In this document: positions 1-64,000 of the stretch, one piece after another | Layout of the letters: every line of letters starts with the position of its first letter | How positions within the stretch are numbered: the stretch's first letter is position 1 | Source: Burkholderiales bacterium | Lineage (GTDB): Bacteria > Pseudomonadota > Gammaproteobacteria > Burkholderiales > JAEUOS01 | Reading direction: 5' to 3' | NCBI GenBank assembly: GCA_016790635.1 | Contig: JAEUOR010000037.1 | Location: 1 to 64,000, forward strand | DNA length: 64,000 bases | The notes under the pieces: generated by a model | The model's database searches: none | What the model saw: the letters and a program-made list of their open reading frames with translations, nothing else | Told to the model about the DNA's origin: nothing | Position numbers and translations under genes: made by a program

Positions 1-275
1 CCGCCGATGAAGAGCACGCGGTTGCCCGTGCGCACGATGACAAGGCGCGTCAACACGGCGCCGATCAGGTAACCCACGCCGTTGGCGGTGTTGAGGAACC
101 CCGCCTGCACGTAGTTCCAGCCCAGGTCTTCGCGCATGGCCGGAAGCACCAGCGCGTAGGCGAAGCGCGCGAAGGCATTGGCCACCACCACGCCCAAAGC
201 CAGCAGAAAGGCGATGGCATAGCCTTGCCACAGGGTACGCGGCGCGGCAGCGGAGGTGGCGAGGGTGGAAGGCAC
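1..275 (-). CDS. MFS transporter, YbfB/YjiJ-like, N-terminal fragment (gene runs off the window)
   Basis: Only about the first 91 codons are present; the rest lies to the left of base 1. The reading frame starts at a GTG (bases 273-275) and no in-frame ATG lies closer upstream. After a short polar N-terminus comes a hydrophobic helix (AIAFLLALGVVVANAFARF), then the FARFAYALVLPAMREDLGW stretch typical of YbfB/YjiJ-type major facilitator proteins, then a second hydrophobic segment (GVGYLIGAVLTRLVI) and a cytoplasmic basic loop. This supports a 12-helix inner-membrane exporter or permease of unknown substrate. It is divergent from the hydrolase gene at 444, with a 168-base spacer in which I see no clear operator. 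The family call is from motif memory on a fragment. Confidence 0.72.
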   Translation of the reverse strand, partial: MPSTLATSAAAPRTLWQGYAIAFLLALGVVVANAFARFAYALVLPAMREDLGWNYVQAGFLNTANGVGYLIGAVLTRLVIVRTGNRVLFIG

Positions 276-443
276 GGTGACGCGATGCCGCGCGGCCTGA
301 GAGAACGGGCCAACACGCTGGAGTGCCGAGTATAGCCAGCGCCTTCGCGCGGGTTCCAAGCAGCGAAATTCGCCCAGCATCCTGCTCGAGCGAAATCCGC
401 GACAATCGCCGCCTGCCCCACCACTCATCAGGATCGGACGACC

Positions 444-1661
444 ATGAGCGCCTCCATCGACCCCACCCTCCTGGACCCGGCGCGCGCGGCGCGCATCCGC
501 CCCGCCTTCGAGGCCGACATCGAGCGCGGCATCCTGCCCGGCGCGGTCGCGCTGATCGCGCGCGGCGGCAAGCTCGCTTACCTGGAGGCGATGGGCTGGC
601 GCGACCGCGAAAACCGCGTGCCCATGACGGTCGATTCGATCTTTCGCATCTTTTCCATGACCAAGCCCATCGTCTCCTGCGCGGTGATGATGCTGGTCGA
701 AGAAGGACGCATCCGCCTCATCAACCCGGTCTCGACCTACCTGCCGGAGTTGAAGAACGTGCAGGTCGGCGTGGAAGAAACCGACGCTGCCGGCAAGCGC
801 GTCCTCAAGCGCGTACCCGCGAAACGCGCAATCTCGGTGCAGGACCTCTTGCGCCACACCTCGGGCATCACCTACGGGCAGTTCGGCGATTCGCTGGTCA
901 AGGCCGAGTACCGGCGCGTCAACCTGATGGACAACAACCAGAGCACGGCCGAATTCATCGCCAAGCTGGGCGAGCTTCCGCTGCAGTACCAGCCCGGCGA
1001 GATGTGGGACTACGGCATGTCCACCGACGTGCTGGGGCGCCTGGTCGAGGTGGTGTCGGGCCTGACCCTGGACCGCTTCATCGCCGAGCGCATCACCGGC
1101 CCCCTGGGCATGCGCGAGACCGGCTTCTCGGTGCCGGTATCCGAGCGCGCGCGCGTCGCCGAAGCGCAGGTCGCCCCCAAGACCGGCGCGCGTCCCGAGA
1201 TGGGGCGCGATGTGACCGTGCCACAGCGCTTCCTGTCCGGCGGCGGCGGCATGGTCTCGACCATCGGCGACTACTTTCGCTTCGCGCAAATGCTGGCCAA
1301 CGGCGGCTCGCTGGACGGCGTGCGCATCCTCTCGCGCAAGACCGTGTCACTCATGGCCAGCGACCACCTGCCGCCGAGCGCGGCCGTGAGCCCGACCGCG
1401 CGCGAGCAGTTCGAGGAGTCGGCACCGCTGGCCGAAATGGGCCAGGGCTTCGGCCTGGGGTTTTGCGTGCGCAACGTCGCCGGGCGCAACCCGGTGCCGG
1501 GCTCGCCGGGCGAGTTCTACTGGTCGGGCGTCTTCGGCACCTATTTCTGGGTCGATCCGGCCGAGAAACTGGTGGCCATCCTCATGACCGCCGCGCCGGA
1601 AGTGCGGCGCCACTATCGCGCGCTGATGCGGCAACTGACCTATCAGGCGCTGGCGGACTGA
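444..1661 (+). CDS. Serine hydrolase, class C beta-lactamase / esterase EstB family
   Basis: The 405-residue protein has the penicillin-recognising serine enzyme fold signatures. S71-M-T-K74 is the nucleophile SxxK motif, Y190-G-M corresponds to the YxN/YxS element, and a W-S-G segment near residue 365 sits where the third motif (KTG/HxG) is expected. There is no signal peptide, so it is probably cytoplasmic, which fits the esterase or 6-aminohexanoate-dimer-hydrolase-like branch better than an antibiotic-resistance beta-lactamase. The ATG start follows GGATCGGACGACC, a weak ribosome site. It is followed by an SGNH hydrolase and an M15 peptidase on the same strand, with gaps of about 90-110 bases. 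Substrate is unknown. Confidence 0.88.
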   Translation: MSASIDPTLLDPARAARIRPAFEADIERGILPGAVALIARGGKLAYLEAMGWRDRENRVPMTVDSIFRIFSMTKPIVSCAVMMLVEEGRIRLINPVSTYLPELKNVQVGVEETDAAGKRVLKRVPAKRAISVQDLLRHTSGITYGQFGDSLVKAEYRRVNLMDNNQSTAEFIAKLGELPLQYQPGEMWDYGMSTDVLGRLVEVVSGLTLDRFIAERITGPLGMRETGFSVPVSERARVAEAQVAPKTGARPEMGRDVTVPQRFLSGGGGMVSTIGDYFRFAQMLANGGSLDGVRILSRKTVSLMASDHLPPSAAVSPTAREQFEESAPLAEMGQGFGLGFCVRNVAGRNPVPGSPGEFYWSGVFGTYFWVDPAEKLVAILMTAAPEVRRHYRALMRQLTYQALAD

Positions 1662-1772
1662 CGCGGGCGATCGATCCACGCGCGCCAGCCGCGGGTTCAT
1701 CGAAACTGACGACGCGCCCGCCCACCATCAGGAGTAGTCTCCGCCGACGGCACCATTCAAGCGAGGCCTGCC

Positions 1773-2609
1773 ATGCCCAAGCCGCATGTCGTCAATGTCC
1801 AGTTCAACAACGAGCACGTGTTCTGGGGCGACTACGCCAGTCACTTCCTGGCCGAAGGCGACAGCTGGTTCGGCTGGGCGCACCTGAACCTGGTGCCATC
1901 GTCGAACCTCCTGGAACAACTGCCGCTCAGGCGCTCCGCGGTCGTCATCAGCTACGCGTACTCGGGCGATACCATGCGCAACATGGGCGAACTGTGCTGC
2001 AACAGCGCCTTTGCCCAGGAGATCGGCGCGCAGAACTACGAGGCAATCCTGCTGTCCGGAGGCGGCAATGACCTGATCGACGCGCTGCCGCACGTGCTGC
2101 GCGCCGCCGACCCCGCCGCGCCGCCGACCCGCGCAGTCGATTGCGTCGATGCCGCCGCACTGGACCTGCTGTTCGATTCCTACGTGCTGCCCAATTACCG
2201 GCAGATCATCGGCTACCGCGCCTCGGGCAGTGCCGCCAACCAGTCCACGCCGGTCCTGATCCACACCTACGACGTGCCCACCGCACGCGACGCGCCGGCG
2301 ACTTTCCTGGGCATCCCCGCGGTGGGGCCGTGGCTGCTGCCGGCGCTCGTTGCAGCGCGCATTCCCGAGGCCCTGCACCAGGAGGTCGTCGCGCTCATCT
2401 TCGCGCGCATGGAGTCCAAGCTCCTGACGCTGGACGACCCGGCGGCACATGTGCATGTGGTCAAGACCTCCGGCACCATCGCCCGGGCATTGCCGGACCA
2501 GCAAGGACTCTCCGGCGACTGGATCAACGAGATCCATCCCGACGCGCACGGCTACGCGCTGATCGCCGCCAAGCTGGCCAAGCGCCTTGCAGAAATCAAC
2601 GTCGACTGA
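1773..2609 (+). CDS. SGNH/GDSL-type hydrolase
   Basis: The 278-residue protein carries E-G-D30-S31-W, a GDS block with Ser31 as the likely nucleophile, and S-G-G-G-N-D (95-100) as block III with the oxyanion-hole Asn99. Near the C-terminus the sequence NEIHPDAHGY (252-261) supplies the catalytic His255. In the classical family an Asp lies three residues before that His; here that place is Asn252, so either the charge relay is altered or another acid is used. No signal peptide is visible. The gene lies between a beta-lactamase-fold hydrolase and an M15-like peptidase, both on the same strand. The ester or acyl substrate cannot be inferred. Confidence 0.82.
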   Translation: MPKPHVVNVQFNNEHVFWGDYASHFLAEGDSWFGWAHLNLVPSSNLLEQLPLRRSAVVISYAYSGDTMRNMGELCCNSAFAQEIGAQNYEAILLSGGGNDLIDALPHVLRAADPAAPPTRAVDCVDAAALDLLFDSYVLPNYRQIIGYRASGSAANQSTPVLIHTYDVPTARDAPATFLGIPAVGPWLLPALVAARIPEALHQEVVALIFARMESKLLTLDDPAAHVHVVKTSGTIARALPDQQGLSGDWINEIHPDAHGYALIAAKLAKRLAEINVD

Positions 2610-2701
2610 TCGGCGCGCACCGCAAGCCCTGCTGACTGCCAACGCTGCCCGCCTGCCGGCGTGGATAGCACGCTGACCACACCTTGCATCAGGAAAACGC
2701 C

Positions 2702-3166
2702 ATGCCGACCCGACTCTCGCCCCACTTCAGCCTCGAAGAACTGACCGCCAGCCAGACCGCCGTGCGCGAAGGTATTGACAACACGCCGGACGCCGCGGCG
2801 CGGCGCAACCTCGCGCGGCTGGCCGCGACCCTGGAAGACGTGCGCACGCTGCTGGGCGGCGTGCCGATCATCATTTCCAGTGGCTACCGCAGCCCGCAAC
2901 TGAACCGGCGCGTCAAGGGCGCCCGCAACAGTGCCCACATGAGCGGACTGGCAGCGGACTTCACCGCGCCGGCCGCAGGCACCGTGCTGCAGGTGGCGCG
3001 CCGCATCGCTGCCGCGGACATCGCGTTCGACCAGCTGATCCACGAATACGGCGCATGGGTGCACCTGGGGCTGGCCGCCGCGGAGAGCCCGCCACGACGC
3101 GAGACGCTGTCGATCTTTCGCGGCACCGGCTATCTGCCGGGCCTGCACAAGGCGCCGCCGGCGTAA
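2702..3166 (+). CDS. Peptidase M15A-like (D-Ala-D-Ala carboxypeptidase / endolysin-like)
   Basis: The 154-residue protein matches the small zinc peptidases of family M15A. SSGYRSPQLN (59-68) is the substrate-binding segment, H79 and D86 in SAHMSGLAADF are two zinc ligands, and H121 in WVHLGL is the third. The ATG at 2702 is preferred over an in-frame ATG at 2684 because AGGAAAACGCC lies just before it. No signal peptide or membrane segment is seen. Proteins of this size are usually phage-type endolysins or cell-wall recycling peptidases; nothing else phage-like is nearby, so it is probably a domesticated single gene. The downstream nitrile hydratase gene is convergent. Confidence 0.85.
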   Translation: MPTRLSPHFSLEELTASQTAVREGIDNTPDAAARRNLARLAATLEDVRTLLGGVPIIISSGYRSPQLNRRVKGARNSAHMSGLAADFTAPAAGTVLQVARRIAAADIAFDQLIHEYGAWVHLGLAAAESPPRRETLSIFRGTGYLPGLHKAPPA

Positions 3167-3209
3167 CCCGGCTGGTCCGGGCGTCTATCGACCGCTGACG
3201 ACGCCCCGC

Positions 3210-3824
3210 TCAGGCCGGTTCCAGATAACTCTGGAACACGCCCACGTGCACGTGCGCCGCATCGGCGCCCTCGGGCCACAGCTCGGTTGAAACGAAGCGC
3301 ACGTCGTAGGTCGGCTCGTCCGCGGCCGTCACACCATGGGCATGCGCGTCGGGAAACGGATAGAGCGGCGATTCGTTCACCACCACGCCCACCTTGCCGC
3401 GAATGTAGCCGGGCATGCGAACATGTCCCGGTATGTGCAGGTCACGCACCCGCACCCGGTCGCCCTGGGCAAAGGTGCGCCGACCCGGCTCGTTGGAGCG
3501 GCCGGGCGCGCTCGGCAGTGACAACGGGAAGCCGCCCGCCGCCCGCTCCTCGAGTTCGGCGCGGGTCAGGACACCCTTTTCCACGCACAGGGTCGCCAGG
3601 CTGGTGAGGGTGCGCTCGTAGTAGCTCGCGTTCATGTAGTGCCGCGGCTCCATGCGCTCAATCGCGTGGCGATACTCGTCCATGTTGAAGATGCCGCGCC
3701 GCACCGCCAGCGCATACAGCGCGTTGATGCGCACCTCCCAGCCGGCGTGGAACGCCTGCGCGTCACGCTGAAAGTTGACGCGACCGAACCCCTGCCGGCC
3801 GCCCATGTCATGCACACCGTCCAT
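3210..3824 (-). CDS. nthB: Nitrile hydratase beta subunit
   Basis: The 204-residue protein opens with MDGVHDMGG, the standard beta-subunit start, and has the conserved HAGWE segment (26-30), the HYMNASYYERT segment (62-72) and the C-terminal GHVRMPGYIRGKVG (133-146), whose arginines R136 and R142 lie in the region that contacts the alpha-subunit metal centre. It closes with the usual ELWPE and a short final strand. Together with the alpha subunit it hydrates nitriles to amides in the cytoplasm. It is a little shorter than many family members (about 215-230). A strong ribosome site (GGAGGG) precedes the ATG. It is the last gene of the flavin-reductase-like/nthA/nthB run, 21 bases after nthA. 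Confidence 0.95.
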   Translation of the reverse strand: MDGVHDMGGRQGFGRVNFQRDAQAFHAGWEVRINALYALAVRRGIFNMDEYRHAIERMEPRHYMNASYYERTLTSLATLCVEKGVLTRAELEERAAGGFPLSLPSAPGRSNEPGRRTFAQGDRVRVRDLHIPGHVRMPGYIRGKVGVVVNESPLYPFPDAHAHGVTAADEPTYDVRFVSTELWPEGADAAHVHVGVFQSYLEPA

Positions 3825-3845
3825 GCTTTGCCCTCCCGCTCGTCT

Positions 3846-4439
3846 TTACAGGCGTGCGACGCCGATCATGCCGTCGCGCGTCACCAGTCCGGCAAGTTTT
3901 TCCTCCGGCCAGCCGATGCTGTGTTCAGGTTGCTCCGGCAGCACCATGTAGCGCGTGTCGGCGGTGGTATCCCAGACTCGTATCTCGACTTCAGGAGGCA
4001 GGTCGAGACCCATTTCGCGCAGCACCGTGCGCGACTGGCGCACCACCCGCGCCCGGTACTCGAGGTCCTTGTACCAGTCCGGCGGCAGTCCGATGATGGT
4101 GTAGGCCGTGCACGAACACAGGGTGCAGCAGATCACGTTGTGCACCCGGGGGGTGTTCTCCAGCACCACCAGGTGGCGGTGATGGGGCGGCATGGTGAGC
4201 CCCAGTTCCATGACCGCCGCGCGCCCGTTGGCCAGGAGGCGCGCGCGAAAGGCCGGGTCGCTCCAGGCATGCGCGATCACGCGCGCGCCATTGCGCGGCA
4301 GCCACTCCTCGGTGGCCTTGTGCGCCAGGTCGGCGACCTCTGCGGCAGCGAAACCACGCTCGCCGAGCGCCGCCTCGATCGCGGCCACCCGCTTCTCGAC
4401 CGGCGCGATGCCGGCAGGTGCTGATGCTGAAACGCTCAT
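3846..4439 (-). CDS. nthA: Nitrile hydratase alpha subunit, mixed metal-site signature
   Basis: This is the 197-residue catalytic subunit of nitrile hydratase. The metal-binding claw is C105-T106-L107-C108-S109-C110, preceded by an additional Cys104. In the family, Thr at the second position marks cobalt enzymes and Ser marks iron enzymes, so the claw itself reads as cobalt type. However, the following residues TAYTIIGLPPDWYK, the DTTADTRYMVLP block (157-168) and the alpha-then-beta gene order resemble the iron-type Rhodococcus enzymes. The ATG follows GGGAGGA with good spacing; the longer in-frame extension is not needed. No P47K, P14K or other activator gene and no amidase lies nearby. Enzyme identity is secure; metal choice is uncertain. 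Confidence 0.95.
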   Translation of the reverse strand: MSVSASAPAGIAPVEKRVAAIEAALGERGFAAAEVADLAHKATEEWLPRNGARVIAHAWSDPAFRARLLANGRAAVMELGLTMPPHHRHLVVLENTPRVHNVICCTLCSCTAYTIIGLPPDWYKDLEYRARVVRQSRTVLREMGLDLPPEVEIRVWDTTADTRYMVLPEQPEHSIGWPEEKLAGLVTRDGMIGVARL

Positions 4440-4461
4440 GTCGTCGTCCTCCCTCGTGGCT

Positions 4462-5133
4462 TCAGTTCGGTCCGTCCTTGCGCTTGCGCGTCTCGATCTC
4501 GCGCAGGCGCGCGTAGAAGGCCCGCCCCAGGCGCGCAATCGGCCGCGTCGCGTGGTCCTCCAGCAGGTCGACACGATGGCGCTTGCCTTCGCGCGTGCCG
4601 CGGTGCACGCGCTCGGCGATGTGCACATGCACCACCTCGCCCATGATCCAGTGATTGGCGCCCAGGTCGATGATGTCGCGCAACCGGCACTCGTAGGCGA
4701 CCGGCGTGCCGGCCACGCGCGGCGGGCGGATCGCAGTCGAGGGCGCCTCTTTCAGGCCAAAGCGCGTGAATTCCGACACGTCGTGCGGCAGGTCCTGCGC
4801 GGTATCGACCATCGCATCGAACAGAGCCTCGGGCGACAGGTTGACGGCGAACTCGCCGTTGGCGCGGATGTTGATGAGGGTGTCCTTGGCGACGCGCTTC
4901 TCGTCGTTGTGATTGTCGCCACGCGGCCCGCACGAAAAGCCCAGCACCGGCGGCGACGGACAACAGACGTTGAAGAACGAAAACGGCGCGACGTTGGACA
5001 CCCCGGCCTCGCTGATGGTCGAGACCCAGGCGATCGGCCGCGGGATGATCGAGTCGCGCAGCAGGAAGTACATCTCCGAGGGCTCGAGGTCGGTGGCAGG
5101 AAGCGAAATGGTCGGGGGAAGTGCGGTGGGCAT
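4462..5133 (-). CDS. Flavin reductase-like FMN-binding protein (DIM6/NTAB family)
   Basis: The 223-residue protein has the split-barrel flavin reductase fold signatures. RPIAWVSTISEAGVSNVAPFS near the N-terminus is the flavin-binding segment, followed by KDTLINIRANGEFAVNL and the C-terminal ANHWIMGEVVHVHI strand. Members reduce or bind FMN in the cytoplasm, often supplying a monooxygenase. The start at 5133 (MPTALPPTIS) is chosen over an upstream ATG at 5178 because homologues begin close to this point; neither has a strong ribosome site. It is 22 bases upstream of nthA on the same strand, so it is probably cotranscribed with the nitrile hydratase. A role in making or processing the nitrile substrate is only inference. 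Confidence 0.85.
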   Translation of the reverse strand: MPTALPPTISLPATDLEPSEMYFLLRDSIIPRPIAWVSTISEAGVSNVAPFSFFNVCCPSPPVLGFSCGPRGDNHNDEKRVAKDTLINIRANGEFAVNLSPEALFDAMVDTAQDLPHDVSEFTRFGLKEAPSTAIRPPRVAGTPVAYECRLRDIIDLGANHWIMGEVVHVHIAERVHRGTREGKRHRVDLLEDHATRPIARLGRAFYARLREIETRKRKDGPN

Positions 5134-5289
5134 TGCTAGGGTGATAGGTGATCTGGCGGGAAGGCGAAGATACATCATGGCCGATATCGGGAGGCAGGCG
5201 GCCCCCTACCGGAAAGCAATGAACTTAGACGCCACCCGCCTCGTCGCGAACCTTGCGCATCGTCCGCCGGTACGATCACCCGTGCGGAC

Positions 5290-6249
5290 TCAATTCGCCT
5301 CGATCTTCAATTCACGAACCAGCCGTCCGTAACGCTCGAAATCCTCGCGCATCTCGCCCGCCAGCACTTCGGGGCCGCCGCCAACGACATCGAAGCCGAT
5401 GTCGGCCATGCGCTGGCGAATCTCCGCTGTTTGCAATAACGCATTGATCTCGCCGTTCAGGCGTGCGATCACCGGCACTGGCGTGCCGGCAGGTGCCAGC
5501 AATCCCACCCAGCCGCGACTGATGACTTCCGGAAAACCCAGTTCCGCCATGGCCGGCACATCGCCGGCATTCGCCGAACGCCGCCGGTCGGCCAGCGCCA
5601 GCGCGCGCAGGCGCCCGGCGCGGACGAACTGCGCCGCGCCGCCCCACGGCACCCACAGCACCTGCACCTGCCCGCCGATGACGTCGTTGATCGACGGTGT
5701 GACGCCCTTGTAGGCGACGTGCTGGAGATCAATGCCAGCACTTGCCTTGAAGAGTTCGCCCACGATGTGCATGGGGGAGCCGTTGCCGCCGGTCGCGTAG
5801 GCAAGCCCCGGACGCCGCTTCGCCAGCTCGATCAGCTCGCGCACCGAATTCACGCCCAGCCCCGGATGCACGGCCAGGGTCATGGCGTTGGTGACCACCT
5901 GCACCACCGGCGCCAGATCCTTGAGCACGTCGATGCTCACCGCCGCGCGCGACAGCACGTGCGGCGCAATGACCAGCGTGTTGGGCACCATCGCCAGCGT
6001 GTGGCCGTCAGCGGCGGCGCGCGCCACCAGCGTGCTGCCGGCCATGCCGCCCACCCCGGGGCGGTTGTCGACGATGAAGGGCTGCCCCAGGCGCACCGAG
6101 AGGCGCTCGCCCAGCGCACGCGCGACCAGGTCCGGTCCGGCGCCGGGCGGAAAGGGGACGACGACGGTGACCGTGCGCGTCGGCCAGGTTTGCGCGGCCA
6201 GCGGCAAGGCCAGGCCGAGGCAGGTCAGCATTGCAATCAGACGAATCAT
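5290..6249 (-). CDS. Bug-family (TctC-like) periplasmic solute receptor
   Basis: The 319-residue protein starts with a Sec signal peptide (MIRLIAMLTCLGLALPLAAQ) and then TWPTRTVTVVVPFPPGAGPD, the hallmark beginning of Bug receptors, followed by FIVDNRPGVGGMAG and YATGGNGSPMHI. These two-lobed proteins bind carboxylates or related small molecules in the periplasm. Start 6249 was preferred over an ATG at 6288 because it places the signal peptide at the N-terminus. No TctA/TctB membrane genes accompany it, as is common for Bug receptors in Burkholderiales. It is divergent from the FAD monooxygenase at 6348 and may deliver or sense that enzyme's substrate. Confidence 0.93.
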   Translation of the reverse strand: MIRLIAMLTCLGLALPLAAQTWPTRTVTVVVPFPPGAGPDLVARALGERLSVRLGQPFIVDNRPGVGGMAGSTLVARAAADGHTLAMVPNTLVIAPHVLSRAAVSIDVLKDLAPVVQVVTNAMTLAVHPGLGVNSVRELIELAKRRPGLAYATGGNGSPMHIVGELFKASAGIDLQHVAYKGVTPSINDVIGGQVQVLWVPWGGAAQFVRAGRLRALALADRRRSANAGDVPAMAELGFPEVISRGWVGLLAPAGTPVPVIARLNGEINALLQTAEIRQRMADIGFDVVGGGPEVLAGEMREDFERYGRLVRELKIEAN

Positions 6250-6303
6250 GTCGGGGTGGCTCTTGCGGAGTTGCGGAAGAGTGTCCATGATAATCGCCTA
6301 GGT

Positions 6304-6321
6304 GCGGCTCCGCGGAGCCGC
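6304..6321. promoter_or_regulatory. 18-bp perfect palindrome in the divergent Bug/monooxygenase spacer
   Basis: GCGGCTCCGCGGAGCCGC is identical to its own reverse complement and lies in the 98-base gap between the Bug receptor (leftward) and the FAD monooxygenase (rightward). It begins 44 bases before the monooxygenase ATG. It could be an operator for a regulator of both genes or the stem of an RNA hairpin. No regulator gene is adjacent, and GC-rich palindromes of this kind can arise by chance in such DNA. Confidence 0.35.
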
Positions 6322-6347
6322 GGCCGACCAGGAAACCAACGACCCGC

Positions 6348-7490
6348 ATGCAATCTCCCCGCATCGCCATCATCGGCGCCGGCATCGGCGGCATGACCGC
6401 CGCCATCGCGCTCGCCCGCCGCGGCGCCGACGTGACCGTCTACGAGCAGGCTGCGGCACTGGGCTGGGTAGGTCAGGCGATCAACCTGGCTCCCAACGCC
6501 GTGCGCGCGCTGGACGGTCTGGGCCTGGGGGAGGCGATTCGCCGCAATGCCTGGCAGCCCAGCCTGCGCCTGTCACGCGACTGGGACAGCGGCAGGATCA
6601 CCTCGCAAGTGGCGCTGGCCGAGGCCGCGCGCGAACGCTACGGCGCACCGACGCTGACCGTGCATCGCGCCGAACTGATCGGCGCGCTGGCCACCGCGTT
6701 GCCGGCCGGCCACCTGCGCCTGGGCCATCGCCTCACCGACTGGAGCGAGACGCGCCACGCGCTGCACCTTCATTTCGCCCATGGCGCCGACATCGAGTGC
6801 GACGCGCTCATCGGCGCCGACGGCATCCACTCCGGCGTGCGTCAGTCGCTCTTCGGCCGTGACGCGCCGCGCTATACGGGCATGATCGCCTGGCGCGGCG
6901 TCACATCGGCGGCCTCGGTGCGGGCGGCGCATCCGCACATCGATCTGGCACCGTTCACCAAGTGGTGGGGCCCGACGCCGCAGATCCAGCTGGTCAACTT
7001 CCTGATCCGCGGCGGCGAAGAGCTTTTCATCTTCGCCACCCTGCCCGCGCCCGAGCCGGACCGGGAGTCCTGGTCGCAAACCGGCGACCCGGAACAGTTG
7101 CGCCAAGGCCTCGCCGGTTTCCATCCCGAAGCGCGCGCGCTCCTCGATCCCTTGCGCGAAGTGTTCCGCACCGCCCTCTACGACCGTGAACCACTGCCGG
7201 CGTGGACGCGCGGCCGCGTGTGCCTGCTGGGGGACGCCTGCCACGCGATGACGCCCTTCATGGCCCAGGGCGCGGCCATGGGCATCGAGGATGCGGTCAC
7301 GCTGGCGCGCTGCCTGGACGGCGTGCCGACCTCAGGCATTGCCGCAGCGTTGGTGCGCTACGAGCAAAGCCGCATCGCACGCGCAAGTCGCGTCCAGAAG
7401 ACATCCCACGAAAACCAATTCTTGAAAAACCCGGGCGACGCGGACTGGGTCTATGGGCACGACGCGTGGACGGCGCCGCTGGCACCTTGA
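6348..7490 (+). CDS. FAD-dependent aromatic-type monooxygenase (salicylate / 3-hydroxybenzoate hydroxylase-like)
   Basis: The 380-residue protein is a group A flavoprotein hydroxylase. G10-A-G-I-G-G15 is the ADP-binding Rossmann motif, GADGIHS (156-162) is the DG motif that contacts both FAD and NAD(P)H, and GDACHAM (295-301) is the GD motif binding the flavin ribityl chain. The family hydroxylates phenolic or heteroaromatic acids in the cytoplasm, using NAD(P)H and O2. It lacks a signal peptide and is of typical length. It is divergent from a Bug receptor and convergent, with a 4-base gap, on an ABM-domain gene. The true substrate is not determinable from sequence. Confidence 0.92.
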   Translation: MQSPRIAIIGAGIGGMTAAIALARRGADVTVYEQAAALGWVGQAINLAPNAVRALDGLGLGEAIRRNAWQPSLRLSRDWDSGRITSQVALAEAARERYGAPTLTVHRAELIGALATALPAGHLRLGHRLTDWSETRHALHLHFAHGADIECDALIGADGIHSGVRQSLFGRDAPRYTGMIAWRGVTSAASVRAAHPHIDLAPFTKWWGPTPQIQLVNFLIRGGEELFIFATLPAPEPDRESWSQTGDPEQLRQGLAGFHPEARALLDPLREVFRTALYDREPLPAWTRGRVCLLGDACHAMTPFMAQGAAMGIEDAVTLARCLDGVPTSGIAAALVRYEQSRIARASRVQKTSHENQFLKNPGDADWVYGHDAWTAPLAP

Positions 7491-7494
7491 ACGA

Positions 7495-7815
7495 TCACCC
7501 CGCAGTACCCGGCTTGCGCCACTTCTTCTCGTACTTCACCTCCGCCACCTGGATCGTGTAATGGGTGAAGAGTTCGTTGCGACCGATCGGAATCACGCGC
7601 CGGTGCTCCGGGTCCTGCATCCAGCGGTCGAGCGCGGCCTGGTCCTGCCAGCATGAGATCGTGATGACCTTGGCAGGGTTGTCGCGACTGACGAAGGTCT
7701 CCTTGGAGATGAAACCGTCGATCCTGGCCGACTCCTTGAGCATCTCGGTCACCAGTGCGCGGTTGCGTTCCTCCATGCCGGGGATGGTGCCGAATTCGAT
7801 GACGCACATGAGCAT
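7495..7815 (-). CDS. ABM-domain (antibiotic biosynthesis monooxygenase-like) small protein
   Basis: The 106-residue protein has the ABM dimeric alpha/beta ferredoxin-like pattern: a first strand MCVIEFGTIPGME, a helix rich in charged residues, DGFISKETFVS, then VITISCWQDQAALDRWMQDPEHR, where the Trp-rich helix is typical. Relatives are cofactor-free quinol monooxygenases, stress dimers or heme-degrading proteins. The ATG at 7815 is set by AGGGAGAA upstream; the much longer open frame to the right is only an antisense shadow of the MetE-like gene. It sits between the FAD monooxygenase and the MetE-like gene, which suggests but does not prove a part in the same aromatic or quinone chemistry. 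Confidence 0.85.
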   Translation of the reverse strand: MLMCVIEFGTIPGMEERNRALVTEMLKESARIDGFISKETFVSRDNPAKVITISCWQDQAALDRWMQDPEHRRVIPIGRNELFTHYTIQVAEVKYEKKWRKPGTAG

Positions 7816-7929
7816 GCCGTTCTCCCTGTTGACCACGACCTCGGACGCCATTCTGGCGCATGCGGGCGCGACTCGGGCATAGTTCGGCTTGCCCACCACC
7901 ACTCCTCCGCCGCGCCTGTGGCCCTCACC

Positions 7930-9102
7930 ATGAAAACCAGCACCGACCACATCCTCACCACCCATGTCGGCAGCCTGCCGCGCCCCGACGCGGTGGTCGC
8001 GCAACTCCTCAGGAAGGAGCGGGGCGAAACCGTGGATCAGGGCGAATTCGACGCGGTCATGCGTGAAGGCGTCGCGGCCATCGTCTCGCATCAGGTCGCG
8101 CTGGGCTTGGACGTCGTCAGCGACGGCGAGACCGCCAAGATTTCGTATGCGACCTACATCAAGGACCGCTACACCGGCTTCGAGACCGAAGGCGAAGTGA
8201 GCCCCAAACCGCACCTGGACCTGCGCGAGCACCCGGACTTCGTCAAGCGCATGGCCGCTTTCACCGGGCCGCGCACCGCGCGCCGGCCCTGTTGCGGCGC
8301 CGCCATCACCCTGCGCGACCGCGCACCGCTTACGGCCGACATCGCTAACCTGAAGGCCGCCCTTCCCACCGATGGGTCTGCCAGCGGCTTTCTCAACGCC
8401 GCCTCGCCCGGCGTGGTCTCGGCCTTCCTGCCCAACCGCCACTACCCGACCCACGAGGCCTACATCGAGGCGCTGGCCGAAGCGCTGCGCCACGAGTACG
8501 AGGCCATCACCGCCGCGGGTCTCACGCTGCAGGTCGACTGCCCCGACCTGGCCATGGCGCGCCACACCGGCTTCCAAGACCTGAGCGAGGCGGAGTTCCT
8601 GGCGCGCGCCGCGCTGCACGTCGAGGCGCTCAACCATGCGCTGGCCAAGGTGCCGCGCGAGCAGGTGCGCATTCACATCTGCTGGGGCAACTACGAAGGC
8701 CCGCACGATCACGACATCCCGGTCGAGCGCATCCTGCCCATTGTCCTCAAGGCCAAGGCCCAGGCCATCCTCTTCGAGGGCGCCAACCCGCGTCACGAGC
8801 ATGAGTGGACAGTGTGGCGCGACACCAAATTGCCCGACGACCTGATCCTCGTCCCCGGCGTGATCGACTCGTGCTCGAACTACGTCGAGCACCCTGAACT
8901 GATCGCACAGCGCATCGAGCGCTACACCGCCATCGTCGGTCGCGAGCGTGTCATCGCCGGCAGCGACTGCGGCTTCGGCACCTTTGCCGGTTACGGCAAG
9001 GTCGATGCGGGGATCGCGTGGAAGAAGCTGGCAGCGTTGTGCGAGGGTGCGCGGATCGCGTCCCGGCGCCTTGGCCTTGACCATCCGAGCGGCAGGCCCT
9101 GA
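7930..9102 (+). CDS. MetE-like zinc-dependent methyl/alkyl transferase (cobalamin-independent methionine synthase C-terminal domain family)
   Basis: The 390-residue protein corresponds to the catalytic barrel of MetE without its N-terminal domain. It starts MKTSTDHILTTHVGSLPRP, the typical opening of these stand-alone proteins; a GTG twelve bases earlier is possible but less likely. The probable zinc ligands H249 and C251 (HICWGN), E283 (FEGANPR) and C347 (GSDCGFGT) are all present. Known relatives include core methionine synthases and epoxyalkane:coenzyme M transferase, so the acceptor thiol and the donor group are open. Its catabolic neighbours (flavin monooxygenase, ABM protein, Bug receptor) make a dealkylation or thiol-transfer role plausible. 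It is divergent from the ABM gene. Confidence 0.87.
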   Translation: MKTSTDHILTTHVGSLPRPDAVVAQLLRKERGETVDQGEFDAVMREGVAAIVSHQVALGLDVVSDGETAKISYATYIKDRYTGFETEGEVSPKPHLDLREHPDFVKRMAAFTGPRTARRPCCGAAITLRDRAPLTADIANLKAALPTDGSASGFLNAASPGVVSAFLPNRHYPTHEAYIEALAEALRHEYEAITAAGLTLQVDCPDLAMARHTGFQDLSEAEFLARAALHVEALNHALAKVPREQVRIHICWGNYEGPHDHDIPVERILPIVLKAKAQAILFEGANPRHEHEWTVWRDTKLPDDLILVPGVIDSCSNYVEHPELIAQRIERYTAIVGRERVIAGSDCGFGTFAGYGKVDAGIAWKKLAALCEGARIASRRLGLDHPSGRP

Positions 9103-9203
9103 GAGCAGCCATCGGACTGACGCGATCCGAATGCCCGTTATCCAAAAACTACTCGGCGCAACTACGTGTTTCGCTTCAGCTGGCTGACAGTTCCCTATCG
9201 CAT

Positions 9204-10724
9204 TCAACCCAGGGTCGGCATGTTCAACCGCGGCCCGGTCTCGGTCGTCGTCCAGCGCGTCGTCACCACCTTGGGCCGCGTGTAGAAGCGCACGCCGTCC
9301 ATGCCGTGCACCGAGTAGTCGCCGAAGATCGACGACTTCCAGCCGCCGAAGGAGAAGAATGCCATCGGCACCGGGATCGGCACGTTGACGCCGACCATGC
9401 CGACCTCGATCTCGGTCTCGAACTTGCGCGCAGCGCCACCGGAGGCGGTGAAGACCGCGGTGCCGTTGGCGAACGGGCAGTCATTCACCAGTTTGATCGC
9501 GTCTTCCAGCGCGTCCACGCGCACCACCGACAAGACCGGGCCGAAGATCTCCTCGTCGTAGATGCTCATGCCGGGCTTAACACCGTCGAACAGCGTGGTA
9601 CCGACGTAGAAGCCGCCCTCGTAGCCGGGCACCACGGTCTTGCGGCCGTCCATCACCAGGGTGGCACCGGCTTTCTCGCCGGCATCGATATAGGCCTTGA
9701 CCTTGGCCTGATGCGCACGGCTGACCAGCGGCCCCATCTCGACGCCGGGTTTGTCGCCGGGGCCGACCTGGATCTTGAGCGCCTTTTCCTTGACCTTGGC
9801 GATCAGGGCATCGCCAACTCCACCGACGGCGACGACGACCGAAATGGCCATGCAGCGCTCGCCAGCGGATCCATAGCCGGCGCCGACCAAGGCATCGGCG
9901 GCGAAGTCGAGATCGGCGTCCGGCAGCACCACGGCGTGGTTCTTGGCGCCGCCCAGGGCCTGCACGCGCTTGCCGGTCTTGGCGCAGGTCTCGTAGATGT
10001 ACTGTGCGATCGGCGTGGAGCCGACGAAGGACACGGCCTTCACGTCCTTGTGGGTGATGAGCGCGTCGACCGCCTCCTTGTCGCCGTGCACGACGTTGAA
10101 GACCCCGTCCGGCAGCCCGGCCTCCTTGAAAAGCTCGGCCATGCGCATCGAACAGCTGGGCACCTTCTCGCTGGGCTTCAGGATGAAGGTGTTGCCGGTG
10201 GCGATCGCGACCGGGAACATCCACAAGGGCACCATGGCCGGGAAATTGAAAGGCGTGATGCCGACACACACGCCCAGCGGCTGGCGCAGGGTGTGGCAAT
10301 CGACGTCGGTGCCGACGTTCTCGGAGTGCTCGCCTTTTTGCAGGTGCGGTATGCCGCAGGCGAATTCGATGACTTCGATGCCGCGCGTGACCGAGCCCAC
10401 CGCGTCGGCGACCGTCTTGCCGTGCTCCTGGCTGGCCAGTCGCGCGAGCTCATCGAGGTTGGCCTGCATGAGGGCAAGGAACTTCTGCATCACGCGGGCA
10501 CGCCTGAGCGGCGGGGTGGCGCGCCAGGCCGGAAAGGCGGCCTTGGCGGCAGCCACTGCGGTGTCGATGTCCTTCGCGTTCGCAAAGGCGACGCGGCGGA
10601 TCACGGCGCCGGTGGCGGGGTTGGTGACTTCGCCGCTGCGCGCGCTGGTGGCGTCGGTACGCTGGCCGTTGATCCAGTAGGGGACGGTGGGCGTCAGGAG
10701 TTTGGGGTCGGTGGCCTGGTTCAT
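9204..10724 (-). CDS. mmsA: CoA-acylating methylmalonate-semialdehyde dehydrogenase
   Basis: The 506-residue protein is an aldehyde dehydrogenase with the features of MmsA. The catalytic Cys is C291 in YGSAGERCMA. The position that is a general-base Glu in ordinary aldehyde dehydrogenases is Asn262 in LGGAKNH, the signature of the CoA-dependent branch. GITPFNFPAMVPLWM and FSFGGWKSSIFGD are also diagnostic. It converts methylmalonate or malonate semialdehyde plus CoA and NAD+ to propionyl-CoA or acetyl-CoA and CO2 in valine, beta-alanine or inositol breakdown. The start at 10724 follows GAGAGAA; an ATG 27 bases upstream is less likely. No mmsB or acyl-CoA partner is directly adjacent. Confidence 0.95.
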   Translation of the reverse strand: MNQATDPKLLTPTVPYWINGQRTDATSARSGEVTNPATGAVIRRVAFANAKDIDTAVAAAKAAFPAWRATPPLRRARVMQKFLALMQANLDELARLASQEHGKTVADAVGSVTRGIEVIEFACGIPHLQKGEHSENVGTDVDCHTLRQPLGVCVGITPFNFPAMVPLWMFPVAIATGNTFILKPSEKVPSCSMRMAELFKEAGLPDGVFNVVHGDKEAVDALITHKDVKAVSFVGSTPIAQYIYETCAKTGKRVQALGGAKNHAVVLPDADLDFAADALVGAGYGSAGERCMAISVVVAVGGVGDALIAKVKEKALKIQVGPGDKPGVEMGPLVSRAHQAKVKAYIDAGEKAGATLVMDGRKTVVPGYEGGFYVGTTLFDGVKPGMSIYDEEIFGPVLSVVRVDALEDAIKLVNDCPFANGTAVFTASGGAARKFETEIEVGMVGVNVPIPVPMAFFSFGGWKSSIFGDYSVHGMDGVRFYTRPKVVTTRWTTTETGPRLNMPTLG

Positions 10725-10779
10725 CGGGGTTCTCTCGTGGGTCGGTATCAAAGTAAGCGCGGCTAAGCACCGGCGCAGG

Positions 10780-11037
10780 TCAAGCTGTCGCCGGGACGCG
10801 CTTGCGGCGTATCCTGGCCTGGCCCTCCCCTTCGGGGTAGTGGTACCAGTCCTTGTGCGGCGAGACTTTGCCGCAGGCCAGGCACTGCGTGTTCTCCCAT
10901 TGACGGGTGCAGCCAGGGCAGACCCCGCCAGTCCAGAAGGTGTTCCACTCAGTGCCGCACGCGGGCGTGCAGATCCAGCGGCTTTCGGCGCGCGGCTTCC
11001 ACGCGCAGTGCGGACAGCGGATCTGCGGCTCTTTCAT
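10780..11037 (-). CDS. Small zinc-ribbon protein of unknown function
   Basis: The 85-residue protein is dominated by cysteine pairs: IRCPHCAWKP, ICTPACGTEWNTF, GVCPGCTRQW and QCLACGKVSPH. This spacing suggests two treble-clef or ribbon zinc sites, perhaps with His and Trp packing around them. There is a basic C-terminus (ARIRRKRVPA). Short proteins of this type are conserved in several bacterial groups, but I do not recognise a function. It is transcribed leftward, away from the dienelactone hydrolase at 11202, and lies 55 bases before mmsA on the same strand, so cotranscription with mmsA is possible. The coding call rests on the regular Cys pattern, not on known homology. Confidence 0.75.
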   Translation of the reverse strand: MKEPQIRCPHCAWKPRAESRWICTPACGTEWNTFWTGGVCPGCTRQWENTQCLACGKVSPHKDWYHYPEGEGQARIRRKRVPATA

Positions 11038-11201
11038 GCGGGCATTCTATTCCGCCCTGCCCGGACGCCTTTGCGTCGGGCGGCCGCGCGGCATGCCACC
11101 GGGTTTACCCACCCTGTGGCGCAAGGGGTGAAGATGGAATAATCCGCGCCCTGCAAGCGTAATTCGCCGGCCACCGCAACCACGCATACCAAGGAGAAAA
11201 G

Positions 11202-12098
11202 ATGCTCGACGACAAGAGGAAATTCGACGACCCGCAAATGGAGAGCCTGCTGCCCCCGGTGCGCGTGTCGCGCCGCGATTTCCTGGCTTCCTCCACCGCC
11301 GTGGCGGGGTATGCGCTCTCCACCGGCCCGGTGGCGGCGCAGACCGCGATCGACACGCCTGCCGACGGCTTGACGGCCGAAGACCTGAAGATTCCCGTGC
11401 CCGGCGGCACCATGCCGGGCTACCTGGCCGCACCTGAAAAGAAAAGAAAGAACGCCACCATCGTGGTCGTGCCTGAAGTCTTCGGCATGCACCGCTACCA
11501 GCAGGACATGTGCCGGCGCCTGGCCAAGCTGGGCTATACCGCGGTCACCTACGACCCGTTTTTCCGCATGGGCGACCTGGCCAAGATGACCGATTTCAAG
11601 CAGGTCATCGGCAACGCCAACCGCCTCGAAGATGCGGTCATGCTGGCCGACGTCGACGGATTGACCGCATTCCTCGAAAAGCATCCCCTGGTGGACATGA
11701 AGCGCCTTGGCATCACCGGCCATTGCCGCGGCGGGCGCACCGTGTGGATGGTCATGGCGCACAGCAAGAAATTCAAGACCGGGGTGTCATGGTACGGCGG
11801 GCTCAACTCCAACCCGCCGGCCATGCCACGGACGCCGCACGATGTCGCCACCGCGCTCAATGGCCCGGTGCTGGGGTTGTATGCCGGCGCGGATGCGGGC
11901 ATCCCTACACAGGACGTCGCGCGCCTGCAGGAGGTGCTGAAGAAGGGCAACAAGAATTCACAGGCTTCCACCTTCATCCTGTACCCGAACGTGCCGCACG
12001 CTTTTCACGCCGACTACCGGGCGACCTACCGCAAGCCGGAAGCCGAGGCGGCGTGGGCAGAGATGCTCGGCTGGTTCAAGGCGCGCGGCATTGCCTGA
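11202..12098 (+). CDS. Dienelactone hydrolase-family protein, Tat-exported
   Basis: The 298-residue alpha/beta hydrolase has a twin-arginine signal (S23-R24-R25-D26-F27-L28) and then a hydrophobic segment ending GPVAAQ, so it is predicted to be folded in the cytoplasm and exported to the periplasm. The catalytic triad fits C175 in GHCRGG, D231 in AGADAG and H267 in PHAFHADYR. Classical dienelactone hydrolases are cytoplasmic and act on ring-cleavage lactones; Tat-exported relatives are widespread in proteobacteria with unknown substrates. AAGGAGAAAAG gives a strong ribosome site. A terminator follows directly at 12114. It is divergent from the zinc-ribbon gene. Confidence 0.93.
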   Translation: MLDDKRKFDDPQMESLLPPVRVSRRDFLASSTAVAGYALSTGPVAAQTAIDTPADGLTAEDLKIPVPGGTMPGYLAAPEKKRKNATIVVVPEVFGMHRYQQDMCRRLAKLGYTAVTYDPFFRMGDLAKMTDFKQVIGNANRLEDAVMLADVDGLTAFLEKHPLVDMKRLGITGHCRGGRTVWMVMAHSKKFKTGVSWYGGLNSNPPAMPRTPHDVATALNGPVLGLYAGADAGIPTQDVARLQEVLKKGNKNSQASTFILYPNVPHAFHADYRATYRKPEAEAAWAEMLGWFKARGIA

Positions 12099-12113
12099 GG
12101 GCGCCTGACCATG

Positions 12114-12143
12114 AAAAAAGCCCGGCACCGCCGGGCTTTTTTT
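12114..12143. terminator. Bidirectional rho-independent terminator
   Basis: An A6 run, the stem GCCCGGC-ACC-GCCGGGC and a T7 run follow one another, so the hairpin has a U-tract on either strand. It lies 15 bases after the dienelactone hydrolase stop and about 45 bases from the stop of the convergent HMG-CoA-lyase-like gene, and can end both transcripts. Confidence 0.9.
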
Positions 12144-12186
12144 CGCGCTCCACGCACCGGCCGGCTGCGCCGCCGGCCCGGCGCGC

Positions 12187-13152
12187 TCAGTGCGCCGCCG
12201 CAATCCGCTCTCGCAGGGCCTTCAGGCTGCCGCCGGACTTGACCGATCCGGGGAGCGGGTGGCCGACGACCTCTTCGGCCAGGAGTGCGGCATCCATCAG
12301 GGCGGAGAGGTCGATGCCGGTCTCGACGCCCATCTCGTCGCACAGGAACACCAGGTCCTCGGTGCAGACGTTGCCCGCCGCGCCCTTGTGCGCGGCAAAC
12401 GGGCAACCGCCGAGACCGGCAACGGCGGCATCAAAGGTATCCACACCCATTTCCAACCCGGCGCAGGCATTCGCGATACCCATGCCGCGCGTGTCGTGCA
12501 GGTGCAGCGACAACTTGAGACCGGGGAAACGTTCGCGCACCGCGCCCACGACCCGGCGGATCGACAGGGGCGTCGCCCAGGCCATGGTATCGGCCAGCGA
12601 GACGAAGTCGAGACTCTCGCCAGCCTCGCGCGCCAGGTCCAGCAACTGCCCGACCATGTCGACCACCCGCGCGGGCGGGATGTCGCCGGCGAAATTGCAG
12701 CCGAAGGCAGCCATCAGCCCGCCGCGTCGCACCGCGACGCCGTTGGCCCGGTACATGTCGAGCAAGGAGCGCTGCGCGTCGATGTTCTGCTGCAGCGTGC
12801 GCTTCTGGTTGCGCAGCAGGAAGGGTTCCGAGCAGGTGAGCCCGATCGAGCCGACGATGGTCAGACGATCATGGCCAAGCGCGCGCTGCAGTCCCTTTTC
12901 GTTGAGCCACAGCGCGGTATAGGCCACCTCCGGGTTGACGCGAATGCCGGCAACGACATCGTCCGCGTCAGCCATGCCGGGCACGTTTTGCGGCGGGACG
13001 AACGAGACCACCTGAATCTGCCTGAGCCCGGTGTGCGAAAGCGCGTCGATAAGCGCGATCTTGCGCGCAGTTGCGATCGGGCCCTTCTCGAACTGGAATC
13101 CCTCGCGCGGGCCTTCCTCGTTGATGCGGATTCTTCCCGGCAGGTCGGCCAT
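12187..13152 (-). CDS. Hydroxymethylglutaryl-CoA lyase-like enzyme (divergent active site)
   Basis: The 321-residue protein belongs to the HMGL-like TIM-barrel family, which cleaves 3-hydroxy-3-methylglutaryl-CoA to acetoacetate and acetyl-CoA. The metal ligands H217 and H219 (LHLHDTRG) and the catalytic Cys C250 in the GLGGCPFA signature are present, as is GNVCTEDLV. The N-terminal catalytic motif, usually GPRDGLQ, is here GPREGFQ, placing Glu17 where the family has its metal-binding Asp, and the usual Lys-containing SPK segment reads PPQ. A related hydroxy-acyl-CoA substrate is therefore possible. A GGGAGG ribosome site precedes the ATG. It is divergent from the Bug/CoA-transferase/hydratase operon. 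Confidence 0.88.
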   Translation of the reverse strand: MADLPGRIRINEEGPREGFQFEKGPIATARKIALIDALSHTGLRQIQVVSFVPPQNVPGMADADDVVAGIRVNPEVAYTALWLNEKGLQRALGHDRLTIVGSIGLTCSEPFLLRNQKRTLQQNIDAQRSLLDMYRANGVAVRRGGLMAAFGCNFAGDIPPARVVDMVGQLLDLAREAGESLDFVSLADTMAWATPLSIRRVVGAVRERFPGLKLSLHLHDTRGMGIANACAGLEMGVDTFDAAVAGLGGCPFAAHKGAAGNVCTEDLVFLCDEMGVETGIDLSALMDAALLAEEVVGHPLPGSVKSGGSLKALRERIAAAH

Positions 13153-13180
13153 GCAATTCCTCCCTCGCGCTGCTAATCTC

Positions 13181-13200
13181 TATAGCCAGGCTGAACTATA
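13181..13200. promoter_or_regulatory. Inverted repeat in the divergent HMGL / Bug promoter region
   Basis: TATAG (13181-13185) and CTATA (13196-13200) are separated by ten bases that contain the smaller palindrome AGCCAGGCT in part. This is the only AT-rich patch in the 110-base spacer and sits 29 bases from the lyase start and 63 bases from the Bug start. It may be an operator, or may overlap the -10 elements of both promoters. Confidence 0.35.
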
Positions 13201-13262
13201 ACAATCGGCGCCCGCTGGTACGCCTGCGCGATCCGAGCGCCGTGAATCCAAAGGAGACTCCG

Positions 13263-14243
13263 ATGACCTCTCGCCCCAGCATGCCGCGCCGACGCGCGCT
13301 GACTTTCGCCATGGCCGGCCTGGCCGCCGCGCCGCGCGCCTTCGCGCAGGCCGATGCCTACCCCAGTCGGCAAATGCGCTTCATCGTGTCCTTCCCGGCC
13401 GGCAGCGCTACCGACCAAGTCGCGCGCCTGATTGCCGCGCAAATGACCAAGGCGACCGGGCAGACCATCGTCATCGACAACCGTGGCGGCGCCAGCGGCA
13501 TGATCGCCTGCGAGGCGGTCGCCAAGGCACCCCCGGACGGGTATACGGTCCTCATCACCACCGGCACCACCCACGCGGCCAACCCGTCCCTGTTCAAGAA
13601 ACTGCCCTACGATCCGGTCAAGGACTTCGTCCCGATCACCCCCGTCAGCAACAACGCGTTCGTGCTGGTCGTGGCCCCCTCTTCGCCCGCCAATTCGGTC
13701 GCCGATCTGGCCCGCCTGGCGCGCGCCCAGCCCGGCAAGCTCAGTTTTGCCAGCGGCAACGCGCCCTCGCGCATCGGCGGCGAGATGTTCAAGATGATGG
13801 CCAACGTCGACCTGCTTCACGTGCCCTACAAGGGCGCGCCGCAGGCACTCACCGACCTGATGGGCGGCCAGGTCAGCATGATGTGGACCGACCTGCGCAC
13901 CGGCATGCCGCAGGTGGCGGCCGGCAAGCTCCGCGCACTGGCGGTCACCGGCGCCAAGCGCCTGGCCCTGTATCCGAACATCCCGACCATGATCGAGCAG
14001 GGCTTCCCGGACTACGTGTTGTCGAACTGGGTCGGCGTGTACCTGCCGGCCAGCACGCCGCAGGCGATCGCCAATCGTCTGAACGCGCTGGTGCACGCGG
14101 CCGTGCGCGCCGACCAGGCCAGCCACGAGAACACCGGCGGCGAAGTGATGCTGTTGTCGCCGGCCGATTTCGCCGCCTTGCAGGCGCGCGACACGGCCAT
14201 GTGGGCGCGCGTGACCAAGGCGGCCGGCATGGAGCCGGAGTGA
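13263..14243 (+). CDS. Bug-family (TctC-like) periplasmic solute receptor
   Basis: The 326-residue protein has an Arg-rich N-terminus (MPRRRALTFAMAGLAAAPRAFAQ), which may be a Tat-like or Sec signal, then the Bug landmarks YPSRQMRFIVSFPAGSATD, IVIDNRGGASGMIA and YKGAPQALTDLMGGQV. It is expected to bind a carboxylated solute in the periplasm. AAAGGAGACTCCG gives a good ribosome site for the ATG at 13263. It is the first gene of an operon: its stop codon overlaps the GTG start of the CoA-transferase gene, and an enoyl-CoA hydratase follows. The tight coupling to enzymes of acyl-CoA activation suggests that its ligand is the acid these enzymes use. Confidence 0.93.
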   Translation: MTSRPSMPRRRALTFAMAGLAAAPRAFAQADAYPSRQMRFIVSFPAGSATDQVARLIAAQMTKATGQTIVIDNRGGASGMIACEAVAKAPPDGYTVLITTGTTHAANPSLFKKLPYDPVKDFVPITPVSNNAFVLVVAPSSPANSVADLARLARAQPGKLSFASGNAPSRIGGEMFKMMANVDLLHVPYKGAPQALTDLMGGQVSMMWTDLRTGMPQVAAGKLRALAVTGAKRLALYPNIPTMIEQGFPDYVLSNWVGVYLPASTPQAIANRLNALVHAAVRADQASHENTGGEVMLLSPADFAALQARDTAMWARVTKAAGMEPE

Positions 14244-15481
14244 ACGCCGCATCCGCGCCGCCGGGCACTGCCGGCGGCATGCTGGCCGGCGTCAAGGTCG
14301 TCGACCTGACCTCGGTGGTGATCGGCCCGCTCGCCACGCAGATCCTGGCCGACCACGGCGCGACCATCATCAAGGTCGAGAGCCCCGAGGGCGACGTCGG
14401 CCGGTTCCTGGGCGGACGCGGCAAGTCGCCGGGCATGGCGCCCAAGTTCCTGCATTTGAACCGCAACAAGCGCTCGATCTGCCTGGACCTGAAGCATCCG
14501 GACGGCCACGCCGCGCTGCTCAAGATCCTGGCTGATGCCGACGTGATGACCTGGAACGTGCGCCCCGACTCGATGGCGCGCATGCGCCTGTCCTACGAGG
14601 ATGTGTGCCGGGTCAAACCGAACATCATCTACTGCGGCATGTTCGGTTTCGGCCAGCGCGGGCGCTACGCCAAGGTGCCGGCCTATGATCCGGTCGTGCA
14701 GGGCGCGGGCGGGGTGGCCGGCTTGTTCGAGCGCGCCTTCGGCGAGCCGCGCTTCGTACCTTATGTGCTGGCAGACCGTACTGGCGGACTGATCGCCGTG
14801 CAGATGATCGCGATGGCGCTATTCAACCGGGAGCGCACCGGCCGCGGCCAGTCCATCGAAGTGCCGATGTTCGAGAACATGGCCACCCAGGTGCTGACCG
14901 AACACCTGTACCACCACACCTACGTGCCGCCGATCGGCACGCCCGGCGACCCGCGCCTGGTCTCGCCGCACTACACGCCGCTCAAGACCGCCGACGGCTA
15001 CATTTCGATCACCGCCAACACCAATGCCCAGGTGTTTCCGCTGTTCGACGCGATGGGCTTGTCGCACCTCAAGACCGACCCGCGCTTCGACAGCGTCGCG
15101 TCGCGCTTCGCCAATGTCCAGGAGTACTTTCGCCTGCGCAGCGAGGGCATGAAGACCCGTACCAGCGCCGAGTGGATGGCGATCTGCCGCGAGCACGACA
15201 TCCCTGCTGCGCCCTACCACACGCTCGAGTCGCTGATCGAAGACCCGCATTTGGCCGACGTCGGTTTTCTCGTCGAACGCGAACACCCGACCGAGGGCAG
15301 GATCCTCGACCTGAAGCCGGCCAACACCCTCTCCGGCGGCGCACGCAACGACTGGCTGCCCGCCCCGCACCTGGGCGAGCAGACGCGCGACATCCTGATC
15401 GAGGCGGGGTATGCGGACGCCGAGATAGACGCCTTGATCGAGTCCGGCGCGGCACGCGTCCACGTGCCGCCCGCTGCCTGA
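14240..15481 (+). CDS. CaiB/BaiF family (class III) CoA-transferase
   Basis: The 413-residue protein has the family III CoA-transferase pattern: LAGVKVVDLTSVVIGPLAT at the N-terminus, DHGATIIKVESPEGD with the Asp and Glu of the CoA-binding fold, LNRNKRSICLDLKHPDG and YDPVVQGAGGVAGL. It moves CoA between carboxylic acids through a covalent aspartyl thioester in the cytoplasm. The GTG at 14240 overlaps the previous stop as GTGA and is preferred; an ATG at 14279 is an alternative without a good ribosome site. It is followed 11 bases later by an enoyl-CoA hydratase. It probably activates the acid imported with the help of the upstream Bug receptor; the specific acid is unknown. Confidence 0.92.
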   Translation: MNAASAPPGTAGGMLAGVKVVDLTSVVIGPLATQILADHGATIIKVESPEGDVGRFLGGRGKSPGMAPKFLHLNRNKRSICLDLKHPDGHAALLKILADADVMTWNVRPDSMARMRLSYEDVCRVKPNIIYCGMFGFGQRGRYAKVPAYDPVVQGAGGVAGLFERAFGEPRFVPYVLADRTGGLIAVQMIAMALFNRERTGRGQSIEVPMFENMATQVLTEHLYHHTYVPPIGTPGDPRLVSPHYTPLKTADGYISITANTNAQVFPLFDAMGLSHLKTDPRFDSVASRFANVQEYFRLRSEGMKTRTSAEWMAICREHDIPAAPYHTLESLIEDPHLADVGFLVEREHPTEGRILDLKPANTLSGGARNDWLPAPHLGEQTRDILIEAGYADAEIDALIESGAARVHVPPAA

Positions 15482-15492
15482 GAAAGACAACC

Positions 15493-16290
15493 ATGTTCGA
15501 ACCCCCGGTCTCCGAAGTCCTGCGCTGCGAGCGCATCGGCACGCACGTGCTCCTGGTCACCATGAACCGCCCCGAGGTGTTGAACGCCATGGACTGGGAC
15601 ATGGGCGAAGCCAACAACGAACTCATGCGCCGCTTGACCTACGACCCCGACTGGGTGCGCTGCGTGGTGGTGACCGGCGCGGGACGCGCGTTTTCCGCCG
15701 GCGGGGACCTGAAGGTGCGCAACACCCAGAGCATCCGCGACTGGACCATCCAGCATGAAGTCGCCGAGCGCACCGCGGAGATGCGCATGACCTCCCCGGT
15801 GCCGTGGATCGCCGCGGTCAACGGCATCTGCTACGCGGGCGGACTGGAGTTGGCGCTGACCTGCGACTTCATCTACGCCGACCGCGCGGCGAAATTCGCG
15901 CAGACCGAATGCCGCATCGGCATCATGCCCGGCATGCTGGGCACGCAGAACCTGCCGCGTGCGGTGGGCGAGCGCCGCGCCAAGGAACTGATCCTCTCGG
16001 CGCAACCGTTCACGGCCGAAGAGGCACACGCCTGGGGCATGGTCAACCGCGTCTGCGAGCCGGGCACGGTGGTGGCCGAGGCGCTGGCCACGGCCGAGCG
16101 CATCGCCGCCTGCGCGCCCCTGTCGGTGCGCCAGGCCAAGAAGGCCATGCACTTCGGCCTGCAGACCGACCTGCGCACCGGCTATCGACTGGAACTCGAG
16201 GCCTACTACCGCTTGCTCGATACCGAGGACAGGCGCGAGGGCATCGCTGCGTTCAACGAGAAGCGCAAGCCGGATTTCAAGGGGCGTTGA
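15493..16290 (+). CDS. Enoyl-CoA hydratase/isomerase (crotonase family)
   Basis: The 265-residue protein has the crotonase fold. TMNRPEVLNAMDWDM opens the domain, AGRAFSAGGDLK forms the first oxyanion loop, and AAVNGICYAGGLELALTCDF the second. ECRIGIMPGMLGTQNLPRAVG follows in the active-site region, with Glu at a position used by hydratases. Such enzymes hydrate 2,3-enoyl-CoA thioesters or catalyse related isomerisations and lyase reactions. It is the third gene of the Bug/CoA-transferase/crotonase operon, so it likely acts on the CoA thioester produced by the preceding enzyme. A GC-rich hairpin without a T-run follows its stop. Confidence 0.92.
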   Translation: MFEPPVSEVLRCERIGTHVLLVTMNRPEVLNAMDWDMGEANNELMRRLTYDPDWVRCVVVTGAGRAFSAGGDLKVRNTQSIRDWTIQHEVAERTAEMRMTSPVPWIAAVNGICYAGGLELALTCDFIYADRAAKFAQTECRIGIMPGMLGTQNLPRAVGERRAKELILSAQPFTAEEAHAWGMVNRVCEPGTVVAEALATAERIAACAPLSVRQAKKAMHFGLQTDLRTGYRLELEAYYRLLDTEDRREGIAAFNEKRKPDFKGR

Positions 16291-16300
16291 GCCCCGCCCC

Positions 16301-16327
16301 GCGCGCAGCCGCACGCAAGCTGCGCGC
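16301..16327. terminator. GC-rich hairpin between convergent genes (possible terminator)
   Basis: GCGCGCAGC and GCTGCGCGC form a perfect nine-base-pair stem with a nine-base loop in the 45-base gap between the crotonase gene and the convergent PanE-like gene. There is no T-run on either side, so intrinsic termination is uncertain; it may stabilise 3' ends. Confidence 0.4.
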
Positions 16328-16335
16328 CGCCCGGA

Positions 16336-17337
16336 TCAGGCCAACCCGTCCTCGACCTGCTTCACCAGCGCCCACAGCGCATGGTTGAGCGGCGTCGGCA
16401 CTCCGAGTGCTGCACCGCGCCGCGCAACGTAGCCGTTCAAGTGATCGATCTCGGTGGTGCGCCCGCGTGCCAGGTCCTGCGCGGTTGAGGAAGTGGCCTC
16501 GGGCATGGATTCGGAGAGCTTGAGCGCGATCTCGACCCAGTCGCCGGGCGGCATGGTCACGCCTTCTGCCGCGGCCACCGCAAGTACTTCACGCACCACC
16601 GCAGCCATGAGGTCGCGCGTGGGTCCCAGCGCGGTCAGGCGCCGGTAACGCGCACGTCCGAGCGCCGAGACCGGGTTGTAGGCGCAGTTGATGAGGAGTT
16701 TGGCCCACAGCTCGCCCTCGACGTTGCCGGAGACCTTGCACGGCACCCCGGCACGATCAAGCGTCGCCGCAAGCGACTCCAGGCGTGCTGCCGCTAGCGG
16801 CACACGCGCGTCACGCAGTGGGCCGATGACCAGATCACCCCGACCAGTGTGCTTCAAGTGCCCGGGCCCGGCCATCGCGCAGGCCACGTAGACCACCGCC
16901 GGCACCACCGCGCAGGGCACCGCCGCCGCGATGCGCGCCGGATTGTCCACGCCATTCTGCAAGGCCAGCACCAGAGCAGTTGGTGAGAGCAGCGGCGCCA
17001 GCTCGCGCGCGGCCGCGTCGGTGTCCGGTGACTTGACACAAAAGAGCACCAGGTCCGCGCCGGCGGCGGCGCGCACATCGGTATCGGCCGCAAGCGCGAT
17101 TTGTTCGTTGAATTTGAGCCCCTCGAAGTGCAGGCCCCGTGCGCGCACCGCATCCACGTGTGCCGCACGTCCGATCAGGGTGACCGCCGCGCCAGCGCGC
17201 GCCATGAGGCCGCCGTAATAGCAACCTACCGCGCCGGCGCCCATAACCGCGACGCGCGGCCACTGACCCCGGGCGAGAGATGGAGAATCCGTATTCTCGG
17301 AACTGGGTCTGCCGATGCCATTGTCGTATGTCGTCAT
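16336..17337 (-). CDS. Ketopantoate reductase-like (PanE/ApbA family) dehydrogenase
   Basis: The 333-residue protein has the N-terminal NADPH-binding motif VAVMGAGAVGCYYGG, the catalytic Lys in NVEGELWAKLLINCAYNP and the C-terminal ApbA domain with PTPLNHALWAL. The family reduces 2-dehydropantoate, but copies inside catabolic clusters often reduce other 2-oxo acids. The ATG at 17337 is the first plausible start, giving about 27 extra residues before the Rossmann strand; another ATG at 17379 overlaps gntR. The 17337 start codon falls inside a palindrome nearly identical to the operator upstream of gntR, which suggests direct GntR control. A biosynthetic pantothenate role is less likely here. 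Confidence 0.87.
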   Translation of the reverse strand: MTTYDNGIGRPSSENTDSPSLARGQWPRVAVMGAGAVGCYYGGLMARAGAAVTLIGRAAHVDAVRARGLHFEGLKFNEQIALAADTDVRAAAGADLVLFCVKSPDTDAAARELAPLLSPTALVLALQNGVDNPARIAAAVPCAVVPAVVYVACAMAGPGHLKHTGRGDLVIGPLRDARVPLAAARLESLAATLDRAGVPCKVSGNVEGELWAKLLINCAYNPVSALGRARYRRLTALGPTRDLMAAVVREVLAVAAAEGVTMPPGDWVEIALKLSESMPEATSSTAQDLARGRTTEIDHLNGYVARRGAALGVPTPLNHALWALVKQVEDGLA

Positions 17338-17343
17338 ACAACT
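17326..17343 (-). promoter_or_regulatory. Candidate GntR operator, copy 2 (gntR-panE junction)
   Basis: Read on the minus strand the 18-mer is AGTTGTATGACGACATAC. It contains the inverted repeat GTATG-N4-CATAC and differs from copy 1 at 18137 by a single base. It covers the end of the gntR stop codon and the ATG of the PanE-like gene, so binding here would block initiation of a separate panE transcript. Confidence 0.65.
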
Positions 17344-18109
17344 AGGTCCGATGATTCGTTGAACCAGCCGCGACTTCATGCGCCTGCTGCAGACGTTCGC
17401 GGCTGTTAGACAAATGGGTGCGCATCGCGGCGCGCGCCGCGTCCGCGTCGCCGCGCTCGATGGCGGCGTAGATTTCCTGATGCTCGCGATGCACGCCGGC
17501 CAGGTACTCGCTACGGTCCAGCTGCGCCAGTTCCGCGGTCGGCAGGCGGGTGCGCGGGATCATCAGGGTGCCCAGAGCCCGCATCAGGTCGGCGAAGTAG
17601 CGGTTGCCCGTAGCGAGCGCCACCCCGAGGTGGAAGCGGTAATCGTGCTCGACCGTACCGGAACCGACGGCGATGGCGGCAGAGAATCCGGTGAGAGCCG
17701 AGCGCATGGCCTCCAGCCCGCCAGGCTCGCGCCGATGCGCAGCCAAGGCGGCGGCCTCGGTTTCCAGCGCCAGGCGCAGTTCCAGGAGCGCGCGCACCTC
17801 GACCAACGTGGTGAGTGCGGCCGGGTCGAGGCGGAAATCGGCCGGGGTCGTGGCCGGACGCACAAACGTGCCGACGCCGTGAAGGGTTTCGGTCAGACCG
17901 GCCGCGGACAAGCGCGACAGGGCTTCGCGCACCACCGTGCGCGACACGCCCTCGCTGGCTATGATCTGCGCTTCCGAAGGCAACTTGGCCCCGGCGGGAA
18001 TCGCGCCGGAGCGAATCTGCTCACGCAAGCGTTCGACCAACTGTTGCGCCAGTGACGCGCCGCGCCGGCGCGCCGGTACGAACGGGTTGAAGGCCAGCCC
18101 GGCAGGCAT
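17342..18109 (-). CDS. GntR-family transcriptional regulator, FCD (FadR) subfamily
   Basis: The 255-residue protein has an N-terminal winged helix (LAQQLVERLREQIRSG through GAKLPSEAQIIASEGVSRT to GLTETLHGVGTFV) and a C-terminal all-helical FCD ligand domain. Metal-binding-type residues occur in EHDYRFHLG, HREHQEIY and MRTHL. Such regulators usually repress a neighbouring uptake and catabolic set until a carboxylate ligand is bound. The ATG at 18109 gives the normal family length; the longer frame upstream would run through the operator. It is divergent from the TRAP transporter genes and four bases upstream of the PanE-like gene. Near-identical palindromes lie on both sides of it. Confidence 0.92.
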   Translation of the reverse strand: MPAGLAFNPFVPARRRGASLAQQLVERLREQIRSGAIPAGAKLPSEAQIIASEGVSRTVVREALSRLSAAGLTETLHGVGTFVRPATTPADFRLDPAALTTLVEVRALLELRLALETEAAALAAHRREPGGLEAMRSALTGFSAAIAVGSGTVEHDYRFHLGVALATGNRYFADLMRALGTLMIPRTRLPTAELAQLDRSEYLAGVHREHQEIYAAIERGDADAARAAMRTHLSNSRERLQQAHEVAAGSTNHRT

Positions 18110-18123
18110 CTTCAGAGTGTCAC

Positions 18124-18154
18124 TTGACAAGTCATAAGTTGTATGATGACATAC
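18124..18154 (+). promoter_or_regulatory. Candidate dctP promoter element with GntR operator, copy 1
   Basis: A consensus -35 hexamer TTGACA (18124-18129) is followed by AGTTGTATGATGACATAC (18137-18154), which contains the perfect inverted repeat TGTATG-N4-CATACA extending to 18155. The repeat occupies the region where the -10 element would lie, which suits repression. It is 28 bases upstream of gntR and 96 bases upstream of dctP, so it could control both. The -10 assignment is uncertain. Confidence 0.65.
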
Positions 18155-18249
18155 ATCAATTCGGTTCACAAGACTTCTCGAATCCCCGTCGCGGCGGTAT
18201 GCTTCGGCGGACCCCGCACTTACACCCAAGCACAAAAGGAGACCCAAGC

Positions 18250-19233
18250 ATGATCACCCGACGCACATTCCTGGCCTCGACCGCCGCCACGACCGCGACC
18301 TTCACCGGCCACGCCTTCGCCCAATCCAAAGTCGTCTGGAAGGCATCCGACGTCCACCCGCTGGGCTATCCGACGGTCGAGGCCATCCAGAACATGGGCA
18401 AGAAGCTCGAGGCCGCAACCAACGGCCGCATTTCCATCCAGATGTTCCCGTCCATGCAGTTGGGCGGGGAAAAGGAGATGATCGAGCAGGCGCAGGTCGG
18501 CGCGTTGCAAATCGCGCGCATCTCGGTGGGTGCCATGGGCCCCGTGGTCGACGACCTGAACGTGTTCAACCTGCCCTTCGTCTTCCGCGACGAAGCGCAC
18601 ATGCGCAAGGTCATCGACGGCCCGATCGGCCAGGACCTGCTCGACCGTGTCACGGCCTCGCCGGCCTCGCGCCTGGTCGTGCTGGGCTGGATGGATGCCG
18701 GCACGCGCAACGTCTACGCCAACAAGCCGGCGACCAAGCCGGCCGATCTGAAGGGCATGAAGATCCGCATGATGGGCAACCCGCTCTTCGTCGAGACCAT
18801 GAATGCGATGGGCGGCAACGGCGTGGCGATGGGCTTCAACGAGCTCTTCCAGGCCCTGCAGACCGGCGTGGTCGACGGCGCCGAGAACAACCCGCCCACG
18901 CTCCTGGCGCAGAACCACTACACGGTCTCCAAGGTCTACAGCCTGACCGGGCACCTGATCATCCCGGAGATCTTCGTCTTCTCCAAGCGCACCTGGGATG
19001 GGCTGTCCAAGGAAGACCAGGCGCTCGTGCGCAAGCTCTCGCGCGAGGCGCAGATGGAGCAGCGCGCGCTGTGGGACAAGTACTCCGGCGAGGCCGAGAC
19101 CAAGCTCAAGGCCGCCGGGGTCAAGTTCGTCGAGGCCGACAAGAAAGCCTTCTACGCCTCCACCCAGCCGATCCGCGACAAGTACGGCGCCAAGTACGCG
19201 GCGCTCTTAAAGCGCATCGAGGAAACGCGCTAG
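18250..19233 (+). CDS. dctP: TRAP transporter substrate-binding protein
   Basis: The 327-residue periplasmic receptor begins with an RR-containing signal peptide (MITRRTFLASTAATTATFTGHAFA). Typical DctP segments follow: VWKASDVHPLGYPTVEAIQN, FPSMQLGGEKEMIEQAQVG, ADLKGMKIRMMGNP, in which the conserved Arg pairs with a carboxylate ligand, and FNELFQALQTGVVDGAENNP. It captures an organic acid for the DctQM permease. AAAGGAGACCC provides the ribosome site. It is the first gene of the dctPQM operon and is divergent from gntR, with a candidate operator between them. The ligand is unknown, but a carboxylate is the family norm. Confidence 0.95.
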   Translation: MITRRTFLASTAATTATFTGHAFAQSKVVWKASDVHPLGYPTVEAIQNMGKKLEAATNGRISIQMFPSMQLGGEKEMIEQAQVGALQIARISVGAMGPVVDDLNVFNLPFVFRDEAHMRKVIDGPIGQDLLDRVTASPASRLVVLGWMDAGTRNVYANKPATKPADLKGMKIRMMGNPLFVETMNAMGGNGVAMGFNELFQALQTGVVDGAENNPPTLLAQNHYTVSKVYSLTGHLIIPEIFVFSKRTWDGLSKEDQALVRKLSREAQMEQRALWDKYSGEAETKLKAAGVKFVEADKKAFYASTQPIRDKYGAKYAALLKRIEETR

Positions 19234-19254
19234 ACCGACGCGCGTTCGACGACC

Positions 19255-19276
19255 GGCCCCGCCTGAGCGCGGGGCC
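19255..19276 (+). other. Intra-operon hairpin between dctP and dctQ
   Basis: GGCCCCGC and GCGGGGCC form a perfect eight-base-pair stem with a six-base loop, 21 bases after the dctP stop, followed by GCTTTGCTT. Such hairpins often protect the receptor mRNA or partly terminate, giving more receptor than permease. The T-run is interrupted, so full termination is unlikely. Confidence 0.5.
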
Positions 19277-19313
19277 GCTTTGCTTCCGGCCCCTCCACAA
19301 AGGCCTGACACCC

Positions 19314-19838
19314 ATGAAAGCCAAAGCCGCCTACGCCCGGGCGATGGAACGCCTCTATTTGGCGGCCATCGTGCTCTCGGGCACCGCGATCGTGATCATC
19401 ACGCTCATCATCCCGGCGGGCGTGTTCATGCGTTACGTGGTCAACAGCCCCATGTCCTGGCCCGAGCCGGCGGCGGTGGTGATGATGGTCATGTTCTCCT
19501 TCATCGGCGGGGCCGCGGTGTACCGCGCCAACGTGCATATCGCGGTCGAGGCGCTGACCAAGGCGGTCGGCCCGGGCGCGCGGCGCCTCATGGCCATCGG
19601 CGTACAAGTGTGCATGGCCGCGATGGCGCTATTCATGGCCGGCTACGGCGGCCACCTGTGCGTGATCACCTGGTCGCAAAGCATGGCCGAGTTTCCGAGC
19701 CTGCCGGTCGGCGTGGTGTATGCGCCGATCCCGATCGCGGGCGTCATGACACTCCTGTTTCTCATCGAGCGCATCTGGGTCGGGCCGCCGCCGCGCACGT
19801 CCATCATGTATCGCGACGGCGAGTCGGAGCTCGAGTAA
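19314..19838 (+). CDS. dctQ: TRAP transporter small permease subunit
   Basis: The 174-residue protein has four predicted membrane helices: LYLAAIVLSGTAIVIITLII, then AAVVMMVMFSFIGGAAVY, IGVQVCMAAMALFMAGYGG and a last one around GVVYAPIPIAGVMTLLFLIE. It carries the RYVVNSPMSWPEP segment between helices one and two that is typical of DctQ. It pairs with DctM in the inner membrane. The gene lies between dctP and dctM; its stop is directly followed by the dctM ATG, indicating tight coupling. Confidence 0.93.
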   Translation: MKAKAAYARAMERLYLAAIVLSGTAIVIITLIIPAGVFMRYVVNSPMSWPEPAAVVMMVMFSFIGGAAVYRANVHIAVEALTKAVGPGARRLMAIGVQVCMAAMALFMAGYGGHLCVITWSQSMAEFPSLPVGVVYAPIPIAGVMTLLFLIERIWVGPPPRTSIMYRDGESELE

Positions 19839-21119
19839 ATGGACATCCTCGTTCTGCTCGGCTCCTTTGCCCTTCTCTGCGCGCTCGGCGTGCCGGTGGC
19901 CTATGCGCTGGGCCTGGCAGCGATCTGCGGCGCGTGGTGGATCGACATCCCGCTCGAGGCGATCATGCTCAAGATCTCCGACGGCACGGACGACTTCGCG
20001 CTCCTGGCCATCCCCTTCTTCGTGCTGGCCGGCGCGATCATGGCCGAAGGCGGCATGGCAGCGCGCCTGATCAACCTGGCACGCGTGTTCGTCGGTTTCA
20101 TCCGCGGCGGGCTGGCGCTGGTCAACATCATGGCGTCGTCGCTGTTCGGCAGCATCTCCGGCTCGTCCGTGGCCGACACTTCGGCGATCGGCTCGGTGAT
20201 GATCCCGCAGATGGTCAAGGCCGGCTTTCCGCGCGTCTTCGCGACCAACGTGACCATCTGCGGTTCGGTGCAGGCGCTCATGATCCCGCCCTCGCACAAC
20301 GCGGTGATCTATTCGCTCGCCGCCGGCGGGACTGTGTCGGTGGCGCATCTGTTCCTGGCCGGCATCTTTCCCGGCCTGCTCTTCGGGCTGTGCCTGATCG
20401 GCTTGGTCCTGTGGGTCTCGCACAAGCGCGGCTATCCCAAGGGCGAGCCGGTCAAGCTGGCCGACGTGCCCAGGATCGTGCTCGAGGCGCTGTGGGGCCT
20501 GGTGACGGTGGTCATCATCATGGGCGGCATCCTTTCCGGCGTCTTCACGCCGACCGAGTCCGCGGCGGTGGCCTGCGTGTACGCGTTCCTCGTCACCTTC
20601 CTCGTCTACCGCGACTACCGGTGGCGCGACCTGCCGAAACTGGTGCACCGCGTGGTCAAGACCGTGGCCATGGTCATGATGCTGATCGGCTTCTCGGTCG
20701 CCTTCGGCTACATGATGGCCCTGATGCAGATCCCGGCCAAGGTGACGCAGTTCTTTCTATCGATCTCGACCGACAAGTACGTCTTCCTGCTCCTGATCAA
20801 CATCCTGCTCCTCTTGCTCGGCACCTTCATGGACTTGGCGCCGATGCTGCTGATCTGCACGCCGATCTTCATGCCGGTGATCGCCAAGCTCGGCATCGAC
20901 CCTGTGCACTTCGGCATGATCATGATCCTGAACCTGGGCATCGGCCTCATCACCCCGCCGGTGGGGCCGACGCTCTTTGTCGGTTGCGCGGTCGGCAAGG
21001 TGAGCATGGAGGAGGTGTCGCGCGAGCTATGGCCCTTCTACGGCGCGATGTGCGTCGCTTTGCTGCTGGTCACCTACATTCCGGCGATCTCGCTGTGGCT
21101 GCCGGGGTTGACCAAGTAG
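19839..21119 (+). CDS. dctM: TRAP transporter large permease subunit
   Basis: The 426-residue protein is a many-helix membrane permease of the DctM family. The conserved AIPFFVLAGAIMAEGGMAARLINLA, SSLFGSISGSSVADTSAIG and MIPPSHNAVIYS segments and the repeated IGLITPPVGPTLFVG segment near the C-terminus are all present. It carries the sodium-coupled transport of the acid bound by DctP. A GGAG eight bases before the ATG lies within dctQ. The gene ends the operon; the next gene, encoding an acyl-CoA dehydrogenase, is convergent and only eleven bases away, with no visible terminator between them. Confidence 0.95.
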   Translation: MDILVLLGSFALLCALGVPVAYALGLAAICGAWWIDIPLEAIMLKISDGTDDFALLAIPFFVLAGAIMAEGGMAARLINLARVFVGFIRGGLALVNIMASSLFGSISGSSVADTSAIGSVMIPQMVKAGFPRVFATNVTICGSVQALMIPPSHNAVIYSLAAGGTVSVAHLFLAGIFPGLLFGLCLIGLVLWVSHKRGYPKGEPVKLADVPRIVLEALWGLVTVVIIMGGILSGVFTPTESAAVACVYAFLVTFLVYRDYRWRDLPKLVHRVVKTVAMVMMLIGFSVAFGYMMALMQIPAKVTQFFLSISTDKYVFLLLINILLLLLGTFMDLAPMLLICTPIFMPVIAKLGIDPVHFGMIMILNLGIGLITPPVGPTLFVGCAVGKVSMEEVSRELWPFYGAMCVALLLVTYIPAISLWLPGLTK

Positions 21120-21130
21120 CCGGAGGCACG

Positions 21131-22261
21131 CTACTCCCCGGCTGCCATTCGTTCGAGCTGGGCTTCGTAATCGCCGAACAAGGCGTGCGACGCCGCCAGG
21201 TGTCTTGCGTACGCGCCGATCACGTATTCGTCGGTCATGCCGATGGCGCCATGCAGCTGCACCACCTCTTCCCAGGTTGTGCGGGCCGCCTGGCTGGCGA
21301 ACGCCTTGGTCGCAGCGGCATAGTAGCGCCGTTGCGCGGCTGATTCGCCCGCGAGCAGCGCCGCGGCCCGCACCAGGGCGCGGGTTTCCTCCACGGCAAC
21401 GTAGAGGTCCACCAGCCGGTGCTGCAGCACCTGATTGGCGGCCAGCACGCGGCCGAACTGCTTGCGCGTCTTCAGGTATTCCAGCGTGATCTCGAGGCCG
21501 CGCGCCATCGCACCGGCAGTCTCGGCACACTGCACGATGAGCGCGATGTCGAGGGCATGTGCGATTTCCGCCGCGATGTCGACTGTCGCGGACAGGCGTG
21601 CAGCGCCAGGAACCATCGCTTCGTGCAGCGTCACATGGGCCGCCGAGCGGCCGTCGATCAGCGCATAGCCCTGCACGGCCAGGCCCGGCGTGCCGGCATC
21701 GACCAGGAAGAGCGCGTGCTGCGTGCCTGGGTCCTCTGTCATCAAGCGTGCGCACACGATGATGGCATCCGCGCCTGCGGCGCCCTGGGCGAGTTCCTTG
21801 GCCCCATCCAGCCGATAGCCCCCTGAGTACGCCTGTGCGCAGGTATCCACCTGCGTCGCATCGAAGCGGCTGTCGGGCTCCCACGCGGCGAACGCGATGC
21901 GCTTGCTGCCCGCGGCCAGCGCCGGCAGCCAGGCCGCGCGCTGCGCCTCGGTCCCGGCCCGCGAGAGCAGGGTCGCGGCGAGCACACCCGAGGCGAGCCA
22001 CGGTTCGACCAGCAGGCCGCGTCCCATCTCTTCGGCCAGCACGCACATGTCCGCCAGCGACGCGCCCAGCCCGCCGTCGGTTTCCGGCAGCGGCATGGCC
22101 AGCCAGCCCATCTCGGCGATCTCGGTCCAGCGCGCGGGTGCGCAACCGTGCGCATGAGCGATGGACGCGGCACGCACGGCGCTGCCGTAGCCGCGCTCGA
22201 AATACCTGCGCGCGCTCTCGGCCAGCATCTCCTGATTGCTGCTCAACGCAAAGTTGCTCAT
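21131..22261 (-). CDS. Acyl-CoA dehydrogenase family protein, second subunit of a tandem pair
   Basis: The 376-residue protein has the acyl-CoA dehydrogenase N-terminal helical domain, a shortened middle beta domain and the C-terminal QLHGAIGMTDEYVIGAYARH segment. It lacks a YEGT/EIQ-type end, which in homodimeric enzymes carries the catalytic base and contacts FAD. Its ATG overlaps the stop of the preceding dehydrogenase gene as ATGA. This arrangement and the complementary C-termini resemble heteromeric acyl-CoA dehydrogenases, in which two different subunits share active sites. It probably oxidises a branched or otherwise unusual acyl-CoA made by the neighbouring CoA-transferase module; this is inference. 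Confidence 0.88.
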   Translation of the reverse strand: MSNFALSSNQEMLAESARRYFERGYGSAVRAASIAHAHGCAPARWTEIAEMGWLAMPLPETDGGLGASLADMCVLAEEMGRGLLVEPWLASGVLAATLLSRAGTEAQRAAWLPALAAGSKRIAFAAWEPDSRFDATQVDTCAQAYSGGYRLDGAKELAQGAAGADAIIVCARLMTEDPGTQHALFLVDAGTPGLAVQGYALIDGRSAAHVTLHEAMVPGAARLSATVDIAAEIAHALDIALIVQCAETAGAMARGLEITLEYLKTRKQFGRVLAANQVLQHRLVDLYVAVEETRALVRAAALLAGESAAQRRYYAAATKAFASQAARTTWEEVVQLHGAIGMTDEYVIGAYARHLAASHALFGDYEAQLERMAAGE

Positions 22262-23445
22262 AGCCCGAGCACCTGCTTGGCAAGGATGTTGTGCTGGATT
22301 TCGGAAGAGCCGCCGGCGATGGTGTAGCCGCGCGAAAGAAAGCGCCGTGAAGACGCGGTGGCCGCGAGTTCCGGCAACGGCAGGGTGGGGACATCGCCCC
22401 GCACCGCGGACGCATCGAAGGGCAGCGCCGCCGGACCCAGCGCATCGACCGTGAGCGCCTCCCACAACTGGACCAGCTGGCTGCCGCGCAGCTTGAGCAT
22501 AGAAACCTCGGCCCCGATCGGCAGGCCCTGCGTGGCACGCTCAAGGAAGCGCGCCGTGTTGGCTTCGAGTGCCATCAGGCGCATCTGCAATTCGGCAAAG
22601 CGCTTGCGAAACCAGGGGCGGCGCATCAGCGGTTCGCCGTGCTCCTGTTCGCGCCAGCCGATCTCGCGCGCACGCGCCATGCGGCGCTTGTTCTCGCCCA
22701 CCCGCGCCAGCTTCAATCGTTCGAACTCGAGGAGCGACTTGGCGATGGTCCAGCCGCGATGTTCTTCGCCCACCAGGTTCGCAAGCGGGACCGCCACCTC
22801 GTCAAAAAACACCTCGTTGAAGACCTCCCAGCCGTGGATGCCGCGAATCGGCCGCACGGTGATGCCCGGGGTCTTCATGTCAATCAAGAGGAAGGAAATG
22901 CCCTCCTGCGCCTTGGCCTCGGGGTCGGTGCGCGCGAGACAGAAGATCCAGTCCGAGTACTGCGCGCCGGAGGTCCAGATCTTCGAGCCGTTGACCACGT
23001 AATGGTCGCCGGCGCGCACCGCGCGCGTCTTGAGCGACGCCAGGTCCGAACCCGCATTGGGCTCCGAGTAACCCTGGCACCAGTGCTCTTCACCTGCGGC
23101 GATGGCGGGCAGAAAGCGCGCCTTTTGCGCGGGCGAGCCAAAGCGGATCAGCACCGGACCGATCATGTCGAAGGTGATCGAGTTCATCTCCGGCGCGTGG
23201 CTTACGGCCATTTCCTCGTCGAAGGCCAGGCGTCTCGCGGCATCCCATCCGAGCCCGCCGGCCTCGATGGGCCAATGCGGAACCAGCCAGCCCTGGCGCG
23301 CGAGAATGGCGTACCAGCGCCGGGTCTGGTCCTGTGTGGCCTGCTGGCCGGCACGCACCGTGGCGCGCAGGTCTTCCGGCAGGTGGGCACGCACGAAGTC
23401 GCGTACTTCCGCGCGGAACGCGGCAATTTCGGGGCTATCGAACAA
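22258..23445 (-). CDS. Acyl-CoA dehydrogenase, first subunit of a tandem pair
   Basis: The 395-residue protein has the complete family architecture: GAGDLGWDA-like N-terminal region (GGLGWDAARRLAFDEEMA), the FAD-contacting CQGYSEPNAGSDLASLKTRA, VVNGSKIWTSGAQYSDWIF, and the C-terminal SRGYTIAGGSSEIQHNILAK. At the position of the MCAD catalytic Glu it has Gly, so the base must be elsewhere or on a partner chain. Initiation appears to be at TTG (23445) because GGAGCC lies five bases upstream and no ATG is near. Its stop overlaps the start of the second dehydrogenase gene by four bases, so equal amounts of both proteins are expected. Confidence 0.92.
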   Translation of the reverse strand: MFDSPEIAAFRAEVRDFVRAHLPEDLRATVRAGQQATQDQTRRWYAILARQGWLVPHWPIEAGGLGWDAARRLAFDEEMAVSHAPEMNSITFDMIGPVLIRFGSPAQKARFLPAIAAGEEHWCQGYSEPNAGSDLASLKTRAVRAGDHYVVNGSKIWTSGAQYSDWIFCLARTDPEAKAQEGISFLLIDMKTPGITVRPIRGIHGWEVFNEVFFDEVAVPLANLVGEEHRGWTIAKSLLEFERLKLARVGENKRRMARAREIGWREQEHGEPLMRRPWFRKRFAELQMRLMALEANTARFLERATQGLPIGAEVSMLKLRGSQLVQLWEALTVDALGPAALPFDASAVRGDVPTLPLPELAATASSRRFLSRGYTIAGGSSEIQHNILAKQVLGL

Positions 23446-23520
23446 CGCGGCTCCTTCGGTCGCAACAAGGAAAAACGGCCCGTCCTGCGCGAGCGACCGC
23501 AGTCGCGAGCGACGGACGGA

Positions 23521-24474
23521 TCACTGCCTGAACGCCTTGGCGAAGCGCTGCCATGTCTCGGTATCCTGCCGCAGGAAGGATTCGAAGTCGCTCACGCCCA
23601 GATAGGCAGCCTCGCCACCGGCGGCGCGCAGGCGACCCTGCACCTCGGCGGATGCCGCCGCGACGCCGACCGCGTCCGAAAGCCTGCGGATCATGTCGCG
23701 CGATGTGGCGGCCGGCACATGGAACGCGTACCAGGATTCGACGGTCACGTCCGGGAAGCCGGCCTCGGCGATGGTCGGCACATCCGGCAGCAATGGCGAG
23801 CGCTTGCCGCTGGTATTGGCCAGGGCGCGCAGCTTGCCGGAGGTCACCTGCGGGATCGCCACTGTCGACGGAATGATCGCCATGGTCAGTGCGCCATTGA
23901 TCAGGTCCGGAATCACCGGCGGCGCCCCCTTGTACCCGATCGATTCGAACTTCAATCCCGCCAGCGTGGCGAACATCCGGGTCGCCATGGACTGGGTGCT
24001 GCCGGCCCCGCCATCGCCGACCGGCAAACCCGGCTTGGCGCGCGCCAGCGCGACATATTCCTGCACCGTGCGCGCCGGGGAATTCATCGGCACCAGCATG
24101 AAACTGGGAGACAGTGCGAAGCGAGCGACCGGAACGAAATCCTTGGGCTGCCAGCGCAGGCCCGATTCGAGCATCGGGTTGTTGATGATGAAGGGCGCCG
24201 AGACCAACAGGGTATAGCCGTCGGCTGCCGCGTTGGCGACGAACTCGGCGGCGATGTTGGCCTGCGCGCCGGGCTTGGCCTCCACCACGAAGGGCTGGTT
24301 CAGGTCCGCCGCCAGCTTGATGGTGACCGCCCGCGTCATCACGTCCACCACACCGCCGGCGGGATAGGGCACGATCACCTTCACCGGCCGCACGGGCCAG
24401 GTCTGGGCTGCGACGATTCCGGTTGCGGAAAGACACAGTCCCGCCGCGAAGCTGGCCATCCAATTGCGCATCAT
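23521..24474 (-). CDS. Bug-family (TctC-like) periplasmic solute receptor
   Basis: The 317-residue protein begins MMRNWMASFAAGLCLSATG and ends its signal at IVAAQ. The Bug markers TWPVRPVKVIVPYPAGGVVD, FVVEAKPGAQANI and YKGAPPVIPDLINGA follow. The start at 24474 follows AAGGAGACC at ideal spacing; the longer open frame upstream is not used. It lies 75 bases upstream of the tandem acyl-CoA dehydrogenase genes on the same strand, so it probably shares their transcript and recognises the acid they degrade. It is the third Bug receptor in the window, and none has TctAB partners here. Confidence 0.93.
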   Translation of the reverse strand: MMRNWMASFAAGLCLSATGIVAAQTWPVRPVKVIVPYPAGGVVDVMTRAVTIKLAADLNQPFVVEAKPGAQANIAAEFVANAAADGYTLLVSAPFIINNPMLESGLRWQPKDFVPVARFALSPSFMLVPMNSPARTVQEYVALARAKPGLPVGDGGAGSTQSMATRMFATLAGLKFESIGYKGAPPVIPDLINGALTMAIIPSTVAIPQVTSGKLRALANTSGKRSPLLPDVPTIAEAGFPDVTVESWYAFHVPAATSRDMIRRLSDAVGVAAASAEVQGRLRAAGGEAAYLGVSDFESFLRQDTETWQRFAKAFRQ

Positions 24475-24608
24475 GGTCTCCTTGTTCGTCCGCGGCTTCA
24501 GCGCCAAAGCCGCGCCGCATATCATGCACGAAGTCGATGTACGCCTGCAACGCGATCGGAGCTCCGGCGCCATAGCGGAGCGCCGGTATGCCGGCCGCAA
24601 GCGCAGAC

Positions 24609-25484
24609 TTAGTGCGCCACCGCCTCAGCCGGCAGGCCCTGCAGCATGGCCAGGAGGCGCGCGATGCGCGGCCGCAACTCGCGGCGGTCGACGATCATGT
24701 CGATCGCGCCTTTCTCGAGCAGGAACTCGGCGCGTTGAAAACCCTCGGGCAGCTTTTCGCGCACGGTCTGCTCGATCACGCGCGGGCCGGCAAAGCCGAT
24801 CAGGGCGCCCGGTTCGGCGATGACCACGTCCCCCACGAAGGCGAAGCTCGCCGACACGCCGCCCATGGTCGGGTCGGTCAGGACCGAAATGTAGGGCAGT
24901 CGCCGGCGCGCCAGACGCGCCAGCGCGGCGTTGATCTTGGCCATCTGCATGAGCGAGAAAAGCCCTTCCTGCATGCGTGCGCCGCCGCTGGCAGCGACCG
25001 AGATGAAGGGGATCTTTTCCTGGAGGGCCGCATCGACGCCGCGCACGAAGCGCTCGCCAACAACCGAACCCATCGAGCCACCCATGAAGTCGAACTCGAA
25101 CGCGGCCACCACCACCGGCAGGGACAGGAGCGAACCCTGCATTACCACCAGTGCATCCTTCTCGCCGGTCCCTTCCATGGCCTCCTTGAGTCGCTCCGGG
25201 TACTTGCGGCTATCCTTGAACTTGAGGCTGTCGACCGGCCGCACCGTCGCGCCGATCTCGTAGCGCCCTTCGCCATCGAGCAGGCTGTCGATGCGCTCGC
25301 GCGCGCCGATGCGATTGTGGTGATTGCACTTGGGGCAGACCTGCGCATTTTTTTCGAGGTCGCTCGAGTAGAGCGCGGTCTCGCAGGACGGGCACTTGAC
25401 CCACAGGCCCTCGGGGAAGGTCTTGCGCGGCGCCCCGTCGGTGCGGTTGATCTTGGGCGGCAGCAGCTTCTCTATCCAGCTCAT
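24609..25484 (-). CDS. accD: Acetyl-CoA carboxylase carboxyltransferase subunit beta
   Basis: The 291-residue protein starts [12 protein letters not shown] and carries the N-terminal zinc ribbon C31-PSC34 and C50-PKC53. The carboxyltransferase core includes [20 protein letters not shown] and [18 protein letters not shown]. With AccA it transfers the carboxyl group from biotinyl-AccB to acetyl-CoA to give malonyl-CoA. It lies 28 bases downstream of trpA, the usual betaproteobacterial place, but folC, which normally follows, is absent; the catabolic island begins instead. A longer open frame upstream is not used. Confidence 0.98.
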
Positions 25485-25512
25485 GTCAGGCGCGCTCCAA
25501 AAAAGCCGACCA

Positions 25513-26319
25513 TCATGCGGCGGGGGTATCCAGGGCCTTGCGGATGCCGGCGATGAATTCTCCCACCTTCCCGATTTCCTGTCCCCGAGGCGCTGCTTCC
25601 AGTTCCTGGATGATGCGGCTGCCGATGACGACGGCATCCGCAATGCGCGCCACCGCCTGCGCGCTGGCGGCGTCACGAATGCCGAAACCCACCCCGACCG
25701 GCAACCCCGAGCGCTGGCGGATCAGCGGAATGCGCGCGGCGACTTCGCCGGTATCGAGGGTGGCCGCGCCGGTCACGCCCTTGAGCGAGACGTAGTAGAT
25801 GTATCCCGACGCGGCACGCGCGACCGCCTCGATGCGCGCCTCGGGCGAGGTTGGCGCCAGAAGGAAGATGGGGTCCAGCCCGGCGCTCTTCATGCGCGCG
25901 GCGAAGTCCTCGCTCTCCTCCGGCGGGTAATCGACCACCAGGATGCCGTCCAGCCCTGCCTTGGCGGCGGCCGCCGCGAAGGCATCGACACCCATGCGCT
26001 CGAGCGGATTGGCATACCCCATGAGCACGACCGGCGTCTTCTGGTCGGTGCGGCGGAACTCGGCGACCATGTCGATCACGCGGGCCAGCGAAACGCCATG
26101 CTTGAGCGCACGCTCGGAGGCGCGCTGGATCACCGGGCCGTCCGCCATCGGGTCGGAAAACGGCACGCCCAGTTCGATGACATCGCACCCGCGCGCGGCG
26201 AGTTCATGCATCAGCGGCACGGTCAGCGATGGATCGGGGTCGCCGGCGCAGATGTACGGAATCAGCGCCTTGCGTCCGGCCGCGCGGGCGGCCGCGAAGG
26301 TGGCAGCGATGCGCGACAT
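25513..26319 (-). CDS. trpA: Tryptophan synthase alpha chain
   Basis: The 268-residue TIM-barrel protein cleaves indole-3-glycerol phosphate to indole and glyceraldehyde 3-phosphate. The two catalytic residues, E49 in [13 protein letters not shown] and D60 in PMADGP, are at exactly the positions used in enteric TrpA, and the phosphate-binding GVGFGIRDA segment is present. Its ATG at 26319 begins two bases after the trpB stop, so the alpha and beta subunits are made together and form the channelled complex. A very long overlapping frame through trpB is a shadow. Confidence 0.98.
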
Positions 26320-26321
26320 GG

Positions 26322-27569
26322 TCAGAACACGATGCCGGAACGCTCGGCAACGGTGTGCATGTCCTTGTCGCCGCGCCCGGAAAGGTTGACCAGCAGGATC
26401 TTGTCCTTGGCCATCGTCGGGGCGATCTTGATGGCGTGCGCCACGGCATGCGAGGACTCGAGCGCCGGGATGATGCCCTCGATGCGGCACAGGCGATGAA
26501 AGGCCGCGAGCGCCTCGTCGTCGTCGATGGCCACGTATTCCGCCCGCCCGCTGTCCTTCAACCAGGCATGCTCGGGACCGACCCCAGGGTAGTCGAGGCC
26601 CGCGGAGATCGAGTGGGTCTCGATGATCTGGCCATTGGCATCCTGCAGCAGGTAGGTGCGGTTGCCGTGCAGGACGCCGGGACTGCCTGCCGACAAGGAC
26701 GCGGCGTGCTTGCCGCTGGCGATGCCCGAGCCCCCGGCCTCGACGCCGATCAGCCGCACCTGCGCATGCGGGATGTAGGGGTGGAAGATGCCCATCGCGT
26801 TCGAACCGCCGCCGACGCAGGCGAGCACCGCATCGGGCTGGCGCCCGGCGATCTCCGGCATCTGGGTCAAGCATTCGCGCCCGACCACTGCGTTGAAGTC
26901 GCGCACCATCATCGGGTAAGGATGCGGGCCCGCCACCGTGCCGATGATGTAGAAGGTGGTCTCGACGTTGGTGACCCAGTCGCGCATGGCCTCGTTCAAG
27001 GCGTCCTTCAGGGTCTTGGAACCGCTCTCCACCGGCACCACGGTGGCGCCGAGGAGTTTCATCCGATACACATTCGCGGCCTGGCGCTTGATGTCCTCGG
27101 AACCCATGTAGACCACGCATTCGAGGCCGAAGCGCGCCGCCATGGTCGCCGTGGCAACGCCATGCTGCCCGGCGCCGGTCTCGGCGATGACGCGCGGCTT
27201 GCCCATGCGGCGCGCCAGGAGCGCCTGGCCCATGGTGTTGTTGACCTTGTGCGCGCCGGTGTGATTGAGGTCCTCGCGCTTCAGATAGATCTGCGCGCCG
27301 CCCAGTTCCCGCGAGAGTCGTGCGCAGTGGTACACCGGACTGGGTCTTCCGACGTAATGCGCAAGCTCGGACGCAAGCTCGGCCTGGAACGCAGGGTCGC
27401 TGCGGCAGGCGGCGTAGGCGACCTTGAGCTCCTCGAGGGCCGCCATCAGGGTTTCGGAGACGAACACGCCGCCGTAAGGGCCGAAGTGTCCGCGCGCATC
27501 GGGCAGGTCGTAGGCCTGGCCCGGCATCGCGTCGCCGGACGGCGACGCGGGAAGATCGTTCAGGTTCAT
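26322..27569 (-). CDS. trpB: Tryptophan synthase beta chain
   Basis: The 415-residue protein condenses indole with serine using PLP. The PLP lysine is K108 in [10 protein letters not shown], and the phosphate-binding glycine loop GGGSNAMG, the ETGAGQHG loop and the C-terminal SGRGDKD are all intact. It has about 15 residues before the usual [10 protein letters not shown]-like start, so initiation at an internal ATG is possible, but the ATG at 27569 overlaps the trpF stop as ATGA and is preferred. It lies in the trpF-trpB-trpA-accD operon. Confidence 0.98.
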
Positions 27570-28201
27570 GTTTCCTCGCTGGCGTCAGCCGCACGAACGG
27601 CGGCGACGAACTGGTGGATCAGGGCGGCATCCTTGATGCCCTTGGAGACTTCGACGCCGGACGACACGTCGACCGCGGCCGGCTTAAGCGCGCGAATCCC
27701 TTCGCCCACGTTTGCAGGTCGTAACCCACCAGACAAAACGGCCCGAGGAGCGAGCCCTTGCGGTACCAGCGACCAATCGAACACCTCGCCACCCCCGCCG
27801 TATCCCTCGACATGGGCATCCAGGAGGATGCCGCGCGCGGCGGAGAATTGAGAGTTGAATTCTAGCAAATCGAGCTTGGGCGTCACCCGCGCAGCGCGCA
27901 GCCACGGCAGGCTGAATTGCGCGCAGTAGCCTGGCGACTCGTCGCCGTGGAATTGCAACATGCCCAGGCCGAGCGCGGCGGCGATGTCCTGCACGCGGGC
28001 GGCATCCTCGTTGACGAAGAGGCCGACCGGGGTGACGAACGGCGGCAGGCGCGCGATCAGTCGCCGTGCCTGGTCGAGCCCGACGACGCGCGGGCTCCTG
28101 GGATAGAAGACCAACCCGATGGCATCAGTACCGGCATCGACCGCCGCGTCGACATCGGCCTCGCGCGTCAGGCCGCAGATCTTGATGCGTGTGCGTCTCA
28201 T
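27566..28201 (-). CDS. trpF: Phosphoribosylanthranilate isomerase
   Basis: The 211-residue protein carries the catalytic Cys9 in [10 protein letters not shown] and the catalytic Asp in the [10 protein letters not shown] segment, with the phosphate-binding [12 protein letters not shown]. It performs the Amadori rearrangement of phosphoribosylanthranilate in tryptophan synthesis. Its ATG overlaps the truA stop and its stop overlaps the trpB ATG, each by four bases, so truA, trpF and trpB are translationally coupled. Length is normal. Confidence 0.97.
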
Positions 28202-28983
28202 GGGCGGCTGTTGAAGGGGGTCCTGCCGAATTCCGGCAGGCCGAAGCGCGCATCGTAGTCGATACGCGTCAGGTACAGGCCTTGCGGGGCGAACGTCGGC
28301 GCGGCGCGGGTCCTATCGCGCGCTTCCAGCACCTCGCGCATCCACGCGACCGGACGGCGCCCCGCGCCGACGGCGACTAAGCATCCGACGATGTTGCGCA
28401 CCATGTGATGCAGGAAGGCGTTGGCTTCGAACCCGAAGACGACGATGCCGCGGTCGACCTCGACACTGGCGCGCGCAAGCGTCTTGATCGGGCTCCTGGC
28501 CTGGCACTCGGAGGAGCGAAACGAGGAAAAGTCATGCTCGCCCTGGAGGAGCGCGGCCGCCTCACGCATCGCGCGCAGGTCGAGGGGCAGAGGATGCCAG
28601 CCGGCCCGATGGAGTTGCAGGGCCGGACGGACCGGCCGGTTGATCAGTCGATATTCGTAGCTGCGCGCGCGTGCGCTGAAGCGGGCGTGAAAGTCATCTT
28701 CGACCGGGTGCGACCAGAGCACCGCGACCGCGGGCGGCAGATGCGCATTGACGCCACGCACCCAGGCATTCTGCGGGCGCTTCGCCGTGGTGTCGAAATG
28801 CGCCACCTGGGCCAGCGCATGCACCCCGGTATCAGTGCGCCCGGCGCACGCAAGGCGCACCGGGTGGCCGGCAATGGCGGCAATGGCCCGCTCCAGCGCA
28901 TCCTGCACGCCGGTCCCGGCAGGCTGTGTTTGCCAACCCGTGAATCCGGTACCGTCGTACTCGACGCCAAGTGCAATGCGCAC
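28198..28983 (-). CDS. truA: tRNA pseudouridine synthase A
   Basis: The 261-residue protein makes pseudouridine at positions 38-40 of the tRNA anticodon arm. The catalytic D51 lies in CAGRTDTGVHA, and HHMVRNIVG near the C-terminus is the second family signature. The GTG at 28983 is chosen because family members begin VRIALGVEYDGT; the open frame extends upstream to an ATG at 29055, but that would pass through the fimV terminator hairpin and is rejected. It is the first gene of the coupled truA-trpF-trpB-trpA run. Confidence 0.96.
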   Translation of the reverse strand: MRIALGVEYDGTGFTGWQTQPAGTGVQDALERAIAAIAGHPVRLACAGRTDTGVHALAQVAHFDTTAKRPQNAWVRGVNAHLPPAVAVLWSHPVEDDFHARFSARARSYEYRLINRPVRPALQLHRAGWHPLPLDLRAMREAAALLQGEHDFSSFRSSECQARSPIKTLARASVEVDRGIVVFGFEANAFLHHMVRNIVGCLVAVGAGRRPVAWMREVLEARDRTRAAPTFAPQGLYLTRIDYDARFGLPEFGRTPFNSRP

Positions 28984-29019
28984 GGCCTGACTCCATTGGA
29001 ACGCCCCTGCACGGGCGCA

Positions 29020-29051
29020 CAAAAGCAACGGGCGGCCCAAGGGGCCGCCCG
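29020..29051 (-). terminator. Rho-independent terminator after fimV
   Basis: On the minus strand a ten-base-pair GC stem (CGGGCGGCCC with GGGCCGCCCG, three-base loop) is followed by TTGCTTTTG, 24 bases after the fimV stop. It separates fimV from truA, so truA-trpFBA needs its own promoter or read-through. Confidence 0.75.
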
Positions 29052-29074
29052 CCAATCCGGACTACCGCAGACGA

Positions 29075-32000
29075 TCAGCCCAGGCCGGACAGCAGTTTCT
29101 GCGCCTCGGCCTTCTGCGCATCGCTGCCTTCCTTGGCGACCTCCTGCAACAACTCGCGCGCCCCCTCCTTGTCGCCCATGTCCTGATAGGCCCGGGCCAG
29201 GTCGAGCTTGGTCGCCGCGTCATCACTGCCGCCGGCGGCGGCGTTGTCGCCGCCAGGCAGGTTGAGGTCAACGCCCGAGAGGTCAAAGTCCATGCTGTTG
29301 CCAGCCGGCGCCGCTGCCGCGGCAGGGGCCGCTCCGGCAGGCGCCTCGTCGGCGGAAAGATCGAAATCGAAATCGATGCTCGGCGTCGGCGCCTCCGGAG
29401 GACGCACGTCCGGCAGGGGCTGCGTCTCGTCCATTGTCATGTCGCCGCCGGACGGCTCCATGATCAGCGTTCCGCCGGGCGAGAAGTCGGTCGCCGGGGT
29501 GGCTGGCGCCGCGGCCGGACCGCCGCCCAAGTCGAAGTCAATCACGTTGCCGGCATCGCCACCGCCGGGGGCGGTGCCATCGAGCACGAAATCGGGCCCG
29601 GAGATACCCTCCAGCGGCTGGGTCTGGGTCGCGTCGTCGGCGCCCCCCCCGATGTCGAAGTCCAGGTCGCTGCCTGCAGCCGGAGCGGCGTCCACCGGGG
29701 TGAGGGATGCTGTCTTGGCAAGAGCCTCCGGGCTTGCGCCCGCGGCATCCATTTGCAGCGGCGTGAGCTGCATGGTGGATTCCATGTTGAAGGCCGGTGC
29801 CACAGCGGCGGCGACGGGCATGGTCGCGGCAGCGGCAGCTGCGGACAGCGCGCCGCCCGGCAGCGTGACTGTCGAAGTCGTCGAGCCCCCGCCTCCTTCG
29901 GCGAACAGCGGATTGCCCGGCATGAGGGCACGCCCCAGTTCGGCCGCCTTGCTCCAGTCGTCGCCAGTGCCGCCGGTGGCCGCATGCAATTCCTTGGCCT
30001 GCGCCTCGAACGAGGCTGCGTCGCCACGCTGGTTGTAGATCTCCATGAGCTTGACCCGCACCTTGTGGCGCGTGGCGTCCTTGCCCAATGCCTCCTTGAG
30101 GATTTCCTCGGCTTGCGCGTCGCGGCCGTAGGCCATGTAGACATCGGCCTCGGCGACCGGGTCAACCTCGTCGGCGTCGATCGAACCCTTGCTGACTTCG
30201 CTGAAGTCGCTCTGGAACGAACTGTTGCCGGTATCGACGCTCTGCCCGCCGGTGTTGCCGAAGACGGAGTTCGCCTTCAGGTCGCCGCCGGTGATGATGC
30301 TGTTCTCGAACTTCTCGACCTTGCGCTTGCGGCGCACCGCGTAGGCCGCGTAGCCGCCCAGCAGGGCAAGCACGCCGCCGCCGCCGGCCAAGTACATGGG
30401 ATTGTCCATGAACTCGTCCATCAGGCTCGGCTCTGGAGGCGGGGGAGGCGGAGGTGCGGCAGGCTTCTTGGGCGGCGGCTTGGGCGCTTCGGCAGCCTTG
30501 GGTGCATCGGCAGGCTTGCCGGCATCGGCAGGCTTGCCGGCATCGGCAGGCTTCCCGGCATCCGCTTTGGGCGCCTCTGCGCCCTTGGGTGCGTCGGCTG
30601 GCTTGGGTGCATCCGCCTTGGGCGCCTCGGCGACCTTGGGAGCATCGGCAGGTTTGGGCGCCTCCGCAGCCTTGGGCGGCTCCGGAGCCTTGGGAGGCTC
30701 GGCGACCTTGGGCGGATCGGCAGGTTTGGGCGCTTCGACCTTGGCAGCTTCCTGTGCCTTCGGGGCAGCGGCCGGCGGTACAGGCGCCGGCGCGGCGGCG
30801 GGTTTGGCCGGCTCTACCTTGGGCGCCTCGGCCTTGGCGGGGGCGGGCGCGGGTGCCGGAGCGGGAGCGGCTTTGGGCGGCTCTGCCTTGGGGGGCTCAG
30901 CGGCTTTCTTCGCGTCTGCGACGGTCGGGGCCGCTGGCGCCGCGGGCGGCGTGCCCTTGGCCTGCGCCTGCTTTTGCAATTCAGCCAGTTGCTGGTTCTT
31001 GACCTCGCCCAGCTTTTGCAGGTCCTTGACGTTTTTCTCAAGCTCGGCGGCACGCGCCTTGGCGTCACGCAGTTCGCGCTCCTTGGCGACGCGATCCTCG
31101 ATGCCTGCCTTGGGTTTGGCTGCTGCAGGATCGGCCTTGGACAACTTGAGCTGATCCTTGGTTTCGCCTTTGCCGGCCTTGTCTTCCACGCGCGCCGTGA
31201 TGCGTCCCTGTGCCGCCTGGCGCGGGGCGTCCGGCTTGGCCGCGGGCGTCGAAGGTACGGTACCGGCGAGCTTCTCGGTGTATGAGCGCCAATCGGCAGC
31301 CTGCGCGGAAACGACGCGCCTCGCGTCTGGCGCAGCAACACCAGAGATAGCGTCACGGTCCGGCAAGTTGAGGATCGCCCCGCTCTTCAGGCGGTTCATG
31401 TTTCCGCCGACAAAGGCGTCCGGATTGCTTCGCAACAACGCAACGAGAACCTGCTCCAGGCTGACGCCGTCCGGCTTGGCCTGGCGCGCGATCTTGCCCA
31501 GCGTATCGCCGCGCTTGACCTCATAGGAACCAGCAGCGGCAGCGGCGGCTGGCTTGGCAGGCGCCGGCTTGGCGACAGGCGCTTGCGCTGCCGGCTTGGC
31601 CGCTGGTGTCGGGGCTGGTGCGGCCGGAGCGGGCGCTGGCGGCGGCGCTGCCGCCACCGGGGGGGCGGGAGGGGCGACCGGTTGGGCTACCGCGGCCGGC
31701 GGGGCGACCGGCGGCACGGTTGCAGCCTGCGGCGGGGAAACACCACGCAATTCGGCGGGGTCGAGCAGGAACGTGTACTCACGCACCAGGCGACCGGTAG
31801 CCCAGTTGAGTTCGACCAGCATGTCGACGAACGGCTCGTTGATCGGGTTCGTCGAAGACAGGTTGATGAAATAACGGCCATCGGCACGGCGCTGGACGGC
31901 AAAACGTACGCCCAAAAGCGCGGTGTTGTAGTCCACGCCAGCCTGGCGGAAGGCCTCGGGGCTCGCCAGGCGCGCACCCAGGGTCTGCGCTTCCTCGCGG

Positions 32001-32146
32001 GTGACCGAGGTCAGTTCGATCTCGGCCCGCAAGGGCTGTCCCAGAGATGACAACACATTCAGGCGACCCAGCCCGGCCGCATCCGCGGGAAGGCTGATGG
32101 CAACGCCGGACAAGGCAAAGGCCGTGGCGACGACCAGCTTTTTCAT
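29075..32146 (-). CDS. fimV: FimV/HubP-like polar motility and pilus protein
   Basis: The 1023-residue protein has the FimV layout. A signal peptide (1-23) is followed by the conserved GLGRLNVLSSLGQPLRAEIE domain (25-135), a Pro/Ala linker, a peptidoglycan-binding LysM (207-262, YEVKRGDTLGKIARQ), a coiled coil (340-398), a long Lys/Pro/Ala/Glu low-complexity stretch (400-570) and one membrane helix (584-604). A large acidic cytoplasmic region and the short C-terminal FimV TPR domain (about 977-1023, ARAYQDMGDKEGARELLQEV) complete it. In relatives it organises the cell pole, type IV pili and secretion. It lies between asd and truA, its usual neighbours. A terminator follows. Confidence 0.95.
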   Translation of the reverse strand: MKKLVVATAFALSGVAISLPADAAGLGRLNVLSSLGQPLRAEIELTSVTREEAQTLGARLASPEAFRQAGVDYNTALLGVRFAVQRRADGRYFINLSSTNPINEPFVDMLVELNWATGRLVREYTFLLDPAELRGVSPPQAATVPPVAPPAAVAQPVAPPAPPVAAAPPPAPAPAAPAPTPAAKPAAQAPVAKPAPAKPAAAAAAGSYEVKRGDTLGKIARQAKPDGVSLEQVLVALLRSNPDAFVGGNMNRLKSGAILNLPDRDAISGVAAPDARRVVSAQAADWRSYTEKLAGTVPSTPAAKPDAPRQAAQGRITARVEDKAGKGETKDQLKLSKADPAAAKPKAGIEDRVAKERELRDAKARAAELEKNVKDLQKLGEVKNQQLAELQKQAQAKGTPPAAPAAPTVADAKKAAEPPKAEPPKAAPAPAPAPAPAKAEAPKVEPAKPAAAPAPVPPAAAPKAQEAAKVEAPKPADPPKVAEPPKAPEPPKAAEAPKPADAPKVAEAPKADAPKPADAPKGAEAPKADAGKPADAGKPADAGKPADAPKAAEAPKPPPKKPAAPPPPPPPEPSLMDEFMDNPMYLAGGGGVLALLGGYAAYAVRRKRKVEKFENSIITGGDLKANSVFGNTGGQSVDTGNSSFQSDFSEVSKGSIDADEVDPVAEADVYMAYGRDAQAEEILKEALGKDATRHKVRVKLMEIYNQRGDAASFEAQAKELHAATGGTGDDWSKAAELGRALMPGNPLFAEGGGGSTTSTVTLPGGALSAAAAAATMPVAAAVAPAFNMESTMQLTPLQMDAAGASPEALAKTASLTPVDAAPAAGSDLDFDIGGGADDATQTQPLEGISGPDFVLDGTAPGGGDAGNVIDFDLGGGPAAAPATPATDFSPGGTLIMEPSGGDMTMDETQPLPDVRPPEAPTPSIDFDFDLSADEAPAGAAPAAAAAPAGNSMDFDLSGVDLNLPGGDNAAAGGSDDAATKLDLARAYQDMGDKEGARELLQEVAKEGSDAQKAEAQKLLSGLG
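30504..30557 (-). repeat. Three tandem 18-bp repeats inside fimV
   Basis: The unit GCATCGGCAGGCTTGCCG occurs three times head to tail (30504-30521, 30522-30539, 30540-30557); the third copy has one substitution. It encodes GKPADA repeats in the FimV linker. Perfect or near-perfect units suggest recent slippage and possible length variation. Confidence 0.85.
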
Positions 32147-32427
32147 GGAAATTTGTCTCACGGTCTGTAACCCCCGGCTACCCCAATGCTGCGAGCGGAT
32201 CCTGGTTTTAGAGTTTGGTGGCTGCCGCAGCGCTCCGCAAAGCGCGGTGCGAAAGCTGGGCCCCTGCCACACCGCCACGACGCCAAGACGCCGCGCATAG
32301 CGGTTTGCCCCAGATTATGAAGGTAACATCAAAAGGTTAGCACTGCAAGCTAACCCTTGACTTGAAGTGTGACATGTTGCAAGTCCTGCTTTCGGTTGTT
32401 GGATCGCAGCAACGCCTCGGATTTCGC
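32147..32427. other. Intergenic region between asd and fimV, with a hairpin
   Basis: This 281-base spacer has no credible gene. It is AT-richer than its surroundings between about 32310 and 32400. GGTTAGC (32335-32341) and GCTAACC (32349-32355) form a seven-base-pair hairpin; on the minus strand it is followed by TTTT, so it may be a weak terminator for asd. The rest presumably holds the fimV promoter, but I could not identify a convincing -35/-10 pair. Confidence 0.5.
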
Positions 32428-33540
32428 TCAATCGACGAGCAGGCGCAACATGCGGCGAAGTGGTTCAGCCGCCCCCCACAGCAACTGGTCGCCGACGGTG
32501 AACGCGGAAAGATAAGTTGGCCCCATCGCCAGCTTGCGCAGGCGACCCACCGGGGTCATCATGGTTCCGGTGACGACGGCCGGTGAGAGTTCGCGGATGG
32601 ATTCCTCGCGACGGTTCGGCACCACCTTGGCCCAGGGATGGGCACGCGCGAGCCTGTCCTCGATCTCGTCCAACGGCACGTCGCGCTTGAGCTTGATGGT
32701 CAGCGCCTGCGAGTGGCAGCGCATCGCGCCGATGCGCACACAGAGCCCATCGATGGCGATCGGATCGGCTTCCCGTCCGAGGATCTTGTTGCCCTCTGCA
32801 CCGGCCTTCCATTCCTCGCGGCTCACCCCGCCGCCCAGATCCTTGTCGATCCAGGCGATCAGGCTGCCTGCCAGCGAGACGCCGAATTGCCCAGTCGGCA
32901 TGGCGGGTTCGCGCAAGGCTTCCGCCACCCTGCGATCGATGTCCAGAATCGCCGCTGCCGGATCGTCCAGCAACGGCCGCACCGCCCCGTGCGCATGCCC
33001 CATCTGGGCGAGCAATTCGCGCATGTTGGCCGCGCCCGCCCCGGAGGCCGCCTGGTAGGTCATCGCGGTCATCCATTCGATGAGGTCGGCCTTGAACAGT
33101 CCGTCCAACCCCATGAGCATCAGGCTCACGGTGCAGTTGCCGCCGATGAAGTCGCGCACCCCGCGGCCCAGCGCATCCTTGATCACGCCCAGGTTGACCG
33201 GATCCAGGATGATGACCGCATCGCGATTCATGCGCAGGGTCGAGGCAGCATCGATCCAGTGTCCGGTCCAGCCGGACTTGCGCAACTGCGGATGCATGGC
33301 CGACGTCCAGTCTCCGCCCTGGCAGGTGACGATGATGTCCATGGCCGACAGGGCGCGCACGTCGTTGGCGTCGCCGAGCTTGCCGGTGGCGCGCCCGCCC
33401 ACGACCGGTCCGTCGCTGCCGGGGGCAGAAGTGGAAAAGAAATGCGCGTCAACGTGGGAGAAATCCCCCTCCTCGACCATGCGCTGGACAAGCACGGAAC
33501 CGACCATGCCCCGTGCGCCTACCACTCCGACCTTTTTCAT
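32428..33540 (-). CDS. asd: Aspartate-semialdehyde dehydrogenase
   Basis: The 370-residue protein begins [18 protein letters not shown] (the NADP-binding motif) and has the nucleophile C136 in GGNCTVSLM. The length and the [11 protein letters not shown] segment place it in the Gram-negative form. It reduces aspartyl phosphate to the semialdehyde, feeding lysine/diaminopimelate, threonine and methionine. It follows leuB with a 76-base gap and precedes fimV, the usual order in beta- and gammaproteobacteria. Confidence 0.98.
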
Positions 33541-33616
33541 GATTGCCTCGCGGGCGCCGCTCTACGGTTTGCGGGGTTCAAGCCCCGGCGCACTTCGAAC
33601 CGGAACCCCGAATTGG

Positions 33617-34687
33617 TCAGGCGAGGGCCTTCAAGACCGCTTCGCCCATCTGGCGAGTGCCGACCTTGTTAGTGCCTGGCTCGAAGATGTCGGCGGTCCG
33701 ATACCCCTGTGCCAGCACCTTGCGCACCGCGGCCTCGATGCGCCCGGCGGAAGCCTCGTCGTCGAACGAGTAGCGCAGCATCATCGCCGCCGAGAGGATC
33801 GTGGCCAGCGGATTGGCCAGATCCTTGCCCGCGATGTCAGGCGCCGAACCGTGAATGGGTTCGTACAGGCCCTTCTTGGAAGCATTGAGCGAGGCGGAGG
33901 GCTGCATGCCGATCGAACCGGTCAGCATCGACGCCTCGTCGGACAGGATGTCGCCGAACATGTTGCCGGTGACGATCACATCGAACTGCTTGGGATTGCG
34001 CACCAGCTGCATCGCGGCGTTGTCGACGTACATCGACGAATACTCGACGTCGGGATACTCCAGCGCGACCGCGGCGGCCACGTCCTTCCACAGCTGCATG
34101 GTCTCGAGCACGTTGGCCTTGTCGACCGAACACAGACGCTTGCCGCGCTTGCGCGCCGCCGCGAAGCCCACATGCATGATGCGGCTGATCTCGCCTTCGG
34201 CGTAGCGCATGGTGTCGAAACCCTCGCGCTGCCCGGCAAAGGGCCCGGATTCGACCGTGCGCACCCCGCGCGGCTGCCCGAAATAGATGTCGCCGGTCAA
34301 TTCACGCAGGATCAGGAGATCGAGGCCCGAGACGACCTCGGGCTTGAGCGTCGAGGCATTGACCAGTTCGGGGTAAACGATCGAGGGCCGCAGATTGGCG
34401 AACAGACCCAGTTCGCGACGCAGGCCCAGCACCGCCTGCTCGGGTCGCTTGGCGCGCGGCAGCTTGTCGTATTGCCACCCCCCGACGGCGCCGAAGAGGA
34501 TCGCATCCGCATCCCGGGCCAGGTTGAGCGTGGCCTGCGGCAGCGGATCACCTGCACTGTCGTAGGCCGCTCCGCCGACCGGCGCTTCCTCGGTCTCGAG
34601 CGAAAGCCCGAGCGCTTTCAGGACCGCGACCGCCTGCGTCGTGATTTCCTGTCCGATGCCGTCTCCCGGCAAAACCGCGACTTTCAC
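33617..34687 (-). CDS. leuB: 3-isopropylmalate dehydrogenase
   Basis: The 356-residue protein oxidatively decarboxylates 3-isopropylmalate to 2-oxoisocaproate. It has [14 protein letters not shown] at the start, the substrate-binding [14 protein letters not shown] and the metal-binding aspartates in [16 protein letters not shown]. The GTG at 34687 gives the standard [12 protein letters not shown] beginning and has GAGGG nine bases upstream; a TTG nine bases earlier is possible but too close to that ribosome site. It begins one base after the leuD stop, so the two are coupled. Confidence 0.97.
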
Positions 34688-34688
34688 T

Positions 34689-35339
34689 TCAGGCAACCCT
34701 CGTGTTGAAGTAGTAGGGATGACGCGCGCGGCGCTCCGCCTCGTAAGCGCGGATTTTCTCGGCGTGCAGAAGCGTCAGGCCGATTTCGTCCAAGCCGTTG
34801 ATCAGGCAATGTTTGCGATGGCCGGTGATATCGAACCGCATGACACGGCCGTCCGGGGTGGTCACGCTTTGCTGCGGCAAGTCGATCACGAGTTCGTAAC
34901 CCGGGAAGCCATTGATTGCGTCGATCAGATGGCGCACTTCGGTTTCCTGGAGCGCGATCGGCAGGAAGCCGTTCTTGTAGCTGTTGTTGAAAAAGATGTC
35001 GGCGAACGACGGCGCGATGACCGCGCGAAAGCCGTACTGTTGCAGAGCCCAGGGCGCATGCTCGCGCGAGGAGCCGCAGCCGAAATTCTTGCCGGCCACC
35101 AGCACCGAGGCGCCCTTGTAGCGCGACTGGTTGAGCACGAAATCGGGGTTGAGCGGTCGCCTGGAGTTGTCCATGCCCGGCTCGCCGGTGTCCTTGTAGC
35201 GCCAGGCGTCGAACAGGTTCTCGCCGAAGCCGGTGCGATGGATGGACTTGAGGAACTGCTTGGGGATGATCGCGTCGGTATCGACGTTGTCACGATCCAG
35301 CGGCGCGGCCAGTCCCTTGTGTACGAGAAATTTTTCCAT
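34689..35339 (-). CDS. leuD: 3-isopropylmalate dehydratase small subunit
   Basis: The 216-residue swivel-domain protein starts [22 protein letters not shown] and has [17 protein letters not shown], the loop that completes the aconitase-type active site supplied by LeuC. With LeuC it isomerises 2- to 3-isopropylmalate. It lies between the small lipoprotein gene and leuB, one base upstream of the latter. Length is normal. Confidence 0.98.
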
Positions 35340-35344
35340 GATGT

Positions 35345-35476
35345 CTACTTCGCGGAGCGCTCGATCTTCTCGCCCGCCTTGCGAATGTCCTTGCCCATGC
35401 CTTCGATGGTGTTGCAGCCGGTCAGGCCGAGCGCCATGCAGACGACCGACAGCAGGGTGACGAGAGTGCGGATCAC
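35345..35476 (-). CDS. Entericidin EcnA/B-like small lipoprotein
   Basis: The 43-residue peptide starts at a GTG with AGGGAGAA upstream and reads as a short signal ([16 protein letters not shown]) ending in the lipobox LTGC. A conserved amphipathic tail, [20 protein letters not shown], follows, as in entericidins. It should be lipidated on its Cys and anchored in an outer or inner membrane. It sits between leuC and leuD in the leucine operon, a position often seen in betaproteobacteria; its link with leucine synthesis is unexplained. Toxin or antidote activity is not established. Confidence 0.85.
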
Positions 35477-35496
35477 GGCGTTCTCCCTGGTGCGAA

Positions 35497-36918
35497 TCAC
35501 ATCAGTCGCCGCACGTCGGCGAAACGACCCTCGATGGCGGCAGCCGCCGCCATCGCCGGGCTCACCAAGTGGGTGCGCCCGCCGGCGCCCTGACGTCCCT
35601 CGAAATTGCGGTTCGAGGTCGAGGCACAGCGTTCGCCGGGTTCGAGGCGATCGGCATTCATGCCCAGGCACATCGAACAGCCGGGCTCGCGCCACTCGAA
35701 ACCCGCGTCCTTGAAGGTGCGGTCCAGTCCTTCAGCCTCGGCCTGCGCCTTGACCAGCCCGGAGCCCGGCACGACCAGGGCCAGCTTGACGTTGGCCGCG
35801 ACGCGCCGCCCGAGACGCTTGACGACCCAGGCAGCCTGGCGGATGTCCTCGATGCGCGAGTTGGTGCAGGAACCGATGAACACCTTGTCGACGATGATGT
35901 CGGTAATCGGCGTATTGGGCTTGAGCCCCATGTAGGTGAGTGCGCGCTCGATGCCATCGCGCCGGCCGGCATCCTTCTCGCGGTCCGGGTCGGGCACCCG
36001 GCCGTCCACCGCGGTGACCATTTCCGGGGAAGTGCCCCAGGTCACCTGCGGGACGACCTCGGCACCTTCAAGGCGCACCTCGACGTCAAACTTCGCGCCG
36101 TCGTCGGAACGCAGGGTCTTCCAGTACTCGACCGCCACCTTCCATTCATCGCCCTTGGGGGCGAACGGTCTGCCTTCGAGGTAGGCGATGGTCTTGTCGT
36201 CGACGCCGACCAGTCCGGCGCGCGCACCGGCCTCGATGGCCAGGTTGCACAGGGTCATGCGCCCTTCCATCGACAGGTCGCGCACCACGCTGCCGGCGAA
36301 TTCGATCGCGCAGCCGGTGCCGCCGGCAGTCCCGATGCGGCCAATGATGGCAAGTGCCACATCCTTGGCAGTGACGCCGGGACCGAGCGCACCATCCACG
36401 ACCACCCGCATCGACCGCATCTTCTTGGTCGTGAGGCACTGCGTGGCCATCACGTGCTCGACCTCTGAGGTGCCGATGCCATGCGCCAGTGCGCCGAACG
36501 CGCCATGCGTCGAGGTATGCGAGTCGCCGCAGACTACCGTCATGCCGGGCAGGGTGGCTCCCTGTTCGGGTCCGATGACATGGACGATGCCCTGACGGTG
36601 ATCGAGGAACGGAAAATAGGCCAAAGCGCCAAATGCCTTGATGTTGCGGTCCAGCGTGACGATCTGCTCGCGCGCGATCGGGTCGGCAATGCCAGCGATG
36701 CCGTGCTCCCACCCATGGGTGGGCGTGTTGTGATCGGCGGTGCAGACGATCGAATCGGTGCGCCAGACGCCGCGCCCGGCGGCGCGCAATCCGTCGAATG
36801 CCTGAGGACTCGTGACCTCGTGCACCAGGTGCCGGTCAATGTAGAGCAAGGCCGTGCCGTCCTCGTCCATGTGCACCACATGCGAGTCGAAGAGCTTGTC
36901 GTAGAGAGTCTGCGGCAT
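35497..36918 (-). CDS. leuC: 3-isopropylmalate dehydratase large subunit
   Basis: The 473-residue aconitase-family protein has the HNTPT and [13 protein letters not shown] segments and the three [4Fe-4S] cysteines, one in [12 protein letters not shown] and two in GCSMCLGMN. It works with LeuD. The start [13 protein letters not shown] at 36918 is standard; the longer frame upstream is a shadow within hemY. It heads the leuC-ecn-leuD-leuB-asd run. Confidence 0.98.
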
Positions 36919-36968
36919 GGAAGCGCGCTTGGCGCACAACTTGCGCCCGCGAGTGAAAAAGAGAGAAA

Positions 36969-38237
36969 TTATGCCACAGCAGGCCCTGTTTCTCCTCTGT
37001 AGGCGGGGGGGCTCGGCGTCCCGGTCGACGCGCCTTCGTCGCCGCGGTCGGCACTCTCGCCCCAGGCAAGGGCGGCAGCGCGATAGTGGGGCGCCGCCGC
37101 CATGGCGTCGCCGCCAGCCTCCAGCACACGCGCCAACTCCAGGCTCGCCGCAGGACCCGGTGCGCGCCTGGCGCATTCCTCGAGCGACTCGCGCGCCTTG
37201 CCCCACAGTCCGAGACGGGCGCACAACCTGCCCAGGGTCAGGAGCGGTGCCGCTGCGGCCGGATCGCGCCGGCACCACGCTTCGGCACGCTCGAGCATGC
37301 GGCGCGTCACCTGGGGGTCCGCAGCACAGCGCGCATACAGCAGGCCGGCCGCGTCGTCCCAGCCGCGTTCGAGGATGCCCTCGAGCAGCACGCGCGCCTC
37401 ATCGAGGAGATCGCGCTTGACGAGCGCCGCGGCAATGACCACGGCGGTGCGCGGGTCGGTGCGGTCGCGGACCGGTACCCGCCGCGCCCTGCCGGCCGGG
37501 TCGTCGGCTGCGTCGAATACCCCGGCATAGGCGACCTCGCGGGTGCGCGCGGCAAGGGTCGGATGAATGGCCTTGTGCTCCTCGAGCTGATGCGCACTGC
37601 GCAGCGCTTCTTCCCAGAGCCCGGCGCGTGTCACCAGCTTGAGTGACAGACGCTGCGCCGCGACATGCCGGGCGCCACCACGGTTGAGTTCAGCCAGCGC
37701 GGCCAGCGCCGCGCCGTCGTCGCCGTCTTCCGCCAGGAACTCGGCGTGCACCAGGAGATACGCATGCCGCAGTGCCGCCGAATCGGCACCCTCGGCTGCG
37801 GAGCGTGCGCGCTCGATCCACAGGTCGCGCTGTTCCCGATTGCCGATGCGTTGCGCCGCCTGCGCGCCGACCAGCGCGGCGAGCCCCGGCTCCTCGCCGG
37901 TCGCGAACGCGATGCGCGCGGCCCTTTCGGCGCGCGCATAGCGCCCCTCGAACCAGCCGATCAGCGCGTCGAAAAGCGCGCGGCGCGCGCGCTCCTTCTG
38001 CTGGCGGCGGCGAAACTCGCGCACCATGTCCGGCAGGCGCAGGGTATAGGCAACGGTGCGAATCGCCAGATGCAGCGCCAGAAATGCCAATGCCAGGAGC
38101 AGCACCGCCAGCGTCAGCGACAGCTCGATGCGCTGGGGCGGAACGAACAAGAGTACATAGCCATCGTTGTAGCGCCCCACCAGCGCCAGCCCGAGCGCCA
38201 GGGCAAAAAGGGCTACAACCCAGACCAGGCCGCGCAC
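36969..38237 (-). CDS. hemY: HemY-like membrane protein of the heme operon
   Basis: The 422-residue protein has two N-terminal membrane helices ([35 protein letters not shown]) joined by a short periplasmic loop, then a basic region and a long TPR-like helical domain ending in a proline- and glycine-rich tail. This is the proteobacterial HemY N-terminal/TPR family, not protoporphyrinogen oxidase. It is thought to regulate late heme synthesis. It starts at GTG (38237), five bases after the hemX stop, completing hemC-hemD-hemX-hemY. Confidence 0.92.
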
Positions 38238-38241
38238 CGCG

Positions 38242-39312
38242 CTATCCCTGCCGTCCCGCCGGCCGCGCCGGCGCGCGGAAGTTGCGCACCGCGTTGAGGC
38301 TGTCCGCCAGGGTCGGCAACTCGATGCTTACCGCGCTGGATGCCAGCGCGGTAAGCGCCGCCTGGGCGCTCGCTCCCTGGCGGGAGCGAACGTCGAAGTA
38401 GCGCCCCAGCCAGAGGTTTGCGCCGGCCACATCCTGACGAAACAGCGCCTCGTTGCGTTGCAGGAGGGCGATGCGCGCGTTGAGCAGCTTCAGCTTCAGG
38501 TTCTCGCGCATGAAGTAGGCCTGCGCCGGCGGCAGGAGCGTCGGATCGGCACTGCCGATATCGCGGATGCGCACCAGGTCGCGCAATTGCTCCCAGGCAT
38601 CGTCGCGCAGGCGCTTCCACGCCGGACGGAGGTCCGGCGCAGACTCGCTGGGCTCGGGCAGGCGCTGCCCGCCCTTGAGACGCTCGTCGAAGACCAGCGG
38701 CAATTGATCGACCGAGGCGATGACCGCGTCCAGGCGAATCGCCAGTCCCGCGGTATCGACGTGCGGCAGCGCCTTCAGCCGCTCCATGTCCCGCTGCAGC
38801 ACGCGGCGAATGGAGATGAACTGCGCGCGGTCCGCGCGACCCAGGCGCGCGTCGGCGTTCTGCAATGCGATCAGGGCGCCGCGCACATTGCCGGCCAGCT
38901 GCAGTTGCTGCGCGGCCAGGGTCAGGGTCTGCTCGATCTCGACCAAGGCCCATTCATCGCGGTTGCGCGACAGGTCCTGGTACAGGCTCTCCAGCGCGGC
39001 CTGCTGCGAGAGTGATTCGGCAAGGCGCGTCTCCAGGGCAGCCATGCGGCCGACGGCTTCGCGCAGGCGGTCCTGGGTCTCCTTCTGTGCGCTCCGCGTG
39101 GCCTGTTCGCGTGCGGATTCCTCACGCAGGCGCACCGCAACTTCGGCGCGCAGCGCATCGATCTCACCGCGCACTTGCCACCACGCAGCCAGAACGACGC
39201 CGAAGAGGACGACAAGCGCCAGACGCGTGCCCCCCAGCCAGGCGCGCGCGCGCGCGAGCACGCGCTGCGCCGGCAGTGCTGCCGGCGGCACGCCCGGTGC
39301 CTCATCGCTCAT
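38242..39312 (-). CDS. hemX: HemX-like protein (uroporphyrinogen-III C-methyltransferase-annotated family)
   Basis: The 356-residue protein has a short Pro/Ala-rich N-terminus, one membrane helix (LALVVLFGVVLAAWW) and a long coiled coil (about 55-115). A helical domain with VEIEQTLTLAAQQLQLAGN and YFMRENLKLKLLNARIALL, typical of proteobacterial HemX, follows. No methyltransferase motifs are present despite the common name. Its ATG overlaps the hemD stop as ATGA, so it is translationally coupled to hemD. It probably assists heme synthesis at the membrane together with HemY. Confidence 0.93.
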   Translation of the reverse strand: MSDEAPGVPPAALPAQRVLARARAWLGGTRLALVVLFGVVLAAWWQVRGEIDALRAEVAVRLREESAREQATRSAQKETQDRLREAVGRMAALETRLAESLSQQAALESLYQDLSRNRDEWALVEIEQTLTLAAQQLQLAGNVRGALIALQNADARLGRADRAQFISIRRVLQRDMERLKALPHVDTAGLAIRLDAVIASVDQLPLVFDERLKGGQRLPEPSESAPDLRPAWKRLRDDAWEQLRDLVRIRDIGSADPTLLPPAQAYFMRENLKLKLLNARIALLQRNEALFRQDVAGANLWLGRYFDVRSRQGASAQAALTALASSAVSIELPTLADSLNAVRNFRAPARPAGRQG

Positions 39313-40142
39313 GGCGTGGATCCCGACAGGTGTGCCGCCAGCGTCCGGACGATCGCTTCCTCGCCGGCCGCACATTCGAACACGGGAGCGAACCCGCGGC
39401 GACGCGCGGCCGCGGCAACTCGCGCATGCGTGGCGAATACGGGCACACCGTCAAGCCAAGCCATGCCGGCCGCGCCCAGCACGCCCGGCAGATTGTCAAC
39501 CACCTGCGAACTCGACACCAGCAGCGCGTGCGCGGGGCCGCCGCCAATCAGGCCGGCGATGCGCTCCGCATCATGGGGCGGCGTCGTGCGCCGATAGCAG
39601 GCCAGCGTCCGAACATTCGAACCGCGTCGCGCCAGTTCGATGCCCAACACCTCCCTGCCGTTGCCGGCGACTGCATTCCGTCCGGGCTGCCCCGCGCCGT
39701 CGCCTGAATCGGCGTTGCCGCAGGCGTCGCGGCCGCGCAGGATCAGCACACGCGGCGGCGTAACTTCAAGGGCGTCGATTGCGGCCAGCAATCCTTCGCT
39801 GTCGAAACGCGCATGCGGTGCGAGGACTTCGGTCACCCCCGCTGCCTTCAGGGCAGCGGCCGTGCCGGGGCCCGGGGCCGCAGCGCGGCGGAGGACGCGA
39901 AGATCGCCGATCCCCAGTGCCGCGCATCGCGCCTGTGCGGCATGCACCGCATTTGCGCTCACGAAGATGACCAGGTCGAATGTACCAAGCTCAGCGAGGG
40001 CCGCGTCTAACGCGGCCGATGCCGGCAGCGCGCCGATCTCGACACCCGGCAGTGCGATCACCACCGCACCAGCCTCTACCAGCGCCGCAGTCAGTTCGTG
40101 CGCCTGCCCCGCAGGCCGCGTGACGACGACACGCCGCCCCAT
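39309..40142 (-). CDS. hemD: Uroporphyrinogen-III synthase
   Basis: The 277-residue protein starts MGRRVVVTRPAGQA, matching the family, and has the two-domain pattern with IFVSANAVHAA, RVLILRGRDA and LLVSSSQVVDNL. It closes and inverts hydroxymethylbilane to uroporphyrinogen III. Between LRGRD and REVLGIELARRG there is an extra segment of about 20 residues rich in Gly, Asn and Asp (residues 139-160), not usual at this place. A GTG at 40184 is an alternative start. It lies 50 bases downstream of hemC and overlaps hemX. Confidence 0.95.
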   Translation of the reverse strand: MGRRVVVTRPAGQAHELTAALVEAGAVVIALPGVEIGALPASAALDAALAELGTFDLVIFVSANAVHAAQARCAALGIGDLRVLRRAAAPGPGTAAALKAAGVTEVLAPHARFDSEGLLAAIDALEVTPPRVLILRGRDACGNADSGDGAGQPGRNAVAGNGREVLGIELARRGSNVRTLACYRRTTPPHDAERIAGLIGGGPAHALLVSSSQVVDNLPGVLGAAGMAWLDGVPVFATHARVAAAARRRGFAPVFECAAGEEAIVRTLAAHLSGSTP

Positions 40143-40192
40143 GAGGAGGGACGTCGCGGGCTCTTGCCGGGCTACAACCTGCACGGCGGGCC

Positions 40193-41131
40193 TCAGGGCG
40201 CGGCGCGGGCGGCGTCGAGCACCGGACCGGCGCCGCGCGCGAGCAGTTCACCGGCAATCGCGTCGCCCAAAGCCTCGGCGTCATCCGGGCTACCCGCAAC
40301 GTCTGCGCCGATCAACGTGGCACCGTCGCGCGAGAACACCCGCGCACGCAGGCGCAGCCCCCCGGACTCGAAGTGGGCATATGCCGCCAAGGGAACGGTG
40401 CAACTGCCACCGAGCGCGCGGCTGACGGCTCGCTCGGCAGCGACACAACAGGTCGTTTCGGCGTCACCCAGGCCCGCCGCCCAATCCGCCACTTCCGTGC
40501 GACCGGCTGCGACCTCGATGGCCAGCGCGCCCTGCCCGGCTGCGGGCAGCGATTCTTCCGGTGCCAGCACCGAGCGGATGCGTTCGGCAAGGCCTAAGCG
40601 CTTGAGCCCCGCCGCCGCCAGGATGATGGCGTCGAAATCGCCGTCGTCAAGCCGGCGCAGGCGAGTATCCAGGTTGCCGCGCAAGGCCTCCACGATCAAG
40701 TCGGGACGCAGGCGTCGCAGCTGCGCCTCGCGACGCAGGCTGGAGGTGCCGACCCGGGCGCCCTGGGGCAGATCACTTAAACGCACCCACCGGTTCGACA
40801 CGAAGGCGTCGCGCGGGTCATCACGCTTCATGGTGGCGGCGATGCGAAAGCCTTCGACCGGCTCGACCGGCACGTCCTTCATCGAGTGCACTGCCAGGTC
40901 GGCGCGACCATCCGCCAGAGCCACCTGCAGTTCCTTGACGAACAGGCCCTTGCCGCCCACGCGAGAGAGGGCGCGATCGAGGATCTCGTCGCCGCGCGTG
41001 GAAAGCCCGAGAATCTCGACGCTGCAGCGGGGATACAATTGCTGCAACGCGGCACGAACATGCTCGGCCTGCCACATCGCCAGCCGGCTCTGGCGCGATG
41101 CGATGACCAGACGACTCGGTTCGGCATGCAT
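40193..41131 (-). CDS. hemC: Porphobilinogen deaminase (hydroxymethylbilane synthase)
   Basis: The 312-residue protein starts with [19 protein letters not shown] and has the substrate-binding [21 protein letters not shown] and the dipyrromethane-cofactor Cys in [14 protein letters not shown]. It polymerises four porphobilinogens. It heads the hem cluster and is divergent from the thioredoxin-like gene and ppc, the common betaproteobacterial arrangement. Confidence 0.98.
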
Positions 41132-41157
41132 GACAGCGATAGGAAAGAACCGACGAC

Positions 41158-41618
41158 GTGCGACGGTGGATAGGCAAGTTCAGTCTAGCATGCGCCCTTC
41201 TGGCAACCTTGCCGGTGTGGGCCCAGAGCCCCCCGCACGCCAGGGATCTTGCCCGCGAGGCAGCCACGCTCGCGGCGAGCGAGCCGCTCCTGCTCTTCTT
41301 CACTCTCAAGGGATGCCCCTACTGCGAGAACGCAAGACGCCAGTACCTGGGACCGATGTCGCGCGAAGCGCAATGGACCGGCCGCGCCCGCATTCGCGAG
41401 GTTGCCATCGAATCGAACCTGCGCGATTTCAGCGGCGCAGGCATATCCGGCCGGGATCTGGCCCGAAGCTACGGGGTGCACGTGTACCCGACCGTAATCG
41501 TGGTCGGGCGCGACGGCCGGCCGCTGGCGGAAGCGCTGGCCGGTTTCGGCGTGCCCGACCTTTATGGCGCGAGTCTTGCTGAACGAATCGACACCGCCAC
41601 CACCCGCCTGCGCCCGCC

Positions 41619-41622
<4 letters not shown>
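41158..41622 (+). CDS. Periplasmic thioredoxin-like protein with CPYC motif
   Basis: The 154-residue protein has a signal peptide ([23 protein letters not shown]), then [18 protein letters not shown] with the redox pair C53-P-Y-C56, and [16 protein letters not shown] with the cis-proline (YPT). This fits SoxW/DsbA-like thioredoxin-fold proteins acting in the periplasm. Initiation is at GTG 41158 with AGGAAAG upstream. Its stop overlaps the ATG of ppc by four bases, so it is translationally coupled to a cytoplasmic anaplerotic enzyme; the reason is not obvious. Its redox partner is unknown. Confidence 0.85.
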
Positions 41623-44360
<2,738 letters not shown>

Positions 44361-44387
44361 CCATCACAACCTCGGAGGGAATTTCAC

Positions 44388-45167
44388 ATGCTCAAGGGCA
44401 AAGTCGCCATCGTCACAGGATCGACCAGCGGCATCGGGCTGGGCATCGCCCGCGCGCTGGCCGACGACGGCGCCGACATCATGCTGAACGGCTTCGGCGA
44501 CGCGGCGCAGATCGAGGCGGCGCGAACAGACATCGCGCGTCGCGGGGTGAGGGTCGATTACCACGGCGCCGACATGACCAAGCCCGCCGAGATTGCCGAC
44601 CTGATCGGCCAGACGGCAACCCGCCTGGGAACGCCTGCGATCCTGGTCAACAACGCCGGCATCCAGCACGTGGCGCCGATCGAGGATTTCCCGACAGAGC
44701 GCTGGGACGCGATCATCGCCATCAACCTGTCCTCGGCGTTTCACACCATGCACCACGCCCTGCCGCACATGAAAAAAGCCGGCTGGGGGCGCGTCATCAA
44801 CATCGCCTCCGCGCATGGCCTGGTCGCGTCGGCGCAGAAATCCGCCTACGTGGCCGCCAAGCACGGCATCGTCGGGCTGACCAAGGCCGCCGCGCTCGAA
44901 ACCGCGCAGACCGGCATCACGGTCAACGCGATCTGCCCCGGCTGGGTGCTGACCGCCCTGGTGCAAAAGCAGATCGACGCGCGCGCCGCAGCCGCCGGCA
45001 TTCCCGAGGCACAGGCCAAGCGCGAACTGCTGGCCGAAAAACAGCCGTCGATCGAATTCGTCACGCCGGAGCAGCTGGGTGCCCTGGCCGTCTTCCTGTG
45101 CAGCGACGCCGCGTCCCAGATTCGCGGGGTAGCCTATGCGGTCGACGGAGGCTGGACCGCGCAGTAA
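44388..45167 (+). CDS. 3-hydroxybutyrate dehydrogenase (short-chain dehydrogenase)
   Basis: The 259-residue Rossmann protein has TGSTSGIGLGIA for NAD binding, NNAGIQHVAPIEDFP, the catalytic S141, Y154 and K158, and NAICPGWVLTALVQKQI, which matches D-3-hydroxybutyrate dehydrogenases closely. It interconverts 3-hydroxybutyrate and acetoacetate in polyhydroxybutyrate turnover. A strong GGAGG ribosome site precedes the ATG, 27 bases after ppc. If the upstream HMGL-like enzyme produces acetoacetate, this enzyme could dispose of it; that link is inference. Confidence 0.92.
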   Translation: MLKGKVAIVTGSTSGIGLGIARALADDGADIMLNGFGDAAQIEAARTDIARRGVRVDYHGADMTKPAEIADLIGQTATRLGTPAILVNNAGIQHVAPIEDFPTERWDAIIAINLSSAFHTMHHALPHMKKAGWGRVINIASAHGLVASAQKSAYVAAKHGIVGLTKAAALETAQTGITVNAICPGWVLTALVQKQIDARAAAAGIPEAQAKRELLAEKQPSIEFVTPEQLGALAVFLCSDAASQIRGVAYAVDGGWTAQ

Positions 45168-45200
45168 GGTCGGGCCGCGCGTTGCCTGAACGGCGGAAGT

Positions 45201-46133
45201 CTAGTTGCCGGTAAGCGCACGCACGTGCGCCACGGCGCTGCGCCCGAGCGCCGACAGGTTGTAGCCGCCCTCGAGCATGGACACCACGCGGCCGCCGGCA
45301 TGGCGGTCGGCGACCTGCATGAGTTCGCGAGTGATCCACGCGTAATCCGCCTCGACCAGGGCCAGCCCACCCAAGAGGTCCTCGCGGTGCGCGTCGAAAC
45401 CCGCCGAGATCAGGATCATCTGCGGCGCCCAGTCGTCCAGCGCCGGCAGCCAGCGCTCCAGCACCGCCTTTCTCGCCGCCTTGCCGTCGCTGCCCTGCGC
45501 CAGCGGCACGTTGACCATGTTGGGGGCGCGCGTGTCGCTGCCACTGTAGGGATAGAACGGGTGCTGGAAGAAGCTGGCCATCATCACCCGCTCGCTCCAC
45601 TCATCGGCATCGAACATGTCCTCGGTGCCGTTGCCGTGGTGCACGTCGAAGTCGATCACGGCGACCCGTTCGAGGCCGTGCGCAACAAGGGCGTGCGCAG
45701 CCGCGACGCCGATGTTGTTGAAGATGCAAAAACCCATCGAGCGCGCGCGCGTGGCGTGGTGGCCGCAGGGCCTTACCGCGCAAAAGGCGTTCTGCACCTC
45801 GCCGGACATGACGCGATCCACCGCGGCCACTCCCGCGCCGGCCGCCCGCAGGGCCGCATTCATGCTGAACGGGTTCATGGCCGTGTCCGGATCGAGCTGC
45901 AGGTAGCCCTCGCTGGGCGCATTGGCGAAGATCAGGTCGACATACTCGGGCCGATGCACCCGCTTAAGCTCGGCCGCGCTTGCCATCGGCGCCTCGAGGC
46001 AGTGCACCAGGTCAAGCATGCCCGAGGCGCGCATGCTGTCGTTGACGGCGTGCAGCCGGTCCGGGCATTCGGGGTGGCCCTCGCCCATGTCGTGGCGCAG
46101 GCAGTCGGGATGGGTGATGTAGGCGGTGGCCAT
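45201..46133 (-). CDS. Histone deacetylase-superfamily (class II-like) amidohydrolase
   Basis: The 310-residue protein has the arginase-deacetylase fold signatures: charge-relay histidines H125-H126 in RPCGHHATR, zinc ligands D163 and H165 in DFDVHHGNGTED, a further Asp in ISAGFDAHRED, and the LEGGYN segment with the active-site Tyr. In bacteria, relatives deacetylate acetylpolyamines or acetylated small molecules. The ATG at 46133 is chosen over an upstream TTG. It is divergent from the moxR operon, with an approximately 96-base spacer, and convergent with the dehydrogenase. Confidence 0.92.
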   Translation of the reverse strand: MATAYITHPDCLRHDMGEGHPECPDRLHAVNDSMRASGMLDLVHCLEAPMASAAELKRVHRPEYVDLIFANAPSEGYLQLDPDTAMNPFSMNAALRAAGAGVAAVDRVMSGEVQNAFCAVRPCGHHATRARSMGFCIFNNIGVAAAHALVAHGLERVAVIDFDVHHGNGTEDMFDADEWSERVMMASFFQHPFYPYSGSDTRAPNMVNVPLAQGSDGKAARKAVLERWLPALDDWAPQMILISAGFDAHREDLLGGLALVEADYAWITRELMQVADRHAGGRVVSMLEGGYNLSALGRSAVAHVRALTGN

Positions 46134-46229
46134 GGGCAAGAGTCAGGTCGAGGAGTGGCAGATTGCTATCATCTCGGTTTCGCGCGTCGAATACTACCTG
46201 CGCCGAGCCCGACTGTCGCATAGCCCCTG

Positions 46230-47153
46230 ATGAGCGCCCCCGATCCCCGCTTCGCCCCCCTCTTCGAACAGCTCAACGGCATCATTCTCGGCAAGGACCG
46301 CCAACTGCGTCTCGCGGTGGCCTGCATGCTGGCGCGCGGCCACTTGTTGATCGAGGACATGCCCGGCGTTGGCAAGACCACGCTGGCGCACGCACTGGCA
46401 CGCTCGCTGGGACTCGGCTTCCAGCGCATACAGTTCACCAGCGATCTGCTGCCGGCCGACGTGCTGGGCGTGTCGATCTACGACCGCGACACCGGCGCGT
46501 TCAAGTTTCACCCGGGCCCCATCTTCGCCCAATTCATACTGGCAGACGAGGTCAACCGCGCAACGCCCAAGACCCAGAGCGCGCTGCTCGAGGCGATGGA
46601 GGAAGAGCAGGTGACCCTCGATGCGCGCTCGCATCCCCTGCCACAGCCGTTTTTCGTCATCGCCACCCAGAATCCCTCGACCCAGATCGGCACGTTCGCC
46701 CTGCCCGAGTCGCAACTGGACCGCTTCCTGATGAAGATCGCGATCGGGTTCCCGGACCACGATGCCGAGCGCGCCCTCCTGATCGGAAGCGACCGGCGCG
46801 AGATCGCCGCCCGTGCAAAGCCGGTCATGCAGGCGGGCGAATTCAGCGAACTGCAGGGCAAGGCGGCGGCGGTGCACGCCGCGCCGGCGTTGATCGACTA
46901 CCTGCAGGCCCTGATCGAGGACTCGCGGCGCTCGCCGCGATTTGCCGCAGGCTTGAGCCCACGCGCCGGCCTGGGTCTGCTGGCTGCTGCGCGCGCCTGG
47001 GCCTGCATCAGCGGCGCCGACGCGGTCCTGCCCGAGGACGTGCAGGCGGTTCTGCCGGCAGTCGCCGGTCATCGGCTCAAGGCGGCCGCGGGCGGGCGCT
47101 CCGTACAGCCGGAACTGGTGGCTGAATGGATGGCCAGCGTGCCGGTGCCGTGA
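46230..47153 (+). CDS. MoxR-family AAA+ ATPase
   Basis: The 307-residue protein has the P-loop GVGKTT (46-51), the Walker B ILADEVNRA (D106, E107), TQNPSTQIGTFALPESQLDRF (sensor 1 and the MoxR insert) and LSPRAGLGLL near sensor 2. MoxR ATPases act as chaperones that assemble or activate partner protein complexes, very often those encoded by adjacent DUF58 and transglutaminase genes, as here. Its stop overlaps the next gene. Confidence 0.95.
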   Translation: MSAPDPRFAPLFEQLNGIILGKDRQLRLAVACMLARGHLLIEDMPGVGKTTLAHALARSLGLGFQRIQFTSDLLPADVLGVSIYDRDTGAFKFHPGPIFAQFILADEVNRATPKTQSALLEAMEEEQVTLDARSHPLPQPFFVIATQNPSTQIGTFALPESQLDRFLMKIAIGFPDHDAERALLIGSDRREIAARAKPVMQAGEFSELQGKAAAVHAAPALIDYLQALIEDSRRSPRFAAGLSPRAGLGLLAAARAWACISGADAVLPEDVQAVLPAVAGHRLKAAAGGRSVQPELVAEWMASVPVP

Positions 47154-48139
47154 ACGCGTCTGCCGCGCCGGCCCTGCGCGCGCGCCTGCGCAACTGGATC
47201 TTCCAGCCGCGCGGCACGGAGGCGGGAGAAGTCTTTCTCAACCAGCGGCGAGTGTTCATTTTTCCGACCCGCTACGGGTTGCTGTTCGCGTTCTCGCTCG
47301 CGGCGTTCCTTGCTGCGTCGATCAACTATGACCTCGCGCTGGGCTTCGTGCTGACCTTCTTTCTCGCCTCGGCCGGCTTGGTCGCCATGCTGCACACGTT
47401 TCGCAATCAGGTCCACCTCACGCTGGCGCCGGCACGCGTGGCGCCGGTCCATGCCGGCCAGACCGCCCGATTCGAGCTGCGCCTGACCAACGGCAAAGCG
47501 TACGAGCGCGCCGCGATCTGGCTTGGTGCACAGCCTGAGCGCGTGGTCGTCGATGTTCCCCCGGGACGCAGCGTGACGGTCACCCTGCCGGTGGCAACGC
47601 GCCGGCGCGGCTGGCAGGAGGCACCGCGCATCACGGTTGAGACCCGCTACCCGCTGGGCCTGTTTCGCGCCTGGAGTTACTGGCAACCCGACGTGCGCTG
47701 CCTGGTCTGGCCAGCTCCGGCAGGCGACGTGCTGGCGCTGCCCGACGCACCGGAGGGCACCGGCGATGGCGCGCCGCGTGGCGCCGGCACGGATGACTTC
47801 GGCGGCCTGCGCGAGTATCAGGTCACCGACAGCCCGCGCCACATCGCCTGGAAGAACGCGGCGGCCGCACTGACCACGGGTGCGCCGCTGCTTTCCAAGC
47901 TTTTCACCGGCGCGGCCTCTTCCGAATTGGTCTTCGACCTGAACGCGCTGCCGCGCCATCTGGGGCTCGAAGACAGGCTCTCCCTCCTGACGCGCTGGGT
48001 CGACGAAGCCACCACGGCACGCGCGCCATTCACCCTGCGGGTTCCCGGCGAGAGCATCGGGCCGGCCATCGGCGAGGCGCATCGACTGGCCTGCCTCAAG
48101 CTCCTGGCGCTGGTCGAGCCGCTGCCACGGAACAACTGA
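47150..48139 (+). CDS. DUF58 domain membrane protein
   Basis: The protein of 329 residues (337 if the ATG at 47126 is used) has two closely spaced N-terminal membrane helices (YGLLFAFSLAAFLAASINYDLALGFVLTFFLAS is interrupted by a short polar turn). An immunoglobulin-like beta domain follows, and then the DUF58 block DDFGGLREYQVTDSPRHIAWK. The GTG at 47150 overlaps the moxR stop as GTGA. DUF58 proteins work with MoxR ATPases, possibly through a von Willebrand-like domain. Function in this set is unknown; an envelope role is suggested by the next genes. Confidence 0.9.
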   Translation: MNASAAPALRARLRNWIFQPRGTEAGEVFLNQRRVFIFPTRYGLLFAFSLAAFLAASINYDLALGFVLTFFLASAGLVAMLHTFRNQVHLTLAPARVAPVHAGQTARFELRLTNGKAYERAAIWLGAQPERVVVDVPPGRSVTVTLPVATRRRGWQEAPRITVETRYPLGLFRAWSYWQPDVRCLVWPAPAGDVLALPDAPEGTGDGAPRGAGTDDFGGLREYQVTDSPRHIAWKNAAAALTTGAPLLSKLFTGAASSELVFDLNALPRHLGLEDRLSLLTRWVDEATTARAPFTLRVPGESIGPAIGEAHRLACLKLLALVEPLPRNN

Positions 48140-50160
48140 TGGCGCTCTTTCCCGCCACGCGCGCCTCCCTCGCTGCCGACCGTGCCGCTGCCGATCTGCC
48201 GGCCAGTCGCGCGGCCATGTTCGCGCTTTTCGCCGCTCTCGTGCCGGTGCTGGGCCCGCACGTATCGCATCTGCCGGGCTGGTGTGTCGCCTTCGCGGGA
48301 CTCATGTTCGCCTGGCGCCTGTGGCTGTCCTGGCGCGAGGACCGCACTCCCGCACGCCTGCCGTCGCGCTGGCTGCTCTTCACCCTGATGCTGCTCGCGC
48401 TCGCAGCGACCATCTATACGCACCGAACCCTCTTCGGCCGTGATGCCGGGGTGACTTTCGTCACGGTCATGCTTTCGCTCAAGCTCCTGGAGACGCGCAC
48501 ACGGCGCGACATCGTCATCGCGATCTTTTTGTCCTATTTCCTGATCCTGACCAACTTCTTCTATTCGCAGTCGATCGCCACCGCCGGCCTGATGCTCATC
48601 GCGCTTGTCCTCATCACCTCCGCCCTGATCGCCGCGCATCGCGATGCCACCAGCCTGGACTACCTGCGTCAGACGCGCCTGGCCGCGACCATCATCGCCC
48701 AGGCGTTCCCGATGATGCTGCTCCTCTTTCTCCTGTTCCCGCGCGTCCAGGGCCCTCTGTGGGGCCTGCCCGCCGATGCGCGCGCCGGTGTCTCGGGGCT
48801 GTCCGACAGCATGTCGCCCGGGCTCATCACGCAACTGTCGCTCTCTGACGGCATCGCTTTTCGCGTCGCGTTTCGCGGGCCCGTGCCGCGCGCATCCGAC
48901 CTCTACTGGCGCGGCCCGGTGCTGTCCGGATTCGACGGCCGCAACTGGCGCGTCGTGCCGGCCGACCCGGAGCGGCCGGCACGCTTCGAAGCCGCCGGGC
49001 CGCCGATCGACTATGAAGTCACGCTCGAGCCGTCCGAAAAGCCCTGGCTCTTCGCCCTCGAGATGCCGACCCGCCTGCCCGAGTACGCGCGCCTGACCGC
49101 TGACCTGCAGCCGGTGACGCAGCGCCCGGTGACCAGCCGCACGCGCTATGAAGCCCGTTCGCACCCCGGCTACCGATCCATCCCCGAGGAGAACGCAGCG
49201 GACCTGGCGCCCTACCTCACGTTGCCGCCGCGCAGCAACCCGCGCACCCGCGAGCTGGTCCTGGGCTGGCTCATGGCGGGCGCAAGCCCGGCCCAGTTGG
49301 TCGAGCGCGCGATGCGCCACTTTCGCGAAGAGGAATTCTTCTACACCCTGGAGCCGCCTCTGCTGGACAACAACGCGGTCGACGAATTCCTGTTCGTCGC
49401 CCGGCGCGGCTTCTGCGAACACTACGCCTCGGCATTCGTGGTCATGATGCGTTCGGCGCGCATCCCGGCGCGCGTCGTCACCGGCTACCAGGGGGGTGAA
49501 GTCAACCCGGTCGACGGGGTCTTCACGGTGCGCCAGTCAGACGCGCACGCATGGGCCGAGGTCTGGCTGCCCAATCGCGGCTGGACGCGCGTCGACCCGA
49601 CCGCGGCGGTCTCGCCGGCGCGCGTCGAGCGCGGCATCGCCGGTGCCCTGCCGCAGCGTTTCGCGCCCCCCCTGCTCGCGCGCTTCGTGGGCGGCTGGAG
49701 CGCCCAATGGCTTTCGAGCGCCCGCTTCCAGTGGGAGGCGCTGGCCAACAAATGGAACCAGTTCGTCCTCAACTACACCCCCGACCGGCAGCGTGAAACC
49801 CTGGAACGCCTGGGCATGAAGACGCCGACCTGGGTGGAGATGGCAGCCGCCATGGCCTTGAGTGTCGGCGGCGTCGGTTTGGCGGTAGCGCTGTGGCTGC
49901 TCAAGACGGCGCGCGAGCGCGACCCCGTCGAACGCGCCTGGCGCGCGGTCGTCAAACGCCTGGCGCGGCGCGGCATCATCCGCGCGAGTGCCGAGGGCCC
50001 GCTCGACTATGGCGCACGCGCCGCCACCCTGCTTTCCCCGCAGGCCGGAGCCGCGATGCGCGCGCTTGCCCGGCGCTACGCGGACCTGCGCTACGGTCGC
50101 GAACGCGACGCCCGGGCGATTGCCGACTTCACGCGCGAGGCGCGCTTGTTCCAGCCATGA
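48139..50160 (+). CDS. TgpA-like membrane transglutaminase-domain protein
   Basis: The 673-residue protein has about six N-terminal membrane helices (residues 25-205), a large periplasmic domain with the transglutaminase/cysteine-protease triad C426 (RRGFCEHYASAF), H470 (SDAHAWAE) and D486 (WTRVDPTA), and one further helix near 575 before a basic cytoplasmic tail. This is the TgpA layout, whose Pseudomonas member is essential. Its ATG overlaps the DUF58 stop by one base (TGATG), and its own stop overlaps the mltB start. Confidence 0.93.
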   Translation: MALFPATRASLAADRAAADLPASRAAMFALFAALVPVLGPHVSHLPGWCVAFAGLMFAWRLWLSWREDRTPARLPSRWLLFTLMLLALAATIYTHRTLFGRDAGVTFVTVMLSLKLLETRTRRDIVIAIFLSYFLILTNFFYSQSIATAGLMLIALVLITSALIAAHRDATSLDYLRQTRLAATIIAQAFPMMLLLFLLFPRVQGPLWGLPADARAGVSGLSDSMSPGLITQLSLSDGIAFRVAFRGPVPRASDLYWRGPVLSGFDGRNWRVVPADPERPARFEAAGPPIDYEVTLEPSEKPWLFALEMPTRLPEYARLTADLQPVTQRPVTSRTRYEARSHPGYRSIPEENAADLAPYLTLPPRSNPRTRELVLGWLMAGASPAQLVERAMRHFREEEFFYTLEPPLLDNNAVDEFLFVARRGFCEHYASAFVVMMRSARIPARVVTGYQGGEVNPVDGVFTVRQSDAHAWAEVWLPNRGWTRVDPTAAVSPARVERGIAGALPQRFAPPLLARFVGGWSAQWLSSARFQWEALANKWNQFVLNYTPDRQRETLERLGMKTPTWVEMAAAMALSVGGVGLAVALWLLKTARERDPVERAWRAVVKRLARRGIIRASAEGPLDYGARAATLLSPQAGAAMRALARRYADLRYGRERDARAIADFTREARLFQP

Positions 50161-51242
50161 CCTCCCGTATCGCCACCGCTCTTTTCATGGCCCTGGCCTT
50201 GCTTGGTCAGATCGTGCCTGCCGACGCCGCGCCGACCCGCTCCGGGCAACGGCAGAAAAATGATGCCCCCTCGCGCGCGGACTTCGGGTCCCGCCCGGAC
50301 GTGCGCGAATTCGTTGCGCAAATGGTCGAGCGTCACGGTTTTGTCGAACGCGAACTCGTCACCGTGTTTACCCGTGCGCGACGCTACCCGGCCATCATCG
50401 ACCTCATCACCCCGCCGGCTGACCCGCGCGTGCGTTCCTGGCAAGCCTACCGCGCGCGCTTTGTCGAACCGGTGCGCATCGATGGCGGTGTCGCGCTGTG
50501 GCAACGCCACGCCGCAGCGCTGGCGCGCGCAGAAGCGCAGTACGGTGTTCCGGCGGAGATCATCGTCGCGATCATGGGCGTGGAGACGGTCTATGGCCGC
50601 AACACCGGCAACTGGCGCGTCATCGACGCCCTGGCGACGCTTGCTTTCGACTATCCGCGGCGCGCGCCCTTCTTTCGCGGCGAACTGGAGAACTTCCTTT
50701 TGTTCGTGCGCGAGCACGACATCGACGTGTTCTCCGTGCAGGGCTCCTACGCGGGCGCGATCGGCATTCCGCAGTTCATGCCCTCGTCGTGGCGCAACTA
50801 TGCCGTCGACTTCAACGGCGACGGGCGCATCGATCTGCGCGGAAGCTTCGAGGACTCGATCGGCAGCATCGCCAGCTTTCTCAAGGGTCATGGCTGGATC
50901 GCCGGTGCGCCGATCGCGTTGCGCGCCGAAGTCAGCGGCACCGCATATCGGGATTTTCTGACGCGGGACATCCTGCCTTCGGTGCCAGCCGGCGAAATTG
51001 GCCGCTACGGTGTGGTCGCGGTCGATCCTGACCGCCTGGTCCCATCGCGCGATACACCTCTCGCACTCATCGATCTGACCACGCCGGATCGCCCGACCGA
51101 GTATCGGCTGGGGTTCACCAACTTCTACGTGATCACGCGCTACAACCGCTCCAGCTTCTACGCAGCGAGCGTGCTGGACCTGGCGCAAGCCATCCGCGCC
51201 GCTCGTGCGCTTCAGGCCGGGAAGACGCCGGTCGAGAGGTAA
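50157..51242 (+). CDS. mltB: Lytic murein transglycosylase B
   Basis: The 361-residue protein has a signal peptide ending ADAA but no lipobox Cys, so it is probably a soluble periplasmic form. The catalytic Glu is E143 in IMGVETVYGRNTG, and SYAGAIGIPQFMPSSWRNYAVDF is the family signature. It cleaves glycan strands to anhydromuropeptides. The ATG overlaps the tgpA stop as ATGA, tying it to the MoxR-DUF58-TgpA set. Its 3' end overlaps the 3' end of cysM on the other strand by 31 bases. Confidence 0.96.
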   Translation: MTSRIATALFMALALLGQIVPADAAPTRSGQRQKNDAPSRADFGSRPDVREFVAQMVERHGFVERELVTVFTRARRYPAIIDLITPPADPRVRSWQAYRARFVEPVRIDGGVALWQRHAAALARAEAQYGVPAEIIVAIMGVETVYGRNTGNWRVIDALATLAFDYPRRAPFFRGELENFLLFVREHDIDVFSVQGSYAGAIGIPQFMPSSWRNYAVDFNGDGRIDLRGSFEDSIGSIASFLKGHGWIAGAPIALRAEVSGTAYRDFLTRDILPSVPAGEIGRYGVVAVDPDRLVPSRDTPLALIDLTTPDRPTEYRLGFTNFYVITRYNRSSFYAASVLDLAQAIRAARALQAGKTPVER

Positions 51243-52114
51243 CGGTCGCCGCGGTCGCAGACGATGAAGACGATCGTTGCGTCATCGACTTCGGCGGCGA
51301 TGCGCAGGGCCACCACGCAGGCGCCGGCGGCGGAGATGCCGCAACAAATGCCCTCCTCGGCCGCCAGGCGACGGCACATGTCCTCGGCATCCGCCTGGCT
51401 GACCGGCTCGATGCGGTCCACGCGAGACTTGTCGTAGATGCGCGGCAGGTAGGCCTCGGGCCATTTGCGGATGCCGGGGATCTGCGACCCCTCGGAGGGC
51501 TGGCAGCCGACGATGGCGACCTCAGGCTTGACCTCCTTCAGGTAGCGCGATACGCCCATGATGGTGCCGGTGGTGCCCATGGCCGAGACGAAGTGGGTGA
51601 TGCGCCCACCGGTAGCGCGCCAGATCTCGGGCCCGGTGGTCTCGAAATGCGCGCGCGGATTGTCGGGATTGGCGAACTGGTCGAGCACGCGCCCGCGCCC
51701 CTCACGCTGCATCTTCTCGGCCAGATCGCGTGCGTACTCCATGCCGCCCTGCGCAGCCGGAATCAGGATCAGCTGCGCGCCGTAGGCGGTCATGCTCTGG
51801 CGTCGCTCCAGGGAGAGGTTGTCGGGCATGATGAGGATCATGCGATAGCCACGCATCGCCGCCACCATCGCCAGCGCGATCCCGGTATTGCCGGAGGTCG
51901 CCTCGATAAGCGTGTCGCCAGGCTTGATCTCGCCGCGCTCCTCGGCACGCGCGATCATCGACAACGCCGGCCGGTCCTTGACCGAGCCGGCCGGATTATT
52001 GCCTTCCAGCTTGCCCAGGATCACGTTGTTGCGTGCGTCACCCGCGCCGCCCGGCACCCGTGCAAGGCGCACCAAGGGTGTGTTGCCAACGGTGGATTCA
52101 AGGCCTGGATACAT
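51212..52114 (-). CDS. cysM: Cysteine synthase B
   Basis: The 300-residue protein makes cysteine from O-acetylserine and sulfide or thiosulfate with PLP. The PLP lysine is K46 in NNPAGSVKDRPAL, and TSGNTGIALAM, AMGTTGTIMGVSRYLKE and the C-terminal CDRGDRYLSTGVF are characteristic of CysM. The ATG at 52114 gives the normal length; an ATG at 52147 would extend it. Its tail overlaps mltB convergently. Confidence 0.96.
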   Translation of the reverse strand: MYPGLESTVGNTPLVRLARVPGGAGDARNNVILGKLEGNNPAGSVKDRPALSMIARAEERGEIKPGDTLIEATSGNTGIALAMVAAMRGYRMILIMPDNLSLERRQSMTAYGAQLILIPAAQGGMEYARDLAEKMQREGRGRVLDQFANPDNPRAHFETTGPEIWRATGGRITHFVSAMGTTGTIMGVSRYLKEVKPEVAIVGCQPSEGSQIPGIRKWPEAYLPRIYDKSRVDRIEPVSQADAEDMCRRLAAEEGICCGISAAGACVVALRIAAEVDDATIVFIVCDRGDRYLSTGVFPA

Positions 52115-52165
52115 GATTCGATGAAGAGCAAAGATAACGGTCATCATAGCCGACGCCAGACGCAG

Positions 52166-52192
52166 AAAAGCCCCGCCATCGGCGGGGCTTTT
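52166..52192. terminator. Rho-independent terminator after the comEA-like gene (A/T tracts on both sides)
   Basis: AAAAGCCCCGCC-ATC-GGCGGGGCTTTT is a perfect 12-base-pair stem with a three-base loop. It lies 22 bases downstream of the comEA-like stop on the minus strand and 52 bases upstream of cysM, separating the two. Confidence 0.9.
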
Positions 52193-52213
52193 CCGGGACC
52201 TGCGTGCGACTGA

Positions 52214-52909
52214 TTACTTCTTCTCGTCTTTCTTGTCGTCCTTCTTGTCGTCTTTCTTGCCGTCCTTCTTGGCGTCGGACTTGGGTGCATCCTTGGCCTT
52301 CTTCTCGTCCTTCTTCTCGTCTTTCTTGTCGGCCTTGGGCGTGTCCTTCTTGGCTTCGGCCTTGGGCGCGTCCTTCTTGGCGTCGGCTTTCGCGTCTGCC
52401 TTGGGTGCGTCCTTCTTCATGTCGGCCTTCGGAGCGTCCTTCTTCGCCTCACTCGCCGGTGCTGCCGCGGGCGACGGGGCGGGGGCGGCGGCCTTGGCAG
52501 CCGGAGCAGGAGCGGGAGCAGGCGCAGGCGCCGCGGGCTTGGCCGCCGGCGCAGGCGCTGCCGCGGGGGCCGGCGCGGGAGCGGCGGCAGGGGCAGGCGC
52601 CGCCTTGGGCGCATCCTTCTTGGCATCGGCCTTGACCGGCGCGGCGCCACCGCCTACGGTGACTGAACCGTCCTTTTTCCATTGGGCGACAGTCTTCTCT
52701 CCAATGCCCTTCACGCGCGCGCCAACATCATCCAGGCTCTTGAACGGGCCGTTCTTCTTGCGTTCCTCGACGATGGCGCGAGCCTTGACTTCGCCCACGC
52801 CCTTGATCGCGTCGAGAGCCTTCTCATCAGCAGAGTTGATGTCGACGGCGGCAAACGCCATGCCGATGCTCATCACGAACGCGACAATTGCCAAAATCAG
52901 CTTCTTCAT
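52214..52909 (-). CDS. ComEA-like helix-hairpin-helix protein with a long Lys/Ala/Pro/Asp tail
   Basis: The 231-residue protein has a signal peptide (1-20, MKKLILAIVAFVMSIGMAFA) and one ComEA-type helix-hairpin-helix unit (22-77: DINSADEKALDAIKGVGEVK then KSLDDVGARVKGIGEKTV), which binds DNA. Then, unlike the short ComEA of most proteobacteria, it has about 145 residues of low complexity: an Ala/Pro segment (101-150) followed by repeated KKDAPKAD-type units rich in Lys and Asp to the end. It should act in the periplasm in DNA uptake or binding. The tail resembles bacterial histone-H1-like or AlgP tails. Terminators lie on either side. Confidence 0.9.
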   Translation of the reverse strand: MKKLILAIVAFVMSIGMAFAAVDINSADEKALDAIKGVGEVKARAIVEERKKNGPFKSLDDVGARVKGIGEKTVAQWKKDGSVTVGGGAAPVKADAKKDAPKAAPAPAAAPAPAPAAAPAPAAKPAAPAPAPAPAPAAKAAAPAPSPAAAPASEAKKDAPKADMKKDAPKADAKADAKKDAPKAEAKKDTPKADKKDEKKDEKKAKDAPKSDAKKDGKKDDKKDDKKDEKK

Positions 52910-52930
52910 ATCCCCTCCTCAATGTCTTGC

Positions 52931-52957
52931 AAAAAGGCGCGAGCCCCGTGCCCGCGC
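52931..52957 (-). terminator. Rho-independent terminator after hldD
   Basis: On the minus strand GCGCGGGC and GCTCGCGC pair over eight base pairs (one G-U), with a five-base loop, then CTTTTTGC follows. It ends 46 to 72 bases after the hldD stop and isolates the ugd-rfaE1-hldD operon from the comEA-like gene. Confidence 0.65.
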
Positions 52958-53002
52958 TTCGCAAGGTCTAACGTCGCGGTCGGCGGCGCGGTTGACCGGG
53001 AT

Positions 53003-54001
53003 TCAACGGGTCCCCGCCCAAGCCTGGAAATACCGCTCGACCCCGGCCTCGACGCTCAGGAATTCCCGGTCGTAGCCCGCCTCGCGCAACGCATTGATGT
53101 CGGCCTGGGTGAAGCTCTGGTATTTGCCCTTGAGAGCCTCGGGGAAGTCGATGTACTCGATCAAGCCCTGGGCCACCGCGGTGCCCAGATCGACCCGCGC
53201 CTTGCCATCGGCCGCGCGGCTGGCGTTGATCGCCGCCAGGGCAACGTCGTTGAACGGCTGGGCACGGCCGGTGCCCAGGTTGAAGATGCCCGAGAGGTCG
53301 GGGTTCTCCAGGAAATACAGATTGACCGCGATCACATCCTCGACCGACACGAAGTCGCGCTTTTGTTCTCCCGCGGCGTAGCCGGCGTGTGCGCCGAAAA
53401 GTCGCACGCGGCCATGCTCGCGGTATTCGTTGAAATTGTGCAGTGCCACCGAAGCCATGCGGCCCTTGTGGGTCTCGCGCGGGCCGTAGACGTTGAAGTA
53501 GCGAAAGCCCGCGATCTGGGTCCCGGCCTCGCCCAGGCGTCGCCGCACGATCTGGTCGAACAGGAACTTGGAATAGCCGTAGACATTGAGCGGCCGCTCG
53601 AATCGGCGCTCCTCGCGGAACTCCGGCCCTGCGCCATACACCGCCGCCGACGATGCATACAGGAACGGCACGCCCTCCTCCGCACACCAGTCGAGCAGCG
53701 CCAGCGAATAGCGGTAGTTGTTCTCCATCATGTAGCGCCCGTCGGACTCCATGGTGTCGGAACAGGCGCCCTGGTGCAGCACGCCATCGACCGCACCGTC
53801 GAAGGCGCCCTCGGCCAAGCGCTCGAGAAAACTCCGCTTGTCGAAATAGTCGGCCAGCTCGCAATCGACGAGATTGGGAAACTTGCCGGCGTGTTCCAGG
53901 TTGTCGACTGCAATCACGTCCTTGATGCCGCGCTCATTGAGGGCGCGCACCAGGTTGGAGCCGATGAAACCGGCTGCGCCGGTCACGATGGTATAGGCCA
54001 T
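53003..54001 (-). CDS. hldD: ADP-L-glycero-D-manno-heptose 6-epimerase
   Basis: The 332-residue short-chain dehydrogenase-type protein has [10 protein letters not shown] for NADP binding and the YxxxK pair Y141/K145 in [10 protein letters not shown]. It also has [30 protein letters not shown] and [11 protein letters not shown], all diagnostic of HldD/RfaD. It epimerises ADP-heptose for the lipopolysaccharide core. It follows rfaE1 by two bases. Confidence 0.98.
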
Positions 54002-54003
54002 GT

Positions 54004-54927
54004 TCAGAACAGTTCGTCGGGAGTGACGATCGCGGTGCCGAGCTTGCCGACGACAATGCCGCCTGCGCGATTGGCATACGTGACCGCGTCGGTCAAGGAC
54101 ATGCCTGCGCCGATCAGGACGCCGAGGGTCGCGATCACGGTGTCGCCGGCGCCAGATACATCGAACACCTCGCGCGCCTGCGCCGGCTGATGCAGGGCGC
54201 CGTCTTCGCGAAACAGCGTCATGCCCTCCTCGCTGCGGGTAACCAGGAGCGCGCTCAGGCCAAGACGCTTGCGCAGGTCGCCGGCGCGCCGCGCCAGATC
54301 AGCCTCGGAAACCCAGGCCCCGACGACCTCGGCAAGTTCGGCCCGATTGGGGGTGATCAGGGTCGCCCCCGCATAACGGTCGTAGTCGGCACCCTTGGGG
54401 TCGACCAGCACCGGCTTGCCGGCCGCGCGCGCGGCGCTGATCATGTCGCCGATATGGGTCAGCCCGCCCTTGCCATAGTCGGAAAGAATCACCGAGTCGA
54501 CATTGGCAAGCAGTTCGCGAAACTCGGAGAGCTTGCCCTCGAGCACCTCGTGGCGCGGCATTTCCTCAAAGTCGATGCGCAGGAGTTGCTGCTGCCGGCC
54601 GATCACGCGCAGCTTGATGGTGGTGCTCAGGTGCTGGTCGACATGCAGGGAAGCGCGAATGCCTGCCGCCTGCGCCAGCCGCGCGATGGCCCGCCCGGGG
54701 TCGTCATCACCGACCACCGACAGCAAGGTGGCGGCCGCGCCTAGCGCCGCGGCGTTGCGTGCGACATTGGCGGCTCCGCCCAGGCGTTCCTCGGTGCGCT
54801 CGACCTTGACCACCGGCACCGGCGCTTCCGGGGAGATGCGGTGCACATCGCCGAACCAGTAACGATCCAGCATGACGTCGCCGACGATGAGCACCCGCGC
54901 GCGGCGGGCGGCTTCGCGCGCCTTCAT
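54004..54927 (-). CDS. rfaE1: D-glycero-beta-D-manno-heptose-7-phosphate kinase (HldE kinase domain alone)
   Basis: The 307-residue ribokinase-fold protein has [28 protein letters not shown] and the catalytic [14 protein letters not shown]. It phosphorylates heptose 7-phosphate at C1. The nucleotidyltransferase half that is fused in enteric HldE is missing, which is normal in betaproteobacteria, where a separate gene elsewhere supplies it. Its ATG overlaps the ugd stop (ATGA) and hldD follows at once. Confidence 0.96.
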
Positions 54928-56282
54928 CCCGCGAAGCCGGCGCGCAGGTCGGGCCTGCCCACCGGGAAGTATTCGAAGCCGCGCGCGCGCACCGCGGTCG
55001 GGTCATACAGGTTGCGACCGTCGAAGATCACGGGCGCCTTGAGAAGCGAGGCAAGCTTGCCAAAATCCGGGCTGCGGAATTCCTTCCACTCGGTGACGAT
55101 CGCCAGCGCATCGGCGCCGGCGACGGCTTCCAGGGGACCCGGGGCGAAGGAAAGGGCCTCGGCTGCCTTGGGATCGCCCGCGAAAGCCCGACGCGCCTCA
55201 TCGATCGCGACCGGGTCATAGGCCACGACTTGCGCGCCGCGCCCGAGCAGGTCGGCGATCAGCACGCGTGCAGGTGCTTCACGCATGTCATCGGTATTGG
55301 GCTTGAACGCAAGCCCCCAGACGGCGATGCGTCGCCCGGCGAGGTCGGCACCGAAGCGATCGACGATCTTGCGCGCCAGCATGGCCTTCTGGGTCTGGTT
55401 GGCCGATTCGACCGCATCGAGGATGCCGGATGCGACACCGGCGTCGCGCGCCGTGCGTTGCAGGGCCTGCACATCCTTGGGAAAGCAGGAACCGCCATAG
55501 CCGCAGCCGGCGTAAAGAAAGTGGTAGCCGATGCGCGGATCGGAGCCGATGCCCTGGCGCACCAGCTCGATGTCGCAACCGAGGCGCTCGGCCAGGTTCG
55601 CCATCTCGTTCATGAACGAGATGCGCGTGGCCAGCATTGCGTTGGCGGCGTACTTGGTGAGTTCCGCCGAGCGCACGTCCATGAAGATGATGCGCTCGTG
55701 ATTGCGCTGGAACGGGGCATACAGCGCGCGCAGCGTGGCGCGTGCGCCCTCGTCGGCAGCGCCGATCACGATGCGGTCCGGCTTCATGAAATCCTCGATC
55801 GCGGCGCCTTCCTTGAGGAACTCGGGATTCGAAGCGACCGAGTATTCGATGACTGTGCCGCGCGCCGAGAGTTCTGCGGCGATCGCCGCACGCACGCGGT
55901 CGGCGGTGCCGACCGGCACGGTCGACTTGTCGACGATGAGCTTGGGTTCGTTCATGTGCCGCCCGATTCCGGCAGCGGCCGCCACGACGTGACGCAGGTC
56001 AGCCGAACCGTCTTCGTCTGGCGGGGTGCCGACGGCGATGAAGAGAACCTCGCCGTGCGCCACAGCGTCTGCCGTGTCGGTCGTGAAGCGCAGGCGTCCT
56101 GCTTCGCGGTTGCGCCGCACCATCTCCTTCAGCCCGGGCTCGAAGATCGGCATGCCGCCACCTTCGAGTACCGCGATCTTGGCCCGATCCACGTCCAGGC
56201 ACACGACATCGTTGCCGACCTCGGCAAAACACGCTCCGGTCACCAGGCCAACGTAGCCGGTGCCGATCATGGTCACTCTCAA
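54924..56282 (-). CDS. ugd: UDP-glucose 6-dehydrogenase
   Basis: The 452-residue protein oxidises UDP-glucose to UDP-glucuronate. It has [15 protein letters not shown] at the N-terminus, [27 protein letters not shown] and the catalytic C266 in [11 protein letters not shown]. Translation seems to start at TTG 56282, because GGAGAA lies five bases upstream and the product then begins [10 protein letters not shown] as in relatives; an ATG at 56270 would cut the first strand. It leads the ugd-rfaE1-hldD set, giving precursors for LPS core or capsule. Confidence 0.97.
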
Positions 56283-56317
56283 TTCGGTTCTCCGTGCGGC
56301 AATCGCAACCCCGGTCC

Positions 56318-57493
56318 CTAGAACCGGGCGTCACCTTCCTCGATCCGGCGCGGCGAATAGGATTCCCAGCTGCCGCAGCCAGGGCAGCGCCAGAAGAACT
56401 GGCGCGCCTTGAAGTCGCAATTTTCGCACGCATAGCGGGCCATTCTCTGCGCCTGGGCATGCACGAGATTGCGCACCTGGTTCAGATCGGAGACCCGTTC
56501 ACCGGGAGCATCGACGGCCTGCGCTTCGAGCATCCATTCGGCGCCGGCGAGCGAAGGCGACTTGCGCATCTCCTCGCGCACGACGCGCAGCGCCGCCTGC
56601 ACCCCCTGCAACTCCATGGTCAGGCGAAACACCAGTTCCAGGAGGTCCAGGGACGGGTAGCGATCGAGGTAACCGGCCAGGAGCGCCAGTCCTTCCTCGA
56701 CGCGACCTTGCGCACGATGGCTTTCGATGAGCCGCGCACCGGCCAATGCCAGGTAGGCGGGATCCTGGCTTTCGATGGCGCGCCACAGCGTGATGGCCTC
56801 GGCGTGCCGGCCCGCGCGCGCCTCGACGTCCCCCAGTATCAGGTTGGCGCGCACGGCCATGCGATTGACCGCCAGGGCAGCCGCGGCGTCACTCCTGGCT
56901 TCGTCGAACAGCGACTGCGCGAGCTTGCCGGCCGCCGCCTCGCAATGAAACTGCGCGATCTCGCGCTGTCGCGAATGGCCGGAGTCGGACTCGACCTGGC
57001 GCGCCAGGTCGATGGCGCGCGACCAGTTTTTCTCCAACTGCGCGATCTCCAGCAGGAACACCCGCGAACGCGCAGCGAACGGCGTCATCGCGAGCTTGGT
57101 CAGCGTCTCTTCGGCACGGTCGAGCAATCCGGCGCGCAGGTAGTCCTGACCCAGCTCGAACAATGCGCGCAAGCGCTCGCCTTCATCCAGGTCAGACCGA
57201 TTGGCGAGGCTTGAATGCATGCGGATCGCCCGCTCGACTTCACCGCGACGGCGAAACAGGTTGCCAAGGGCGAAGTGCAGCTCGGTGGTTTCCGGATCGA
57301 CCTTGACGACTTCGATGAAGGCGTCGATTGCGCGGTCCGGTTCTTCATTGAGGAGGTGGTTGAGACCGCGGAAGTAGGAGCTCGGCAAGGCGCGCGATTG
57401 CGACAGCACGTGCCGGATGTCAACTCGTGCCGCGCCCCAGCCCAGCGCGAAAAACGCGGGCAGGGCCAGGAGCCACCAGAGTTCGATTTCCAT
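56318..57493 (-). CDS. lapB: Lipopolysaccharide assembly protein B
   Basis: The 391-residue protein has an N-terminal membrane anchor ([18 protein letters not shown]), nine or so TPR-like repeats beginning [20 protein letters not shown], and a C-terminal rubredoxin-like zinc site ([11 protein letters not shown] and WRCPGCGSW). It controls LPS synthesis by presenting LpxC to the FtsH protease and coordinating assembly. The ATG at 57493 gives the standard length. It lies 28 bases downstream of lapA. Confidence 0.97.
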
Positions 57494-57521
57494 CGCCCGG
57501 GGGAGAGTCGGCAGCTCCGGG

Positions 57522-57767
57522 CTAGCGCGCCGCGCCGCGCTCAGCGGGGGGCGCCGCGCGCCGGTTGGCACGCACCAGTCGCGGCAGGAGGGAAAGCGCG
57601 CCTATCACCGCACCGACGGCAAAGAATGCGAACAGGATCAGGGCCAGCGGCGCGGTCCACTCGATGCCGAAGTAGAAACGCAGCGTGACCGGATCGAGGT
57701 TGCGCACGCAAAACAAGAGCAGTACCGCGAACAGGAACACTCTGAGCGCAATGGTCAGAAAGCGCAT
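57522..57767 (-). CDS. lapA: Lipopolysaccharide assembly protein A (DUF1049)
   Basis: The 81-residue protein has two membrane helices (LTIALRVFLFAVLLLFCVRN and APLALILFAFFAVGAVIGAL), linked by the conserved DPVTLRFYFG loop, and a basic C-terminus. It partners LapB in the inner membrane. The start at 57767 was chosen because the family begins MRF-like directly before the first helix; the upstream open frame is a shadow of ihfB. Confidence 0.92.
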   Translation of the reverse strand: MRFLTIALRVFLFAVLLLFCVRNLDPVTLRFYFGIEWTAPLALILFAFFAVGAVIGALSLLPRLVRANRRAAPPAERGAAR

Positions 57768-57786
57768 CGCGGCATCGTCCCTTGGC

Positions 57787-57812
57787 AAAAAAAAGCGGCA
57801 CCCGGGTGCCGC
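57787..57812 (-). terminator. Rho-independent terminator after ihfB
   Basis: On the minus strand GCGGCACCCGGGTGCCGC, a fully palindromic stem, is followed by eight T residues, 23 bases after the ihfB stop. It should end most rpsA-ihfB transcripts before lapA-lapB. Confidence 0.88.
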
Positions 57813-57834
57813 CTGCATGGCGCCGGAACGCGGC

Positions 57835-58179
57835 TCAATTTCCCGACGCGGCGAGCGACATGCCGGCCTCATGCGCGGTTGTGGGACGCCCGGGATTGAG
57901 CCTTGCATCGACGCGGTCGCGCAACTCCTTGCCGGTCTTGAAATGCGGCACATGCTTTTCCGGCACGTGCACCTTCTCGCCCGACTTGGGGTTGCGGCCG
58001 ATGCGCGGCGGCCGGTAGTTGAGACCGAAGCTGCCAAAGCCGCGAATCTCGATGCGCTGCCCGCGCGCGAGGCTTTCGGCCATCGCATCGAGAATGGTCT
58101 TGACCGCGAAATCCGCATCCTTGGCGACAAGTTGCGGATAGCGCGTCGCCAGACGCGCTATCAGGTCGGATTTAGTCAT
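57835..58179 (-). CDS. ihfB: Integration host factor subunit beta
   Basis: The 114-residue DNA-bending protein has [17 protein letters not shown] at the start and [20 protein letters not shown], with the intercalating proline in the beta arm, then [19 protein letters not shown]. It has about 15 residues more at the C-terminus than enteric IhfB. It works with IhfA, encoded elsewhere. Position directly downstream of rpsA is conserved in proteobacteria. Confidence 0.98.
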
Positions 58180-58205
58180 CTGCTGGAAGATCCGGCGCGT
58201 GGTGC

Positions 58206-59915
<1,710 letters not shown>

Positions 59916-60032
59916 GAAGGATTGTCCTGCTGGGTGACCGCGCCTTGAAGCCGCGCAGGGCGACTGCGACACGGGTTGGGTTGCGAACTTGGCGGTGTCT
60001 GGTGGACCCCGCCCCGGAACTGCACCAGGCGT

Positions 60033-60752
60033 TCAGGCCGGGCGCAGAGCCGCGCCTGCCCAATCGATCACGGTCGCGGCTGCCTGGGCAGCGTTGAGGT
60101 TGGTCGTGTCGAGATACCTGGCCCCTTCGGCCATCCTGAGAGGCGCCGCTGCCCGCTCGGAATCACGCCTGTCGCGCGCTTCCAGATCGGCAGTCACCGG
60201 CCCCAAGAAAGACTCGAAAAGGGCCGCGATATTATCATCTTTTTCTTTTCCCATCAAACCTTTAGCGGATTCCGCCGCGCGCGCCAGCTGCCACGCGCGG
60301 CGGCGTGCGCGCTCAGCGACACTGGCCGCGACGAAGACCTTGATCACGGCGTCCGGGAAGACCACGCTCGCCATGTCGCGCCCGTCGGCCACCAGGCCGG
60401 GGGCGATCCTGAAAGCGCGCTGGCGCGCCAGAAGCGCCTCGCGCACTGCAGCGATGGTCGCGATGCGCGATGCCAGATTTCCCACGTCCTCGGAACGGAC
60501 TTCATCGGTCGCGTCCTCGCCGTCGAGCAGCACGGCCTCGCCGCTGAATCGAAGGTCCAGGTTGCGCGCCACGTGGACCAGATCGGTATCGTCGGTACCG
60601 GCGCGCCGCGCCGCCAGGGCCAGGGCACGATAGATCGCGCCGCTGTCCAGGTAGTGAAAGCCGAAGTGATCGGCGACTACGCGAGCGATCGTCCCCTTGC
60701 CGGAAGCCGAGGGCCCATCGATGGCGATGACCGGCAGAACCGTCCCGCTCAC
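60033..60752 (-). CDS. cmk: Cytidylate kinase
   Basis: The 239-residue protein phosphorylates CMP and dCMP. It has the P-loop IDGPSASGKGT, LDSGAIYRALAL, VADGRDMASVVFPDA (the conserved RDxxxVVFPDA element) and a lid with RAR-rich residues. Initiation is at GTG 60752, four bases after the stop of the GGDEF-EAL gene on the same strand. The aroA/tyrA genes commonly found upstream of cmk are absent here. Confidence 0.96.
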   Translation of the reverse strand: MSGTVLPVIAIDGPSASGKGTIARVVADHFGFHYLDSGAIYRALALAARRAGTDDTDLVHVARNLDLRFSGEAVLLDGEDATDEVRSEDVGNLASRIATIAAVREALLARQRAFRIAPGLVADGRDMASVVFPDAVIKVFVAASVAERARRRAWQLARAAESAKGLMGKEKDDNIAALFESFLGPVTADLEARDRRDSERAAAPLRMAEGARYLDTTNLNAAQAAATVIDWAGAALRPA

Positions 60753-60756
60753 GGCG

Positions 60757-63735
60757 TCAATGCACGCCTCCGGGGCGGATCACATCGAGTTGTTCCCACA
60801 ACTCGAGGGTACGATCGGAATTGCGCAGTCCGCGCACGTATTGCAGCAGGGCCTCGTCCTCGATGAAACCCGCCGCCGAAGGCGCGCCAAGCAATCGCTC
60901 CGGCGCCTGCGGGTAGGCAATCGCATACCCTTGCACGTAGTCGACACCGACCTCGGCGAGCGCGGCCAGCGTAGCCTGGTCCTCGACCCACTCGGCGATC
61001 GTCTTCATTCCGAGATTGCGCGCCAGACTCACGATCGCCTCGACGATGGCGAGATTCGACGGATGCTGATTGACGCCGACGACGAAATTGCCGTCGATCT
61101 TGAGCACGTCGGCGGGCAACTCCTTCAAATACGAAAACGACGTATAACCGGCGCCGAAATCGTCCAGCCCGATCTTGGCGCCATAGCTGCGCACCCGGTC
61201 GATGAAGCGCCGCGTGTTGTCCAGGTCATGCAGAGCCACCGATTCGGTGACCTCTATGCATAGCCGGCCCGCCGAATGCACATACTGCGCCAGGAGCTTG
61301 TAGGCGTCGTGGACAAAGCGTTCGTCGTTGAGCGAGGCTCCGGAAAGGTTGACGCAGACGAACTGCGTGTGCTTCAAGCTGTCGTAGTTCTCGTCCAGCC
61401 ACGCCAGCACGCGCGCGAGCACCCAGCGGTCGATCACGCCGATGCGCCCGTTGCTTTCCGCGATCGAGACTATCGAGGCGGCTGATACCACGGTGCCATC
61501 GGCTTCGCGCATGCGCAATAGCGCCTCGAAGTTGAGCGACTCGAAAGGCGCCTTGAGCGACATGATGGGCTGCATCTCGAGAAACAGCCCGTCATGCGCG
61601 AGCGGCGAGCCGAGGCGCTCGAGGAGACGCAATTCCGATTCGCGCTGGCGCAGCATGAGCGCGCTTTTCTCGTGCACCACCAGGCCTTCGCTGTTGCCGG
61701 CCTTGGCGGCACGGCAGGCGCGGTCTGCCGCGGAAATCGCCTCCGAGGCAGACATCCCGCTCGCCACTTCCACCAGGCCGATCGAACCACGCACCTGAAA
61801 CGCCTTGTCGCTGATGCGATAGGGCTGGGTTCCGATGCGCTCGACCACCCCGCGACACGTCCAGGCCGCCGACTGTATGGGTGTACCGGGAAAGACGACC
61901 ACGAACTCGTCGCCACCGACCCGCCCCAGGCATTGCCCGTGGCTCAGCAGTTCACGCACACGCTCGCACACCTGGATCAGGACATGGTCGCCCGCGGCGT
62001 GACCATAGAGATCGTTGATGAGCTTGAAACGGTCGAGGTCGAGATAGGCCAGCGCCAGCGGCTGCCCGGCCTCGAGACGACCAAGCGCCTCATCGAGAGC
62101 CTTCTCGACGCCCCGGCGGTTGAGCACGCCGGTCAATGGGTCATTCTCGGCCAGGAAGCGCAGGCGCTCGGATGCCTTGGACTTCTCGGTCACATCCTGC
62201 AGTGACCCCTCGATATGGTCGCGCGACAACGTGGCCTTGACCAGGAAACGCCGCTGATCAGGCCCTGCGTCGGCGCGGCCGCCGACCTCGATATCGCGAC
62301 TGCCCCCCTCGCTGACCAAGGCCTTGAGGCGGTCCCAGGCGCCGTCCTCGAAGTATTCCTTCCAAGGGCGACCGCCCTCGCCCGCGCCGATGCGCAGCAT
62401 GTCCAAGAGCGCCGGATTGCCGCGCACCAGGTGGCCGGTCGCGTCGAGGGTGAACAGCCCGATCGGCATGGCCTCGTAGGTGTTGCGCAGGGCCGCCTGC
62501 GCCTCGACGCGCTGGTCGCGCTCCTGGCGCAACTGCTCGGCAATGGCCAGCGCGGCGATGAGGCTCGACGACAACGCGGCGGTGACGCTGTTGAAAGCGC
62601 CGATCAGTTCCTTGAAGCCGAGCGCGGCCGCGATCACTTCATAGAAGCTGGCAAACAGGGTGATGCCAAGCGCGGCCGCGTACCACACTGCCACCTTGGA
62701 GCGCGTCACCACCACGATGCGCAAGAGCAGGAACAGCAGGATGCCGATGCCGACCAGAGTGATGACCCACACGAAGGGCAGGAAGGCGGCGAACGGCAGC
62801 ACAACCGCAAGCGCCAGCATGGCCACGCACGACCAGCGAGCTACCGCGAGCAGCGCGCCATGGCCGACACGCTTCAGATCATCGGCGAACAGGCGTGCAA
62901 ACAGCGTATAGGTCAGTACGTAGAAGACGGCGATGGTGAGCTTGCGCACCAGCAGCATCGAGTCGACCGGCACCGCGCGCTCCAGCCACTGCCCGTCCCA
63001 GCCCGCCGACAGCGCCGCCATGCGCAGATTGGCCACCAGCCAGGCGGCAAAGAGGACGTATATCCACTCCCGGCTGATGAGCGCGGTCATGATCATGAAA
63101 CCCGCCAGCAGCAGCAGGCCGCCATCGACCAGGCCGGTATTGCGGTGGAACTTGTGGGCGGCGGCCTCGAGGTCATCGCCCTTCCACAACTGCACGGTGA
63201 TGCGGGCAGGTCCGACCGCGCGCGCCTGGCATACCACGTGCGATGGACTGCCCAGCCCGGCGGGATCGAGTGCGAATCCTGCCCGCATGCGGATGATTCG
63301 GCCCTCGGACTTCGCCCGGTCTGCCCGGCCAAGCGCCACCATCGACCCGCGCTCCCAGCAGGCAAGTTCCACGATATGGCGTGACGGAAATTCGACGAGG
63401 GCGCGCGCGCCCCCGACCTGCACCGGTACGGTGAACGCCAACCAGACGGGGGTTTCCGAAAGCCGGGTGTCGAACTGCCGGATCGCCTGCGCGCCCGGCA
63501 TCGCAGCGACTACCGCCTCAGGCCACAGGTTGTCGCGCCTGTCCTCCACAAGACGGAATTCAACCGGTTTACCGCTGGCAGAAAGGTACTCCTGGGTCCA
63601 GAAAAACAATCCGGCCAAGGTCATGCAGGCGATCAGCGCCGGCACGAAAAACTGCGAAAACCGGTATAGCCCCGCATCGGCGGCCAGATTGGCCCGCGCG
63701 GTCCAGGGTTGTTCCGAATTCATGTACTTGGTCAT
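60757..63735 (-). CDS. Membrane PAS-GGDEF-EAL protein (cyclic-di-GMP turnover)
   Basis: The 992-residue protein has one N-terminal helix (about 27-46), a periplasmic sensory domain (47-200) and a block of about seven membrane helices (203-400), reminiscent of 7TM-type sensors. A PAS domain (about 412-520), a GGDEF domain (525-690) and an EAL domain (710-960) follow. GGDEF is intact (607-611), with D566, but the RxxD inhibitory site is replaced by HGQC. The EAL motif (E737-A738-L739), N796, E828, D858-D859 and K879 are present, so phosphodiesterase activity is expected; synthase activity may also exist. It lies four bases upstream of cmk. Confidence 0.93.
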   Translation of the reverse strand: MTKYMNSEQPWTARANLAADAGLYRFSQFFVPALIACMTLAGLFFWTQEYLSASGKPVEFRLVEDRRDNLWPEAVVAAMPGAQAIRQFDTRLSETPVWLAFTVPVQVGGARALVEFPSRHIVELACWERGSMVALGRADRAKSEGRIIRMRAGFALDPAGLGSPSHVVCQARAVGPARITVQLWKGDDLEAAAHKFHRNTGLVDGGLLLLAGFMIMTALISREWIYVLFAAWLVANLRMAALSAGWDGQWLERAVPVDSMLLVRKLTIAVFYVLTYTLFARLFADDLKRVGHGALLAVARWSCVAMLALAVVLPFAAFLPFVWVITLVGIGILLFLLLRIVVVTRSKVAVWYAAALGITLFASFYEVIAAALGFKELIGAFNSVTAALSSSLIAALAIAEQLRQERDQRVEAQAALRNTYEAMPIGLFTLDATGHLVRGNPALLDMLRIGAGEGGRPWKEYFEDGAWDRLKALVSEGGSRDIEVGGRADAGPDQRRFLVKATLSRDHIEGSLQDVTEKSKASERLRFLAENDPLTGVLNRRGVEKALDEALGRLEAGQPLALAYLDLDRFKLINDLYGHAAGDHVLIQVCERVRELLSHGQCLGRVGGDEFVVVFPGTPIQSAAWTCRGVVERIGTQPYRISDKAFQVRGSIGLVEVASGMSASEAISAADRACRAAKAGNSEGLVVHEKSALMLRQRESELRLLERLGSPLAHDGLFLEMQPIMSLKAPFESLNFEALLRMREADGTVVSAASIVSIAESNGRIGVIDRWVLARVLAWLDENYDSLKHTQFVCVNLSGASLNDERFVHDAYKLLAQYVHSAGRLCIEVTESVALHDLDNTRRFIDRVRSYGAKIGLDDFGAGYTSFSYLKELPADVLKIDGNFVVGVNQHPSNLAIVEAIVSLARNLGMKTIAEWVEDQATLAALAEVGVDYVQGYAIAYPQAPERLLGAPSAAGFIEDEALLQYVRGLRNSDRTLELWEQLDVIRPGGVH

Positions 63736-63884
63736 TGATGTGCGGCCGAATACCCTATGCCGGGTTCATGGTGGCTCCAGCGCGGGGAAACAGCCAGTCC
63801 CGTAAACACCCGCGCGCCGGACACCCGCATGCACCGGAAGGTCCTAAGCATACCAAGACCACGGCACCGGCCTTGCCGCAACTC

Positions 63885-63906
63885 GTCTGACACCGGGGTG
63901 TCAGAC
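63885..63906. repeat. REP-like palindrome at the window edge
   Basis: GTCTGACAC-CGGG-GTGTCAGAC is a perfect nine-base-pair inverted repeat with a four-base loop, followed by CCCC. Related pieces occur just downstream: GGGGGGCTGACACC near 63940-63953 and GGCTG-TT-CAGCC at 63983-63994. The 63736-64000 stretch holds no credible gene. Such clusters are often found beside REP-associated tyrosine transposases, which might lie just beyond the window. Confidence 0.55.
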
Positions 63907-64000
63907 CCCAGGCGATCAGGCGTTCAACGTGGCCGGTTGGGGGGCTGACACCACCGCGACCGGGGGTTGCAGGAGAGGGGTCGGCTGTTCAGCCCCGCTC

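Follow-up and report, generated by a model that had tools for sequence, protein, structure and literature searches.

A clade of iron-branch nitrile hydratases with a CTLCSCT claw, apparently free of dedicated activators

The catalytic chemistry of nitrile hydratases and the oxidation of their cysteines are established for the family. The claw motifs CSLCSCT of iron enzymes and CTLCSCY of cobalt enzymes are treated as strictly conserved (PMC2770081), and the Ser/Thr site is routinely used to predict whether an enzyme takes iron or cobalt, and hence which metal and activator to supply on expression. By sequence, the closest structurally described relative of both subunits studied here is the Comamonas testosteroni Ni1 enzyme, deposited in the PDB as iron-type (4fm4; E-values of 3e-73 for alpha and 2e-79 for beta). 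An activator gene has been reported for Ni1 (PMC7329996), and the enzyme was functional in E. coli without it (Kuhn et al. 2012, as reported in PMC7329996).

The window (the whole stretch of 64,000 nucleotides that was analysed) encodes on its (-) strand a nitrile hydratase alpha subunit of 197 aa (3846..4439) and, 21 bases downstream, a beta subunit of 204 aa (3210..3824) in which Arg57, Tyr68, Tyr69 and Arg142 are present. The alpha subunit reads C104-C105-T106-L107-C108-S109-C110-T111-A112-Y113-T114-IIGLPP, carries the pair His86-His87 and has its DTTADTRYMVLP block starting at D157; the codons of the CTLCSC claw (residues 105-110) lie at 4110..4127 (-), a position computed from the residue numbers. 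The claw C105-T-L-C108-S-C110 with its extra Cys104, the TAY-x-IIGLPP segment and the DTTADTRYMVLP block are all present as the first-pass annotation had described them. Profile searches matched alpha to Pfam NHase_alpha (E 3.7e-69) and to TIGR01323 (234.7 bits, slightly below the 249.9 cut-off), and beta to TIGR03888 (206.8 bits, above cut-off). Against the model for the thiocyanate hydrolase gamma subunit, alpha reached 161.6 bits, below the cut-off of 291.5, and CSCYPR is absent from it. Given a C-X-L-C-S-C claw in alpha and a paired beta subunit with both arginines, the pair is predicted to turn nitriles into amides as a two-subunit nitrile hydratase. Alpha (3900-4439; residues 52-84 and 124-173) also matched NHLP-leader RiPP precursor models (TIGR03793, 64.7 bits, above cut-off); NHLP leader peptides are known kin of nitrile hydratase alpha.

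The Ni1 alpha chain reads VICCSLCSCTAF, so that the extra Cys is common to Ni1 and the window. Its segment VICCSLCSCTAFTIIG differs from the window only by Ser/Thr in the claw and Phe/Tyr at 113, and the absence of Trp is therefore shared as well. A fold search with the predicted alpha model placed 4fm4 first (Z 24.6), ahead of the Rhodococcus iron enzyme (23.4) and of cobalt enzymes (22-23); the margins are narrow, and the AlphaFold model has low confidence at the claw (pLDDT 56-66); it gives a predicted fold, from which the metal cannot be told. The same search identified the His-His pair as the residues mutated in the Ni1 structures 4zgj and 4zge. It also returned 3vyh and 3vyg, in which the residue at site 113 was swapped with Arg between nitrile hydratase and thiocyanate hydrolase. 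The Trp/Phe/Tyr site 113 is probably a substrate-pocket position, and the clade to which the window belongs may thus prefer other nitriles.

A genome scan gave 80 loci with alpha subunits 60-82% identical, and residues were counted in an alignment of 84 clade members. The mixed motif proved typical of a whole clade, which comprises 80 or more alpha/beta pairs from Beta- and Alphaproteobacteria, with sources in Burkholderiales, Reyranella, Acetobacteraceae and others that include cultured strains and the complete genome of Stella vacuolata. Nearly all loci read [CV]CTLCSCTA[FY]; CSLCSC (L043) and CTQCSC (L027) occur once each, the latter (L027:3529-4089) being either a natural variant or a sequencing error. 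Thr106 is found in 83/84 members, Thr111 in all 84 and Cys104 in 69/84, so the arrangement lies far beyond chance. A mixture of cobalt and iron signatures had been noted for this gene; the motif is indeed mixed, but it is common to the clade and not peculiar to the gene, and a unique mutation or assembly error was rejected on the ground of this conservation. The His86-His87 pair occurs in 84/84 members and in Ni1, and is absent from 10 classic iron sequences. Residue 113 is Phe in 78/84 members and Tyr in 4/84; the TA-aromatic segment, earlier taken as iron-type in its TAY form, is shared with Ni1, but as TAF in Ni1 and in most of the clade. The window thus has the His-His pair and TA[FY] segment of the Ni1-like clade in addition to its place within it. 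No mention of 'CTLCSCT' was found in CC-licensed papers, and no literature was found on nitrile hydratases from the clade genera.

Phylogenies with cobalt and iron references, which had been proposed as a check, placed the window among characterised iron enzymes. In the alpha tree, the window, its clade and Ni1 grouped at 100/98, sister to the classic iron enzymes of Rhodococcus and Pseudomonas in a joint iron branch (100/95). Removing the claw columns left this picture intact (Ni1 clade 100/98, iron branch 100/99), the beta tree agreed (100/98 and 100/100), and in a joined alpha and beta tree built without the claw columns the iron and cobalt branches split at 100/100. None of the alpha, beta and joined trees put the window with cobalt enzymes, and all three contradict the suggestion of a lineage intermediate between the two types by placing it inside the iron branch with Ni1. 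This placement with a characterised iron enzyme is clean as far as descent goes, except that Ni1 carries Ser and TAF where the window enzyme carries Thr and TAY.

The joined tree separates the two diagnostic residues. The Thr/Tyr site that follows the claw shows a single switch, which falls between the iron and cobalt branches, whereas the residue inside the claw (Thr/Ser) flips about four times. Placing Thr at the root costs 4 changes and placing Ser there costs 7, so Ser is best read as derived, in the classic iron group, in Ni1, in one clade member (L043) and in one cobalt-branch genus (L099, L100, L104, L105). It follows that Thr106 of the window was most likely retained from the ancestor and would not be a cobalt signal; a changed metal preference, as initially envisaged, is less likely than a retained ancestral Thr with iron. 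Among the sites separating classic iron from cobalt alphas, the clade matches cobalt at 7, iron at 5 and neither at 5, small counts that mostly represent retained ancestral states. A pseudomonad group with CTLCSCTAW (L200-L202) adjoins the classic iron group. Pseudomonad CTLCSCTAW alphas at L209, L210 and L211 (alpha at ~4140-5200) are sister to the classic iron enzymes and have no linked Nha3; their loci also encode an amidase and a haem-containing, aldoxime dehydratase-like dehydratase (checked with Pfam in L210). The cobalt-branch genus (alpha at ~1500-2040) shows the reverse mixture, CSLCSCYPW, beside a P14K-like activator.

The window enzyme has neither textbook motif: in CTLCSCT, the Thr after the claw fits the iron type and the missing Ser does not, and Thr instead of Tyr at 111 departs from the cobalt type. 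Across our sample the strict conservation of CSLCSCT and CTLCSCY does not hold, although its Thr/Tyr half does. The assignment of Thr to cobalt and Ser to iron, on which the first-pass annotation had relied, fails in iron and cobalt branches alike, and alpha-beta gene order, also invoked as an iron marker, is common among cobalt-type pairs too. Comparisons of activators, sites and trees leave in doubt whether Ser defines the iron type.

A P14K-like gene lies near 91/93 CTLCSCY loci, and a linked COG0523 (Nha3) gene was found in 7/7 distinct classic iron loci. In the clade, 0/76 loci with at least 1.4 kb downstream had a P14K-like gene and 0/76 a COG0523 gene, and neither was present in 51 loci with 4 kb on both sides; the flanks in the window likewise contain no linked Nha3/P47K COG0523 activator. 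Whole-genome searches detected no P14K and no Nha3-like COG0523 protein in G249 (one contig, 100% complete), G114 (98%), the window's own genome (~90%), Ramlibacter WS9 or Caenimonas koreensis. COG0523 proteins of the searched carrier genomes were at most ~42% identical over part of Nha3, and those of the window's own genome reached only 28-37% identity across most of their length. The genomes of Reyranella soli and Stella do have P14K-like genes, outside the clade locus. Elsewhere in the sample, four cobalt-type CTLCSCYPW pairs (L085, L087, L088, L096) have a COG0523 gene ~47-52% identical to Nha3 about 1.4-1.6 kb downstream, and one genome (L212:2048-6322) carries one iron-type and one cobalt-type alpha-beta pair next to each other, accompanied by a single Nha3-like gene.

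Upstream of the window's alpha on the same strand lie genes for a flavin-reductase-like protein (4462..5178, (-)), directly adjacent and possibly co-transcribed, and for a TctC-type substrate-binding protein (5290..6288, (-)); neither showed conserved linkage beside other clade members. No Pfam family recurred among 103 ORFs adjoining ~34 clade loci (the commonest, EamA, accounted for 4/103), and relatives of amidases and of aldoxime dehydratase-like haem dehydratases were not found in the flanks of clade loci. The neighbourhood of the clade gives no hint of the natural substrate.

We favour, with some confidence, the reading that the window encodes an iron-branch nitrile hydratase of the Ni1 clade that kept Thr106 from its ancestor and acquires its metal, which is most likely Fe(III), with no dedicated activator. 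This reading accommodates the descent, the complete claw with both beta arginines, the clade-wide Thr106 and His86-His87, and the lack of a linked activator gene. Thr106 would predate the split of the family into iron and cobalt types, and Ser would be a later acquisition, gained three or more times among iron-branch enzymes and once among those of the cobalt branch. Descent and Thr111 suggest that the metal is probably iron, and its loading probably proceeds without an activator, as for Ni1 in E. coli. As has been suggested for Ni1, the His-His pair and an open channel would perhaps assist uptake; the role for the two histidines is a hypothesis that Kuhn et al. reportedly put forward in 2012. 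Two claw cysteines would then be oxidised and the nitrile hydrated to the amide. The substrate pocket is probably reshaped by the Phe or Tyr that replaces Trp after the claw. No CTLCSCT enzyme whose metal has been measured is known to us, and the claw of Ni1 contains Ser. More tentatively, and at somewhat less than even confidence, the whole clade may preserve CTLCSCT as the claw of the iron-branch ancestor, with no dedicated chaperone and a metal that may follow availability; the classic iron enzymes would then have gained the pairing of Ser with Nha3 as a later refinement.

Cobalt is a possible metal of the window enzyme. An enzyme of iron descent could bind cobalt in vivo if Thr106, together with the loss of Nha3, were the hallmark of a functional cobalt enzyme or of one that never became committed to iron. 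We regard this as unlikely, though not negligible. Beyond the presence of Thr106 in 83/84 members, it draws on the pairing of iron-branch Ser with linked Nha3 in 7/7 distinct classic loci and of Thr with none, and on a Rhodococcus iron enzyme that, when made without Nha3 in E. coli supplied with cobalt, incorporated this metal (Nojiri 2000, cited by PMC2770081), so that an enzyme lacking an activator could acquire cobalt in vivo. Set against it, position 111, next to the claw, holds the Thr common to all iron enzymes, and clade loci have neither the cobalt activator seen at 91/93 CTLCSCY loci nor linked relatives of the cobalt transporters CbtA, CbtB and HupE in their flanks. Both sites have moreover been probed in a cobalt enzyme (PDB 1ugr, T109S; 1ugs, Y114T): T109S reportedly kept cobalt and activity, and Y114T lost most of both.

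Less probable still is a promiscuous or switchable enzyme that, lacking a selecting activator, takes iron or cobalt by availability and is active with either. Most characterised nitrile hydratases work with one metal, even if the absence of both activators (whole genomes included), the shared His pair of Ni1 and the report that nitrile hydratases of the sponge A. cavernicola are not strictly iron- or cobalt-dependent (PMC7193024) would suit such behaviour. An artefact of sequencing or assembly, or a decaying gene, can be dismissed: the window assembly is ~90% complete with 5.6% contamination, but the motif recurs in dozens of independent genomes, among them cultured isolates and the complete Stella vacuolata genome, and the claw and the beta Arg and Tyr residues are all intact.

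For an enzyme of iron descent that carries the 'cobalt' Thr, the textbook sign does not reveal the metal. Since Ser/Thr flips in both branches and the following Thr/Tyr does not, prediction should be based on the Thr/Tyr site together with tree position and activator genes. Through its cultured strains, the clade is also a source of enzymes that may need no activator to mature, and single-residue changes in it would allow the determinants of metal choice to be probed.

The window enzyme thus belongs to a large iron-branch clade, apparently activator-free, with a non-canonical claw. Its nearest counterpart, Ni1 (4fm4), shares with the window the alpha and beta clade, the pre-claw Cys, the TA-aromatic(F/Y)-T-IIG segment, the His-His pair, the Thr after the claw and the alpha-beta pair; it differs in having Ser in the claw, Phe at 113 and a reported activator gene, none being linked to the window pair. 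The classic iron enzymes (Rhodococcus N-771 and Pseudomonas, with Nha3/P47K) are sister to the clade in all trees and have the same Thr after the claw and the same alpha-beta order, but they carry CSLCSCT-[AN]W, no His-His pair and a linked COG0523 activator. Cobalt-type enzymes (P. putida 3qxe, Pseudonocardia 1ire, Bacillus 2dpp; P14K/NhlE) resemble the window in the claw Thr and the fold (Z 22-23), whereas Tyr-Pro after the claw, a linked P14K-like activator and a separate branch set them apart. The thiocyanate hydrolase gamma subunit (2dd4) belongs to the same family and has the same CTLCSC claw, but with CSCYPR, split beta-like subunits and a distant position in the tree.
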